Positions 1 through 43,575 of a DNA stretch of 43,575 nt are shown in pieces. Each line of letters opens with the position of its first letter. Positions within the stretch are counted from its first letter, which is position 1. Source of the stretch: a virus; IMG/VR virus record IMGVR_UViG_3300021061_000009, positions 1 to 43,575 of that record; one strand, 5' to 3'. Both the position numbers and the translations under genes were made by a program. The notes below the pieces were generated by a model that was given only the letters and a program-made list of their open reading frames with translations, was not told the DNA's origin and ran no database searches.

Positions 1-103
1 CCTTCATATTAAGAAACGCCATGACCAGGAATGGCGAGAATCAGACCTTTCTAATATTAAGAAACCTCGAACTGAAAAGTTACGGGTGAAAGCGGGGAAC
101 TAG
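1..103 (+). CDS. 3' end of the zinc-binding protein gene 43105-43551 (duplicate copy)
   Basis: This stretch repeats the last codons of the gene annotated at 43105-43551 and ends with its TAG. It is not a separate gene; it exists only because the circular genome was written with an overlap. It encodes the basic, lysine/arginine-rich C-terminus of that protein. Confidence 0.95.
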   Translation, partial: LHIKKRHDQEWRESDLSNIKKPRTEKLRVKAGN

Positions 104-127
104 AATGGCTCTAATTGACAAGGATTA
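1..127. repeat. 127-bp direct terminal repeat, left copy
   Basis: Bases 1-127 are identical to 43449-43575. The reading frames continue perfectly across the joint: the 43105-43551 gene ends at 103 here, and the tail-fibre gene starts at 105. An exact overlap of 127 is what a circular contig from an assembler using k=127 produces, so I read it as a circularity signature and not as a physical terminal repeat of the virion DNA. Confidence 0.97.
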
Positions 128-890
128 CACATTTAGCGCAGGGGCTGTGATTGTCGCAGCTGAGCACAATGCGAACTTTAATACGATCTATAACGATTAT
201 AACGGAAATATAACAAACGCGAATATCGCCTCTAATGCGGCTATCGCAGACACAAAGCTTGCATCCATCACAACGGCTGGAAAAGTCAATATCTCAGCGC
301 TTACTGTTGCATCTCAAGCGACGGGTGACATTATTTACGCATCCTCTGCAAGCGCGTGGGCAAGACTTGGAGTTGGAACGTCTTCACAGGTTCTTGTTGG
401 CGGCACGACTCCTTCCTGGGGAACAGCGCCTGCTCCAACTGGCTCAGTTGTGCAAGTGGTCAATACTCAAACCGGAGCGGTTGCCACAGGTACAACGGTA
501 ATGCCCTACGATGACACAATTCCTCAAAATACAGAGGGCGATCAATACATGACGCTGGCAGTTACCCCAACTTCTGCAACGAATAAATTAAGAATAGATG
601 TTGTTTTCAATTTCTCTACAAGCATAACTCAAATATTGAGTATGGCTCTGTTCCAAGACAGCACGGCAAACGCATTGGCTTCAGCGGCGATGTTTATTGA
701 TACAGCCCAGGAAGCCCGCCAATGTGTTTTGACTCACTATATGACAGCAGGAACAACCTCAGCTACCACATTCAAGCTGAGAGCAGGAACGAATTTATCT
801 TCCACAGTCACATTTAACGGCGACAACACTTCTAGGATTCATGGCGGCGTGATGGCGTCTAGCATCACAATTACGGAGATTAAGGCTTGA
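105..890 (+). CDS. tail fibre / appendage protein
   Basis: A 261-aa protein that starts one base after the stop of the upstream zinc protein. The N-terminal third has the Asn/Ala/Ile-rich ITNANIASNAAIADTKLA-type stretch (about residues 35-55) that is common in phage fibre and appendage proteins. The remainder is Ser/Thr/Gly-rich with alternating hydrophobics, as expected for beta structure. Its place after the tail stopper and before the ejection genes supports a tail appendage. No enzyme motif is visible. The receptor-binding role is inferred from position and composition. Confidence 0.75.
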   Translation: MALIDKDYTFSAGAVIVAAEHNANFNTIYNDYNGNITNANIASNAAIADTKLASITTAGKVNISALTVASQATGDIIYASSASAWARLGVGTSSQVLVGGTTPSWGTAPAPTGSVVQVVNTQTGAVATGTTVMPYDDTIPQNTEGDQYMTLAVTPTSATNKLRIDVVFNFSTSITQILSMALFQDSTANALASAAMFIDTAQEARQCVLTHYMTAGTTSATTFKLRAGTNLSSTVTFNGDNTSRIHGGVMASSITITEIKA

Positions 891-1330
891 ACATAATCGA
901 TCAGCTTATCCAGTTTCACCGGGGTGAATGGTTTCAAGCTCATGATAAGCAGACGGATGAACAGTTGAGGCTCTACTTCGAGACTATGGTTAGGAAAAAC
1001 CGAATGATCTTCGCAATGCAGGGTGATGAGGTTCTTGGATATGCTGAATCTTACCGGCTTGACTACGCGCAATTCGGGCGTCTTGTATGCGGAGAGGATA
1101 TTGTGGTTGATCGGGAAGATGTAGAGACCGGACCCATCGCATACCTTGCAAATGTTCATGTTAAGGAAGCGCATCAAAGTTCCTGGCCTATCAAATATCT
1201 TAAACTTGAATTCTTTAAGCAGAATTATACCGCTTCATATTTTTGCGGATACGCTGAGCGGAAGAAACATAGACCTTGGAAAATATTTAAACGCCAGCAA
1301 TTACAGGAGGTAATTACCCGTGAGCTCTAA
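887..1330 (+). CDS. phage GNAT-like protein (tentative)
   Basis: A 147-aa protein starting at TTG in a TTGA overlap with the tail-fibre stop. The middle reads like an acetyltransferase core: a strand containing GDEVLGYAE, then a YLANVHV strand followed by a helix and a CGYAERKKH segment. Small GNAT-like proteins occur among podovirus tail genes. I cannot confirm the acetyl-CoA loop, so the fold is a guess. The strong AGGAGG site inside its 3' end serves the next gene, which overlaps it by 11 nt. Confidence 0.75.
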   Translation: MNIIDQLIQFHRGEWFQAHDKQTDEQLRLYFETMVRKNRMIFAMQGDEVLGYAESYRLDYAQFGRLVCGEDIVVDREDVETGPIAYLANVHVKEAHQSSWPIKYLKLEFFKQNYTASYFCGYAERKKHRPWKIFKRQQLQEVITREL

Positions 1331-1940
1331 ACGCACTACTTCAGAAAGTTCGCAGCAGCAAACACAGTACACCCCAACAGCAGAAGAAACAGAACTGAAT
1401 AAACTATATCTTGCGCGTGAAAGGCAGCTTGACCCGCAGATCACAGGAGTTCAGTCGCAAGGATTAAACCTTGTATCCTCTCTTTTGCGCGGAGAGCAAC
1501 TTCCGGGTTATCTCAATACGTTGCCGGGAGGAATATCGCCCGAAGTTACGCAAGGAATTGTGAATCAGAGTTTAAATGATCTGAATGTGCAGCTTGCTCA
1601 TAGCGGAGCTGGAACGTTTTTAGAATCTGGAGCCGCACAAGCAGCCGGTGTGCGAACAGCCGGAGATATCCGTAATCAGTCCGAGCAATTCAATCTCCAA
1701 AATCTTCTGCAACTGCTGAATATTGGGATTGGAGGACAGGCTCAAGTTCAAGCGCCCATTCAGGGATTCAGTTCGATGTTGTCGGGAAGACTTGCCGGAT
1801 TGCGTGGCGTTAATCAAACCGGAACCGCTACATCAACTTTTAGATACAATCCTTTTAAGGAATCTTTTTATAGCTCGCTTGGATCTGGATTAGGCTCAGG
1901 CTCTGCCAACATGCTCTTTGGCGGAAAGAGGGGAGCTTAA
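1320..1940 (+). CDS. small ejection (internal virion) protein, P22 gp7 / T7 gp14-like in position
   Basis: A 206-aa protein with a GTG start preceded by AGGAGG at a good distance. It is Gln/Ser/Gly-rich with long hydrophobic Leu/Ile/Gly helices in the middle (about residues 125-160) and a Gly/Ser-rich C-terminus (GSGLGSGSANMLFGG). It is the first and smallest of three consecutive genes of 206, 379 and 724 residues, matching the order small-medium-large of podovirus ejection proteins that pass into the cell during DNA entry. Function is inferred from composition and order. Confidence 0.8.
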   Translation: MSSKRTTSESSQQQTQYTPTAEETELNKLYLARERQLDPQITGVQSQGLNLVSSLLRGEQLPGYLNTLPGGISPEVTQGIVNQSLNDLNVQLAHSGAGTFLESGAAQAAGVRTAGDIRNQSEQFNLQNLLQLLNIGIGGQAQVQAPIQGFSSMLSGRLAGLRGVNQTGTATSTFRYNPFKESFYSSLGSGLGSGSANMLFGGKRGA

Positions 1941-1941
1941 C

Positions 1942-3081
1942 ATGGCCGCAACTCCCAGAACAGAAAAGAAACAGCCGGTAAGCTTGCAGGACAGACTCGC
2001 TGAGAAAGCCGTCAAGACTATGGAGAAAGCAACTGAGCAGCAGACGATGCAGCGTCTCCAGCAAGGGCAGGCTCCGCAGGAGATTCTGAATAGTTTGCTT
2101 TCAAGTGTGAATCAAGTAGCTCAACAGAAGGTTCCGGTTGAAGGTACGATGCAGGGGATTATTCCGGCGCTCGGTCAAGCGATTAGGGGAAACGGGTTTA
2201 AGCCGTTTGCTCCTCAAGAACAGTCGCTTGGATTCGACAACGCGCTTCAACTCATGAATTTACAGAATAATGTGGGAGCGGAGCAGAGAAGACAATATAA
2301 GGATGCGAGGCAAGCTCCTGGCGATCTTGCTAAAAGCGCAAGTCTTATACTTAAAGCCGCAAGAGATCAAGCTATGATTGCTGGTGATTATTCAATGCTG
2401 AATCTTTTATCGCAAAATCAGCAAAAGCAACAATATGACCTAAGCGATCCCATCTCCACATCAAGTGGTCAAGGATATAGGCAGACAGGTCAAATGCAAG
2501 ATTTAGCTATTGACCCGGCATTTCGTCAACAATTCGGAGAACAAAACGTTCAACGCATTGGGGATGCAAGGAAAGAGCTAGATAAATATACGCGCACAAT
2601 CACGCCGGTCATTAACGATGTGCTTAAATTTCAAGAAATTGCCGAGCAACTTCCTGATTATAAAGGCGGTATTTTTAATCAAATCATTGCTCGCGGAGAT
2701 ACTGTTGCTAAAGCGATTGCTGCCGACCCCGTTGTAACGCGCTTCAACAGTGCGATAGACCGTTCACTTGGCGGCCTCGTTAAATACGGCGGAGATAGCG
2801 GCGCTCTAAATGAAGACGAACAGCTTAGGGCAAAAAGCGCAATCGGTAAAACTAACCTACCCTTCGCAGAAAAAATCCAGATCTATAGCGATACACTTGA
2901 AAAAGTATTCGCAGGTCTTGATGTTCGCAAAGAACAAGCTCAAGACCCTAATTATGACAAGCGCTTTCCCATGATCGCAAAAGCTAGACAAAGATATGAA
3001 GGTAATAAAAAATATTTAGAGTCTAAAAAAGAAGATAAGACCACTATCAAGGTTGGCGAATTTACCGTTACGAGGGCATAA
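1942..3081 (+). CDS. medium ejection (internal virion) protein
   Basis: A 379-aa protein. I chose the ATG at 1942 because a GGGGAG site precedes it; a longer upstream reading would overlap the previous gene. It is Gln/Lys/Ala-rich, predicted mostly helical and soluble, with coiled-coil-like stretches around residues 200-250. It is the second in the ejection trio and overlaps the next gene by one base (TAATG). No enzymatic motif is seen. Confidence 0.8.
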   Translation: MAATPRTEKKQPVSLQDRLAEKAVKTMEKATEQQTMQRLQQGQAPQEILNSLLSSVNQVAQQKVPVEGTMQGIIPALGQAIRGNGFKPFAPQEQSLGFDNALQLMNLQNNVGAEQRRQYKDARQAPGDLAKSASLILKAARDQAMIAGDYSMLNLLSQNQQKQQYDLSDPISTSSGQGYRQTGQMQDLAIDPAFRQQFGEQNVQRIGDARKELDKYTRTITPVINDVLKFQEIAEQLPDYKGGIFNQIIARGDTVAKAIAADPVVTRFNSAIDRSLGGLVKYGGDSGALNEDEQLRAKSAIGKTNLPFAEKIQIYSDTLEKVFAGLDVRKEQAQDPNYDKRFPMIAKARQRYEGNKKYLESKKEDKTTIKVGEFTVTRA

Positions 3082-5255
3082 TGACAGACTTCATTGTTAA
3101 GGATTCAAAAGGGAATAGCCTTAAATTCAGCTCAAAAGGGGATACGCCTCCAACAGAAACTCAGATCAAGGAAGCTTTTGCAAGCATTCAATCAAAGCCG
3201 AGTCTTGGAGAGGATATTAAAGATGCTTTCGTAGGAGCTGGCATTGAGACGGTTAGAGGCTTTCAGGAAAAAAGCGCTGATATGTTGCGCGGAACTCCGT
3301 TAGAAGAACCTATAAGACAAGGCGCTGAAAATCTACCAGAAACACGTCTCAGTCCACTTGCTAAAGAAACCTATCAAACCATCGGCAAGATGCCGGGCGA
3401 TGTTGCAGAATTCCTTGTTGCTGGAAAAGCAATGTCCGCTCTTAAAGTTCCAGCCGCTCTTAAAGCTGCGTTTGGAGATATTCGCTCAACTGGACAATTA
3501 GGAGACGCTATTACCATTGGTGTTCAAAGCGCTATTAACGAGTTCAGAAATTCAAGTTCATACTCAGAGGCCGCAAACGCTTTTTCGGCTGGGGCAACAA
3601 CATCTATCGGATTAGGAATAGCGGCAGAGGCTGTTCCAAAAGCTATTGAGATTGGAAAGAGTATGGGCAAGTCAGCTGCGAAAGCTTTTCTTAAGGGAGT
3701 TACGGGAGATGAGAAGTTTGCGGAAGAGTTCGTTAAGAATCCGTGGAAATTCAATCTTAATCCTTTCCAGAAAACACCGTCTTTGCAGGCTATTGAGAAA
3801 GAGAATGCCGCTAAGATCGAAAATCTAAAATTAGAATACAATACAAAAGTAAGTGATCTTAAGGTTCAGAATGCCGAGAAAAAAGCAGCCTTGTCTGGAG
3901 AGCTTGATAGGGAATACTTTGCTCTCAGGGATAAGAATAAAACTCTCCAGAGAAGTTTAGCGGATAAGGGAAAGATGGATGTTGAACGAGTCCATCAGGA
4001 GGCTAGTAAATCCTTCGACAACGCGGTTGATTTAGTCCATACGGGACTACTTGACGACTTCAATAATACGCTCACTAAAGTTGAGGCCATTAAGGAAAAC
4101 TACGGCAAGCAAGTTGGGCAGGCAGTAGAGAACATCACTAATAAATACCCGTTCTCAAGAATAGGCATGACAAAATATCTATCCAAGTTTAAGGAAGTTG
4201 CAGAGCGTAACGGGTATAAGCTTGTTGGCGGAAAGGTGGAGCCAGCGTTTGGACAAGGTACAGCAGATGCTGAAGCTATGCGTATATTGCAGCAAAATCT
4301 TGACGATATTAAGGCAAATACTGACTTTTCTGGCGTCGCACTCGGATTTGCGCAGAAGAAAAAAGAGCTTTGGCAAAAGATGGGATACTCAGGCGAATCG
4401 CAAGCTAACCAGATTATGCGCCAGTTGAGCGGCGCTTTAAATCCAGTCAATATGGCAGATGATATAGTGGGTAAGAACATCGGAGCTGAAATTAATATGC
4501 TTAAGTCTGCTAATGCACAATACTCTGATCTTGTTCCAAAATACGAGGAAGCGATTAAAAATTTTACCCGTCTTGATGCTTCCGGAAAGCCAGTAGCTGA
4601 TTTTCAGAAAGTCCTAAATGCCGTAAGAAATCAGGATAAGACTGCGCTTAAGCAGATCGCTAAGGCGGACTCTCTTCTTCCAGCAGAAGACAGATTGTTA
4701 CCTAAAGCTTACGAGGCTTCAAGAAAGTTATCGCAAGCTGAAACTATTAAGGCTGCAAATGTGAAGATGGCCAAAAGGAAGGCGAATGAGAACCTTATAC
4801 GCCTAAACAACGAAATAAGACATAAAGAGTTTCAGGTTAAACAGGCGCAGAGAGCTAAGCGCTTCGATGTTGCGCAACGCCTTCAAGGAAATCTTAATCA
4901 GCTGCGGACTGTTGAAAAGGCTAAGCTAGAGAGAACCATTTCACAAATAGAGAGCGAGCAGGAATTTGTAAGGCAACAGAATATAGCGAGATCTTTTACT
5001 CCGCCATCCACCACAAGAAGGACTCTTCAGTTCGGAACTGTTGCAAGCGCAGCGGGTTCTTTGGCTGCTAACCCGCCCCTTGCTCTTGCGTCAGGCGTTG
5101 GCGCTTTAGCGCTATCACCAAAGGTAGCAACAGGAACAATAAAAACAGCTGGGAGAGCATACAATTCTTCAGCGGAAGCGCTCAAGCTTGTTACGGAACT
5201 TATAAATAGTAGACTCGGAAAAGTTATTGTTTCTCAGGCGGCAAGTCAAAATTAG
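3081..5255 (+). CDS. large ejection (internal virion) protein
   Basis: A 724-aa protein, the largest product on the genome. The N-terminus (residues 1-45) resembles the short FIVKDSKGN...-type leader of phage internal virion proteins. Then come amphipathic/hydrophobic segments (about 110-210), a long Lys/Glu/Ala coiled coil (about 235-310 and 550-620) and a hydrophobic Ala/Leu/Gly stretch near 650-680. There is no lysozyme motif. Being last and largest in the trio, it is likely the membrane- or periplasm-spanning ejection component. Its 3' end overlaps a convergent minus-strand gene by 32 nt. Confidence 0.8.
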   Translation: MTDFIVKDSKGNSLKFSSKGDTPPTETQIKEAFASIQSKPSLGEDIKDAFVGAGIETVRGFQEKSADMLRGTPLEEPIRQGAENLPETRLSPLAKETYQTIGKMPGDVAEFLVAGKAMSALKVPAALKAAFGDIRSTGQLGDAITIGVQSAINEFRNSSSYSEAANAFSAGATTSIGLGIAAEAVPKAIEIGKSMGKSAAKAFLKGVTGDEKFAEEFVKNPWKFNLNPFQKTPSLQAIEKENAAKIENLKLEYNTKVSDLKVQNAEKKAALSGELDREYFALRDKNKTLQRSLADKGKMDVERVHQEASKSFDNAVDLVHTGLLDDFNNTLTKVEAIKENYGKQVGQAVENITNKYPFSRIGMTKYLSKFKEVAERNGYKLVGGKVEPAFGQGTADAEAMRILQQNLDDIKANTDFSGVALGFAQKKKELWQKMGYSGESQANQIMRQLSGALNPVNMADDIVGKNIGAEINMLKSANAQYSDLVPKYEEAIKNFTRLDASGKPVADFQKVLNAVRNQDKTALKQIAKADSLLPAEDRLLPKAYEASRKLSQAETIKAANVKMAKRKANENLIRLNNEIRHKEFQVKQAQRAKRFDVAQRLQGNLNQLRTVEKAKLERTISQIESEQEFVRQQNIARSFTPPSTTRRTLQFGTVASAAGSLAANPPLALASGVGALALSPKVATGTIKTAGRAYNSSAEALKLVTELINSRLGKVIVSQAASQN

Positions 5256-5385
5256 TAAAGCCGAGATTCTTAGCATTTTTACGCATACGCTCAGCTTGCT
5301 TCCGTTTAACCGAACCAAGAATGTGCTGTATGTATCTAAATATCGCTACAGCAATTGCAATTCTGACAGCATCTGAAAGTTCCAT
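5224..5385 (-). CDS. small membrane protein downstream of the lipoprotein
   Basis: A 53-aa protein starting one base after the stop of the lipoprotein gene at 5387-5572. Residues 4-24 are hydrophobic (AVRIAIAVAIFRYI) and could span a membrane; the rest is basic and hydrophilic. The tight pairing with a proline-rich lipoprotein recalls inner/outer spanin pairs, but inner spanins are longer with a periplasmic coiled coil, so I call it only a small membrane protein. It overlaps the convergent ejection gene. Confidence 0.6.
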   Translation of the reverse strand: MELSDAVRIAIAVAIFRYIQHILGSVKRKQAERMRKNAKNLGFTNFDLPPEKQ

Positions 5386-5386
5386 T

Positions 5387-5572
5387 TTAGTTTACTAGCC
5401 TCACTCTTTGAACATTCGGGTCCGGTAATGGCGGGGGAGAATAAGAAGAAGTAGACGTAGAAGCGTTTGAAGCCCTATCAGCAACAAAAGTAGATATACC
5501 CCTAACCCCTGAACCTATTTGAGCACAACCGCTCATTAGAACTAACGCTAATACGAATCCTAGCTGTCTCAT
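5387..5572 (-). CDS. small lipoprotein, outer-spanin-like
   Basis: A 61-aa protein with a short signal peptide ending in the lipobox LMSGC (Cys16). The mature part of about 45 residues is Ser/Thr-rich, then proline-rich (SPPPLPDP). Small size, a lipid-anchored Cys and a Pro-rich tail are features of outer-membrane spanin subunits (lambda Rz1 type). AGGTGA lies before the ATG. It is the last-but-one gene of the leftward unit, separated from the replication genes. The spanin role is an inference; a spanin candidate is also present at 39027. Confidence 0.7.
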   Translation of the reverse strand: MRQLGFVLALVLMSGCAQIGSGVRGISTFVADRASNASTSTSSYSPPPLPDPNVQRVRLVN

Positions 5573-5596
5573 AAATCACCTCGTTGTACAAAAGTA

Positions 5597-5611
5597 TCGT
5601 CTGTCAGACGA
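5597..5611. promoter_or_regulatory. 15-bp perfect palindrome upstream of the lipoprotein gene
   Basis: TCGTCTG, one base, CAGACGA: a perfect 7+1+7 inverted repeat 25 bases upstream of the lipoprotein start. It could be an operator or an mRNA hairpin. No promoter with good -35/-10 boxes is obvious around it. Confidence 0.4.
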
Positions 5612-5622
5612 CCAAACTTAAT

Positions 5623-5934
5623 GCCCTTTCGCTTCGCTCAAGGGCAAAAAGCATAAAAGGCATAAAAACCTTAAAAACGGTTAGTAAAGAAAAAATGGGT
5701 CGCGTTCACAGATAAGACGAACGGCTAATTTTCTTGCCCCATTCGCCTGTTTATCTGAAAGCCATCCTTGATTCTCATAGAAATCTATAACACCTTTGGC
5801 AAATCTTTTTTCCCTGTTAGTCATAACAGAAAATCTCATTTTTAAACACTCAACCCACAACGCGACCTGTTCATCCTTATTAACCATGCTTTTGCTTTTT
5901 ATGCAGTTTATGCTTTTAGCGCGCGTAAGCGCGC
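5623..5934. mobile_element. cassette-like unit: 68-aa gene between inverted 22-bp repeats with GC hairpins
   Basis: From left to right: a GC hairpin (GCCCTT...AAGGGC, 5623-5645); a repeat AAAAGCATAAA-two bases-GCATAAAAA (5647-5668); the gene 5681-5887; the same repeat inverted (5896-5917); and a second GC hairpin (GCGCGC gtaa GCGCGC, 5919-5934). A third copy of repeat plus hairpin lies at 29304-29354. The mirror arrangement resembles a small non-autonomous element or a regulatory bracket. No transposase and no target-site duplication were recognised, so mobility is unproven. Confidence 0.4.
5681..5887 (-). CDS. hypothetical protein between inverted repeats
   Basis: A 68-aa, mostly helical, basic protein (MVNKDEQVALW...). 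It contains a motif-like stretch (NREKRFAKGVIDFYENQGWLSDKQ) resembling small helical phage proteins that carry a FxxxLxxxG-x-LSxKQ segment. Function unknown. The A-rich repeat takes up the place where a ribosome binding site would be, so there is no clear Shine-Dalgarno sequence. It lies exactly between two inverted repeat/hairpin units. Confidence 0.6.
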   Translation of the reverse strand: MVNKDEQVALWVECLKMRFSVMTNREKRFAKGVIDFYENQGWLSDKQANGARKLAVRLICERDPFFLY

Positions 5935-5937
5935 AAC

Positions 5938-6123
5938 CTATAAATCCATTCTTGTTTCAATCGAATACACTCTATTTGAGAAATGCCATTCCCATAAATG
6001 CTTACCACTTCTCCATTTCCTCGAACACCTGCATTTGCTGAAAGTCCCTGTCCTGATATGAAATCTTTTTTCTTCTCGACACTTTTTACACACGAAAAGA
6101 TGGGGGGTTTTTTCGCCTGGCAT
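5938..6123 (-). pseudogene. possible frameshifted continuation of the AP2/zinc protein
   Basis: In the frame following the G6T6 run at 6102-6113, the minus strand reads a further about 55 codons containing CKKC and a KCRC motif. This continues the zinc-knuckle character of the gene at 6086-6541, whose own frame stops a few codons after the run. Either the upstream gene is frameshifted (biological or an assembly error), a separate short gene starts at 6123, or this is chance. I favour the first weakly. Confidence 0.3.
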
Positions 6124-6541
6124 TTTCTAGCGTTCTCCTTGAACGTACATCTTTTGTAGCGCATGATTGAGAACAATAAGTTTCCTTTAAAACTTGATAG
6201 AATTTATTTTGACAAACATATCTCTTACATTTAATCTTAGGCTGTCCTTTTCCAGAAAGTCTTATCTCTGAACGTTTGCGCCTCTTCCAGCAATTCTCAC
6301 AATAACCATTCGCTCCATGTCGAACCCGATCACTCCGACACTCTTTACAGCGATCTGCTATTTTGCACCACCGTTTAGGTTTCTCAACGCTTCCAAATAG
6401 TTTTAAACTCCACCTGACTCTGGCCTCTTGCGCAAGTTCTGGAGTAGGGTAGTAGCCAACATGAACGCTTTCATAATTTCTAAATATTCTTCCAGCCCAC
6501 TTCCCATTCACAAAATAAACACCTTTAAGATTCGATTTCAT
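6086..6541 (-). CDS. AP2-domain and zinc-knuckle DNA-binding protein
   Basis: A 151-aa protein. Residues 5-50 have the AP2/ERF signature found in phage homing-endonuclease-related proteins: GVYF-x-NGKWAGRI, then HVGYYPTPELAQEA and a final W/L helix. After it come two Cys clusters, CKECR...CENCW (about 65-85) and CKRYVC...YCSQSC (about 104-127). There is no HNH motif, so it is a DNA-binding protein or a homing-endonuclease remnant. The frame ends just after a G6T6 tract, beyond which another frame continues with more CxxC. The start overlaps the previous gene by 17 nt. Confidence 0.7.
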   Translation of the reverse strand: MKSNLKGVYFVNGKWAGRIFRNYESVHVGYYPTPELAQEARVRWSLKLFGSVEKPKRWCKIADRCKECRSDRVRHGANGYCENCWKRRKRSEIRLSGKGQPKIKCKRYVCQNKFYQVLKETYCSQSCATKDVRSRRTLENARRKNPPSFRV

Positions 6542-6770
6542 TCAGGATGCGCTCAATTTCTTTTAACTGCCTTTTGGTTTCAGCCACCAAACCGGAGTCT
6601 CGCATATGCGAACAGGGGTCTGTGAGCGTAAATTGAAGCGCCTCCACAGCCGTTTCTAAGGCTTTGATTAAACGCTCGAAGTGTCTATCTGCAACTATTT
6701 CAGGCTCTGCCCAAGCCGCTTCGTATTCTTTCTTTACGGCTTTCAGTCTCTTCTTAATTGATTCCATCAT
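6525..6770 (-). CDS. hypothetical helical protein
   Basis: An 81-aa protein, Lys/Glu/Ala-rich and almost entirely helical, with coiled-coil character at both ends. AAGGA in the junction motif sits 9 nt before the ATG. Two consecutive ATG codons compete as starts. The upstream gene overlaps by ATGA. Function unknown. Confidence 0.65.
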   Translation of the reverse strand: MMESIKKRLKAVKKEYEAAWAEPEIVADRHFERLIKALETAVEALQFTLTDPCSHMRDSGLVAETKRQLKEIERILNEIES

Positions 6771-6919
6771 TTAAAGGCATCCTTAGCCGGTTGTTTTCGC
6801 TTCGCCTCATTGGTGTAGCGGTCAACTTCGTATTCGTCAAACATCTCGTCGTAATAACGGCCCATTACTTCTCTTAGCTTTACCGTTCGCATTAGCGCCC
6901 TGTCGTAATACTCACTCAT
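6767..6919 (-). CDS. hypothetical 50-aa protein
   Basis: A small charged protein (MSEYYDRALMR... ending in KDAFK) with AGGATAA just before the ATG and an ATGA-type overlap with the downstream gene. The last codons are written by the recurrent junction motif. Tyr/Glu/Arg-rich, with no recognised domain. Confidence 0.6.
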   Translation of the reverse strand: MSEYYDRALMRTVKLREVMGRYYDEMFDEYEVDRYTNEAKRKQPAKDAFK

Positions 6920-6934
6920 TTATCCTGCCCTTTG

Positions 6935-7102
6935 TTAAATGCCGTCTCGTAGATATAGTACGTTTTTGATATGCAAGCCGAGGCGTACAACCATTATGGC
7001 TAAATGGACTACGGCTACAATAGCCAAAACTGATAAGCTTCCTGCTATTTGCGAAAGATTAGCTTTGATGCTTCCTAACGCTATTGCTGTTTCAATGGTC
7101 AT
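6935..7102 (-). CDS. small single-span membrane protein
   Basis: A 55-aa protein with a hydrophobic helix at about residues 22-43 (SVLAIVAVVHLAIMVV) and short polar ends. The start ATG shares bases with the stop of the upstream gene (TAATG), and its own stop lies inside the junction motif. Candidate membrane or superinfection/lysis modulator; there is no specific evidence for holin function. Confidence 0.65.
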   Translation of the reverse strand: MTIETAIALGSIKANLSQIAGSLSVLAIVAVVHLAIMVVRLGLHIKNVLYLRDGI

Positions 7103-7224
7103 TATCCTGCCCTCTTGGTTCCTTGGTTAAAAGCATCCAGCGCACACATGACGCAATTACTATACGGCCAATACGCTAGCTCTATTCCGTGCTTACACTT
7201 AATCGGCTTAGTGATAATACTCAT
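7102..7224 (-). CDS. zinc-ribbon-like miniprotein
   Basis: A 40-aa protein with CKHG and CVMC motifs that could coordinate one metal. The C-terminal LDAFNQG is encoded by the junction motif. It overlaps both neighbours by the stop/start fusion ATGA or TAATG. Function unknown. Confidence 0.6.
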   Translation of the reverse strand: MSIITKPIKCKHGIELAYWPYSNCVMCALDAFNQGTKRAG

Positions 7225-7769
7225 TCGCCCTTAACCTTTCCAGGCACAGATTTGGAGAGGGAGGCAAGGAAGTCTTTGGCGTAATTTCCAGATAAGCAAT
7301 CTTCGCAATCAGATTTGGCTACTTTCTCAAGCGCACGCTGCGCCGCCTCAAGCTTCGCGGTCAGGTCGGCGATTTTCTTTGCCTGTAAATTCACCTCTTC
7401 AAGATATGACATCGCTCGGTCGCGTTGCGTTGCTAATTCTCTAATCTCGTTATGCGCCTGCTCTAACTCCTGCTCCTTCTTTTGAAGATCAGCTTTCAAC
7501 TGCCCAATATACTTTTTCTGCTCCTTCATTGCGTCGATCAATAGATCAATGGCCGATGGGTTTTCTACGTTTATCCCGCCCACTATTGAGTTAAGGCGCT
7601 GAAGCTCCTTATCCTTCTCCGCTATCAGGGCGTCTTTAACAGCAAGCTCTTGAGCTAGCTTGAAGGCTGCGTTCAAATATTCCGGTTTAACCCAATCATC
7701 GTGGGTTTCGTACCGATCCATATTTTTGTACACATCTTCTTTTATCTTTTCTATCTCCTCATTGCCCAT
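7221..7769 (-). CDS. long coiled-coil protein
   Basis: A 182-aa protein with heptad-like Lys/Glu/Leu/Gln repeats from about residue 50 to 155 and a short C-terminal segment with CEDC. The start has GAGAGGTAA upstream. Such coiled-coil proteins are common in phage early operons; the role is unknown. Confidence 0.75.
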   Translation of the reverse strand: MGNEEIEKIKEDVYKNMDRYETHDDWVKPEYLNAAFKLAQELAVKDALIAEKDKELQRLNSIVGGINVENPSAIDLLIDAMKEQKKYIGQLKADLQKKEQELEQAHNEIRELATQRDRAMSYLEEVNLQAKKIADLTAKLEAAQRALEKVAKSDCEDCLSGNYAKDFLASLSKSVPGKVKGE

Positions 7770-7800
7770 TGCTTACCTCTCGATTAACAGCATCCGAACT

Positions 7801-8055
7801 TCATTCCGTTAGAAATTCACAATAGCCGACGCCAATATCAGCGGCATTGACCGTAAAAACAACATCCATCCCCATAAACTGATCTCTTGGAACCGATCTG
7901 TACGCTTTAAAGTTCAAATCGATGGGTTGTAATTCCGACAGAAACTCATACCGTGCCCCAAATGGAACAAATAGCGTGTTTGGATAAATGCCTTTTCTCT
8001 TACAAAAATCACGCTTCATGGCATCAATTCCCTTTATTACTTTCAACTCACTCAT
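7801..8055 (-). CDS. hypothetical protein
   Basis: An 84-aa protein (MSELKVIKGIDAMKR... ending FLTE) of mixed alpha/beta composition. It has no motif I recognise. The leader has only a weak AAAGAAG site, but the gene lies in line with its neighbours. Confidence 0.65.
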   Translation of the reverse strand: MSELKVIKGIDAMKRDFCKRKGIYPNTLFVPFGARYEFLSELQPIDLNFKAYRSVPRDQFMGMDVVFTVNAADIGVGYCEFLTE

Positions 8056-8062
8056 ATCTTCT

Positions 8063-8236
8063 TTAAACTCCTTGATTAACTGCTTCGATTTCCTGCAATA
8101 TTTGTTTTAGTAACTTACGATCTTTCTTGCACAACCGGCGGCGGCGCAATTCTCTTTTCCAGAACGCGAGGCGCTTCTCCTCAACGAATGTAGTCCCTAC
8201 ATCCTTGGCATTCTCACAAACCCAACACTTAATCAC
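8063..8236 (-). CDS. basic zinc miniprotein
   Basis: A 57-aa protein starting at GTG (GAGGTAAGCA upstream), in a GTGA overlap with the previous stop. CWVC near the N-terminus plus a later Cys could make a partial zinc site. The middle is strongly basic (RELRRRRLCKKDRK), suggesting nucleic-acid binding. The C-terminus EAVNQGV is written by the junction motif. Confidence 0.6.
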   Translation of the reverse strand: MIKCWVCENAKDVGTTFVEEKRLAFWKRELRRRRLCKKDRKLLKQILQEIEAVNQGV

Positions 8237-8481
8237 TGCTTACCTCTTTGGTTAAAAGCCACCGCTACTGAGGACGTCTCCAACGATAATATTTGTTCTT
8301 CCATCTCAAGGTGTTTCATACAAAGCTCAAATAGACGGGAATAGAAACGGCACCGCTCCATTAGTATCTTACCGGTTCTCTTCGGCTGCATCATCTGGAA
8401 GAACCCGCCAAGCGTGTCAGCGGCCATATTAAATTGCTTCATTTCTTCCGTTACATCGTTTGTCCTTATAGCTTCACTCAT
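8233..8481 (-). CDS. hypothetical helical protein
   Basis: An 82-aa protein. I chose the ATG at 8481 because GGAGGGAAGAGAGA precedes it; the frame stays open upstream through the structured segment at 8524-8592. Helical and Met/Glu-rich, with no motif recognised. Confidence 0.65.
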   Translation of the reverse strand: MSEAIRTNDVTEEMKQFNMAADTLGGFFQMMQPKRTGKILMERCRFYSRLFELCMKHLEMEEQILSLETSSVAVAFNQRGKQ

Positions 8482-8523
8482 TCTCTCTTCCCTCCGCTTT
8501 TTATTAACTGCATCCAAACTGGA

Positions 8524-8592
8524 GGTTGGTGGCTCGGTGTGTTTCGCCTCGCTAGCACCGATAGTCGTTAACCATACTGGACACCACCAACC
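8524..8592 (-). ncRNA. candidate structured RNA (three-way junction)
   Basis: On the minus strand a 9-bp outer stem (GGTTGGTGG with CCACCAACC) encloses a short stem-loop like a D-arm (GTC...GAC around AGTATGGTTAAC) and a 6-bp hairpin TCGGTG...CACCGA. It lies between the genes at 8652 and 8233, in a part not needed for either. There is no T-arm sequence and no NCCA at the correct end, so it is not a normal tRNA. The same stretch is open in the frame of the downstream gene, so a coding explanation is possible. Confidence 0.4.
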
Positions 8593-8651
8593 AAATCTTT
8601 TAATAAATCCTCTCTGTTAAAAGCCGGGGGAGCTAATTGTAGCTCTCTTGG

Positions 8652-8891
8652 TTATCCCGTAAGGCCCGGTTTATCTAGTTGCTTGGCTTCCGCGCGGATA
8701 GCGTTTTCAATTTCGCAAGCCATACAACCCCTATCTTTATCACCAAAACAAAAACTGCCTGCTTTTTCCGCCGCTTTCTCTAAGCCTGCGGCATATCCCT
8801 TTTCATACCCCTCATCAAAAGCCAGTTTTTTAAGAAGGCTGTCATTCTCCTTTATCACTTTCTTAACCTCTTCCTCAAACTTATCGCTCAT
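8652..8891 (-). CDS. conserved-type phage protein with CMAC motif
   Basis: A 79-aa protein: an N-terminal charged helix, then EGYEKGYAAGLEKAAEKA and FCFGDKDRGCMACEIENAIRA, an arrangement familiar from short phage hypothetical proteins. The two or three Cys may bind metal. GGAGG before the ATG is part of a junction motif (GGAGGCTTTTAATCC). Function unknown. Confidence 0.7.
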   Translation of the reverse strand: MSDKFEEEVKKVIKENDSLLKKLAFDEGYEKGYAAGLEKAAEKAGSFCFGDKDRGCMACEIENAIRAEAKQLDKPGLTG

Positions 8892-9033
8892 GGATTAAAA
8901 GCCTCCGAATCAACATTTTGTGCCAATTCAATACGTAGTCGTACCACTTTAGGTTGCGGAGGGCAACGCACTCACCTTCAACACGTGACATTTTCCAGCC
9001 CTGATTAACTCTAGTAAGTCTCCACTCCTTCAT
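8881..9033 (-). CDS. hypothetical 50-aa protein downstream of the TnpB-family gene
   Basis: A small basic, Trp-rich protein (WRLTRVNQGW...LKWYDYVLNWH) with a good AAAGGAG site. It overlaps the next start by 11 nt. It lies where the guide RNA of a TnpB locus would normally extend, so coding and RNA roles could coexist. Confidence 0.6.
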   Translation of the reverse strand: MKEWRLTRVNQGWKMSRVEGECVALRNLKWYDYVLNWHKMLIRRLLIHER

Positions 9034-9055
9034 AGGACTCCTTTGTTAAAACCTC

Positions 9056-10111
9056 TCAGGTGTGAGCCAGAAATTTACTCATTCTGATCGCTGACTTTTT
9101 AGCCAGCATTTGAGCGCCCTTTTGCGCTATCACGACCGAGGCGTTTGTGTCTGCGTGATCTTTGTGACCGCATGAAGCACAAACAAACTCATCACGACTG
9201 CGCCGACTCTTTTTATCCACAATTCCACACTTAGAACAAGTCTGAGAAGTCTGATAAGGATTAATATCCAGTATCAAAACCCCGTTTTCCTTGCCTAAGA
9301 TATGGAGTCGGTTAGCAAAGTAGCTTCTTGCCCATCCTTGAAGCTTTCCGCTTCTTAGATTTGCTAGTCGCTTCGGGCTTTCGACAGCAATAGCAGACAA
9401 AGACCTTTGAGAACGTCTCAAGACTGTCTTTGCTTCGCGGTCGAGAATCTGTTTAATAAGCGTTTTTACTTTTGAAGAAACTTTATGCCCTTGACGGCGA
9501 CGCTCCGCAGTTCTTATTCTGTCTGTACGGATGGCTCTTTTTAGCCCGTGGCCAAGGTAACGATCAGAGCATGATACAGAGTGTTTCAAGCCGACATCAC
9601 AGCCAAGAACATTGTTGAATTTCTTCATTCGACTTGTTTCTTTTGAAACAAAAACAATCGCGTAAAGGTTTCCGTTAATGATTTTCAATTCGCAATTAGG
9701 AATTATTTTCCAACCATTCTTTAAAGCCCCGTTTAACGCTTTATGTGATTTGGCCGGAAGGGCGACAACGCTTCGCTTCGTCCAAAGATTTGATACGGAA
9801 ATCCAATAGTCGAACGCGCCCTTTTTGGCGGGGTAGATCATTCCAGGACAACCAAAATCAGGCTTATAAGGAACATTTGTTTTTATGCCTTCTTTCTGAA
9901 GTGCGTGAAGGCTTCTGACCACACCAAAACATTTTTTTTGCGCTTTGTCGGCAAGGTCGCCCATTCCAACTGTGCTTATGTGCCGGTTCCCATTAAAGAA
10001 TAGCTTTCCGATAAAGCATTCAGAAAACGCTTTGAAGCGGTTAAGCGTATAAAGCGCCGTGTCGGTCTTTACCTTGTTTCCGTATACTTTTAGCTTATAG
10101 GAGCGGTTCAT
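9056..10111 (-). CDS. tnpB: TnpB / OrfB-family RuvC-type nuclease, no partner transposase
   Basis: A 351-aa protein of the IS200/IS605 accessory family, RNA-guided DNA nucleases related to Cas12. The RuvC motifs look complete: GCDVGLK (Asp172), AVESPKRL (Glu244) and HADTNAS (Asp321), with the zinc finger CSKCG...CASCG (Cys292, 295, 311, 314) between the last two and the typical NPYQTSQTC segment. It is somewhat shorter than the usual roughly 380-420 residues. No TnpA gene and no recognisable insertion-sequence ends flank it. It is embedded in the early operon with junction motifs on both sides. TATAAT lies 9-14 bases before the ATG, and no Shine-Dalgarno is seen. Whether it is domesticated or a remnant is open. 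Confidence 0.9.
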   Translation of the reverse strand: MNRSYKLKVYGNKVKTDTALYTLNRFKAFSECFIGKLFFNGNRHISTVGMGDLADKAQKKCFGVVRSLHALQKEGIKTNVPYKPDFGCPGMIYPAKKGAFDYWISVSNLWTKRSVVALPAKSHKALNGALKNGWKIIPNCELKIINGNLYAIVFVSKETSRMKKFNNVLGCDVGLKHSVSCSDRYLGHGLKRAIRTDRIRTAERRRQGHKVSSKVKTLIKQILDREAKTVLRRSQRSLSAIAVESPKRLANLRSGKLQGWARSYFANRLHILGKENGVLILDINPYQTSQTCSKCGIVDKKSRRSRDEFVCASCGHKDHADTNASVVIAQKGAQMLAKKSAIRMSKFLAHT

Positions 10112-10166
10112 GGTTGCGAATTATAGCCTAAACTCCCTCTATCGCGGTGCCTTGGTTAAGGGCATC

Positions 10167-10358
10167 CTACATCCCGGTTATCTTGTATTTCTTGACGATG
10201 GAGTCGTAAACTTCCTTGTAGCCAATATCGCCAATAAACTTGTTTCCGTTCTCGCCACTTGTGGCGTCAGCAAAGCCCCGAATTACAGCCCACAACAATA
10301 TCTTTGGAGGAAGCGCCCAAGCGATAGCCATGATTATTTTTTCTTTTAATCTGTTCAT
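10167..10358 (-). CDS. small conserved-type phage protein (WALP motif)
   Basis: A 63-aa protein; the start at 10358 has GAGGGCGG upstream. The pattern AWALPPKILLWAVIRGFADATSGENGN resembles a widespread small phage protein with WALPR...V-x-R-x-x-A-x-ATTG-x-x-x-N. The first 30 residues are amphipathic or weakly membrane-like. Function of that family is unknown to me. Confidence 0.65.
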   Translation of the reverse strand: MNRLKEKIIMAIAWALPPKILLWAVIRGFADATSGENGNKFIGDIGYKEVYDSIVKKYKITGM

Positions 10359-10421
10359 CCGCCCTCGCAATCCTTTAGTCTAATCTTGGGTAAAGGCATC
10401 CCTACTTTGGCTTTCTTTTGC

Positions 10422-10697
10422 TCATCTCGTGAGCCATTTTAACGATAGGGGTGCCGCCACTTCTTTTTCGATATACGCATCAATCAAGTTCTTAAATTCG
10501 TATTTCATCTTGTCGAAAATATGATCGAAGCGAGACTTAAAATCGTTGTCGTTCAAGTTCTCGAACCAGTCCAGGGAAATGTGTTGCGTGTTATCAAACA
10601 CGCGTCCATCAGCCTCAATCGTTATCCTCAGCCGCTTACCCTGACCGTAGGCCGCATTTTCCGGCACCATCTTCACCTCGAAATACTCAATCCTCAT
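10422..10697 (-). CDS. hypothetical protein
   Basis: A 91-aa protein with a beta-rich N-terminus (MRIEYFEVKM...RLRITIEADG) and helical C-terminus. GAGGAG precedes the start at a good distance. No domain recognised. Confidence 0.7.
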   Translation of the reverse strand: MRIEYFEVKMVPENAAYGQGKRLRITIEADGRVFDNTQHISLDWFENLNDNDFKSRFDHIFDKMKYEFKNLIDAYIEKEVAAPLSLKWLTR

Positions 10698-10741
10698 GTC
10701 ATTCTCCTCAATGCCCGTTATAAAACTGTCACGCTCTTAAT

Positions 10742-10999
10742 CTAATCTTCCCTTCGCGGGGGGATTAAAAGCTCCCCGATTCTGGACGGTTGTTTCATTG
10801 GCACAAAATAGCCTTCTCGCTTCAATGGCTTTTCGCAATCAACGCAGAACCACTTTGAAGAACAACCGGGGAGTCCGCCGTCTAATGCGCTCCACACTGG
10901 AATAAGTCCGGCCCGATGTTGGCCATCAGCAAAGGAAGAGTTTTTACATTTCCCGTATCCGGGCCGTTTAATTACCGCAAACGCTTCCATTCCGATCAA
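10742..10999 (-). CDS. zinc-binding hypothetical protein
   Basis: An 85-aa protein. I favour the TTG at 10999 because AGGAGG sits 5 nt before it; the ATG three codons later would be too far from that site. One CVDC motif and further Cys (GKCKNSS, GCSSKW) suggest a small metal-binding fold. The frame is open far upstream but overlaps the membrane protein gene there. Confidence 0.6.
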   Translation of the reverse strand: MIGMEAFAVIKRPGYGKCKNSSFADGQHRAGLIPVWSALDGGLPGCSSKWFCVDCEKPLKREGYFVPMKQPSRIGELLIPPRRED

Positions 11000-11034
11000 G
11001 AACCCCTCCTCTTTCTTTTCTTTTATTAAAGGCT

Positions 11035-11268
11035 CTAGCGTCCAATCACTCCGAATGTGATCAGAAGACCGCAAATTAGAATAATAAACGGCAGCGCCAA
11101 ACCACCAAACCACGCGATCAAAACAGTAACGATAAGTTTCCCTACCCAAGCATATTCAGCCGTTGCCGGAATCAACGAAAAGAAGAACAGCCTAAGCGGT
11201 CCCCAGAATAACCATGCCGTGAACCCTGCTAATCCCAATGTTGTAGTTACTCCAATTAGTTTTCCCAT
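11035..11268 (-). CDS. three-span membrane protein
   Basis: A 77-aa, very hydrophobic protein with spans at about residues 5-21, 25-34 (short) and 44-75, and charges only near turns. GAGAGGAAAG precedes the start. Size and topology would fit a holin-like or membrane-modulating protein, but holin candidates also exist in the late unit. Function unknown. Confidence 0.7.
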   Translation of the reverse strand: MGKLIGVTTTLGLAGFTAWLFWGPLRLFFFSLIPATAEYAWVGKLIVTVLIAWFGGLALPFIILICGLLITFGVIGR

Positions 11269-11307
11269 TCTTTCCTCTCCCTCATCTGGTTTGGTTTTGG
11301 GTTAAAA

Positions 11308-11553
11308 TCATCCGGCATTGAATGATGCGCAGATAACACCTTTTTTTGTGCCTTCTTTGGCTTCCCCTAGATACTCAGCCTTAACAAATTCAACAGAAGC
11401 CCAACAGTCGTAGTGATGGTCTGACTTTCCGTCCCATTCGTCATTGCTCGGATGAATCCAGCGAGCCTCTTCTTCCGTCTCGGCGGCAACTACAGCAGAA
11501 TCATAAGTATCATAATCGTTGTGCTTACTTTGACTAATCAGCCAGAGCTTCAT
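11308..11553 (-). CDS. conserved-type phage hypothetical protein
   Basis: An 81-aa protein beginning MKLWLISQ. The patterns YDSAVVAAETEEEARWIHP and ending GVICASFNAG are familiar from small phage proteins of unknown function. A start three codons upstream (11562) is equally well placed. Its stop lies immediately before a junction motif that here is not translated. Confidence 0.7.
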   Translation of the reverse strand: MKLWLISQSKHNDYDTYDSAVVAAETEEEARWIHPSNDEWDGKSDHHYDCWASVEFVKAEYLGEAKEGTKKGVICASFNAG

Positions 11554-11583
11554 CTCCCTCATCCCCCAATTATTCTGTTTTGG

Positions 11584-11703
11584 TTAACAGCCGCTGCTTC
11601 CACCGTGTTCTGGACATTTAAAACTGTTCGTGACCCAACAATAGCGGCAAATGTCAAATCTTCCACAGATACCGCAATAGGTTTTAAATCTGTATTCACT
11701 CAT
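11584..11703 (-). CDS. zinc-ribbon miniprotein
   Basis: A 39-aa protein with CGIC, CRYC and CPEH: enough ligands for one or two zinc ions. It starts in an ATGA overlap with the upstream gene; the stop TAA lies in the junction motif. Function unknown. Confidence 0.6.
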   Translation of the reverse strand: MSEYRFKTYCGICGRFDICRYCWVTNSFKCPEHGGSSGC

Positions 11704-11870
11704 TTCAAAGCCTCCGCAATATCCTCTAAAGCATTGGCGATTCGGCATTGTTGATACGAGGCGGCTGCGTCTACTTGAATGCCAAAGCCTCTGCCGTATT
11801 TACATTCTTCCTTCGCAAACGCTGATCCGCAAAACGTACTAATCAAGATTAAAATTAGTAGATATTTCAT
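11700..11870 (-). CDS. small secreted protein with signal peptide
   Basis: A 56-aa protein. A classical signal peptide (MKYLLILILIS...) ends at a likely AFA cleavage site after residue 19. The mature part of about 37 residues has two Cys that could form a disulfide in the periplasm. GAGGGCGG precedes the ATG, which overlaps the upstream stop (ATGA). Possible periplasmic inhibitor or exclusion factor; this is inference only. Confidence 0.7.
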   Translation of the reverse strand: MKYLLILILISTFCGSAFAKEECKYGRGFGIQVDAAASYQQCRIANALEDIAEALK

Positions 11871-12043
11871 TCCGCCCTCATCTCTTCCAGCCGCTTCATG
11901 GGCCAGTACGCCCAACAATCTTTCCCTTTTACGTCCGGCATCTCGATCCAGCTTTGAATATTCCCGCTATCTGGTGCCGTGAAGCGGTAGCAGTTATTCC
12001 GAACCTCGCAGTCAGTTCCTTCACACTTTGCAATATCAACCAC
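11867..12043 (-). CDS. Cys-rich protein with KCxGxxC...CYRFTAP motif
   Basis: A 58-aa protein starting at GTG. KCEGTDC, then NNCYRFTAP, and later CWAYWP form a Cys pattern known from small phage proteins of unknown function. The start lies inside the 3' end of the upstream gene (8-nt overlap), and the stop overlaps the start of the secreted protein. Confidence 0.65.
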   Translation of the reverse strand: MVDIAKCEGTDCEVRNNCYRFTAPDSGNIQSWIEMPDVKGKDCWAYWPMKRLEEMRAE

Positions 12044-12683
12044 GCAGGTCTTCCAGCCGTTTCGTGAGTTCGTCCCTGAAATTCTGTCTATCAGGAGTAG
12101 AAACTACGGCATCAATGCTATCAATAACTTCCAGCACCGCATCGAGCGCGGCGTTGGCCATCTTGTGATAATTATCATTCACGATGTACTGCGAACCCGG
12201 CGAAGTGGAATCTCTTAATATCTGCCACAGCGCCTTCCTCGGCTCCTCCGGGCGCTGTGTCCCGCAAAAGCCACAGAACTTAAACTGCTCAGGTTGAAAA
12301 GTTCTGCACTTGTCACATAGCCAGCCCAACACCTGCTCCATAGGGGCCTCGTTTTTAACTGCTTGTTTGTTATGCTCCGGGCATTTAGGATTCACTGCAT
12401 ATATGTTCTTATATCCTTTTTGCTCCCAACAAAGACACTCGCTCACCGGCTGAAATCCAAACGCTCCGGCTGACGGCTCAACTTCAGGCTCTTTGGGTAA
12501 AGGCGAAAGGCCGAGGATTTCTCTAACTAAAACATAAAACGGCTTGTCGATGAAAACTGATACGCCGGAGGTTCGTGCTAATTTCTGCGCCTTCTCCTCA
12601 AGCCAGGCACTAATTTTTTTATTCAAATCTTCCTTACTAAAACAACCTTTCCAGACATTCTCTGTCAGTTCGTGATACTTCAT
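12036..12683 (-). CDS. zinc-ribbon hypothetical protein
   Basis: A 215-aa protein: helical N-terminus, a Cys/His segment around residues 82-105 (CLC...CPEH), a clear zinc ribbon CDKC-x11-CGFC (about 123-140) and a helical C-terminus. It is translationally coupled to the preceding gene by ATGA. No enzymatic motif is seen. Confidence 0.75.
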   Translation of the reverse strand: MKYHELTENVWKGCFSKEDLNKKISAWLEEKAQKLARTSGVSVFIDKPFYVLVREILGLSPLPKEPEVEPSAGAFGFQPVSECLCWEQKGYKNIYAVNPKCPEHNKQAVKNEAPMEQVLGWLCDKCRTFQPEQFKFCGFCGTQRPEEPRKALWQILRDSTSPGSQYIVNDNYHKMANAALDAVLEVIDSIDAVVSTPDRQNFRDELTKRLEDLRG

Positions 12684-12907
12684 ACCAAACCTTTCTCCCC
12701 ATACAACTGACTCACAAGCTCCTCAATCAATTCCTTATTCTCTTCCCACAGTCTCGCGCAACCTCTCGAATTGATTGCCCACATCTCAACACACTCAAGC
12801 ATAAAATCCAAATGAGCCGCTTGCTCAGGACTCAACTCAATCTGCACCTTTGCCACTCGCTTTGCTTGCGCCCTCGCTCCACGTTCTTTCTTCTTACTTT
12901 TTGGCAT
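12680..12907 (-). CDS. hypothetical basic/helical protein
   Basis: A 75-aa protein. AGGAGACGTG precedes the ATG at 12907. A Lys/Arg-rich N-terminus (KSKKKERGARAQAKR) is followed by an acidic helical part. It overlaps the upstream gene by 14 nt. Possibly nucleic-acid binding. Confidence 0.65.
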   Translation of the reverse strand: MPKSKKKERGARAQAKRVAKVQIELSPEQAAHLDFMLECVEMWAINSRGCARLWEENKELIEELVSQLYGEKGLV

Positions 12908-13034
12908 CACGTCTCCTGTCTTTTTTCTCCAAAGCGTCCATAGCCTCATTAAACTCAGCCGAATTCTTTGGCAACTCTCTCAACTTCAGAGTCCACTCCA
13001 TCAACCCCAATAAATTTCTTCGCTCTTTTTCCAT
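12894..13034 (-). CDS. hypothetical 46-aa protein
   Basis: A small charged helical protein (MEKERRNLLGLMEW... ending RRRDAKK). The start is fused with the upstream stop (TAATG). Function unknown. Confidence 0.55.
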   Translation of the reverse strand: MEKERRNLLGLMEWTLKLRELPKNSAEFNEAMDALEKKDRRRDAKK

Positions 13035-13147
13035 TAGTCACTTTCCTTTAACCAAATCACATCGAATAACATTCCACAAACAACCGCATGTTTCTCAGCT
13101 TCTTCTTTCACTTCAAAAACCGCTCGACACCACTTACACCTAAACAC
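13034..13147 (-). CDS. zinc-finger miniprotein
   Basis: A 37-aa protein with CKWC followed by H-x3-C (KHAVVC), a compact C2HC finger. The GTG start has only a weak AAGAAG leader, but the coupled downstream gene supports it. Function unknown. Confidence 0.5.
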   Translation of the reverse strand: MFRCKWCRAVFEVKEEAEKHAVVCGMLFDVIWLKESD

Positions 13148-13155
13148 GATTCTTC

Positions 13156-13302
13156 TTAACGATCTTCTGTTTCGTACTCCACCTTATATTTCTCAGCGAT
13201 CTTATCAAACTTAATGTAAACAACTTTTCCTGTCTCAACTGCCGCCCGCCTTGCAAACATATTCGCATATTCTTCCGTGCAAAATTCCACAACTTGTCTC
13301 AT
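13156..13302 (-). CDS. hypothetical 48-aa protein
   Basis: A small mixed-charge protein (MRQVVEFCTEEYANMF...) with AGGTGAGAC before the ATG. It sits between the resolvase gene and the zinc-finger gene. No domain recognised. Confidence 0.6.
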   Translation of the reverse strand: MRQVVEFCTEEYANMFARRAAVETGKVVYIKFDKIAEKYKVEYETEDR

Positions 13303-13310
13303 GTCTCACC

Positions 13311-13739
13311 TCAAAGTTTCTTCAGTGTCACCTTGACGTACTCTTCCTCAGATTGAACCTTCTTAGCTTCAAACTTAAAGAACTGCGAATCATCGAAGCC
13401 GCACTTCTCAGCCACCGTATCGCACACAAGCTTAATCAAATTCTGCAAATCCAACTTCCGAAACGCCGCGTTCTTAAAGAACCAATTCCCGTAAAACTCC
13501 AACTCAATCCCAAGCGGCTCCATCTTCTCCGTCTTCCAACACGGCACATATTGCTTACCCTTTGACTTCCAGAGCCTTGCTTCCGGTCGCAGCTCAACTC
13601 GTTTCTGCGCATAGATGATCTGGTAAAGCGAATTAACGCTCGGAGGCAGGCCAGGAATCCTGAAGGTGATGGCTTCCTTTTTGGACTCTCCGGCCTGTTC
13701 CGAGACAGCAGGGGAGGGGATTACGCTGCTTTCTTCCAC
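13311..13739 (-). CDS. rusA: RusA-type Holliday junction resolvase
   Basis: A 142-aa protein of the RusA endonuclease family, which resolves branched DNA before packaging. Signature segments are FRIPGLPPSVNSLY (about 26-39), the basic RPEARLWK patch, and the acidic core RKLDLQNLIKLVCDTVAEKCGFDDSQF (about 93-119; split as LDLQNL and FDDSQ), which carries the metal-binding Asp residues. It overlaps the preceding ssDNA-binding candidate gene by 19 nt, fitting a recombination operon. Confidence 0.88.
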   Translation of the reverse strand: MEESSVIPSPAVSEQAGESKKEAITFRIPGLPPSVNSLYQIIYAQKRVELRPEARLWKSKGKQYVPCWKTEKMEPLGIELEFYGNWFFKNAAFRKLDLQNLIKLVCDTVAEKCGFDDSQFFKFEAKKVQSEEEYVKVTLKKL

Positions 13740-14233
13740 GCCTTCAATTTCTCTCGAAAGTTTCCGGTCTTCTGTCTTTTTCCTGATTCGTCTTTGACCG
13801 TATCCTCCTCATGCGTAATATTAGCCATAACCTCACGCCCAACTAACCCTTGCAAAAACTCATCATTGATCTTCACGTTCGTAATGTCGAGATCAAGCGC
13901 TTGCATGAACTGCTTGAATCCGAGCAGGTGCTGTTTGGACTTATACCACTGACTGTTACGTGTTGCGGGGTCTGCATAGAAGCAGAGGTCCATAATTCCG
14001 GTGAAAACTTTTTTATTCACAAACTTCGTTTCACCGGCGACTTCGATTCCTTCTGCGATTGCTAATTCCAGTTTCAAGCCTTTCAAATCTCCCGATTCAG
14101 TCTTAGCGATTGACGCCTTATCAATCCGCAGCTTCACGTTCTGCGTAACAGGAAGAATCTCAGCCCGCACATCGGTTAAATCTCCAACAATCACTTCATC
14201 ATTTACATCAAATCCCACTTCGTCTTCACTCAT
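13721..14233 (-). CDS. candidate ssDNA-binding protein (DUF669-like)
   Basis: A 170-aa protein, beta-rich in the middle with an acidic start and a basic KLKAWKKAA end. Position directly after a Sak4-like ATPase and before RusA is where phages keep a DUF669-type ssDNA-binding partner. Features such as QHLLGFKQFMQALDLD and VGREVMANITHEE fit that family. An experimental or profile match is needed; alternatives are other OB-fold proteins. GAAGGAG precedes the start. Confidence 0.75.
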   Translation of the reverse strand: MSEDEVGFDVNDEVIVGDLTDVRAEILPVTQNVKLRIDKASIAKTESGDLKGLKLELAIAEGIEVAGETKFVNKKVFTGIMDLCFYADPATRNSQWYKSKQHLLGFKQFMQALDLDITNVKINDEFLQGLVGREVMANITHEEDTVKDESGKRQKTGNFREKLKAWKKAA

Positions 14234-14265
14234 GACACTTCTCCTTCTTGGTTATATGCCCGTTA

Positions 14266-15039
14266 TTAGGCCGTTTTCTTTCCGTTGTTGATTGCGTTAA
14301 TAATTGCCTGATACGAAACGTTCTCTACGATTTCAGGAAGGCCATATCTGTTCTTGGCATCTCTCTGTCCGCCTTTTTGACATCTAGCAACGTACTTGTA
14401 CTGGTTATCTCCCGTACGTTTTTTATCAAGGTAGATGCTCGCAGAGAACATTCCCGCAACCTTTTCTCTAAACCCTCCGAGTATGTTTGGTACCACCGGA
14501 GTCGTTTTGTCAGCTTTGCGTTCCATCGCCTCATCGCCTTCAACTTGCTCATGACAAGTGACAATGACATTGCCTGGAAAACTAAGCAAACGAGTAAGAG
14601 TAAACTGATACAGCCAACGAGATAGAGTTCCATACATGCCCCTGGTGTCTAATGCGCCACTATTGGTTACGAGTTTTTCGTATTTATTGATATAGAGCCA
14701 CCTGTTCTCACTTAGGAAGGAGATGTTGTCGAGTACGAGAGTTTCGATTTTTCCTTCCTTTGCGTCCTTATGCGCTTGGTTAAGAAACCCTTCTAATCGC
14801 TCAAAGGTCTGCTTAATATCTTCCGCAGGCGAGGGGATGAACTCATCTGCGTACACAAGATTTCCCAACAAAGGTGCGTTAGATCGAGCCGTATCAAGAC
14901 CGTTGGGCTCGGTTCCCGCATACGCCACTTTAGGGAACGTAAACGAGAAATAAGTCTTGCCCGTACCCGTCCCGCCATTCGCCAGGATTTTAACCGTCTG
15001 CTTCGCTTGCCCATTTAGGATGTCCTCACGAGTAATCAT
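14266..15039 (-). CDS. Sak4-like AAA_24 recombination ATPase
   Basis: A 257-aa RecA-fold ATPase of the phage single-strand annealing type. Walker A GGTGTGKT is at residues 22-29, Walker B-like ETLVLDN at about 98-104 and a later TRLLSFPGNVIVTCHE strand. It likely works with the neighbouring ssDNA-binding candidate and the Cas4/RecB-like nuclease in recombination-dependent replication. It overlaps the upstream gene by ATGA. GCCTAATAA ends it inside a junction motif. Confidence 0.85.
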   Translation of the reverse strand: MITREDILNGQAKQTVKILANGGTGTGKTYFSFTFPKVAYAGTEPNGLDTARSNAPLLGNLVYADEFIPSPAEDIKQTFERLEGFLNQAHKDAKEGKIETLVLDNISFLSENRWLYINKYEKLVTNSGALDTRGMYGTLSRWLYQFTLTRLLSFPGNVIVTCHEQVEGDEAMERKADKTTPVVPNILGGFREKVAGMFSASIYLDKKRTGDNQYKYVARCQKGGQRDAKNRYGLPEIVENVSYQAIINAINNGKKTA

Positions 15040-15248
15040 TCGTTAAAATCTCCTACATCTTGGCGATTATCTTCTGGAAGATTCTCTAACACTTCAGGAT
15101 AAACTCCGACTGTTGCAACGCGGATTTCTCCTTTTCCTTTTGAGCCATCAACTTTACGTACTCCATGAATTGATTGCTCAACTTGCCATTTCACCCAGTC
15201 TTCATCTCCAACGTATTCAATAACTCTTAACACTCTGACCTGTCTCAT
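15036..15248 (-). CDS. hypothetical protein in the recombination operon
   Basis: A 70-aa, beta-rich protein (MRQVRVLRVIEYVGDEDWV...) coupled by ATGA on both sides between the nuclease and the Sak4-like ATPase. The location suggests a recombination accessory; no motif recognised. Confidence 0.7.
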   Translation of the reverse strand: MRQVRVLRVIEYVGDEDWVKWQVEQSIHGVRKVDGSKGKGEIRVATVGVYPEVLENLPEDNRQDVGDFNE

Positions 15249-16081
15249 TTCTGCACTTGCTCCTTCTGACTGTTATTAGTCCTATACAACGCTTCCTTAA
15301 CCTGCTCATCATCTGCCGCCGTACACAACTCGTGAAAATCGCAGTAGCTGCACATCGAGTTGTATGCTTTAGGCCAAATATTATTCTCAATATTGAATGC
15401 AACTGTCCGCATCCACGCTTGGTCTGATTTCTTCCAAGCCTCAATCTGAGCCGCAGACCGATTAAACAACTGGCGCTCAAACCGTTGCCAATACCCCGCA
15501 GGCTCTCCCTTGTATGCCCGCTGTCTATGCCCAACCGCAATGCCGTTAATGTAAAACCCCGCACACTCACCGTACTTCTGCTGCGCCCAGGCCGTGTAGC
15601 GCGTGATCTGCGCTGACAACTCGAATTGCTTCCAGTACGTATAGGAGAATGTCTTGCCGGTCGTCTTGTGATCCCACAAGTAGAGGGAGCCAGAAGGGAG
15701 GTGCTTTGCGACCAGATCGACCGTCATTTCGTGCATTCCTTCGTTCTCAACTTCAGACTTAACTTCCGCGTCTATGATCTGCCAGTCCTTATCCTGCTCC
15801 TTGTAGTAGGCGATATACGCCTCAAGCGCTTTTTCAGCACCTTCAATCGTTTTCGCTAAATCATCTGGCTTTAAATCTTCCGGGTAAATCGTCTTAAAAC
15901 CTGCCATCATCTCGGCAAACGAAGCGCCTCTGTAGTACAGTTCAAGCGCCTTGTGCATTGCTGCGCCCCAAGTCCGATCATTCGCTGATTCCGGCTGATC
16001 GATCTTCTCAAGGCGGTCTATGTACGTCAGCTTGTACTTGTAAGGACACGAATTAAACGCCTGAATCTCGCTGTATCTCAT
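15245..16081 (-). CDS. Cas4/RecB-like PD-(D/E)XK nuclease
   Basis: A 278-aa nuclease of the RecB/Cas4 type. It has SCPYKYKLTYIDRLE at the N-terminus (Cys12), the core TVDLVAKH...LYLWDHKTTGK with the catalytic Asp and Asp-x-Lys (about 130-152), the Q-rich helix QFELSAQITRYTAWA and a C-terminal CSYCDFHELC cluster that with Cys12 could hold an iron-sulfur cluster. It likely makes ends for recombination with the Sak4-like protein. The start is coupled to the 26-aa membrane peptide gene. Confidence 0.85.
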   Translation of the reverse strand: MRYSEIQAFNSCPYKYKLTYIDRLEKIDQPESANDRTWGAAMHKALELYYRGASFAEMMAGFKTIYPEDLKPDDLAKTIEGAEKALEAYIAYYKEQDKDWQIIDAEVKSEVENEGMHEMTVDLVAKHLPSGSLYLWDHKTTGKTFSYTYWKQFELSAQITRYTAWAQQKYGECAGFYINGIAVGHRQRAYKGEPAGYWQRFERQLFNRSAAQIEAWKKSDQAWMRTVAFNIENNIWPKAYNSMCSYCDFHELCTAADDEQVKEALYRTNNSQKEQVQK

Positions 16082-16158
16082 TTTCCCCTCTTATCGCTGA
16101 CCAATATTAGGATCAGCCCTAACCACGCTGCTGCACATGCAATCTCAAGGTCGATCAT
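16078..16158 (-). CDS. 26-aa membrane microprotein
   Basis: A single hydrophobic helix (CAAAWLGLILILV) between a short acidic start and a basic end (DKRGK). Both its start and its stop are fused with the neighbours by ATGA, which strongly suggests translation. Function unknown. Confidence 0.6.
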   Translation of the reverse strand: MIDLEIACAAAWLGLILILVSDKRGK

Positions 16159-16349
16159 ACCGCCACTCCAATCACGCCCATACAACCCGACGCATTAAGC
16201 CTGTGCCTGGTGCCGCACACCTTACACTGAAGAACTTTTCCTTCTTGAACCATCTTTCTGAAATCCTGAACCTCAATTTTCCGGCTGCACACAAAGCACG
16301 CTAACCAATTAAGCGCTATCGGTTCTGGGGCTACCTTACGCAACGACAT
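16155..16349 (-). CDS. zinc-ribbon protein
   Basis: A 64-aa protein with CFVC at about residue 20 and CKVCGTRHRLN at about 45: a standard zinc ribbon. The ATG at 16349 follows GAGGGCGAAG. It overlaps the upstream gene by 14 nt. Function unknown. Confidence 0.65.
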   Translation of the reverse strand: MSLRKVAPEPIALNWLACFVCSRKIEVQDFRKMVQEGKVLQCKVCGTRHRLNASGCMGVIGVAV

Positions 16350-16554
16350 CTTCGCCCTCCTCAAACTCTTCAGGAAGGGGAGAGTACACCGCATCTGCCG
16401 CCATTTTGGTTGATTTCCTCATAATCCGCTTCGTTTCGGCTTTTGCTCGTAAGAACGCTGCCACAACTTCCAAATCGTCCGGCTCCACGTTCCACGCAAA
16501 CTCAGCTTCCCGCACAATCTTCAAAAACTGTTCATATCTCTCTTTTCCGCTCAT
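16336..16554 (-). CDS. hypothetical helical protein
   Basis: A 72-aa protein with an Arg/Lys/Ala helical core and an acidic tail (PEEFEEGEDVVA). It overlaps neighbours by ATGA on the start side. Function unknown. Confidence 0.65.
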   Translation of the reverse strand: MSGKERYEQFLKIVREAEFAWNVEPDDLEVVAAFLRAKAETKRIMRKSTKMAADAVYSPLPEEFEEGEDVVA

Positions 16555-16718
16555 CTCTCATCCTCCACTTCCCACTTGGATTCCATGTCGTAGCAGAACT
16601 GGCAGAACCCTTCTTCGTCCTTATCGTGTCCACACAAGCGGCACAACTCCACTCGATACAACTTCTGAATCATCTTCTCTGTCACACCGGCAGGGTAGTA
16701 ATCGCTAAAGTCCATCAT
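16551..16718 (-). CDS. zinc-ribbon miniprotein
   Basis: A 55-aa protein with CRLC and CQFC 15 residues apart, a compact zinc ribbon. GAAGGAG lies before two consecutive ATG codons; coupling to both neighbours is by ATGA. Function unknown. Confidence 0.65.
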   Translation of the reverse strand: MMDFSDYYPAGVTEKMIQKLYRVELCRLCGHDKDEEGFCQFCYDMESKWEVEDER

Positions 16719-16864
16719 GCGGCCTCCTTCGAGCGGTAAACTGCCCGTTCAAGCGCCTGAATCGCTTCTTCTGCGGTAAGTCCTGACGCAATCCCGCGCT
16801 TAATCAGTTCAAGCGCTGTCTTCAGTCCTGCCTCAAACGGTTCTTCTGCGTGGGCTTGTTTCAT
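16715..16864 (-). CDS. hypothetical 49-aa helical protein
   Basis: An Ala/Glu-rich two-helix peptide (ALELIKRGIASGLTAEEAIQALERA) coupled by ATGA at both ends. The turn IASGLTAEEA recalls small oligomerisation modules. Function unknown. Confidence 0.6.
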   Translation of the reverse strand: MKQAHAEEPFEAGLKTALELIKRGIASGLTAEEAIQALERAVYRSKEAA

Positions 16865-17094
16865 GACGCTAACCCATCCTTAAACAGCCGGTTAATCTCA
16901 TCCTGCGTCAATCGCTGTTCTCCGGGCTGCATCAACACATCATCCGTCACGTTCGCATACCCGTAACTCGTCTGCCCGTCCTCGAACCGAATCCAATACT
17001 CAATGCGTTTCGATACGCTGTCATAAACGACCTTCTCCACATGCCCCACCTTATGAATTACAACCTTGTCTCCGATCCTGTACGTCTGGTTCAT
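16861..17094 (-). CDS. hypothetical protein, SH3-like barrel possible
   Basis: A 77-aa protein. MNQTYRIGDKVVIHKVGHVEKVVYD with later YWIRFEDGQ has the spacing of a small beta barrel (KOW/SH3-like), with a helical tail. Coupled to the lysozyme-like gene by ATGA. Confidence 0.65.
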   Translation of the reverse strand: MNQTYRIGDKVVIHKVGHVEKVVYDSVSKRIEYWIRFEDGQTSYGYANVTDDVLMQPGEQRLTQDEINRLFKDGLAS

Positions 17095-17810
17095 TTCACA
17101 CTCTCCTTTTTGGTTAACTTGTTGTAGCGCTCGATATAAGCCCTCGTAATGCGAGATGGCTGTCTACCCTTGATAGAGCGCAGAAACCCCTCGTTATAGG
17201 CTCTAATGCGAAAATAAGGGGTGTCTGGCAGGGAATAATGAGCGAGTAAGGCTGGAATACGCTTATTGAGGTACCAGTCTGCAACTAAACGCGCTTTGAC
17301 TGGCTCAAGCATGTCCTTATGGGTAAAGGACGCCTTATTGAACTTGTTGTAGTCCTGAACTACGGGAGGATGGATCTGGAACAGCCCGAGCGCCTTGCCG
17401 CCGTCTCCGACAGCCGAAGCGCGACCGCTTGACTCGATCTGAGCTATAGCAGAGAGGTCTATCTGCTTATGATCTGCGATATTGTGGGCATAATCAGAAT
17501 GGGCAGAAGAACCTGTCAGATTACTTTCTGAATATACCGGGATAAACGAACTTACGAGGGAGAGTCCTACAACTAGGAGGAAACTACGAAATGCTCTAAC
17601 TACATACGGTATATACACATACGACTCATTTTGAGTCCTATAATGTATACTAGCAGCCTTAATTAAATTGATCTGAGCATATTTAGTATACACAGGGGAA
17701 TGCGTCCTATTTTCCATTTTACGAATCACCTTATCGGTCTGTATAGTCATATTATGCTCTCGTGTTCCGAATATATCGGCATATAGTCTGAAAACTTTAG
17801 CGGTCCTCAT
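17091..17810 (-). CDS. SLT-type lysozyme / transglycosylase (endolysin candidate)
   Basis: A 239-aa peptidoglycan-cleaving protein. The C-terminal half has the SLT fold signature AIAQIESSGRASAVGDGGKALGLFQI with the catalytic Glu126. Residues 76-92 form a hydrophobic helix (FLLVVGLSLVSSFI) ending in a small-residue VYSES segment, so it may be membrane-anchored or exported like signal-arrest endolysins. A 75-residue cytoplasmic part before this helix is unusual. The ATG at 17717 has the best Shine-Dalgarno (AAGGTG), so the true start may be there. The gene follows the XRE regulator by 3 bases and shares its promoter at 18148-18176. Confidence 0.8.
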   Translation of the reverse strand: MRTAKVFRLYADIFGTREHNMTIQTDKVIRKMENRTHSPVYTKYAQINLIKAASIHYRTQNESYVYIPYVVRAFRSFLLVVGLSLVSSFIPVYSESNLTGSSAHSDYAHNIADHKQIDLSAIAQIESSGRASAVGDGGKALGLFQIHPPVVQDYNKFNKASFTHKDMLEPVKARLVADWYLNKRIPALLAHYSLPDTPYFRIRAYNEGFLRSIKGRQPSRITRAYIERYNKLTKKESVK

Positions 17811-17813
17811 AAA

Positions 17814-18110
17814 TTATTTCTGAGTGACCCCGTATCTTTCGTTAAACTCGAAGGTCGTCATACCGCGCCTCGTACACTCCTGAATAAAGAGCGTTTGAAG
17901 CTTATTGAGGTGCTGCGGCTCTGGATTCCACCAGCCGCGCTCCCATGCGTGGACTGTTCCCCACGTATGCTCAAGCTCCTTAGCCAAGCGGTACTTCGAC
18001 CATCCAAGCATCTTCATATTCGCAATTAACTGCCTGGCCACTTCCACTAAGTTGTACTTCCTCCTTACTCCATCGGTCATTACGACCGGACCTTCTACCT
18101 CTAACAACAT
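17814..18110 (-). CDS. XRE-family HTH regulator
   Basis: A 98-aa protein. Residues 20-62 contain an HTH: ARQLIANMKMLGWSKYRLAKELEHTWGTVHAWERG, typical of Cro/C1-type (XRE) regulators. I start it at 18110, behind GAAAGGG, because the promoter's predicted start site (about 18141) lies inside the longer open frame. Its promoter carries a palindrome of the same family as two others on this strand, so autoregulation and control of the early operon are plausible. Confidence 0.82.
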   Translation of the reverse strand: MLLEVEGPVVMTDGVRRKYNLVEVARQLIANMKMLGWSKYRLAKELEHTWGTVHAWERGWWNPEPQHLNKLQTLFIQECTRRGMTTFEFNERYGVTQK

Positions 18111-18147
18111 ATCGTCCCTTTCGGTTATATCCTCACCGGATATTCCA

Positions 18148-18176
18148 ACTATAGCAAAGCTTAGTATACTTGTCAA
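18148..18176 (-). promoter_or_regulatory. sigma70-type promoter with operator, upstream of the XRE gene
   Basis: TTGACA (18171-18176), exactly 17 bases, TATAGT (18148-18153). The spacer holds AAGCTTA-G-TATACTT (18157-18171 on the plus strand), a degenerate copy of the palindrome found in the other two early promoters. It drives the XRE gene and probably the lysozyme gene. Confidence 0.8.
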
Positions 18177-18190
18177 GTAGAATAGTTTAA

Positions 18191-18463
18191 TTATTCTTCC
18201 TCAAGCCAATCTTTAAACATCTTCTCGTCAAACACTCTGAAATTGAACTTACCACCCCATATCTCGTCACTTTCTTGATTAGTTACGAGGTGAAACTCAA
18301 GCAAGCGATACTTCAGCGCAATCAAAAACATCTGACTAAGCTCATCCGGATAAATTTGATATTTCGGATGGCATGAATCAATTACAAAAGTTTTCTCAAT
18401 TTTGTTGAAATAGATCCGGCGTCCGATCAGCCATATTTTTGTGGTCGTTTTTTTGGTTTCCAT
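18191..18463 (-). CDS. hypothetical protein
   Basis: A 90-aa protein (METKKTTTKIWLIGRRIYFNKIEK... ending WLEEE) with alternating basic and aromatic residues and an acidic end. AAAAGGAT precedes the ATG. It is separated from the helicase gene by the large hairpin at 18478-18533. No motif recognised. Confidence 0.7.
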   Translation of the reverse strand: METKKTTTKIWLIGRRIYFNKIEKTFVIDSCHPKYQIYPDELSQMFLIALKYRLLEFHLVTNQESDEIWGGKFNFRVFDEKMFKDWLEEE

Positions 18464-18477
18464 TTTATCCTTTTCGT

Positions 18478-18545
18478 ACGTTCCCGCAGTACGCCCTCCT
18501 TACAGGAGGGGGCGTTACTGCGTAGGGAAACGTAGGTACGCAGTA
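18478..18545. promoter_or_regulatory. large imperfect hairpin with CGCAGTA repeats, origin or regulatory candidate
   Basis: 18478-18500 pairs with 18504-18533 (about 24 pairs, small bulges, TAC loop), built on GCAGTA-CGCCCTCCT against AGGAGGG-GCG-TTACTGC. CGCAGTA occurs at 18485 and 18539 and inverted at 18516. No T-run follows on either strand, so it is not an intrinsic terminator. It lies immediately downstream of the helicase/initiator-like gene. Confidence 0.6.
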
Positions 18546-18553
18546 GTGCCTAC

Positions 18554-19603
18554 TTAATTAAGGTCTTCACTGCGCGGGTTAAGTCCAAGATCCACAACAT
18601 CTTCCAGATTTACGCAGATGTCGTCTAATTCATCCAAATACTTGTTTATTTTTTGAGCCTGCTGCATGTGTGCCGTTCTGATACAAGCGAGTTTTACTGC
18701 GTACTTTTTTATGGGGCCATTTAGTTGAAATCTTACGCTTGATTCTGCGATCTTTAACATCTCCGAAAGTTGACGTGAGCTAAGGTCTGGTCCGTGGGTA
18801 TAAAGTGCGCGCCAAATCATGCGAGCCTGCTGGCTAGATTTAAACTCTTCTGGAATCTCAATCAGATCGACAATCTCGTCTCCGTTCACTATCTCGGCTT
18901 GATAGAAGAAGTCTGTCTTAGCTTTTTCTTTCTGAAAGTTCCTGACATGCATAACGTCGCTTTCCTTGTCCCACTCAACGCATAGGCAGAAGTCCCAGGC
19001 ACTATCCAGGTCAACCGAGCCGCTAAGCCATTGTGCCGTATTCTCCTTATGTTTCTTATTCAGTCCCTTAATAGAGTGGTGACTTACGATAATCGTTACT
19101 TTGTACTCTAGAACAAGGCGTTTTAGGCCGTCGATGATTGGGCCAACGTCTTTCTGTTCCTTTACGTCCCGGCCATTCAGAACCCTCATAAACGGATCAA
19201 TGAACACGACAAGCGGCTTAAGCGTCTTAATATCTTCCTCAAGTAAGGGGAGCTGCTCAGGAAGGCGGCACGACTTAGCCTTGGAGATGTAATAGCCCGG
19301 TATCTTCTTACCCTTCGTCATGCGGTAGTAGAGCCGGACTTGCTTATCCGGATCTTCATCCAAATTCACAAAAAGTATGTTCCCGCTCTCAAGCGTATCG
19401 AATTGAAAGAATGGTTGCTTCGTAATAATCGAAATGCCAAGTTTTCTTTGTAGCACACTCTTACCGCCATGAGGGGAGGCATTGCCCTTTGGAGGGCCAG
19501 CCACAAAGCCCAAGCCTTTAGGAATTACGTTCTTTACTATCCAAGCCGTTTCATCTTTCTTAGGTTCATATTGTGAAGCGTCAAAGTATCCGAAACCACT
19601 CAT
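18554..19603 (-). CDS. RepA/DnaB-like hexameric ATPase (replicative helicase candidate)
   Basis: A 349-aa AAA_25-type protein of the RSF1010 RepA / KaiC-RecA class. The P-loop is unusual: GPPKGNASPHGGKS (residues 36-49), about six residues longer than GPPKGGKS. Walker B is LVVFIDPF (about 127-134), then TIIVSHHSIKG and a GSVDLDSAWDF segment. The C-terminal 80 residues look like a winged helix (SSRQLSEMLKIAESSVRFQLNG). The start at 19603 follows ACGGAGA and overlaps the upstream 42-codon frame by ATGA. With no phage DNA polymerase visible, it probably loads or drives host replication machinery. Confidence 0.85.
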   Translation of the reverse strand: MSGFGYFDASQYEPKKDETAWIVKNVIPKGLGFVAGPPKGNASPHGGKSVLQRKLGISIITKQPFFQFDTLESGNILFVNLDEDPDKQVRLYYRMTKGKKIPGYYISKAKSCRLPEQLPLLEEDIKTLKPLVVFIDPFMRVLNGRDVKEQKDVGPIIDGLKRLVLEYKVTIIVSHHSIKGLNKKHKENTAQWLSGSVDLDSAWDFCLCVEWDKESDVMHVRNFQKEKAKTDFFYQAEIVNGDEIVDLIEIPEEFKSSQQARMIWRALYTHGPDLSSRQLSEMLKIAESSVRFQLNGPIKKYAVKLACIRTAHMQQAQKINKYLDELDDICVNLEDVVDLGLNPRSEDLN

Positions 19604-19728
19604 TGTGAAGTTCTCCGTAATAGGGGAAGGCAGAGGCCCGGAACCTTGGCGGGTGCACCTTGCGTGCAAGATGGTGTCTTTGCAGACACTCCGGGCATGC
19701 CTAAACTTTTATTGTTTGATTGACTCAT
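19600..19728 (-). CDS. 42-aa leader peptide of the helicase gene
   Basis: A short frame, Ser/Pro/Thr/Leu-rich, with no domain, whose stop overlaps the helicase start (ATGA). Upstream is GGCGGGAA. The inverted repeat CTTGC-GT-GCAAG (19659-19670) lies inside. It may be a real peptide or a coupling leader that controls helicase translation. Confidence 0.45.
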   Translation of the reverse strand: MSQSNNKSLGMPGVSAKTPSCTQGAPAKVPGLCLPLLRRTSQ

Positions 19729-19828
19729 AATTCCCGCCAAGGAAATTTGTCATGTCGCGTACACTAAACGTAAATTACATTCTGTTTCAAGCAAAATATT
19801 TCAGATTTAGAAAATAAATGTACTAAAG
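19729..19828 (-). other. AT-rich gap before the helicase leader
   Basis: About 100 bases with no frame worth calling. A weak promoter-like TTGAAA with a poor -10 can be seen on the minus strand, but I would not assign it. Confidence 0.4.
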
Positions 19829-20023
19829 TCACTCAAGCCCATCGAAGCATTTTTCGCAAAGGTAATGATAAACAGGTTGTGTGCTTTCTTCGGAACCTGT
19901 TTCAACGTATTCTCCTAAATCATCAGCCAGGAATAGCTTCCGGCAGCATTCACAAGCCATCAGCTCATCTATTTCATGTGTCTTTACTTTGCCAATCCAA
20001 GTAATGTCAGTTTTCTTTTTCAT
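19829..20023 (-). CDS. zinc-ribbon protein
   Basis: A 64-aa protein with CECC near residue 25 and CEKC near residue 58, a zinc ribbon around an acidic insert. Coupled by ATGA to the upstream gene. Function unknown. Confidence 0.7.
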   Translation of the reverse strand: MKKKTDITWIGKVKTHEIDELMACECCRKLFLADDLGEYVETGSEESTQPVYHYLCEKCFDGLE

Positions 20024-20316
20024 GCGCGGCCTTTGGCTTTATTGATTGCACGCTCTAACGCTACAGCGGCATCATTTACGATTTTCCAATCAGTTGCTTT
20101 TTTGCCGGAAAGTTCGTCCATTAATGTCGCCGCCATTTTTAATGCGAGTTCTGAAGCGGTTAAAAGGTCTGGCGCTGCTGCATTCAACGCACAACGTTTG
20201 CAATTCGGATAAAAGCTACCATTGTTTTTATGGTGATGGAGTGGCTCAGGCGTATGCCTCACCGCCATATTCGCCTTCATCTCTTTTTCTGTTTCTTCAT
20301 CGTGTCTAGTTCCCAT
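20020..20316 (-). CDS. phage protein with APDLL-type C-terminal helix
   Basis: A 98-aa protein; GAAAGGAAG precedes the ATG at 20316. A His/Asn-rich N-terminus is followed by CKRC, then an Ala/Leu helical region (AAPDLLTASELALKMAATLMDELSG...ALERAINKAKG) familiar from small phage hypothetical proteins. Function unknown. Confidence 0.7.
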   Translation of the reverse strand: MGTRHDEETEKEMKANMAVRHTPEPLHHHKNNGSFYPNCKRCALNAAAPDLLTASELALKMAATLMDELSGKKATDWKIVNDAAVALERAINKAKGRA

Positions 20317-20344
20317 GGTCGCGCTTCCTTTCGTTTGTGTTGGG

Positions 20345-20578
20345 TTAGGCCGCTTCGTTTGCAATCATCCATTCAGCAAGCGCGGCTTTGTCCCTGGTTT
20401 TAAATGTTGGCTGTTCCTCAAATGGGCGGGAATCGCATACTATTCGCCATTTACCGTCAACGTAGTTTCTTGATACGCAACCAATCGCGCCGGATGGATA
20501 GCGCACATTGTGAACATACCAACCGCCATGCCGCCATCTTGAATAATGAAATTCTGTAGGTGGTGTTTTAGTTATCAC
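20345..20578 (-). CDS. conserved-type small protein (YPSGAxGCVSRNY motif)
   Basis: A 77-aa protein with a GTG start and GGAAAGG upstream. GWYVHNVRYPSGAIGCVSRNY, DGKWRIVCDSR and a TFKTRDKAALAEWM tail make a compact beta-then-helix protein resembling a family seen in phages and plasmids. Role unknown. Its end GCCTAACC is part of the junction motif family. Confidence 0.72.
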   Translation of the reverse strand: MITKTPPTEFHYSRWRHGGWYVHNVRYPSGAIGCVSRNYVDGKWRIVCDSRPFEEQPTFKTRDKAALAEWMIANEAA

Positions 20579-20602
20579 GCTCCGCTTCCTTTCCTGTTTT
20601 GG

Positions 20603-21046
20603 TTAGGCTTCTAGTTGCTTCAAAATAGCTTGAAGGACTGAATAAAAAACTTCCTCTTTTTCTTGAACTTGCGCCATTGCCAGCAAGCTAAAACCGTCCG
20701 TTGCGCCGTTCTTTATTGCTTCCTCAAGATAATAAACCCTGTTAATATTGGACGCTAACCACGCCGTTAAATCAGCTGTGTAAATATCCGCTTCAATCTC
20801 ACAGCGCCTTTCATCTGCTTGCTCTTCCGTTTCACATTCAGACAATGTTTCAAGTGCATCAACGATAAACTTATATTTATAATCATCCGGCCCCATATCG
20901 TCGTGAGCATTGAAAACCATGTCCTTAACCCATTCTTCCCATAATGGGTTATCGTGTTTTGATACCCATATCTTACGTTCCTCTTGGTATTCAAAGCATT
21001 TAAGAGCATCTTGCGCCAAGCTTGAAATTGTTTTATTCTTTGTCAT
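20603..21046 (-). CDS. hypothetical acidic helical protein
   Basis: A 147-aa, Glu/Asp/Ala-rich protein ending ILKQLEA, predicted mostly helical. Its mRNA leader (21047-21118) holds three hairpins, and the likely ribosome binding site GGATAGGAG is in the loop of the last. No domain recognised. Confidence 0.75.
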   Translation of the reverse strand: MTKNKTISSLAQDALKCFEYQEERKIWVSKHDNPLWEEWVKDMVFNAHDDMGPDDYKYKFIVDALETLSECETEEQADERRCEIEADIYTADLTAWLASNINRVYYLEEAIKNGATDGFSLLAMAQVQEKEEVFYSVLQAILKQLEA

Positions 21047-21118
21047 GTTTGCCCGGCTCCTATCCGGGTAGACTGCTGTACCCGCTCCTATCCTATTCGC
21101 GTAGGGTAGGGCGGCTTG
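21047..21118 (-). promoter_or_regulatory. structured leader with Shine-Dalgarno in a hairpin loop
   Basis: On the minus strand three hairpins follow each other: CCTAcCCTA/TAGGaTAGG, GGGTA/TACCC and CCCGG/CCGGG. The phrase GGATAGGAG appears twice, and the second copy, in the loop of the last hairpin, lies about 10 bases before the ATG at 21046. This suggests translational control of the downstream gene. Confidence 0.5.
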
Positions 21119-21316
21119 TTAGGCTCCTAAATAAGCCTTCCTATTCGTTTCCTTCTTTAAGAAATACTGAACCGCATTCTCAAGGCTATTGCTTGCGCTT
21201 ACATTCTTGCCGTTGAATTGCACAATGCTTTCATTTTGAACCGCAACAAATTCGCCGAAAGAGTTTTCGTATATTGTTATTCCTTCCGGGAGTCTATTGT
21301 CGTAATGCGTTCTCAT
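21119..21316 (-). CDS. hypothetical protein
   Basis: A 65-aa protein with ATG at 21316 behind CGAGGA; a GTG ten codons upstream is less likely. A beta-rich first part (GITIYENSFGEFVAVQN) is followed by a helix. No domain recognised. Confidence 0.65.
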   Translation of the reverse strand: MRTHYDNRLPEGITIYENSFGEFVAVQNESIVQFNGKNVSASNSLENAVQYFLKKETNRKAYLGA

Positions 21317-21350
21317 ATCCTCGCCCTTTCCCGCGCCTCTAAGCACGTAG

Positions 21351-21578
21351 TTAAGCTTGTTTAGTTTCGAGTAAGTAAAAGCTGTCTGTCATTGTGCTGT
21401 ACGCATAAAGCAAACGCTCATTTGTTTCGACTACGAAATTGGCTCTTAGCTCTACTGGATTCTTAAATGTGCGTCTAACCGCTTTAATGAAAGCTTTCTT
21501 CTCATTGCGTGTACGGTCACATTTGTCCCAGAATTCAATTTCCGCTTTGGAGCGTTCTAAAAACTTCTCTAGTTTCAT
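21351..21578 (-). CDS. hypothetical basic protein
   Basis: A 75-aa protein with a basic helical N-terminus (LERSKAEIEFWDKCDRTRNEKKAF) and beta-like C-terminus. GGAAAGGAATC precedes the ATG. Function unknown. Confidence 0.68.
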   Translation of the reverse strand: MKLEKFLERSKAEIEFWDKCDRTRNEKKAFIKAVRRTFKNPVELRANFVVETNERLLYAYSTMTDSFYLLETKQA

Positions 21579-21605
21579 GTTGATTCCTTTCCGCCTCTAG
21601 GCACG

Positions 21606-21782
21606 TTATCTAATTACCTTCGTAAAATCCGGTTTCTCTCCGTTATATTCCGATACTCTGAACTTGTGAAATCCATTAGCCTCTGCCCATTTTCTAGCGG
21701 CCTCAATGCGTGTTTCGTCCTCTGTGATTAATTCTTCCTGCCAGTCCTCATTACCTTTCTTTACGGCCCATAGAATTTTCAT
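21606..21782 (-). CDS. hypothetical 58-aa protein
   Basis: A compact alpha/beta protein (MKILWAVKKGNEDWQEELI...). The order strand, acidic turn, helix (EAARKWAEANG), strand (FRVSEY) resembles small phage modulator proteins. GGAAGGAATG precedes the start. Function unknown. Confidence 0.65.
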   Translation of the reverse strand: MKILWAVKKGNEDWQEELITEDETRIEAARKWAEANGFHKFRVSEYNGEKPDFTKVIR

Positions 21783-21816
21783 AGCATTCCTTCCTGACGC
21801 CTCTAGGCGCTTTGGT

Positions 21817-21978
21817 TTAAGCTTCTGGTAAATACTTAATCAACCACAAGTGTTTTTCTAAAATAGTCATATCCATATATTGCTCGTATCTTTGACCGCA
21901 CGTTTTGCATTGGTATTTATCCGCATACACTTTATGCCCAAAATCTTCGTGTATTTGCACCCATTTTTCGTCAGTCAT
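21817..21978 (-). CDS. zinc-binding 53-aa protein
   Basis: A single CKTC motif at about residue 24 with nearby His residues; the C-terminus is hydrophobic/aromatic. It starts by ATGA overlap with the preceding gene and its stop is inside a junction motif. Function unknown. Confidence 0.6.
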   Translation of the reverse strand: MTDEKWVQIHEDFGHKVYADKYQCKTCGQRYEQYMDMTILEKHLWLIKYLPEA

Positions 21979-22145
21979 TTCAGATGCTCACAATTTTTAT
22001 GTTTTGTTTCATACCAACACTTTTCCGATTCATTTGCTTGAATAAGCTTTGAAGATTCAAATTTGACAGCATAATCATTGGCGGCTTTCCACGTTCTAAA
22101 ATACTTTACTCTTAAAACCGTTTCTACCTTCCAAAGTGTCTGCAT
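21975..22145 (-). CDS. hypothetical 56-aa protein
   Basis: MQTLWKVETVLRVKYFRTWKAANDY... is beta then helix, ending with two Cys (CWYE, CEHLK). GAAGGAGTGAGGG is a strong ribosome binding site behind a mini-hairpin. Function unknown. Confidence 0.6.
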   Translation of the reverse strand: MQTLWKVETVLRVKYFRTWKAANDYAVKFESSKLIQANESEKCWYETKHKNCEHLK

Positions 22146-22179
22146 CCCTCACTCCTTCCGCGCTTATGCGGTGGTTTAT

Positions 22180-22314
22180 TTAACGTGCTTTAACAGTCTC
22201 AATATCAGCAAGAAAAGAAGGTGTCATAATCCAGTCATAATTGCATGGCTGGCAAACCTTGTCATAGTGCTCAGACTGAAATTGTTTACCGCAAGCCTGG
22301 CAGATATTTTTCAT
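22180..22314 (-). CDS. zinc-ribbon miniprotein
   Basis: A 44-aa protein with CQACG at residue 5 and CQPCN at residue 21. GAAGGAG precedes the ATG. Very like other zinc-ribbon miniproteins here. Function unknown. Confidence 0.65.
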   Translation of the reverse strand: MKNICQACGKQFQSEHYDKVCQPCNYDWIMTPSFLADIETVKAR

Positions 22315-22344
22315 AATCTTCGCTCCTTCGCGCTCATGCGGCGC

Positions 22345-22551
22345 TTAATAGGTGATTAAAACTCTGCTAAAGCTTAACCGTGTAACAGTAGGGCAGAGAT
22401 TAGAATGTTTGAACATGTTCACTAGCTTACGCGCCGTCTTAATCCCGGTATGTTTACGAGTCTCTGCAATTTCTGCCTTTGTTACCCGAACATGATTCAA
22501 CATCTTCAGCGCCAGTCCTCTTGCTTTTAGATTTAACTCTATCTTTCCCAT
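22345..22551 (-). CDS. small basic protein, possible HTH regulator
   Basis: A 68-aa protein; ATG at 22551 behind GGAAAGGAC. Arg/Lys/Leu-rich with a helix-turn-helix-like stretch (VTKAEIAETRKHTGIKTARKLVN). First gene behind the strongest early promoter (22596-22624), so it may be a regulator. The HTH call is tentative. Confidence 0.6.
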   Translation of the reverse strand: MGKIELNLKARGLALKMLNHVRVTKAEIAETRKHTGIKTARKLVNMFKHSNLCPTVTRLSFSRVLITY

Positions 22552-22595
22552 ATTGTCCTTTCCAGCGCTCATGCGCTTTATGTCCTACAGTTCAT

Positions 22596-22624
22596 AATAT
22601 ACCTAAGCTTACTAAGCTTGTCAA
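22596..22624 (-). promoter_or_regulatory. sigma70-type promoter with perfect 15-bp operator
   Basis: TTGACA (22619-22624), 17 bases, TATATT (22596-22601). The spacer is filled by the perfect palindrome AAGCTTA-C-TAAGCTT (22605-22619). Predicted to start the main leftward early transcript. Confidence 0.85.
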
Positions 22625-22679
22625 GTCATATATCGTAAGAATGGGAAGAAAGTTTAGACCTTAAATTAAGGAGAGGGGC

Positions 22680-22847
22680 TTATTTCTTATGCTTACCGTT
22701 ACCGTCTAAGCCTAATTTATGCAGGATATAATCTTTAACGCTAGGGAAACCGGCTTTAAGGGCGTCTAGTTTAATCTTTTGCCTCTGTTCCGGCTTTAAA
22801 ACAATTTGATACCTTACCGTGCCTTGCGGATCGGGATGTGTTGCCAT
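22680..22847 (-). CDS. ribbon-helix-helix-type regulator candidate
   Basis: A 55-aa protein. The strand GTVRYQIVL followed by KPEQRQKIKLDALKAGFPSVKDYILHKLGL fits the ribbon-helix-helix layout of small DNA-binding repressors. AAGGAG precedes the ATG. It has its own promoter with an operator-like palindrome and lies next to the divergent start of the late genes, so it may govern the early/late decision. Confidence 0.7.
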   Translation of the reverse strand: MATHPDPQGTVRYQIVLKPEQRQKIKLDALKAGFPSVKDYILHKLGLDGNGKHKK

Positions 22848-22872
22848 GCGGTCTTACTCCTTGTTAGAGGGA

Positions 22873-22901
22873 AGTATAAACTAGCTGAATAAGCTTGTCA
22901 A
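22873..22901 (-). promoter_or_regulatory. sigma70-type promoter with degenerate operator
   Basis: TTGACA (22896-22901), 17 bases, TATACT (22873-22878). The spacer holds TAGCTGA-A-TAAGCTT (22882-22896), two mismatches from the palindrome at 22605-22619. It drives the ribbon-helix-helix gene. Confidence 0.82.
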
Positions 22902-23114
22902 GCATAGGATTGCACATTATGAAGGAATTGCACGGAATGTTAGGCAGTTCGCAGGCACACGTTTACCCTTTTAGACATTGTGCGTTTTAAAAACAGACAC
23001 GCTAGGTAAAACCAGGCAATATCCTTCGTGGAATGCGTTAAATTGTCGGTAATACAGAGAGCGTGCCAAGATTTTTCTTGACTTGTGTCCTATAAACTGG
23101 TGCATCAATTAAGC
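22902..23114. promoter_or_regulatory. divergent control region between early and late units
   Basis: No credible gene. ATTGCAC occurs twice, 18 bases apart (22909, 22927). No plus-strand promoter with both good boxes was found; the rightward promoter for the terminase genes may need an activator. It is a candidate for pac or regulatory sites, unproven. Confidence 0.4.
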
Positions 23115-23672
23115 ATGGCAGGAGAGTCCCCGCTTCCTAACGTATCTCAAGAGTGGTTTTGCCGTAAGTTATTGGAAAATAACGGGAACCAGTCAAAGGC
23201 TTATGCGGCTGCTTACCCTAACGCCTCACCTTCTACTATCGCTGTTGAATCAAGCAGAATCCTAGACAGGGAACCTATTCAAGATAGATTGAACCATTTA
23301 TTAGAAACCGAATATGCACGCGATGAAGATCTCGCTAGAGATTTTCACTCCTTCAGACAAGCTAATAAGGCTATTTATCATAATGGAGTCAAAGTCGGAG
23401 AGGAACCTGATTGGCAAGCTCGAATTAGCGGCGTTGATAAAATACTCAAATTGAGGGGGAAGTTATCAGACTCTCAAATCAAGATCGATGCGCGACAAGT
23501 CCACAACTACGCCGGAAACAATTCAGAATCCGCACGCGCCATGCTTGAAATCCTGCAAGAGATGAAGCAAATACGAGAAGAGATCAAGCGCGATAAACTA
23601 ACCATGTCCTCTGAACCCCTTGCCGCACAAGGGCTAGAGCAAAGCGAACAATCGTCCGTTAACAAAAAGTAA
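23115..23672 (+). CDS. terS: terminase small subunit
   Basis: A 185-aa protein; I prefer the ATG at 23115 to a GTG at 23085. The N-terminal part WFCRKLLENNGNQSKAYAAAYPNASPSTIAVESSRIL is the helix-turn-helix DNA-recognition region typical of small terminases. The C-terminal half is a helical oligomerisation and acidic/Gln-rich tail. Followed by the large terminase two genes later. It recognises the packaging start in the concatemer. Confidence 0.85.
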   Translation: MAGESPLPNVSQEWFCRKLLENNGNQSKAYAAAYPNASPSTIAVESSRILDREPIQDRLNHLLETEYARDEDLARDFHSFRQANKAIYHNGVKVGEEPDWQARISGVDKILKLRGKLSDSQIKIDARQVHNYAGNNSESARAMLEILQEMKQIREEIKRDKLTMSSEPLAAQGLEQSEQSSVNKK

Positions 23673-23764
23673 ATCGGGGGAGGGGTGGCGGGGGTTTTCA
23701 TTGTTAACCCCACTCTCACGCGCGGCGCAGAAATTTCAGAAATAAAATTTTTTGGAGAACACGA

Positions 23765-23899
23765 ATGCGAAACTCAGTTGCAAAACGTTTACGTAAAAAA
23801 GTTGCGAAGATCATGAAGCTTCAAAATAATCTGCTTCCATTTATGCGAGTGTTTCGGCGCATGAAAAAGAATTACAATTTAGGACTTATTTCGGCGTAA
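23765..23899 (+). CDS. small highly basic protein
   Basis: A 44-aa protein with TGGAGAAC before the ATG. Lys/Arg-rich throughout (VAKRLRKKVAKIMK, RVFRRMKKN), likely nucleic-acid binding. It lies between the terminase subunits. Confidence 0.6.
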   Translation: MRNSVAKRLRKKVAKIMKLQNNLLPFMRVFRRMKKNYNLGLISA

Positions 23900-23917
23900 T
23901 TTTTTTACTTCCTTACT

Positions 23918-23937
23918 CTATTAATAATAGATTTAAT
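23918..23937 (+). repeat. CTATTAATAATAG repeat, copy 1
   Basis: A 13-bp palindrome (CTATTA-A-TAATAG) followed by ATTTAAT, nearly identical over 20 bases to 41158-41177. Both precede a plus-strand gene. It might be a late regulatory site; the second copy is inside a small open frame, so chance is not excluded. Confidence 0.3.
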
Positions 23938-23942
23938 CTAAT

Positions 23943-24110
23943 ATGAAACGATTCGGCACGATCAACTTCTGTGACATGGATTTCCAGCACCCGCATGGTG
24001 AGCGTGATGCTATTGTGTGGGGTGAGATGCGCTGGCGTGAGCTCATGAGTGGAGGCAAATACTGCACTTGTGAGATCTGCGGGGAAACGCTTTATTATGC
24101 CGAAGAGTAA
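23943..24110 (+). CDS. zinc-binding miniprotein
   Basis: A 55-aa protein with CTCEIC near residue 42 and an earlier Cys/His-rich part (FCDMDFQHPHGE). No clear Shine-Dalgarno. The large terminase starts inside its last codons. Function unknown. Confidence 0.55.
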   Translation: MKRFGTINFCDMDFQHPHGERDAIVWGEMRWRELMSGGKYCTCEICGETLYYAEE

Positions 24111-25695
24111 GCCGCAGGAAGAACACCTCGATTTATACCCATTCCTTGCTGAAGACCCCATGCTTTGGGGAAAGATGTACTTCAAGCACCATTTCAGGCT
24201 CAAAACGCCGCCCTTTCATTTCATTATGGTCGATGCAGCGATGGAGTCCAGGCAGTTAGCTGTTGCAGCCCCTCGTGAGTCGGCGAAGTCGACCATGCTT
24301 GTGTTTCTCTACCCGTTTCATGCCATCGTGTTCAAGAGGAAACGTTTCATCGTGATCATATCGAATACGTTTAAGAAAGCCGCGATGCAGCTGGAGTCTA
24401 TCAAGGCAGAAATAAGGGAGAATCAGGAGTTTCGTCAACATTTTCCCGGCATCGAGATCATTAAGGATGCGGAAGGCGATTCGATTATCAAGCATCCCGA
24501 TGGCTTCAAGACGCTTGTTCTATGCCGTGGCGTAGACCAAATCGGCTCCATACGTGGCGTGAAGTTTGGAGCTTACCGGCCCGACCTTATCATCGGAGAC
24601 GATATGGAAGATGACGAACTTGTACGCTCGATTGAGCGACGCTTCCAATTACAGGAAGACTTCGATACGGCGCTCATTCCAGCCGGTGAAAAGGGTGTCT
24701 GCCAATACATATTCGTTGGAACTATTCTGCATGATGATTGTCAAATGGCGAAACTCGCCTCAAAGGAGCATTACCATGAGTATTCAAAAATATTCTTCCG
24801 CGCAGGGGAAAACTGGGGTAAGCCCAATGTTCGCTCTCTTTGGCCGGAAAAGTGGAGCCTGGATTACTTGCGTGAGCTCGAACGCACGAAACCGTCTGTC
24901 TTTGCGAAAGAATACCAAAACGACCCTGTTGCCGGAGCAAACGTCCGGTTCAAGAAAGAAGACTTCAGGTACTGGAAAGCAGAAGGACAAGACTATGTGC
25001 TATTTGATCGAGATAATCGCCCCATCTCCAAAGGCTCCCTCAAAGACTGCCGCGCTGCCATCGCGTGCGACCTCGCGTGGAAAGAAAAACGAGAGTCAGA
25101 CTCGTCGGTCCTCATGCCCGGCCTCATTACGCCAGACTCGGAAATCCTGCTCGAATCCTACGTCACTAAAAAAGGAATGAGACCGGAAGAACTAGCCGAG
25201 CATCTGTTCGTAATGTCTGAACACCTGGAGAAGTTAACGAGCGGTACGGTCAAGGTCGGTTTCGAAAAATCAGCCTTAGAGAACGTCGTGCAGTACATTT
25301 TGAAACGCGAGATGAAAAAGAGAGGGAAGTTCCTTCTTACCGAGGAACTCGTATGGGACGCTGACAAGATTAGGCGTATAGAGATCAGGTTGCAGCCGCG
25401 TTACGCCCAACACGTAATGTACCACAAGCGAGATATGGGCGAGCTGGAGTACCAGCTAACGCGCTTCCCATACGGCGCGCATGACGATCTGGCCGATGCA
25501 GCGCAAGGTTTGGTTCAGCTTCTCCAGTACCCCAAAGCCGCTTCCTCCCCCCATGCTGAAGAAGATGAATTTGAGCGCGTCAGGCGCATCATGATAGAGA
25601 CCAAGAAACCGCATCTTGCCGTCCAAAAGCGTACTCATAAGTATCCCGGAAAGCATAAATGGTTCGAAGTTCCAGCCGGTCTCTCGTTTAGATAA
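24097..25695 (+). CDS. terL: terminase large subunit
   Basis: A 532-aa packaging motor and nuclease; start ATG at 24097 (longer GTG start unlikely). The ATPase P-loop is the terminase-type APRESAKST (about 58-66), Walker B region DLIIGDDMEDDE (about 165-175). The nuclease has AIACDLAWKEKRESDSS (about 325-340) and a C-terminal HDDLADAAQGL. Typical length for a headful-type terminase. It works with terS and the portal that follows. Confidence 0.93.
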   Translation: MPKSKPQEEHLDLYPFLAEDPMLWGKMYFKHHFRLKTPPFHFIMVDAAMESRQLAVAAPRESAKSTMLVFLYPFHAIVFKRKRFIVIISNTFKKAAMQLESIKAEIRENQEFRQHFPGIEIIKDAEGDSIIKHPDGFKTLVLCRGVDQIGSIRGVKFGAYRPDLIIGDDMEDDELVRSIERRFQLQEDFDTALIPAGEKGVCQYIFVGTILHDDCQMAKLASKEHYHEYSKIFFRAGENWGKPNVRSLWPEKWSLDYLRELERTKPSVFAKEYQNDPVAGANVRFKKEDFRYWKAEGQDYVLFDRDNRPISKGSLKDCRAAIACDLAWKEKRESDSSVLMPGLITPDSEILLESYVTKKGMRPEELAEHLFVMSEHLEKLTSGTVKVGFEKSALENVVQYILKREMKKRGKFLLTEELVWDADKIRRIEIRLQPRYAQHVMYHKRDMGELEYQLTRFPYGAHDDLADAAQGLVQLLQYPKAASSPHAEEDEFERVRRIMIETKKPHLAVQKRTHKYPGKHKWFEVPAGLSFR

Positions 25696-25742
25696 AAATC
25701 TTCTATTATACGATAAAAATCTCTTGACATGCGATAGTTATC
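25691..25742 (+). promoter_or_regulatory. three 21-bp-phased GATA...TATC repeats with a promoter-like box before the portal gene
   Basis: GATAAAAATC at 25691 and 25712, then GATAGTTATC at 25733, start exactly 21 bases apart (two helical turns). TTGACA lies at 25724-25729; 17 bases on is only a weak -10 (GTAACA / TAACAC). The portal GTG at 25763 has no Shine-Dalgarno and would be within a few bases of the predicted start, so a regulated, near-leaderless transcript is possible. Confidence 0.55.
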
Positions 25743-25762
25743 TTCCGTAACACTATTTATCC

Positions 25763-27817
25763 GTGAGCGAAAAACTCTCCAAAGAGCAACTTCATAGTTT
25801 GCGCAATGAAATCCGCATGGCTGAAAAGGTCAATGAGGATAAGCTGCTTCCGCAGATGCGGGAAGCGATGGAGCGCTACACAGGAAAGCATGTTCCCGCT
25901 ATCGCATCAAATTGGGACATCATCCTAAACGAACTTTACCCGATTGTGCAGTACGAACTTCCTTCTATTTATTTCCGCAATCCTAGAGCCTTCCTGAAGC
26001 CGCGCAACAAGAATTACATTGTAAAAAGGCGTGACCCGCTTACCGGAAACATGGTTCCCGTCGTAATGGACTCGAACAAGTCGGCTAAGACGCAGGAAGC
26101 GATTCTGAACTATACCGTTTCTCAGATTCGTTACAAGGAAGAGGTGCGTAGGTGCCTCTTAGACGCCCTTATCTTTAAGCATGGAATCCTGTGGCACGGC
26201 TACAAGGGTGAGTTTGGAATGACGGAGGAGCAATCTATATATATTCAGGATGAGAAGGTGTTCGTGCGCAGGCTTTCTCCTCGCCAGTTTCTCTTTGACC
26301 CGTCTGTAACGATTGCGAATCTTGATGAAGCGCGCTGGATTGCGCGTGTGTTTGAAGTGCCTTTACAGGATTTAAAGGAAGACGACACGCTTGATGTTGA
26401 CCCTAAACTTAAAGGGCAGCCGGGTTACAACGTAACGCTTGATATGGATAAACCGAGTCCGATGGGGAACGGTGGATTTGATACGAAGGTGCTCAGTTCA
26501 CGTTCTAAAACACTCCTTGATTATACGGATGAGGAATACAAGAAGGGGCTTGGCGGACGCTTCGCCCGCGTTTACGAGATTTTGCGAAGACCTTCAAAGA
26601 AAGAGAAGCGTTCCGGTAGTAAAGGGAACATTATTCTCTATACGCCGGAGCAGGAAAAGCCTTTGCGTCAAAACGCATGGCCGTATAAGGCGGAAGGCTG
26701 GCCGGGCAAGGTGCTCATGTTTAACGAAGTGCCTGACCAAATATTCGGCATGGCTGATACGGAAGTTTTTGGCGAGATTGTGGATCATAAGAACCTGATT
26801 GTGAATATGCAGCTCAGGAATGCGCAGTGTAACTCCAAGGTCGTTATTCTGTTTGATAAAACGAATATGGATGAGCAGACAGTGGCGCGCATTGAATCGG
26901 GTGAGCAGCAGATCATTGGCGTTGAGGGAGCTGCGACAGGAAAGATTGCGATTGCGACTCCTGGCGGTCAGGCATCGGGTGAGTTGTATATGCTTGATGG
27001 CCGTATTCAGCAGAATTTAGATGAGAAGTCGGGTGTGAATGAGATTCGGAAAGGTGTTTTGCGGTCCGGCGAAGAGTCTGCCTATTCTGTGAAGCAGCGC
27101 GTGGCTGGTTCTTCAGCCCGTCCAGCGTTCCGGCAGGATTTAATGAGTGATTTCTTGAAGGACTCTCTTCTATATATAAACCAGTTGCTGAAACAGTTTC
27201 TTCCGTATGAGGAAGCGGTACGCATTACGGGTAGCTTAGACACGCAGTGGTCGGAAAAGCCATCGAAGGAAGAGGTTCAGGCAGATGTAGATGTTGAGAT
27301 TGATGTGATCTCGATGCTTCCTGAGAATCCGGAAAAGGAGATTCAGGAGTTACAGGCTGTGCTTAACCTTATGTTTGAGGCAATAAACAATCCTGGCATT
27401 TTCCAGAAACTTCAGCAGGAAGGTAAGACGTTCAACATATCGCCAATCATTGAGAATTTGCTTTTACGTCTTAAGATTCGTGACCCTGAAGTATTTCGTT
27501 CTATTAGACCGGAAGAGTCCGAAGGATTCGCATCCGTAGCTGAGCTTCGTGCGGCTCAGGCGAATACGGAAGCGGCTCTTATGGGCGCTCCTCCTCCTTC
27601 TCCGCCGGCTGAAGGGCAAGATCATGGCGCTCGCCTCAGTGTTTACATGGCTGTGAAGAAGATCTTTGAGTTAGAAGGTCGCGTTTCAGACATGCTTAAT
27701 GAGCTTATCATGGTGCAGTCACAACTTGCTGAGATGGAAGCTGAGAAGAATGCGCCAAGAGAAGGGCAGCCGGTACGATTAAAGGCTCCGGGCGTTGAAT
27801 CTGTCGGTACGCTGTGA
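25763..27817 (+). CDS. portal protein, P22-like
   Basis: A 684-aa portal, the size of the P22 class (about 700), which forms the dodecameric DNA gate. The start GTG lacks a ribosome binding site. The N-terminal region (MREAMERYTGKH...LYPIVQYELPSIYFRNP) and the later GEEVFGEIVDHKNLIVNMQLRN-like part (read as TEVFGEIVDHKNLI) fit this family. The C-terminal end is a helical coiled coil (VKKIFELEGRVSDMLNELIMVQ) like the barrel of long portals. Confidence 0.9.
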   Translation: MSEKLSKEQLHSLRNEIRMAEKVNEDKLLPQMREAMERYTGKHVPAIASNWDIILNELYPIVQYELPSIYFRNPRAFLKPRNKNYIVKRRDPLTGNMVPVVMDSNKSAKTQEAILNYTVSQIRYKEEVRRCLLDALIFKHGILWHGYKGEFGMTEEQSIYIQDEKVFVRRLSPRQFLFDPSVTIANLDEARWIARVFEVPLQDLKEDDTLDVDPKLKGQPGYNVTLDMDKPSPMGNGGFDTKVLSSRSKTLLDYTDEEYKKGLGGRFARVYEILRRPSKKEKRSGSKGNIILYTPEQEKPLRQNAWPYKAEGWPGKVLMFNEVPDQIFGMADTEVFGEIVDHKNLIVNMQLRNAQCNSKVVILFDKTNMDEQTVARIESGEQQIIGVEGAATGKIAIATPGGQASGELYMLDGRIQQNLDEKSGVNEIRKGVLRSGEESAYSVKQRVAGSSARPAFRQDLMSDFLKDSLLYINQLLKQFLPYEEAVRITGSLDTQWSEKPSKEEVQADVDVEIDVISMLPENPEKEIQELQAVLNLMFEAINNPGIFQKLQQEGKTFNISPIIENLLLRLKIRDPEVFRSIRPEESEGFASVAELRAAQANTEAALMGAPPPSPPAEGQDHGARLSVYMAVKKIFELEGRVSDMLNELIMVQSQLAEMEAEKNAPREGQPVRLKAPGVESVGTL

Positions 27818-27957
27818 GTGAGTGGATTCTTACGATAGGAACTCCGAGCATGATGTGCCTGGAATGCAGCGGTGTGATGTATGCGCGTATACTGCCAGGT
27901 TTTTATGACTGTGATTGCGGAAAATCTTATAACGCATGGATGGACGGACTAAACTAA
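27814..27957 (+). CDS. zinc-ribbon miniprotein after the portal
   Basis: A 47-aa protein with CLEC and CDCG, starting at GTG in a GTGA overlap with the portal stop and ending in TAATG with the next gene. The coupling on both sides argues that it is translated. Function unknown; may assist head assembly. Confidence 0.6.
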   Translation: MSEWILTIGTPSMMCLECSGVMYARILPGFYDCDCGKSYNAWMDGLN

Positions 27958-28304
27958 TGGCCTTCGGAATCATCATTAAAGGTAAGGAATCTCGCAAAGG
28001 ATTTTTCCCGCACTATAACAGTGCGATGGGGAAGTATATCCATACGAAGGAAGATTACAGGAATGAAATGAAAAAGGGCGGATATGTTCCTTACGACCCA
28101 AAAGTGGAGCCGAAGAAGAAGCCGTACAAAGTATCTGATGATACTCGCAGTCTCGTGAAAGCGATCAAGCGGCAATCAGACTCTAAAGGTAATTTTAATC
28201 CAAGTGGAAGTTTAAAAGGTGAGTTGAGAAGGCGCGGAGCTCTTAAAACGAAGGATGAGATTAGTCAGATTGAAAAGAAGGCTAAGGAATACGGAGCACT
28301 TTAA
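27957..28304 (+). CDS. hypothetical basic protein
   Basis: A 115-aa protein with Lys-rich middle (KKGGYVPYDPKVEPKKKP) and helical C-terminus. The YDPKV phrase recurs in the next two gene products. Head-associated by position; function unknown. Confidence 0.7.
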   Translation: MAFGIIIKGKESRKGFFPHYNSAMGKYIHTKEDYRNEMKKGGYVPYDPKVEPKKKPYKVSDDTRSLVKAIKRQSDSKGNFNPSGSLKGELRRRGALKTKDEISQIEKKAKEYGAL

Positions 28305-28445
28305 ATGAGAATGAAGAAATCATCTTCAAAAAAAGCGTATACGGTTCCTCTTCCGAGAAGAGACAGTGGATTTTACGGGCATTATGACCCGAAAGTGTAT
28401 AAGTCTCGGCCTATCAAAACGAAATCTAACTTAAAGGGACGGTAA
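28305..28445 (+). CDS. small basic protein with GHYDPKVYK tail
   Basis: A 46-aa protein; the last about 26 residues, from SGFYGHYDPKVYKSRPIK on, are nearly the same as the end of the protein of 28449-28676. The N-terminus is a Lys/Ser-rich tract. Function unknown. Confidence 0.6.
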   Translation: MRMKKSSSKKAYTVPLPRRDSGFYGHYDPKVYKSRPIKTKSNLKGR

Positions 28446-28448
28446 TTT

Positions 28449-28676
28449 ATGTCTGCATTATTAACAGGGCTTGCAAATATTGCTGCGATCAAAGCCGGAG
28501 ACAAGCTCTTTGGCGGTGATCAGGTCAGAAAAGTTGTGCTTGCGGGTATGGGTGGCAGCGGAGGCGGCACTGCAACTCCTCCTCTCAAAATTGACGGTGG
28601 ATTCTATGGTCACTACGACCCTAAAGTTTATAAAGCAAGACCCATCAAGACAACCTCTAACACGAAAGGTAAATAA
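28449..28676 (+). CDS. small protein with hydrophobic N-terminus and GHYDPKVYK tail
   Basis: A 75-aa protein: hydrophobic start (ALLTGLANIAAIKAG), a Gly-rich linker (GMGGSGGGTATPP) and a C-terminal domain GFYGHYDPKVYKARPIK nearly identical to that of the preceding gene. It may be a minor virion protein with a modular tail. Confidence 0.65.
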   Translation: MSALLTGLANIAAIKAGDKLFGGDQVRKVVLAGMGGSGGGTATPPLKIDGGFYGHYDPKVYKARPIKTTSNTKGK

Positions 28677-28678
28677 TT

Positions 28679-28837
28679 ATGTCACTTGTTATCGGAAAGA
28701 ACGGACAGAAGGTAAGCAAAGAACGCAATATTAAAACAAGCGTAAAACTGTTTGATCGTAAATCGGACACGTTTACTACCTCGGCTCCTGCTAAGAAAAT
28801 TAAGATTAATGGAGCTCCTAAGTCCGGGAGAATGTGA
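28679..28837 (+). CDS. hypothetical 52-aa basic protein
   Basis: A lysine-rich, low-complexity protein (KNGQKVSKERNIKTSVKLF...). It has the same operon spacing as its neighbours. Function unknown. Confidence 0.55.
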   Translation: MSLVIGKNGQKVSKERNIKTSVKLFDRKSDTFTTSAPAKKIKINGAPKSGRM

Positions 28838-28929
28838 TTGTTTTCATCTGTAAGAATTGCGGAAGTTTTTCTTACAGTAAAGAGGTGGGTGAATGTTTAA
28901 GGTGTGGATGGAGCGAGAAAACTAAATGA
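28834..28929 (+). CDS. 31-aa zinc-ribbon peptide
   Basis: CKNCGS near the start and CLRCGW near the end: a minimal zinc ribbon. It starts in a GTGA overlap and ends in an ATGA overlap, so it is likely translated. Function unknown. Confidence 0.5.
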   Translation: MIVFICKNCGSFSYSKEVGECLRCGWSEKTK

Positions 28930-29180
28930 GATTTATCGAAATTCTTCCTGGGGAGTCTTTGAGCGTAGACTGTATTCAGTATTTCTGTAAACAGGAAGAT
29001 GGTTCAACGTTTATTTACACAAAAGATGGCGTTGAGCTTGAGACGGTAATTTCGTATGAGATATTTCAGGAGCTTGTGAAGGAGCGGCAAGTAAGCGCGC
29101 TTGATCAGAACCAGACATTGTATGCAATGCAGAAGAGTCTCGATCAGATTGCCAAGTATCAGCAGGTGTTTAGGCCGTAA
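28926..29180 (+). CDS. hypothetical acidic/helical protein
   Basis: An 84-aa protein with beta-rich N-terminus and a helical Gln-rich C-terminus (ALDQNQTLYAMQKSLDQIAKYQQ). Coupled to both neighbours. Function unknown. Confidence 0.65.
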   Translation: MRFIEILPGESLSVDCIQYFCKQEDGSTFIYTKDGVELETVISYEIFQELVKERQVSALDQNQTLYAMQKSLDQIAKYQQVFRP

Positions 29181-29260
29181 TGAAAGCGTGTTTGGAGTGC
29201 TCAGCTCCAGTCGAAGAAGAAGGAAAGTGTTACTGTAGGCGTCACAGCTATTTGGAGTAA
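29180..29260 (+). CDS. 26-aa zinc-binding peptide
   Basis: CLEC, then CYCRRH: five possible ligands in 26 residues. The start is fused to the upstream stop (TAATG). It ends just before a strong terminator. Function unknown. Confidence 0.5.
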   Translation: MKACLECSAPVEEEGKCYCRRHSYLE

Positions 29261-29275
29261 GACGCACGTTCGAGC

Positions 29276-29302
29276 CGGTTTATTCTTTATAAACCGTTTT
29301 TG
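29276..29302 (+). terminator. intrinsic terminator after the portal-linked operon
   Basis: CGGTTTAT, loop TCTTT, ATAAACCG, then TTTTT at 29297: a classical rho-independent terminator on the plus strand, 15 bases after the last stop. Separates the portal block from the scaffold and capsid block. Confidence 0.85.
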
Positions 29303-29303
29303 A

Positions 29304-29354
29304 TTTTTATGCTTTTTATGCTTTTGTTTTTACGCCGCCGCTTTTCAGGCGGCG
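29304..29354. repeat. third copy of the 22-bp GCATAAAA repeat with GC hairpin
   Basis: On the minus strand AAAAGCATAAA-two bases-GCATAAAAA (plus coordinates 29304-29325) is preceded by a GC hairpin (CGCCGCC...GGCGGCG, 29333-29354). It has the same layout as both ends of the unit at 5623-5934. A-runs spaced about 10 bases apart would bend the DNA. Confidence 0.55.
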
Positions 29355-29427
29355 CGCTATACCAAGGTAGTTCGTGAAGTAAAACTCTCCTGCTGATCAC
29401 AGGTTGAGATAACCAAAAAAGCTAAGC

Positions 29428-29520
29428 CCTAAACGTTTAGGCGCAGTTAGAGGAATAAGGGACGGGTTGGTCCATCAACCTTTTCAGTCACCCCAAACTC
29501 TTCTGCGCCTTCTTTTTTGG
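29428..29520 (+). promoter_or_regulatory. structured leader/terminator before the scaffold gene
   Basis: A perfect 14-bp palindrome CCTAAACGTTTAGG (29428-29441) runs into a long stem: GGCGCAG (29440-29446) pairs with CTGCGCC (29503-29509) and encloses GGTTG-gtccat-CAACC; a T-rich run TTCTTTTTT follows. It could act as a terminator, an attenuator, or a structured 5' region of the capsid mRNA. Confidence 0.5.
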
Positions 29521-29556
29521 TCAAAATAAATTAACCAAGTAATACCGGAGGATTCA

Positions 29557-30483
29557 ATGTCATCACAAACTGTGCCACAACCTACGGCGCAAGAGCCTAC
29601 TAAGCAACAAGCGGCTCCAACGCAAGGAAGCCAGTCTAATCAGCAGCCGCCCGTTCAAGAAACTAAACATTCGCCAGTCAAGACTGACGATTTACTTAAA
29701 CGCATGTCTCCTGAGCAGAAGAAGGAATCTGCATCACAGGCTCAGGAAGAAACGCTCTACAACTCCTCCGACATTGAGAAGATTCAAGATCCGGTTGCAA
29801 AGAAGGTTGTTCAAGATCTCTACAAGCATTTTGAGAAAGGTTTCAATAAAAAATTTATGGAAGTAGCAGAAAAGGAAAAGGCGGTATCGCAACGCCTTGA
29901 GGAGCTGACGCGACAGCAGGAGTGGTCTCCTGAACGTGTGCAGCAAATCCTTCAAGACCCTCGTTTTGTTGCTTCCGCACAGGCTCTTGCTCAGAGCCAG
30001 GCTCCGGGAAACTGGACTGGTACAACTGAGGAATGGTCTGCATTAAGTCCGACTGAGAAAGCGGCATTTCAACAGCTGGAAGGAAAGGTTAACAGCCTAC
30101 TTGCTTCCAACAACAAAATGCAGGTTGCTCAGTTCGACAATCAAATCAGAGAGAAGTATCCCGACTATGACCCTACGCAAATTGATAAGTTTGCAGAAGA
30201 TTTTGATCGTGGTCAAATCGACACTGCAAAACTTAGGGAGCTTGTTCACAAGGGGCTCAACTTTGAGCGCTACATGGAACGCACCTATCAATTCGGAATA
30301 CAAGACGGTCAAAGTCAATTCAAAGAAAAACTTAACGGTTCAACCGAAATAGGTTCGAACGGTCTTACGACAGGGGAAGATAAGCCAAAGATGGAACCTG
30401 GCGAACAACCGCGAAACTATTTCAAGCGTCTCGCTCTCTTTAATCTACAGAAACAGAAGCAAGGCGCATTACCTCGCAAATAG
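29557..30483 (+). CDS. head scaffolding protein
   Basis: A 308-aa protein with a Gln/Pro/Thr-rich, disordered N-terminus, Lys/Glu coiled coil (residues 80-135), and a basic C-terminal tip (NLQKQKQGALPRK) that would bind the capsid subunit. Position immediately before the major capsid gene and composition support the role. GGAGG precedes the ATG. Confidence 0.85.
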   Translation: MSSQTVPQPTAQEPTKQQAAPTQGSQSNQQPPVQETKHSPVKTDDLLKRMSPEQKKESASQAQEETLYNSSDIEKIQDPVAKKVVQDLYKHFEKGFNKKFMEVAEKEKAVSQRLEELTRQQEWSPERVQQILQDPRFVASAQALAQSQAPGNWTGTTEEWSALSPTEKAAFQQLEGKVNSLLASNNKMQVAQFDNQIREKYPDYDPTQIDKFAEDFDRGQIDTAKLRELVHKGLNFERYMERTYQFGIQDGQSQFKEKLNGSTEIGSNGLTTGEDKPKMEPGEQPRNYFKRLALFNLQKQKQGALPRK

Positions 30484-30495
30484 GAGTTTTAAACA

Positions 30496-31449
30496 ATGGC
30501 AAACGAATTATTCATCCCGTCCACGATTGATGCGTCGCTTGCGACCTCAATCGCCGATTACTCGAAGACAGCGACGGATAACGTATACAACTCTAATGTC
30601 GTGCTTAAGATTTTGAATGAACGCAAGCGCCTCATTAACGGAGGTGTATCTGTTGTCTACACGCTCATTAAATCTGACCAAAACAACGGCGGTTTCTATC
30701 TCGGCGCAACTCAGCTGAATACAACTCAGTCTGACGCTGAGACGCTTGTTGAGTTTCGCTGGCAGAACCTGTACGAGCCGATTCAGCTAACCCGCGATGA
30801 GGAACGCATCAACTCCGGCGATGAACACAAAATCATCGATCTTGTTGGCGAGAAGGTTCAGCGCGCAGAGTTAGCCGTTTCGAAACGCGCAGAGCAAGCC
30901 ATGTCCACTCCGACTGCTAATGCCAACAACCTCGCTGACCTCGAAACAATGGTCAATACAGGAACCTTCGGCACTATCGCAGGCGGAACTGACACGTTCT
31001 GGCAAGCGACCGTGACGACTTCAGGCTCTTTCGCAGCTCAGGGTTTAACCGACCTTGCTACGGCTGAGTACGCTGTCGCATCAAGCGCCACAAGCGATAA
31101 CGTCACAATCCACATCACGAATAAGACGAACTTTCAGCGTTTTGAAGCGACCCGGCTTCCTTTGGAGCGCATCTCCAACGGCAACCTGACCGCTAATGCT
31201 GGTTTCAAGAACCTGACCTTTAAAGGCACACCCGTCGTGTACGGAAACTTTATCGGTTCCGGTCTCTGGTTCGGTCTGAACATGAACTATGTGGACTATA
31301 ACGTTGACAGCGAGACCGACTTTGCGATGACTCCGTTTATGATGCCTGTGAACCAGACTGCTAAAGTCGCGTTCATTCTGCATCGTACAACCGGACCTGT
31401 CACAAACAACAGGCGGCGTCAATTTAAACTGCAATCTATCACAGCGTAA
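30496..31449 (+). CDS. major capsid protein
   Basis: A 317-aa protein of HK97-fold type by position and composition: N-arm (residues 1-35), then a spine region with RLINGGVSVVYTLIKSD and the E-loop-like LYEPIQLTRDEERINSG, a helix DLVGEKVQRAELAVSKRAEQAM and a C-terminal beta region. AGGAG precedes the start. It is likely the most abundant virion protein. Confidence 0.88.
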   Translation: MANELFIPSTIDASLATSIADYSKTATDNVYNSNVVLKILNERKRLINGGVSVVYTLIKSDQNNGGFYLGATQLNTTQSDAETLVEFRWQNLYEPIQLTRDEERINSGDEHKIIDLVGEKVQRAELAVSKRAEQAMSTPTANANNLADLETMVNTGTFGTIAGGTDTFWQATVTTSGSFAAQGLTDLATAEYAVASSATSDNVTIHITNKTNFQRFEATRLPLERISNGNLTANAGFKNLTFKGTPVVYGNFIGSGLWFGLNMNYVDYNVDSETDFAMTPFMMPVNQTAKVAFILHRTTGPVTNNRRRQFKLQSITA

Positions 31450-31461
31450 GAGGAGGCATAA

Positions 31462-31734
31462 ATGGCAATCGCAACCTCTAACGTTAAGCAGCAGAGCGGC
31501 GGAAGTCTGAACTTCTTAGCGGGCGACTGGTCAAGCGCGGTGGGTGATGATAGCGGAACTGTGACTGTGGGCGGAGCGCGTGTTTATTTCGCTCAGTTTT
31601 CAGCGCAGGATTCGGTCACTGGCGAGCTTGCGAGCGTTCCCTGGACAGCTTCAACCTCTGGCGCTTTGACGACCGTAACTTTCTATCCGCATGACGCGGT
31701 AAGTAGCGGAAGATTTCTTATCGCATACGCATAA
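31462..31734 (+). CDS. small head/decoration protein
   Basis: A 90-aa, Gly/Ser/Thr/Val-rich, beta-type protein (SGTVTVGGARVYFAQFSA...). It has a strong GAGGAGG site right after the capsid gene, suggesting high expression, as for a capsid cement protein. No exact family assigned. Confidence 0.7.
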   Translation: MAIATSNVKQQSGGSLNFLAGDWSSAVGDDSGTVTVGGARVYFAQFSAQDSVTGELASVPWTASTSGALTTVTFYPHDAVSSGRFLIAYA

Positions 31735-31804
31735 CTCAATCAATCGGCCTGGGACTGGAGGCGCGGTAATCCGCGTCCAAGTTACAGCCTAAAGGAGATT
31801 CAAA
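31735..31804 (+). promoter_or_regulatory. gap with small hairpin before second decoration gene
   Basis: 70 bases containing GGCGCGG-taat-CCGCG (about 31760-31776), probably an mRNA hairpin or weak attenuator; no T-run follows. AAAGGAGA lies before the next ATG. Confidence 0.4.
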
Positions 31805-32257
31805 ATGCAGATTCAGCAACTTAATCGTACTAACTCCGAAGTGGTGAAAGTCCTCTTCAAAAACGTAGATGGCGGTGGCTCTATCACGACCGGTATGGGC
31901 GTTTCTTGGTGCCAAGCTGGCGCTTCCATTGATGCGTTGTCTGCCGTGTTATATGCAGCAGCCAATCAAGAAGGTTTCATCGGCGTGTCCGAATCTGACG
32001 TTCCCATTAACGGGTACGGATTTGCGACATGCTGGGGTCTTGCTAACTCTGTGCTCATTTCGCACGTTGGCAGCTCCATCACGATTACGGCGGGAGACTT
32101 CTTGAAACCGGGCGCAGTGCCTGGAACTTTCTTCAGCTCGCTCACTGATCAAGCGGTCAGCACGCTGTTCTATCGTTACGTCATTGCAGCTTCCACTCCC
32201 GTTGCAGTTTCGACTATGGCTCAGTCGTATTGCAAGGGTTTAGTGCGCGCAATCTAA
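31805..32257 (+). CDS. capsid decoration-like protein
   Basis: A 150-aa protein, beta-rich with Gly/Ser/Ala (VLYAAANQEGFIGVSES, SSITITAGDFLKPGAV). The pattern of a surface head protein with a 'GDFLKPG' turn is common in phage decoration proteins. Function by position. Confidence 0.7.
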   Translation: MQIQQLNRTNSEVVKVLFKNVDGGGSITTGMGVSWCQAGASIDALSAVLYAAANQEGFIGVSESDVPINGYGFATCWGLANSVLISHVGSSITITAGDFLKPGAVPGTFFSSLTDQAVSTLFYRYVIAASTPVAVSTMAQSYCKGLVRAI

Positions 32258-32267
32258 GGAGAATTAT

Positions 32268-32498
32268 ATGGCCTGGTGGGACGGTTGGACTGAAGAAGAC
32301 GTAGTGAAGTTTGAACTTACTCCAACCTCCCACCTTGTCATAGATGGGAAAGAGATTCAAGTGCATCGCTGTGAAACATGCGGTGTGATCGTTACGAATA
32401 ATCCTGAGCATTTACCAAAGCACGGCGGCCACAAAGTCAGGCAGCCGGTTTGTATTAAACGAGATGAAGTGGAACTAATCATTAAGGGGGCATTGTGA
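32268..32498 (+). CDS. zinc-finger protein before the glycosyltransferase cassette
   Basis: A 76-aa protein with CETCG and a later H-x-x-H and Cys. It overlaps the first glycosyltransferase gene by 4 nt (GTGA). May be a regulator or cofactor of the cassette; this is a guess. Confidence 0.65.
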   Translation: MAWWDGWTEEDVVKFELTPTSHLVIDGKEIQVHRCETCGVIVTNNPEHLPKHGGHKVRQPVCIKRDEVELIIKGAL

Positions 32499-33268
32499 GT
32501 CAAGAAGAAGGAAAGGTTGTAAAGGTAGCGATTTGTATTCCGAACGAGGGTTCTCCTCCGTGCAAATCCTATACGAACCGCTTAGAAAACTTCTTCTATC
32601 TTGGAACGCTGCAAGAGCGTGGCATTCAAGAGAAACGTAATCCTCGTTTTGAATTCCACTTTATTGATTTAGGTCGCATCTTCACACCGCTTGCGCGTGA
32701 AGAGGCTGCAAAGCTCGCGCTCGAAATCGAAGCCGATTACCTCTTCATGATTGATGATGATATGACTTGTCCCAACGAACTTTTTGAGAGGCTGTATGCG
32801 CACCAGGTTGATATGGTGGCTCCTCTTGCTTTCACGCGCAACTTTCCTCATAAAGCCGTCATTTACGAGATTGAAGACGGATGGGACCCCGTAAGCCAAA
32901 CTCCCTACTTCATTAATAGGCACGTAGATAAGTACCCGAAAGACTGCCTCATCGAATGTGATGCGGTTGGGTTCGGCGCAGTCCTTATTAATATGAAGGT
33001 AGTTCGCGCAATTCCGGCTCCCCGATTCATGTGCTCCTCTGGCACCGGCGAAGACGTTCTTTTCTGCCACAAAGCCCGCAAAGCTGGCTTCCGCGTGTTT
33101 ATGGACACAGCAACGAAGCTTGGTCACTTGTCGCACCCTATAGAAGTTACAGAAGCTTACGTTGAGAAGGTGCGTAAAGAAATGAACTATCAAGACTCTA
33201 ACGCAATGGGTCATAAGCGAGAACCCATGAAGTGGGAAGCGGGTTCCGCTCATCTGGTGCTCGGATGA
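32495..33268 (+). CDS. GT-A type glycosyltransferase
   Basis: A 257-aa protein with the metal-binding DDD motif MIDDDMTC (Asp87-89) after a beta strand, and GTGEDVLFCHKARKAGFRVFMDT with the acidic catalytic-like motif. These are features of GT2-like glycosyltransferases. The GTG start is coupled. First gene of a three-gene sugar cassette. The sugar and the acceptor are unknown; a virion protein is the likely target because of the location. Confidence 0.85.
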   Translation: MSQEEGKVVKVAICIPNEGSPPCKSYTNRLENFFYLGTLQERGIQEKRNPRFEFHFIDLGRIFTPLAREEAAKLALEIEADYLFMIDDDMTCPNELFERLYAHQVDMVAPLAFTRNFPHKAVIYEIEDGWDPVSQTPYFINRHVDKYPKDCLIECDAVGFGAVLINMKVVRAIPAPRFMCSSGTGEDVLFCHKARKAGFRVFMDTATKLGHLSHPIEVTEAYVEKVRKEMNYQDSNAMGHKREPMKWEAGSAHLVLG

Positions 33269-34575
33269 AGCCGGTTCTTTCTATCATTATCCCGACTTGG
33301 AATAATCCGCAGTTCCTCAATCCGTGCATTGCTTCCATCATGAAGACAAGCGTTATTGATAGTGGAATTGCAGAAATCATCGTTGTCAATAACGGAGATC
33401 AACCCATTCAGGAGTTTCCCGGTCTTCGCGTTATTAAGACTGGACAAAACCTTGGTTGGGAAGGCGGTCTTAAAGCCGGGCTTGAAGCGTCCGATGCGCC
33501 TTTTGTCTGCTTCCAGAATGATGATACGTTCATCCCCGTCGTGTCTCAGGCTCTTTTTTACTCGCGTCTGCTCAGTAATTTTAGAGACCCTAGCGTTGGA
33601 GCTGTAGGTCCATCAACAACTACGGCAGCCGGTCTCCAGTCAATCTATCACCCCAATATACCCGTTACTTTTTCAGAACTACGATGGATGATTTTCTTTT
33701 GCGTCATTGTGAGGCGTTCTGCTTTAGATGCGGTCGGAGGTATTGATGCGTCCCTTCCTGGCGGTGATGATTTCGATCTCTCTATTCGTCTCCGTAAAGG
33801 CGGCTACAGACTCGTTTTTGACCCAAGTGCTTTTATTATTCATCACGGTTTCAAGACAGGAGAGCGTGTTCGAGGAACATCTGATCGTGCGGGTGGCTGG
33901 AACTCCAAAGAAATGAGTGAAGACACAAACAAAGCGCTTATCCGCAAACACGGCTTTAAGGAGTTTTTTACATCTATTTCGCAGCAGCTCATAACTTATT
34001 GCAATATGAACACAGTTCCAGAAGACATTGAAGGAAACTTAATTCGCTCCCTCGTAACGCCTGAAGATAAAGTCCTTGAACTTGGCTGCGGATTTCGCAA
34101 AACAGTTGAGCAGTCTGTTGGAATTGATCGTGTTCCAAAAGGCGAAAAGATTCCGCTTCTCCCATACTCAAATGAACGCTCTGTAGCTGATATGGTGGCC
34201 GATGTCTCAAAACCGCTTCCGGTAAAGGATTCCTCATTTGATGTCGTGATTGCGCGGCATATTCTTGAACACATCATCAACCCTGTAGAAACACTTCGTA
34301 ACTGGATGAAAGCTCTCCGTCCTGGAGGAAAGCTAATTATCGCTTGTCCTGATGAGGAAGTAACATCTGGGATTCCGCTTTCCTTCGATCACCTTCACGC
34401 TTTCACGATGTCGAGTCTTAAATCAATCGCTGAAACGCTTGGGCTTAGTCAAACATTTGCGCAATCGACAGGGAACGGAATCAGTTTCGTGTCCTGCTTT
34501 GAGAAGCAGGTTGATATTTCGTGTCCTTCCACATGGGTCTCAACAACCGGAGAGGAAGTAACATGCTCAGAATAG
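33265..34575 (+). CDS. GT2 glycosyltransferase fused to SAM methyltransferase
   Basis: A 436-aa two-domain enzyme. Residues 1-235 are GT2: LSIIIPTWNNPQFL at the N-terminus, CFQNDDTF (DxD-like), and PGGDDFDLSIRLRKGGYRLVF. Residues about 255-425 are a class I methyltransferase: motif I KVLELGCGF, then FDVVIARHILEHI and LRPGGKLIIACPDEE. Coupled by ATGA to the preceding gene. A sugar transfer plus methylation in one chain is suggested, e.g. capped or methylated glycans. Confidence 0.88.
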   Translation: MKPVLSIIIPTWNNPQFLNPCIASIMKTSVIDSGIAEIIVVNNGDQPIQEFPGLRVIKTGQNLGWEGGLKAGLEASDAPFVCFQNDDTFIPVVSQALFYSRLLSNFRDPSVGAVGPSTTTAAGLQSIYHPNIPVTFSELRWMIFFCVIVRRSALDAVGGIDASLPGGDDFDLSIRLRKGGYRLVFDPSAFIIHHGFKTGERVRGTSDRAGGWNSKEMSEDTNKALIRKHGFKEFFTSISQQLITYCNMNTVPEDIEGNLIRSLVTPEDKVLELGCGFRKTVEQSVGIDRVPKGEKIPLLPYSNERSVADMVADVSKPLPVKDSSFDVVIARHILEHIINPVETLRNWMKALRPGGKLIIACPDEEVTSGIPLSFDHLHAFTMSSLKSIAETLGLSQTFAQSTGNGISFVSCFEKQVDISCPSTWVSTTGEEVTCSE

Positions 34576-35591
34576 CCGTTTGGTATGAGTCTCAACTTGG
34601 CAGAAATGACGGAAATCCGCTTTACGTCGATTCGTTCTTGCAACGCACACAACATTTCTGCGACGTAATGCTGCGCCGAAACCAGAACAAGTCTCTGATT
34701 CGAGCCTTCCCAAACTCCAAGAATCTATTAGACCCGCGCGCTGAAGAAATGGCGAAATGGATTCTTGAGAACTTAGATTCAGACGGCATTGAAGTTGTGC
34801 ATCTGCGTCCTCAAGGAAATGAATTCAAGCAATATGGTCAGTTTGATATGCACGTTTGGGTTGATTGGGGAGAAGACGGACTAACAGGAGTCCTGCCCTA
34901 TGAATGCTCATTCCCGTCAGGTGCTCCAATCGTTTATTGGGCGTCAGATACTCATTTGGGCTATGACTATCGCCTAAGCGTCGCAAAGAAATCTGATCTC
35001 GTATTCTGCGCTCAGAAGGATGCGGTTGAGCGTATGAAACAAGACGGCTTGACTGCTCCCGTCTACTGGCTGCCTCACGCTTTCGAGCCCTTGGCCTATC
35101 CTAAATTCAACATGGCTTCAAAGAAATATGATGTCGCGTTCGTGGGTCATGTCAATTCGGAGAATCGCTTGGAATCCTTGGACCGTCTTTTCCGAGAATT
35201 TCCAAACTTTTTCTTTGGGCAACGCAGATTTGAAGCCGCTAGTGAGATTTTCGCAAAGTCACGCATCTCGTTCAATGTAGCCATGAAAGATGATGTCAAT
35301 ATGCGCTGCTTCGAAATTATGGGTTCCGGCAATTTCCTCATGACTGACCGCATCTCCTCCATTGAAGACATCTTCGTTGACCGTAAACACTGCGTTCTTT
35401 ACGACAACTTAGACGATCTTGTTCTGAAGGTTCGCTATTACCTGGAGCACGAAGAAGAGAGAGAAGCGATTGCGAAATGTGGATATGAATACGCCATGCA
35501 GAAACACACAATTTATCACAGAGTTCTCGAAATGTTTAATCAAGCCAAAGCGAATGGACTAATCAAGGAGGCTATTCATGCAAGGAGTTGA
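34563..35591 (+). CDS. GT-B type glycosyltransferase (CgeB-like)
   Basis: A 342-aa protein; start at 34563 with GGAGAGGAAG upstream. The C-terminal part has SRISFNVAMKDDVNMRCFEIMGSGNFLMTD, an Arg/Phe/Glu pattern of glycosyl transferase family 1/CgeB, then the helix REAIAKCGYEYAMQKHTIYHRVLEM. It overlaps the preceding gene by 13 nt and the next gene begins inside it. Third enzyme of the sugar cassette. Confidence 0.82.
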   Translation: MLRIAVWYESQLGRNDGNPLYVDSFLQRTQHFCDVMLRRNQNKSLIRAFPNSKNLLDPRAEEMAKWILENLDSDGIEVVHLRPQGNEFKQYGQFDMHVWVDWGEDGLTGVLPYECSFPSGAPIVYWASDTHLGYDYRLSVAKKSDLVFCAQKDAVERMKQDGLTAPVYWLPHAFEPLAYPKFNMASKKYDVAFVGHVNSENRLESLDRLFREFPNFFFGQRRFEAASEIFAKSRISFNVAMKDDVNMRCFEIMGSGNFLMTDRISSIEDIFVDRKHCVLYDNLDDLVLKVRYYLEHEEEREAIAKCGYEYAMQKHTIYHRVLEMFNQAKANGLIKEAIHARS

Positions 35592-35934
35592 GATTTATAA
35601 GAAGCAGCAGGGAACAGCAGAGGCAGCCAACGGAGCAGTTGACGCTTCGGTTATTGCTGCGCCTGGAGCTGAAAAAAAGCTGCGCATCAAGAAAGCAATC
35701 GTGCAAGTAACGGTCGCGGCGGTTGGAGGAGGCGGTGAAGTTGCTCTTGAAGATGGAGCTGGCGGAACTCGCTTCTTTGAAGCTGATGCAGATGCGGTTG
35801 GAGTTTACTTGGTGGACTTTGGAGACGAAGGCTACGACTTGTCCGCAAACACTGTTCTTAACGTAACCGTTGACGGCGCAGCTACAACGCAAGCAACAGC
35901 TCGTTGCACCGCAATCGCAGTGATTCTGCCATAA
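35578..35934 (+). CDS. hypothetical virion protein
   Basis: A 118-aa protein with strand-rich Ala/Val/Gly composition (VQVTVAAVGGGGEVALEDG). AAGGAGG precedes the ATG inside the glycosyltransferase gene. Likely a head or tail surface protein. Confidence 0.7.
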   Translation: MQGVEIYKKQQGTAEAANGAVDASVIAAPGAEKKLRIKKAIVQVTVAAVGGGGEVALEDGAGGTRFFEADADAVGVYLVDFGDEGYDLSANTVLNVTVDGAATTQATARCTAIAVILP

Positions 35935-35950
35935 ATAAAAGGAGAAATAA

Positions 35951-36403
35951 ATGCCTACATGGATTTCTAAAGGCGGTAAATGGTTTCCGGCAAAAGAGTT
36001 TGCAGTTAATCCGAACTTCACAATAGAAGATCAATCCGCTGGTCGTAAGCCTGTTTACGAAGGTCCAGACCGAGCAGCGCAAGAAATTTTAGAGCAAGAA
36101 GGCGTGGAATATCTTGGTCAGGATTTTCGCATGAATCCAGATCTGATTCGGCAATCGCGTGAATTGGGATTTAAGTCTGTTGATGAATATTTGAGCGTTA
36201 TGCACGGTGTTGAAACTAAGAAGATTGAAGAAGAGGCTGAAAAAAAAGCTGAAGTTGTAAATCAGCACAAGAATCCTTCTCGCAAGAAATCAATTAAAGA
36301 AGTTGCCGGTGGAGAAGATCGTTCCGGAAAAGGTCAACATCGTTACGGTGATTTCGGAGACCCTTCAGACGTTCCTAACCAGGCATTAAAACAGAGGGCG
36401 TAA
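35951..36403 (+). CDS. hypothetical structural-region protein
   Basis: A 150-aa protein: a beta-rich start (PTWISKGGKWFPAKEFAV) and a Lys/Glu-rich helical C-terminus. AAAGGAG precedes the ATG. No family recognised. Confidence 0.7.
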   Translation: MPTWISKGGKWFPAKEFAVNPNFTIEDQSAGRKPVYEGPDRAAQEILEQEGVEYLGQDFRMNPDLIRQSRELGFKSVDEYLSVMHGVETKKIEEEAEKKAEVVNQHKNPSRKKSIKEVAGGEDRSGKGQHRYGDFGDPSDVPNQALKQRA

Positions 36404-36404
36404 A

Positions 36405-36671
36405 GTGCCAGCAGTTACGGTCTCAGCCACAACGTCAACTGAGATAGTTCCCGCTGATTACAGTAGGGTGCTTGTCGTAATCACAAACACGCACGCAACT
36501 TCAAAGCTCTATGTTGCTTTCGGGTCCGATGCAACTGCGAATGATGCCTACATTGCAGCGGGAGGAAACATGACCTTGGCCGGAGATCGCATCTTCAAGG
36601 GTGCGATTAACGGCCTTTCGTCTTCTGGAAACTTAACAGCTCAATACAGTAAGTCCAGCGCAGGCTCATGA
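36405..36671 (+). CDS. small beta-type virion protein
   Basis: An 88-aa protein (MPAVTVSATTSTEIVPADYSRVLVVITN...), GTG start behind GAGGG. A short all-beta fold like phage head or tail decoration domains. It overlaps the next gene by ATGA. Confidence 0.68.
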   Translation: MPAVTVSATTSTEIVPADYSRVLVVITNTHATSKLYVAFGSDATANDAYIAAGGNMTLAGDRIFKGAINGLSSSGNLTAQYSKSSAGS

Positions 36672-37519
36672 CAGATTTCAGAATTGAGAATCCAGCAGTT
36701 CCGTTTACGATTGATATTGGAGATGCAATAGGCTCAGGCACGTCTGGCTCTGTCCTCTATGTCGATTCCTCTGGAAATCTCGCGCAGCACAATCCCGGCC
36801 TCACCTACAACGGCAGCGGTGAACTGACACTTGGCGATGGGTCCACCGTCAACGGCTCGTTTCTCATCAAAAGTGGAAGCCGAACCATGTTTCAATTTGA
36901 CAACACGGATAACGGAACGCTCACAATTCGGGCCGCTTCTCCACACGGACAAACACTCTCGATCCAGGCCAGGAATCCAAGTTCTGGAAATCCAGGTTAT
37001 GTCTCTAATAGCGGGTTTAGCATTTCATTAGCCGGAACACGGTTGCTGGACTTTTCCATTGATAACAACGGCGTAAGAATGCGCGAAATATTGCTGGGCG
37101 GTGGCAGCATCATTTTCGAAGCGAAAGACTCAGCCTCAAAGGCCGGGGTGTTCCGTGGTGTTTCGTCTCAAACGGCGGCGTTGATCCAGCTCCATGGAGT
37201 GAGTTCAACATCCACAGCGCGGGAACAAGTTGACATAGATACCGCCTGGGCCACTTCAACAGACGCTTCACGAAAAGCGCGTGGAATATTTCGAGTTTGG
37301 GATACAGCGGCAAGGGAAGCGATACGGATTGAAGCAAGTGGATCAGCGCCTATGATTGGATTTTTGGGAGCCGCTGCCGTTGCGCGTCCAAGCGCATACA
37401 CGCCAAGCAATGTGACCACTGACCGCAGCTATGACGCAAACGCAACAACGCTTGATGAGCTGGCAGATGTCGTCGGAACGCTTATTCAAGATTTGCAAGC
37501 ATACGGGTTGCTCGCATAA
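36668..37519 (+). CDS. tail fibre / appendage protein
   Basis: A 283-aa protein with Gly/Ser/Thr/Asn-rich strands and repeats of a fibre shaft (GELTLGDGSTVNG, FQFDNTDNGTLTI), and a C-terminal helix after the phrase YDANATTLDELADVVGTLIQDLQAYG that resembles trimerisation tips. Position between structural genes. Function inferred. Confidence 0.75.
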   Translation: MTDFRIENPAVPFTIDIGDAIGSGTSGSVLYVDSSGNLAQHNPGLTYNGSGELTLGDGSTVNGSFLIKSGSRTMFQFDNTDNGTLTIRAASPHGQTLSIQARNPSSGNPGYVSNSGFSISLAGTRLLDFSIDNNGVRMREILLGGGSIIFEAKDSASKAGVFRGVSSQTAALIQLHGVSSTSTAREQVDIDTAWATSTDASRKARGIFRVWDTAAREAIRIEASGSAPMIGFLGAAAVARPSAYTPSNVTTDRSYDANATTLDELADVVGTLIQDLQAYGLLA

Positions 37520-38034
37520 TGGCTACCTTCGGAGAAATTTCATCTAATTTAGTAGTAGGAGCAGGACAAAGCGTTCGCAGGAATGCACAAGATTCAGAAT
37601 TTGAAGCCTATACACCTTCAGCCGGTGGAGCTGGACTTGGTTATGCCTTAACAGTAACAGCTGCTAATTTAGCGACCACTACGGACGCTCAAACAATCTA
37701 TTTCGGTTCTCTCGCTGGCGTAGCGCCATCCTCCACAGCGGCCATTTCACGCATTTACATTCCAAAGACCGGAACGATCAAAGTTGCTCAGATCGTAGCT
37801 CATGCAGCAACCGCAGGAACCGGAGAAAGCTGGTCTTTGTACGTTCGTCTTAACAACACGACCGACACACTCATTCAAACTGTTGCATCAACGGCAGCGT
37901 TCAGAACCTGGATAAACACGAGCTTAAGCATTGCGGTCGTCGCAGGTGATTACATCGAAATAAAAAGCATCAATCCAACATGGGCCACAAACCCGGCTAA
38001 CGTCCGTTTCGGCGGCGTTATTTATATTGAATAA
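37519..38034 (+). CDS. beta-sandwich virion protein
   Basis: A 171-aa protein, with a Gly/Ala-rich start, then AISRIYIPKTGTIKVAQIVAH and SWSLYVRLNNTTDTLI: a jelly-roll-like beta pattern used in phage tail tip proteins. Start fused to previous stop (TAATG). Receptor-binding is possible. Confidence 0.72.
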   Translation: MATFGEISSNLVVGAGQSVRRNAQDSEFEAYTPSAGGAGLGYALTVTAANLATTTDAQTIYFGSLAGVAPSSTAAISRIYIPKTGTIKVAQIVAHAATAGTGESWSLYVRLNNTTDTLIQTVASTAAFRTWINTSLSIAVVAGDYIEIKSINPTWATNPANVRFGGVIYIE

Positions 38035-38044
38035 GGAGATCTAA

Positions 38045-38326
38045 ATGCCACAGAACGTTGTTAACAAAAGAAGAAACATCGCTACAAACGCGGTTATTTA
38101 CGCCACTCAATTAGCTGACGCAATTAATGGATTAAAAGAATTGCAAGTTGAGCGAAATGAAATGGGAGCTGGTGGCGCATACGAACAAGCGGACTTCGAT
38201 GATACAGACCTCACGCACTTAACGCCCTACATTACTGAAGTGTTGCTGGGGGATGTTACAAACAACTTCAAAGCCACATTTGATGTCGCGCTTAATAAAG
38301 CAATTTTGATGCAGGCTCGAAAATGA
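38045..38326 (+). CDS. small structural-region protein
   Basis: A 93-aa protein, helical then mixed (ATQLADAINGLKELQVERNEMG). AAGGAG precedes the ATG. It ends in ATGA overlap with the next gene. Unknown function. Confidence 0.65.
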   Translation: MPQNVVNKRRNIATNAVIYATQLADAINGLKELQVERNEMGAGGAYEQADFDDTDLTHLTPYITEVLLGDVTNNFKATFDVALNKAILMQARK

Positions 38327-38496
38327 TCGATTTCACTGATAAGGAAAAGCAATTTCTCATTAATCTACTGAAACAAGTCGGAGTAACAGCGATGCAACCG
38401 GACGCTTTAGAAGTGGTTACACACGTAAAAGTAATTACAGAAAAGCTAAATGGCCGATCTTCTTCTAAAAAAATAAATTCAGGCGTATCAAATTAG
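38323..38496 (+). CDS. hypothetical 57-aa protein
   Basis: MIDFTDKEKQFLINLLKQVGVTAMQ... is helical and ends in a Ser/Lys-rich tail. Coupled by ATGA to the preceding gene. Function unknown. Confidence 0.6.
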   Translation: MIDFTDKEKQFLINLLKQVGVTAMQPDALEVVTHVKVITEKLNGRSSSKKINSGVSN

Positions 38497-38499
38497 AAA

Positions 38500-38844
38500 A
38501 TGTCATCTCACTGGGAAGGTGGTGAAAGGAGAAAGCAGTTTGCGGATATGGACCAGATTAAAAAGGACTTGTCTGATACTCGCACAGATGTAGCGATCTT
38601 AATCAACAAGGTTGATGCTAATCATGAAAGTCTAAGAAAAACAGTTATTCATATTGAAGAACTTCTTGAGAAACATAACAAGACTCTTTACGGAAACGGC
38701 ATCGAAGGTCTCACAAGTAAAGTCAGGCGTTTAGAAGATAAGAAGAACGATTTAAAAGATCACACGAACGCTGACCGCTGGGCTTTTGGACTTATCATCA
38801 CGATTCAATCAGCGATTTTGCTCAAACAGTTTTGGCCCCACTAA
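38500..38844 (+). CDS. coiled-coil membrane protein of the lysis block
   Basis: A 114-aa protein with a long coiled coil (DLSDTRTDVAILINKVDANHESLRKTVIHIEELLEKHNK) and a C-terminal span (WAFGLIITIQSAILLKQFW). Proteins of this form stand next to holin genes and are thought to help lysis or act as anti-holin. Role inferred from position. Confidence 0.68.
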   Translation: MSSHWEGGERRKQFADMDQIKKDLSDTRTDVAILINKVDANHESLRKTVIHIEELLEKHNKTLYGNGIEGLTSKVRRLEDKKNDLKDHTNADRWAFGLIITIQSAILLKQFWPH

Positions 38845-38856
38845 CCAGGAGGAATC

Positions 38857-39030
38857 ATGGATAAGATTCTGAGTTTCTTAGCAGGAAAGAAGACCTACAT
38901 CATCGCCGCGATTATGGCTGTGCTTGTATTTGCTAAGTACGCCGGTTTCATTGATCAGTCAACTTATGACCAGCTCGTTGCGCTTCTTACAGGAGCCGGT
39001 CTCGCCACGCTCCGGGCGGCAATCAAGTGA
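38857..39030 (+). CDS. holin
   Basis: A 57-aa protein, strong AGGAGG. The layout SFLAGKKTYIIAAIMAVLVFAKYAGFID...LLTGAGLATLRAAIK matches small phage holins: N-terminal basic start, one strong span, a hydrophobic second half. Followed by the spanin candidate. Confidence 0.78.
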   Translation: MDKILSFLAGKKTYIIAAIMAVLVFAKYAGFIDQSTYDQLVALLTGAGLATLRAAIK

Positions 39031-39305
39031 GGGGCGTCGTACTGATCGCATTCCTAAGTTTGGCTGGATGTGCCTGGTTTCAGGAACAGCGCATGAATGT
39101 CGCCGAGTGCTTTGCGGATACCGCGTGCCGTACTGAAGCGGTTGAACGCTCAAAAGAATACGGGCAACGAGCTGAAGATGTGGCTTCTTTATCCGGTGTT
39201 CCGTGGGCTGGCAAAGCGGCAAAGGCAGGAGTCGGATACGCGAGTCTTGTCGTACTCCTGTCAACGCTTGGCGCTGCAATAAGGAAGAAGAAGAGGAGTT
39301 CCTAA
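39027..39305 (+). CDS. single-chain spanin (u-spanin) candidate
   Basis: A 92-aa protein starting at GTG in the holin's stop (GTGA). N-terminal signal with lipobox LAGC (Cys15) and C-terminal membrane span VGYASLVVLLSTLGAAI followed by KKKRSS. A lipid-anchored N-terminus plus a C-terminal inner-membrane span is the plan of a unimolecular spanin that joins outer and inner membranes at lysis (as phage T1 gp11). Shorter than that example, so confidence is moderate. Confidence 0.65.
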   Translation: MRGVVLIAFLSLAGCAWFQEQRMNVAECFADTACRTEAVERSKEYGQRAEDVASLSGVPWAGKAAKAGVGYASLVVLLSTLGAAIRKKKRSS

Positions 39306-39601
39306 TGGCGATGACTTTGGGAGGAATTGCGCGAACTGTTGGACTCTTGATTCTCATTATCGCAGCCATTGCATCTGCCGCAATAGATTTCTCAAAAGGC
39401 GGCTCTGTCTGGGGCTGGTTCAAGATCAGTGTGGCAGTAAACGTCCTTGTGTTCGAGCTTGCTTACTTCATAAAGCGAGGCAAGACGATATCAACGAAAT
39501 ACAAGGATTTCATTATGAAGCATCCATTCTGGGGATACTTCAGCCTCGCCCTCTTTGCAATCGCTCTTGCAGGACTCATCCTTCACCTGGCGGTTTGGTG
39601 A
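39305..39601 (+). CDS. membrane protein, second holin-like
   Basis: A 98-aa protein with three hydrophobic spans (about residues 11-28, 38-55, 73-95) and a basic loop. Start fused to the previous stop (TAATG), and its stop to the next start (TGATG). A holin or anti-holin role is plausible. Confidence 0.68.
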   Translation: MAMTLGGIARTVGLLILIIAAIASAAIDFSKGGSVWGWFKISVAVNVLVFELAYFIKRGKTISTKYKDFIMKHPFWGYFSLALFAIALAGLILHLAVW

Positions 39602-39798
39602 TGGAGTTTAAAGAACGGCGGAGAAACACTGTGGACAAAAATACTGAGGCGTTCGTTTTGGTCCTTACTAAGAACAACTGCCTCTCTTATATTTGCAATA
39701 CCTGCGGAAGCAATGACTTTATTTTGCTTGCAGTTAATAACCGGCCTTGTTGTCGCCCTTGTGCTTGGGGTCCGAAACCCTCTAAAAAGAAGGACTGA
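39601..39798 (+). CDS. zinc-ribbon protein in the lysis block
   Basis: A 65-aa protein with CNTC near residue 33 and CCRPC near residue 50. The ATG overlaps the preceding stop. Another CxxC miniprotein inside the late operon; function unknown. Confidence 0.55.
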   Translation: MEFKERRRNTVDKNTEAFVLVLTKNNCLSYICNTCGSNDFILLAVNNRPCCRPCAWGPKPSKKKD

Positions 39799-39800
39799 TA

Positions 39801-39911
39801 ATGGGTGAATGTCCAAGATGTGATTGTATTTGCACTGATTGTCTTAACGATATGCACTGCCTTAGCGAGAAATGTCTTGCGGGTATTGTGCTAAGAGACC
39901 TGGTGGATTGA
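39801..39911 (+). CDS. Cys-rich 36-aa peptide
   Basis: A 36-aa peptide with seven Cys (CPRCDCICTDC...CLSEKC), able to bind two metals or form disulfides. It starts two bases after the preceding stop. Function unknown. Confidence 0.5.
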   Translation: MGECPRCDCICTDCLNDMHCLSEKCLAGIVLRDLVD

Positions 39912-39912
39912 T

Positions 39913-41139
39913 ATGAGCTTACTTTTTAGTGATCTAAAAACTGAGGTTAAGCAAAGAGCAACTCAGGGACAAAGCGGAACGGAGTACAACACAACTACAG
40001 ATAATATCGTAAACTCATCTTTATTCCGTGTTGGGCGCGAATGTAACTGGAGAAACCTCCGCAGAAAAGCAACTATTACGACTGAAGCTGAATACTCAAC
40101 AGGAAGCGGAGCTGTAAGTGTTACGGAAAACTCCAACAGCGTCACGATTACAGGCGCAGCACTCATTACGAACGGTATTCAAGTAGGGCGCCGCATTGAG
40201 CTTGGCGGATCAAGCAAAACTTTCACAATCGCAACAATTACGGGTGAAACCACCCTAACAGTTTCTCCAGCCTACGATGGGACTACTTCTACAACCCAAA
40301 CATACAAAGTATATGGACGCGAGGAGTACAACGTTCCTATTCAGGCTGGCAGAATTTCAATGTTGTGGCACGAAGACTACGGGTATCCGTATGTCATGCA
40401 CTACGTAACGGATGAGGATTTCTACGGAAGCGGTGTCACAATCGAGGAAGGAAATACCCCCCTCTACTGGCGTCAGTGGGGAGAAGATAACGTTATTGAA
40501 CAGCCGCTTGAGGCAAGCGTGCTCAGAGTCTACTCTTCATCTGCTTCTGATACCTCTGTTACGATCACAATAACCGGCATCGTAGCTGGCTATCCTGACC
40601 AGGAGACAATCACGGTTACGGGAACAGGTGCCGTAAGTGGGTCCAAATCCTTCTCCAAGGTTGAGCGTGTATCCAAGGCGTCATCCTCTGTTGGCCGCAT
40701 TACAGTTGACGCAAACTCTTCCAATACGATAGTCGCTGTCCTTCCGGCTGGCGATGCGACTAGCAATATCATGTACAAGAAACTTCAAATCTGGCCTCTT
40801 CCAACTCGCGTCTTCAATATCAACGTCGAATATTACAAAGACCCTTGGCGCTTAGTGAATGATGGAGACATTCACGAACTTGGTCAAGAATTTGACGAAG
40901 CGATCATCCTTCTTTCCGTTTCTAAGATTATGGCCTATCAGGGCAAAACAAAAGACGCTGACAAATACTTTGGGTTCTACTCTGATGAGATCAAGAGCCT
41001 TAAAAAGAAGAACGCAGATATCGCTCCCTGGAATCCGCGTTTACTTAAACCGAAAGAATCCAGAAGTTTGACGAGCGGAAAAGTTCATAAATATCTTGGG
41101 TATGGACAATTGGGCGGTCAATTTGGACCTGTGGCTTAA
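39913..41139 (+). CDS. tail adaptor / head-completion protein, P22 gp4-like with extra beta domain
   Basis: A 408-aa protein. The N-terminal helical part (LKTEVKQRATQGQSG...NSSLFRVGRECNWRNLRRKA) and C-terminal part (DEAIILLSVSKIMAYQGKTKDADKYFGFYSDEIKSLKK) fit a portal-ring adaptor like gp4. The middle, about residues 55-135 and 195-280, is Ser/Thr-rich beta sandwich-like and would be an inserted Ig-like domain, making it longer than gp4 of P22 (166 aa). Confidence 0.82.
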   Translation: MSLLFSDLKTEVKQRATQGQSGTEYNTTTDNIVNSSLFRVGRECNWRNLRRKATITTEAEYSTGSGAVSVTENSNSVTITGAALITNGIQVGRRIELGGSSKTFTIATITGETTLTVSPAYDGTTSTTQTYKVYGREEYNVPIQAGRISMLWHEDYGYPYVMHYVTDEDFYGSGVTIEEGNTPLYWRQWGEDNVIEQPLEASVLRVYSSSASDTSVTITITGIVAGYPDQETITVTGTGAVSGSKSFSKVERVSKASSSVGRITVDANSSNTIVAVLPAGDATSNIMYKKLQIWPLPTRVFNINVEYYKDPWRLVNDGDIHELGQEFDEAIILLSVSKIMAYQGKTKDADKYFGFYSDEIKSLKKKNADIAPWNPRLLKPKESRSLTSGKVHKYLGYGQLGGQFGPVA

Positions 41140-41145
41140 TTTTTT

Positions 41146-41214
41146 ATGTTAAACGACCTATTAATAATAGTTTTAATCCTAACCGCAGTAATTATAGCGG
41201 GGAGCTTTGAATGA
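41146..41214 (+). CDS. 22-aa hydrophobic microprotein
   Basis: A single very hydrophobic segment (LLIIVLILTAVIIAG) whose stop overlaps the start of the tail stopper gene (ATGA), 6 bases after the adaptor stop. No Shine-Dalgarno, so expression would depend on coupling. It includes the AT-rich repeat at 41158, so it may be a chance frame. Confidence 0.45.
   Translation: MLNDLLIIVLILTAVIIAGSFE
41158..41177 (+). repeat. CTATTAATAATAG repeat, copy 2
   Basis: Copy of 23918-23937 (one mismatch in 20 bases). It lies 33 bases before the tail stopper start, in the small frame at 41146-41214. Confidence 0.3.
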
Positions 41215-42740
41215 GCGGATTAGATTACACATCGCGCAGCTTTGCGTTTGGAGTTATCAGGAATACGGGCGGTCTTAATTCAACAAGTTCTCCGCTCAAT
41301 GTCGCTGACAACGAATCAACCGATTGCCAAAACATCGATTTTAACAAGTTTGGTTCAATTTTGAAGCGAAACGGTTATGCCACGCTCAACTCGTCTGCTT
41401 TCAATTCGGGCGCAACATGGACAAGCCTTTTTTGGTTCGAGCTCAGCTCCGGAACTAACTATCTGATTGGTACGTGTGGAAATAAGTTTGCAAAAATGGA
41501 TGACCTTGACGGAACGTGGGATGACGTGACGGGTGCTGTAACAATCACAGCAGGGAACAATAATCACTTCACATGGACCAGCTTCCTCGACACAGCGATT
41601 GGTACGAACGGAGTCGATGCCCCAATCAAGTGGACTGGCTCCGGAAACGCAGCCGCAGCGGATGTTCCGACCGGCCTCACAAAAGCGAAGTTTGTTGAGA
41701 CTTGGAATCGTTACACGTTTTATGCAAACGTTACAGTTAGCGGAACAGCGCATCCGACCCGCATTTACTACTCGAATATTGATTCCGTTTCCACATGGAC
41801 CTCTACTGACTTCAGGGACGTGAACAAGAATGATGGGCAGGACATAACGGGTCTCAAAAAGTTGGGCGACCGTCTCGTTATTTATAAGGAGCGCTCCATC
41901 TGGGTTGCTCAGTTTACGGGCGACTCTGATATTCCTTTCGTTTTTACTCCAACACCCTCTCATGTCGGCTGCGTCTCGGGCCATTCCATTCAAGAAGTCG
42001 ATAACGGACACGTCTTTCTTTCTACGGACGGCTACTACTATTTTGATGGATGGAACGTTTACAAGCTTTCTGACCGAATCACGACCACGCTCACGACCAC
42101 ACTAGAACCTAACCGATTTGCAAACTCAGTATCATGCTATCAGAAAACGAAGAACCGCTATTGGGGCTCTCATTCCATCGCTGCCGCATCAACACATGCC
42201 AGATGCGTAACCTGGGACTCCCATAACAATGCTTGGAGTTACTACAAAGGACATAACGCGAACTGCTTTGCCATTGTGTACGTTTCGGGACAGGAGCGTG
42301 TTTACTTCGGAGATTACAGCGGATTCGTTTACCGTGCTGATACTGGCACAAATGATAATCCTGAAGGAACAGCCACCGCTATTAACGCCTACTACTACAC
42401 GAAATGGTTTAACTTTGACGACCTGATTGATAAAAAAGGCGTTCCAAACTCTACGATCTATTACCAGATCGCAAACTCAACGCTCACATTTTCTTATTCC
42501 TATGATTTCGAATCAGCAGACCAATATAGCCAATCTTTCAGCATGAACACATCTGCTTCCGTCTACGGAACAGCTCTTTACGGAACTGATACTTATGCCG
42601 CAGCTGGTGGCGCTGTTGTGCGCCGAGACTTGATCGGAAGAGGCCGAGTGATAAGACTCAAATTTTCGAACTCAAATTCTGGAGAAACGATGCAGATAGA
42701 CGGATTTGGAATGATGCTTCACCTGGAGACGGCGCAATAA
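41211..42740 (+). CDS. tail 'stopper' / tube protein, P22 gp10-like
   Basis: A 509-aa protein, near the length of P22 gp10 (472). It has propeller-like blades: NADNESTDCQNIDF-type start (read as DCQNIDFNKFG), repeated W-x-DxT strands, GLKKLGDRLVIYKERSIWVAQFTGD, HVFLSTDGYYYFDG, TWDSHNNAWSYYKGH. It closes the channel after DNA packaging. GGAG precedes the ATG. Family call from the 'tail hub' pattern is confident. Confidence 0.87.
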   Translation: MSGLDYTSRSFAFGVIRNTGGLNSTSSPLNVADNESTDCQNIDFNKFGSILKRNGYATLNSSAFNSGATWTSLFWFELSSGTNYLIGTCGNKFAKMDDLDGTWDDVTGAVTITAGNNNHFTWTSFLDTAIGTNGVDAPIKWTGSGNAAAADVPTGLTKAKFVETWNRYTFYANVTVSGTAHPTRIYYSNIDSVSTWTSTDFRDVNKNDGQDITGLKKLGDRLVIYKERSIWVAQFTGDSDIPFVFTPTPSHVGCVSGHSIQEVDNGHVFLSTDGYYYFDGWNVYKLSDRITTTLTTTLEPNRFANSVSCYQKTKNRYWGSHSIAAASTHARCVTWDSHNNAWSYYKGHNANCFAIVYVSGQERVYFGDYSGFVYRADTGTNDNPEGTATAINAYYYTKWFNFDDLIDKKGVPNSTIYYQIANSTLTFSYSYDFESADQYSQSFSMNTSASVYGTALYGTDTYAAAGGAVVRRDLIGRGRVIRLKFSNSNSGETMQIDGFGMMLHLETAQ

Positions 42741-43108
42741 TGAAACTTGTAAAAGTCAGTTCCATCAATGAACGTTCCGCGAATATTCTTAACCAGGTTC
42801 ATGCACTTGATAACGATTTAAGGAAAATATACGACTGGAGTAATGGGCGCGTCGAGTTCGGAACGCCAACGGACGGATTCAGGGGAGAAAATATCGCAGG
42901 ACGTTTTCAAACCTTCACAACTTCTGCCACGCCTGATGCTGAAAACACTGTTGCGCACGGACTCGGAGCAACGCCGTCCGGAGCTTATATTGTCATGAGT
43001 CAGGACAAGGCTGGAAGTCTTTACAAATCAGGAACTTGGAATTCGACAAACGCCTTCTTCAAGTGCGATGTTGCGTCTGTAACTTTTACGGTGTTCATAC
43101 TGCCATGA
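42740..43108 (+). CDS. tail-associated beta protein
   Basis: A 122-aa protein with coiled start (INERSANILNQVHALDNDLRKIYD) and a beta-rich end (TVAHGLGATPSGAYIVMSQD). The latter motif is common just after gp10-like genes in podoviruses. Start fused with the stop of the preceding gene (TAATG). Appendage or adaptor role inferred. Confidence 0.75.
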   Translation: MKLVKVSSINERSANILNQVHALDNDLRKIYDWSNGRVEFGTPTDGFRGENIAGRFQTFTTSATPDAENTVAHGLGATPSGAYIVMSQDKAGSLYKSGTWNSTNAFFKCDVASVTFTVFILP

Positions 43109-43551
43109 AAAAAACTCCCTCTAAATCCAATAATCAGTTTGGCTTTGACTTCGCATGTCCCGGCCTTTGTTCTCGCTGCCATACAGAAATTGCAGAATTT
43201 GAAGGCTCTATAAACGGCTACCCGAAACTCAAGAAATGGCTAAATAACGCTTACAAAGCCATTGTGGTTCTGAACGATAACAGCAAGATGACGGTCATGC
43301 TGTGCGAAGACTGCTACAACGAGTTCGGAGTAGATGACTGTCAACAGCTAATGGAATCAGAAATAAACGGAATGCAGGAACAAGTTGATCGCGTATGCAC
43401 ACATTGGAAAGCAAGCTTCAAGAAATCCTACATGAAATATTTTTCAGACCTTCATATTAAGAAACGCCATGACCAGGAATGGCGAGAATCAGACCTTTCT
43501 AATATTAAGAAACCTCGAACTGAAAAGTTACGGGTGAAAGCGGGGAACTAG
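43105..43551 (+). CDS. zinc-binding protein of the tail block
   Basis: A 148-aa protein starting in an ATGA overlap. CPGLCSRCHTE (about residues 18-28) and CEDC (about 68-71) could form a zinc ribbon with a long insert; the C-terminus is strongly basic. Function unknown. The end of the gene lies within the 127-bp overlap, i.e. also at 1-103. Confidence 0.75.
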   Translation: MKKTPSKSNNQFGFDFACPGLCSRCHTEIAEFEGSINGYPKLKKWLNNAYKAIVVLNDNSKMTVMLCEDCYNEFGVDDCQQLMESEINGMQEQVDRVCTHWKASFKKSYMKYFSDLHIKKRHDQEWRESDLSNIKKPRTEKLRVKAGN

Positions 43552-43575
43552 AATGGCTCTAATTGACAAGGATTA
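43449..43575. repeat. 127-bp direct terminal repeat, right copy
   Basis: Identical to 1-127. It includes the last codons of the zinc-binding gene and the first codons (43553-43575) of the tail-fibre gene annotated at 105-890. Confidence 0.97.

What the first reader, a model, noticed from the sequence alone, without database searches (positions are those of the whole stretch)
32268..35591. Glycosyltransferase-methyltransferase cassette in the middle of the virion operon
Three consecutive, overlapping genes (GT-A, GT2 fused to a SAM methyltransferase, GT-B/CgeB-like) lie between capsid decoration genes and tail genes, preceded by a zinc protein. Late, coupled expression with virion genes suggests sugar decoration of a capsid or tail protein, possibly with a methyl cap, rather than modification of host surface or DNA. 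I do not know of a described phage pathway with this exact architecture.
Basis: partly seen in the sequence, partly recalled or inferred. Interest (0 to 1): 0.6.

Follow-up and report, generated by a model that had tools for sequence, protein, structure and literature searches.

The report
Sugar-coating module for phage capsid decoration
Three phage genes for sugar-adding enzymes (one fused to a methyl-adding enzyme) are inherited together with the gene for a protein that probably studs the outside of the viral shell, and move between otherwise different phages as one unit, so the virus very likely sugar-coats that protein; a previously unlisted structured RNA sits just before the unit.

Summary
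A soluble GT-A, a GT2–SAM-methyltransferase fusion and a GT-B/CgeB-like enzyme overlap in one operon (32495–35591) between head and tail genes, with catalytic motifs conserved. "Zinc protein" is weak: CxxC occurs in only 10 of 42 homologs.

The acceptor can be narrowed. The gene before the cassette (31805–32257) is a predicted capsid decoration protein; its AlphaFold model matches Pam3 and T1 decoration proteins and the phi29 head fibre. Across 53 viral contigs, decoration, GT-A, GT2 and GT-B identities form one block (r 0.73–0.81) and terminase, portal and major capsid protein another (r 0.88–0.94); between blocks r is 0.33–0.55. Window and contig L001 share 79% of the decoration protein but only 29% of the capsid protein. 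The modelled GT-A resembles protein-modifying transferases (COLGALT1, LH3, polypeptide GalNAc-transferases) and STIV A197. Best reading: glycosylation of the decoration protein, with an optional methyl cap. No glycan has been shown.

Virion glycosylation by GT plus MT clusters is known (mycobacteriophages; Che8 gp108 is also a GT2–MT fusion), so this is a new variant. New here: the decoration-linked exchange unit, and a strongly covarying leader RNA (31733–31800), absent from Rfam.

The parts
31733..31800 (+). Structured leader RNA of the decoration gene (covariance-model match; its 3' end includes the Shine-Dalgarno AAAGGAG)
   Evidence: Model R1, 48.5 bits, E 7e-12 (the window is one of the 26 sequences the model was built from); 18 pairs, 14 with compensatory double changes; covariation 0.646 against 0.189 shuffled. 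In this copy the outer helix P1a looks lost; inner helices are kept.
31805..32257 (+). Predicted capsid decoration protein (150 aa), proposed glycan acceptor
   Evidence: AlphaFold pLDDT 85.6; Foldseek PDB hits are decoration/cement/head-fibre proteins; co-inherited with the GTs
32268..32498 (+). Small Cys/His protein (76 aa), function unknown; usually lies between decoration gene and GT-A
   Evidence: Identity correlates with the cassette block r 0.57-0.64; CxxC in only 10/42 homologs; similar short Cys-rich ORFs also follow the decoration gene in some loci without GTs
32495..33268 (+). GT-A glycosyltransferase (257 aa), proposed to attach the first sugar to protein
   Evidence: PHROG 1574/12406; AlphaFold pLDDT 91.4; closest folds STIV A197, COLGALT1, LH3, GalNAc-transferases
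33265..34575 (+). GT2 glycosyltransferase fused to a class I SAM methyltransferase (start ATG 33265; ORF opens at 33232)
   Evidence: PF00535 E 1.5e-13, PF08241 E 4.5e-11; MT domain missing in some relatives
34563..35591 (+). GT-B / CgeB-like glycosyltransferase (start ATG 34563; ORF opens at 34521)
   Evidence: PF13524 E 1.3e-24; conserved GRNDGNPLY and DWGED motifs
30496..31449 (+). Major capsid protein (context; upstream block, not part of the exchange unit)
   Evidence: PHROG 9953 E 5e-30; r 0.94 with portal, 0.47 with the decoration protein
31462..31734 (+). Small protein between capsid and decoration genes (context; boundary region)
   Evidence: r 0.49 with capsid protein, 0.26 with decoration protein
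35578..35934 (+). Downstream small protein of unknown function (context; outside the unit)
   Evidence: Present in 9 of 53 contigs, identity not correlated with the cassette (r -0.27 to 0.12)

Best explanation
The cassette is a dedicated virion-protein glycosylation pathway whose main substrate is the capsid decoration protein encoded just before it. GT-A puts the first sugar on Ser/Thr (or another side chain) of the decoration protein in the host cytoplasm, using host nucleotide sugars; the GT2 domain and the GT-B enzyme extend the chain; the fused methyltransferase O-methylates a sugar and so may cap it. Decoration gene and enzymes form one translationally coupled unit, swapped between phages of different head lineages, so the capsid surface and its sugar coat change together. 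SHOWN: gene content, overlaps, conserved catalytic residues, predicted folds, co-inheritance, absence of membrane segments. INFERRED: acceptor identity, order of steps, sugar types, methyl cap, benefit (shielding from proteases or adsorption traps, or binding of surfaces).
For: Co-inheritance: decoration-GTA/GT2/GTB identity correlations 0.78/0.78/0.81 over 53 contigs against 0.52/0.55/0.45 for capsid protein-GTs; partial correlations 0.71-0.76 (Mantel p 1e-4) against 0.13-0.33. The boundary falls between capsid and decoration genes although these lie closer together than decoration gene and GT-B. Window against L001: decoration 79%, GT-A 62%, capsid 29%, portal 19%. In capsid-gene-baited loci: decoration+GT 29, decoration without GT 5, GT without decoration 2 (both with another post-capsid protein, 'alt277'), neither 24. 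Fold of decoration protein and of GT-A. Ser/Thr kept in GT-linked decoration proteins (T28 98%, S41 95%, T93 97%) and absent at these positions in six homologs without GTs. The slot carries other sugar enzymes in relatives: second methyltransferase, GT4-type GT, DegT aminotransferase. Virion glycosylation precedent: Che8, Corndog, Myrna (PMC12363180, PMC11600133).
Against: No mass or glycan data. Five capsid-baited loci carry a (divergent) decoration homolog without detected GTs, so the protein can exist unmodified. Co-inheritance of neighbours can come from linkage alone, although linkage predicts a stronger capsid-decoration tie than seen. The Ser/Thr contrast rests on six divergent, uncertainly aligned sequences. 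Foldseek E-values for the decoration protein are only 3e-3 to 1e-2 (TM 0.5-0.6).
Confidence: 0.7

Rival explanations
1. The enzymes glycosylate another virion protein (major capsid or tail protein), as in mycobacteriophages, and the decoration gene is only a linked passenger.
For: In Che8, Corndog and Myrna the reported substrates are capsid and tail tube proteins (PMC12363180, PMC12619734). The cassette lies in the virion operon. Every full cassette mapped with its upstream flank follows a related capsid gene.
Against: GT identities follow the decoration protein, not the capsid protein; the one downstream gene tested (35578) is not linked.
Confidence: 0.2
2. The enzymes modify host surface polysaccharide (Gtr-like serotype conversion or superinfection exclusion).
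For: The GT2 domain is nearest by sequence to bacterial surface-glycan transferases of solved structure, such as a GalNAc(5)-diNAcBac-PP-undecaprenol glucosyltransferase, with a weak GtrB PHROG hit E 0.027.
Against: No membrane segment in any of the three enzymes (maximum 19-residue hydropathy 1.55); no GtrA-like gene found among the ORFs scanned; virion operon; strict tie to a decoration protein.
Confidence: 0.05
3. The enzymes glycosylate phage DNA.
For: Phage GTs often act on DNA (general knowledge; PMC12619734 cites this).
Against: No modified-base synthesis gene among the ORFs scanned; location in the virion operon; GT-A fold closest to protein-acceptor enzymes.
Confidence: 0.02

Closest known systems
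Mycobacteriophage virion glycosylation (Che8 gp108-110, cluster F; Corndog, cluster O; Freeman et al. 2023)
   Same: Phage-encoded GTs plus a methyltransferase; Che8 gp108 is a GT2-MT fusion (Methyltransf_24/TylF); three GTs downstream of an O-methyltransferase in cluster O (PMC11600133); acts on virion proteins.
   Different: Che8 genes lie near the end of its genome, away from the structural genes on the left arm of this phage group (PMC11256854 for a relative); Che8 proteins do not match the GT-A or GT-B profiles, only a trace match to GT2; reported acceptors are capsid and tail tube, not a decoration protein; different MT family.
Mycobacteriophage Minerva (Omegavirus, same genes as cluster J) genes 13-19
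   Same: GT gp14 is a homolog of GT-A (E 1.4e-17) directly after the capsid gene, followed by a methyltransferase and further GTs.
   Different: Cluster J capsids apparently have no surface decoration proteins (PMC3706429); MT and GTs are separate genes; annotation only, acceptor not tested in the sources read.
PBCV-1 A064R (chlorovirus)
   Same: GT, GT and SAM methyltransferase work together to build and methylate the end of a capsid glycan (PMC9614988).
   Different: One three-domain protein, eukaryotic virus, N-glycan on the major capsid protein.
STIV A197 (archaeal virus)
   Same: Closest solved fold to the GT-A model (E 1.5e-9, TM 0.67 by target); possibly glycosylates the coat protein (PMC10551542).
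   Different: Unrelated virus; no GT2-MT or GT-B partners described in the passages read.
Capsid decoration/cement proteins (Pam3, T1, phi29 gp8.5 base, HFTV1)
   Same: Fold of the 31805-32257 product and gene position after the capsid gene.
   Different: No meaningful sequence match in the PDB or any in GenBank phages; I found no report tying one of them to a GT cassette.

Membership tests
Phage virion-glycosylation cluster (mycobacteriophage type) | Phage-encoded soluble glycosyltransferases with intact catalytic motifs | tested here: met
Phage virion-glycosylation cluster (mycobacteriophage type) | Methyltransferase in or with the cluster | tested here: met
   PF08241 in the GT2 fusion; Che8 gp108 likewise a fusion
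Phage virion-glycosylation cluster (mycobacteriophage type) | Sequence homology to the Che8 enzymes | tested here: not met
   Che8 gp108-110 against GT-A and GT-B profiles E >= 0.098; GT2 profile against gp109 E 0.0028 at 6 bits
Phage virion-glycosylation cluster (mycobacteriophage type) | Glycan on a virion protein shown by mass spectrometry | not testable with these tools
   No experiment possible
Capsid decoration protein | Decoration/cement fold | tested here: met
   Top Foldseek PDB hits, probability 1.00, TM 0.5-0.66, E 3e-3 to 1e-2
Capsid decoration protein | Gene next to the capsid gene in the virion operon | tested here: met
Capsid decoration protein | Present on the virion surface | not testable with these tools
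   No virion available
Gtr serotype-conversion cluster | Membrane-anchored GtrB and flippase GtrA | tested here: not met
   No membrane segments in the GTs; no such gene among scanned ORFs
DNA-hypermodification GT pathway | Modified-base synthesis gene in the genome | tested here: not met
   None among scanned ORFs; some short ORFs were not scanned
PBCV-1 A064R type | GT-GT-MT in one polypeptide | tested here: not met
   Only GT2 and MT are fused
Rfam family (leader RNA) | Match to any of 4227 covariance models | tested here: not met

The most novel reading that the evidence does not exclude
A self-contained, exchangeable capsid-surface unit: leader RNA + decoration protein + its own glycosyl/methyltransferases, swapped among phages with distantly related head proteins, with the RNA (a new structured class) controlling expression of the decoration-glycan operon or serving as the conserved exchange point.
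Probability: 0.4. Interest if true: 0.75.

Novelty: new variant of a known kind. Interest (0 to 1): 0.6.

Why it matters
It turns 'phages carry glycosyltransferases of unknown target' into a specific prediction, enzymes and acceptor in one transferable block, and offers over 50 natural combinations to test. If right, phages re-coat their shells by swapping a decoration protein together with its glycosylation pathway, which bears on virion stability, adsorption and antibody recognition. The leader RNA is a well-supported new structured RNA whose role can be tested directly.

Tried and rejected
Rfam search for the leader RNA: nothing at gathering score; only chance hits at E up to 10. Decoration protein and GT2-MT against 50,697 phage records: none for the decoration protein; a weak 45%-coverage hit for GT2-MT. 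Genome-contig scan with the decoration alignment: no relative; with the GT-B alignment one contig, itself carrying capsid gene and full unit and binned with a Nitrososphaeraceae MAG, so no safe host inference. PDB sequence search for GT-A, GT-B and decoration profiles: no meaningful match. Freeman et al. 2023 is not held, so its findings are cited through later papers. Terminase family PF03237 not found in the window; terminase identified by PHROG 38 instead. Host-surface and DNA targets considered and set aside (see rivals). N-glycosylation sequons in the decoration protein: one in the window protein and at least one in 74% of homologs, not decisive. No tRNA.

Full report
OBSERVATION. The window is a virus record of 43,575 bases. 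Between the major capsid gene (30496-31449, PHROG 9953) and downstream structural genes lie a GT-A (32495-33268), a GT2-methyltransferase fusion (to 34575) and a GT-B of the Glyco_trans_1_2/CgeB kind (to 35591). Homolog alignments and the sequence place the starts at GTG 32495, ATG 33265 and ATG 34563; genes overlap by 4, 4 and 13 bp. No + strand promoter-like site was found between 30300 and 36700 and terminator-like hits are at chance level. The 'zinc protein' label is weak, since CxxC is kept in only 10 of 42 distinct homologs.

CONSERVED UNIT. Scans of IMG/VR with the decoration, GT-A, GT-B and capsid proteins gave loci that reduce to 146 sequence groups together with the fetched phage records. 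The order capsid - (small protein) - decoration (31805-32257) - (small Cys/His protein) - GT-A - GT2[-MT] - GT-B recurs in more than 50 groups. 47 groups have all four enzymatic domains and 8 lack only the MT. Loci baited with the capsid protein, so without selection for the other genes, split 29 decoration+GT, 5 decoration only, 2 GT only (both with a different post-capsid protein, alt277), 24 neither (nominal Fisher p 1e-9, contigs not independent). Divergent decoration homologs in the 24 could be missed by the profile.

THE UNIT MOVES SEPARATELY FROM THE HEAD GENES. Over 53 contigs pairwise identities give two blocks: terminase-portal-capsid (r 0.88-0.94) and decoration-GTA-GT2-GTB (r 0.73-0.81), with 0.33-0.55 between blocks. 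The partial correlation of each GT with the decoration protein, given the capsid protein, is 0.71-0.76 (p 1e-4, Mantel); with the capsid protein, given the decoration protein, 0.13-0.33. Window and L001 share 79% of the decoration protein but 29% of the capsid protein, 19% of the portal and 25% of the terminase. Conversely, close capsid relatives (L009, L010, L011 and L164-L166, 54-62% in the capsid protein) carry alt277 in place of the decoration protein and lack the cassette, with a single distant GT-A in two of them. Linkage alone would predict a closer capsid-decoration tie than decoration-GTB tie; the opposite is seen.

FOLDS. The decoration model (pLDDT 85.6) matches capsid decoration, cement and head-fibre proteins of Pam3, T1, phi29, HFTV1, FCWL1 and phage BB1 (E 3e-3 to 1e-2, probability 1.00). 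The GT-A model (pLDDT 91.4) matches STIV A197, COLGALT1, LH3, mimivirus R699, Mnn9 and polypeptide GalNAc-transferases, most of which act on protein or glycoprotein. None of the GTs has a membrane segment. No flippase, modified-base or nucleotide-sugar gene was seen among the ORFs scanned.

CANDIDATE SITES. In GT-linked decoration proteins Ser/Thr is kept at T28 (98%), S41 (95%), S86 (95%) and T93 (97%); in six homologs without GTs the positions of T28, S41 and T93 are not Ser/Thr. The sample is small and the alignment distant; this is a lead.

VARIANTS OF THE SLOT. Relatives add a second methyltransferase (L007), a GT4-type GT with DegT aminotransferase (L229) or a radical SAM enzyme with an MT-like ORF (L235), as expected for a glycan-diversity locus.

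LEADER RNA. Just before the decoration gene lies a structured RNA (window 31733-31800) found in 29 sequence groups. On 26 aligned copies RNAalifold gives 18 pairs, 14 with compensatory double changes; 90.7% of cells pair against 66.6% shuffled, and covariation is 0.646 against 0.189 +/- 0.019 (0 of 500) and 0.08-0.13 for slid partners. The structure was derived from the same alignment, which favours it in these controls, but the margin is very large and single-sequence folds agree. It matches no Rfam family. A pattern scan of all IMG/VR viral contigs gave 58 stretches; those scoring 39 bits or more with the model lie directly before a decoration gene of this family, the rest score under 17 bits. 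The pattern covers only the G-C variant of one pair, so the scan is not exhaustive. In 1.1 Mb of fetched loci the model hits before decoration genes, apart from weak hits. 23 of the 53 full-cassette groups carry it, with capsid identities to the window from 26% to 77%. Its position next to the Shine-Dalgarno sequence suggests translational or mRNA control; a role as exchange point is equally open.

KNOWN SYSTEMS. Mycobacteriophages Che8, Corndog and Myrna glycosylate capsid and/or tail tube with their own GTs (PMC12363180, PMC12619734, PMC11256854); cluster O has three tandem GTs downstream of an O-methyltransferase (PMC11600133). Che8 gp108 is a GT2-MT fusion, so the fusion is not new. Minerva gp14 is homologous to GT-A and sits directly after the capsid gene. 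PBCV-1 A064R joins two GTs and an MT on a capsid glycan (PMC9614988). The present case is therefore a new variant: different enzymes, GT-B partner, and a decoration protein carried in the same exchange unit. A literature search for decoration-protein glycosylation by phage GTs in the held library found no such report, which covers open-licence papers only.

VERDICT. Observation confirmed; interpretation supported and sharpened to the decoration protein (confidence 0.7). Acceptor, sugars, methyl cap and benefit are untested.

Noticed in passing
window 31733-31800: New structured RNA with strong covariation in the 5' leader of the decoration gene; no Rfam match; found only before this gene family in the scans made.
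   Followed up: yes
window 9056-10111 (-): 351-aa protein with a Cas12f1-like/TnpB nuclease domain (PF07282 E 1.5e-15; PHROG 506 transposase E 1.7e-27).
   Followed up: no
L009, L010, L011, L164-L166: Close capsid relatives carry a different ~260-277-aa post-capsid protein (alt277) in place of the decoration protein; L010 and L011 have a single distant GT-A after it, L164 an MptE-like ORF (PF01973, below cut-off).
   Followed up: partly
L229:9624-10823; L011:614-1597: DegT/DnrJ sugar-aminotransferase genes in the slot (L229) or upstream of the portal gene (L011), suggesting that some relatives make their own amino-sugars.
   Followed up: no
L235:8873-9706: Radical SAM/SPASM protein beside a methyltransferase-like ORF and a GT-A in the same slot.
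   Followed up: no
L006:9955-10437: HNH endonuclease inserted between capsid gene and decoration gene (PHROG 5046 E 3.9e-15).
   Followed up: no
L300: Contig with capsid gene and full unit binned in a Nitrososphaeraceae (archaeal) MAG; could be mis-binning or a host hint.
   Followed up: partly
window 17091-17810 (-), 14266-16081 (-), 13311-13739 (-): Transglycosylase SLT domain, AAA_24 and PDDEXK_1 proteins, RusA resolvase: genes on the opposite strand from the virion operon.
   Followed up: no
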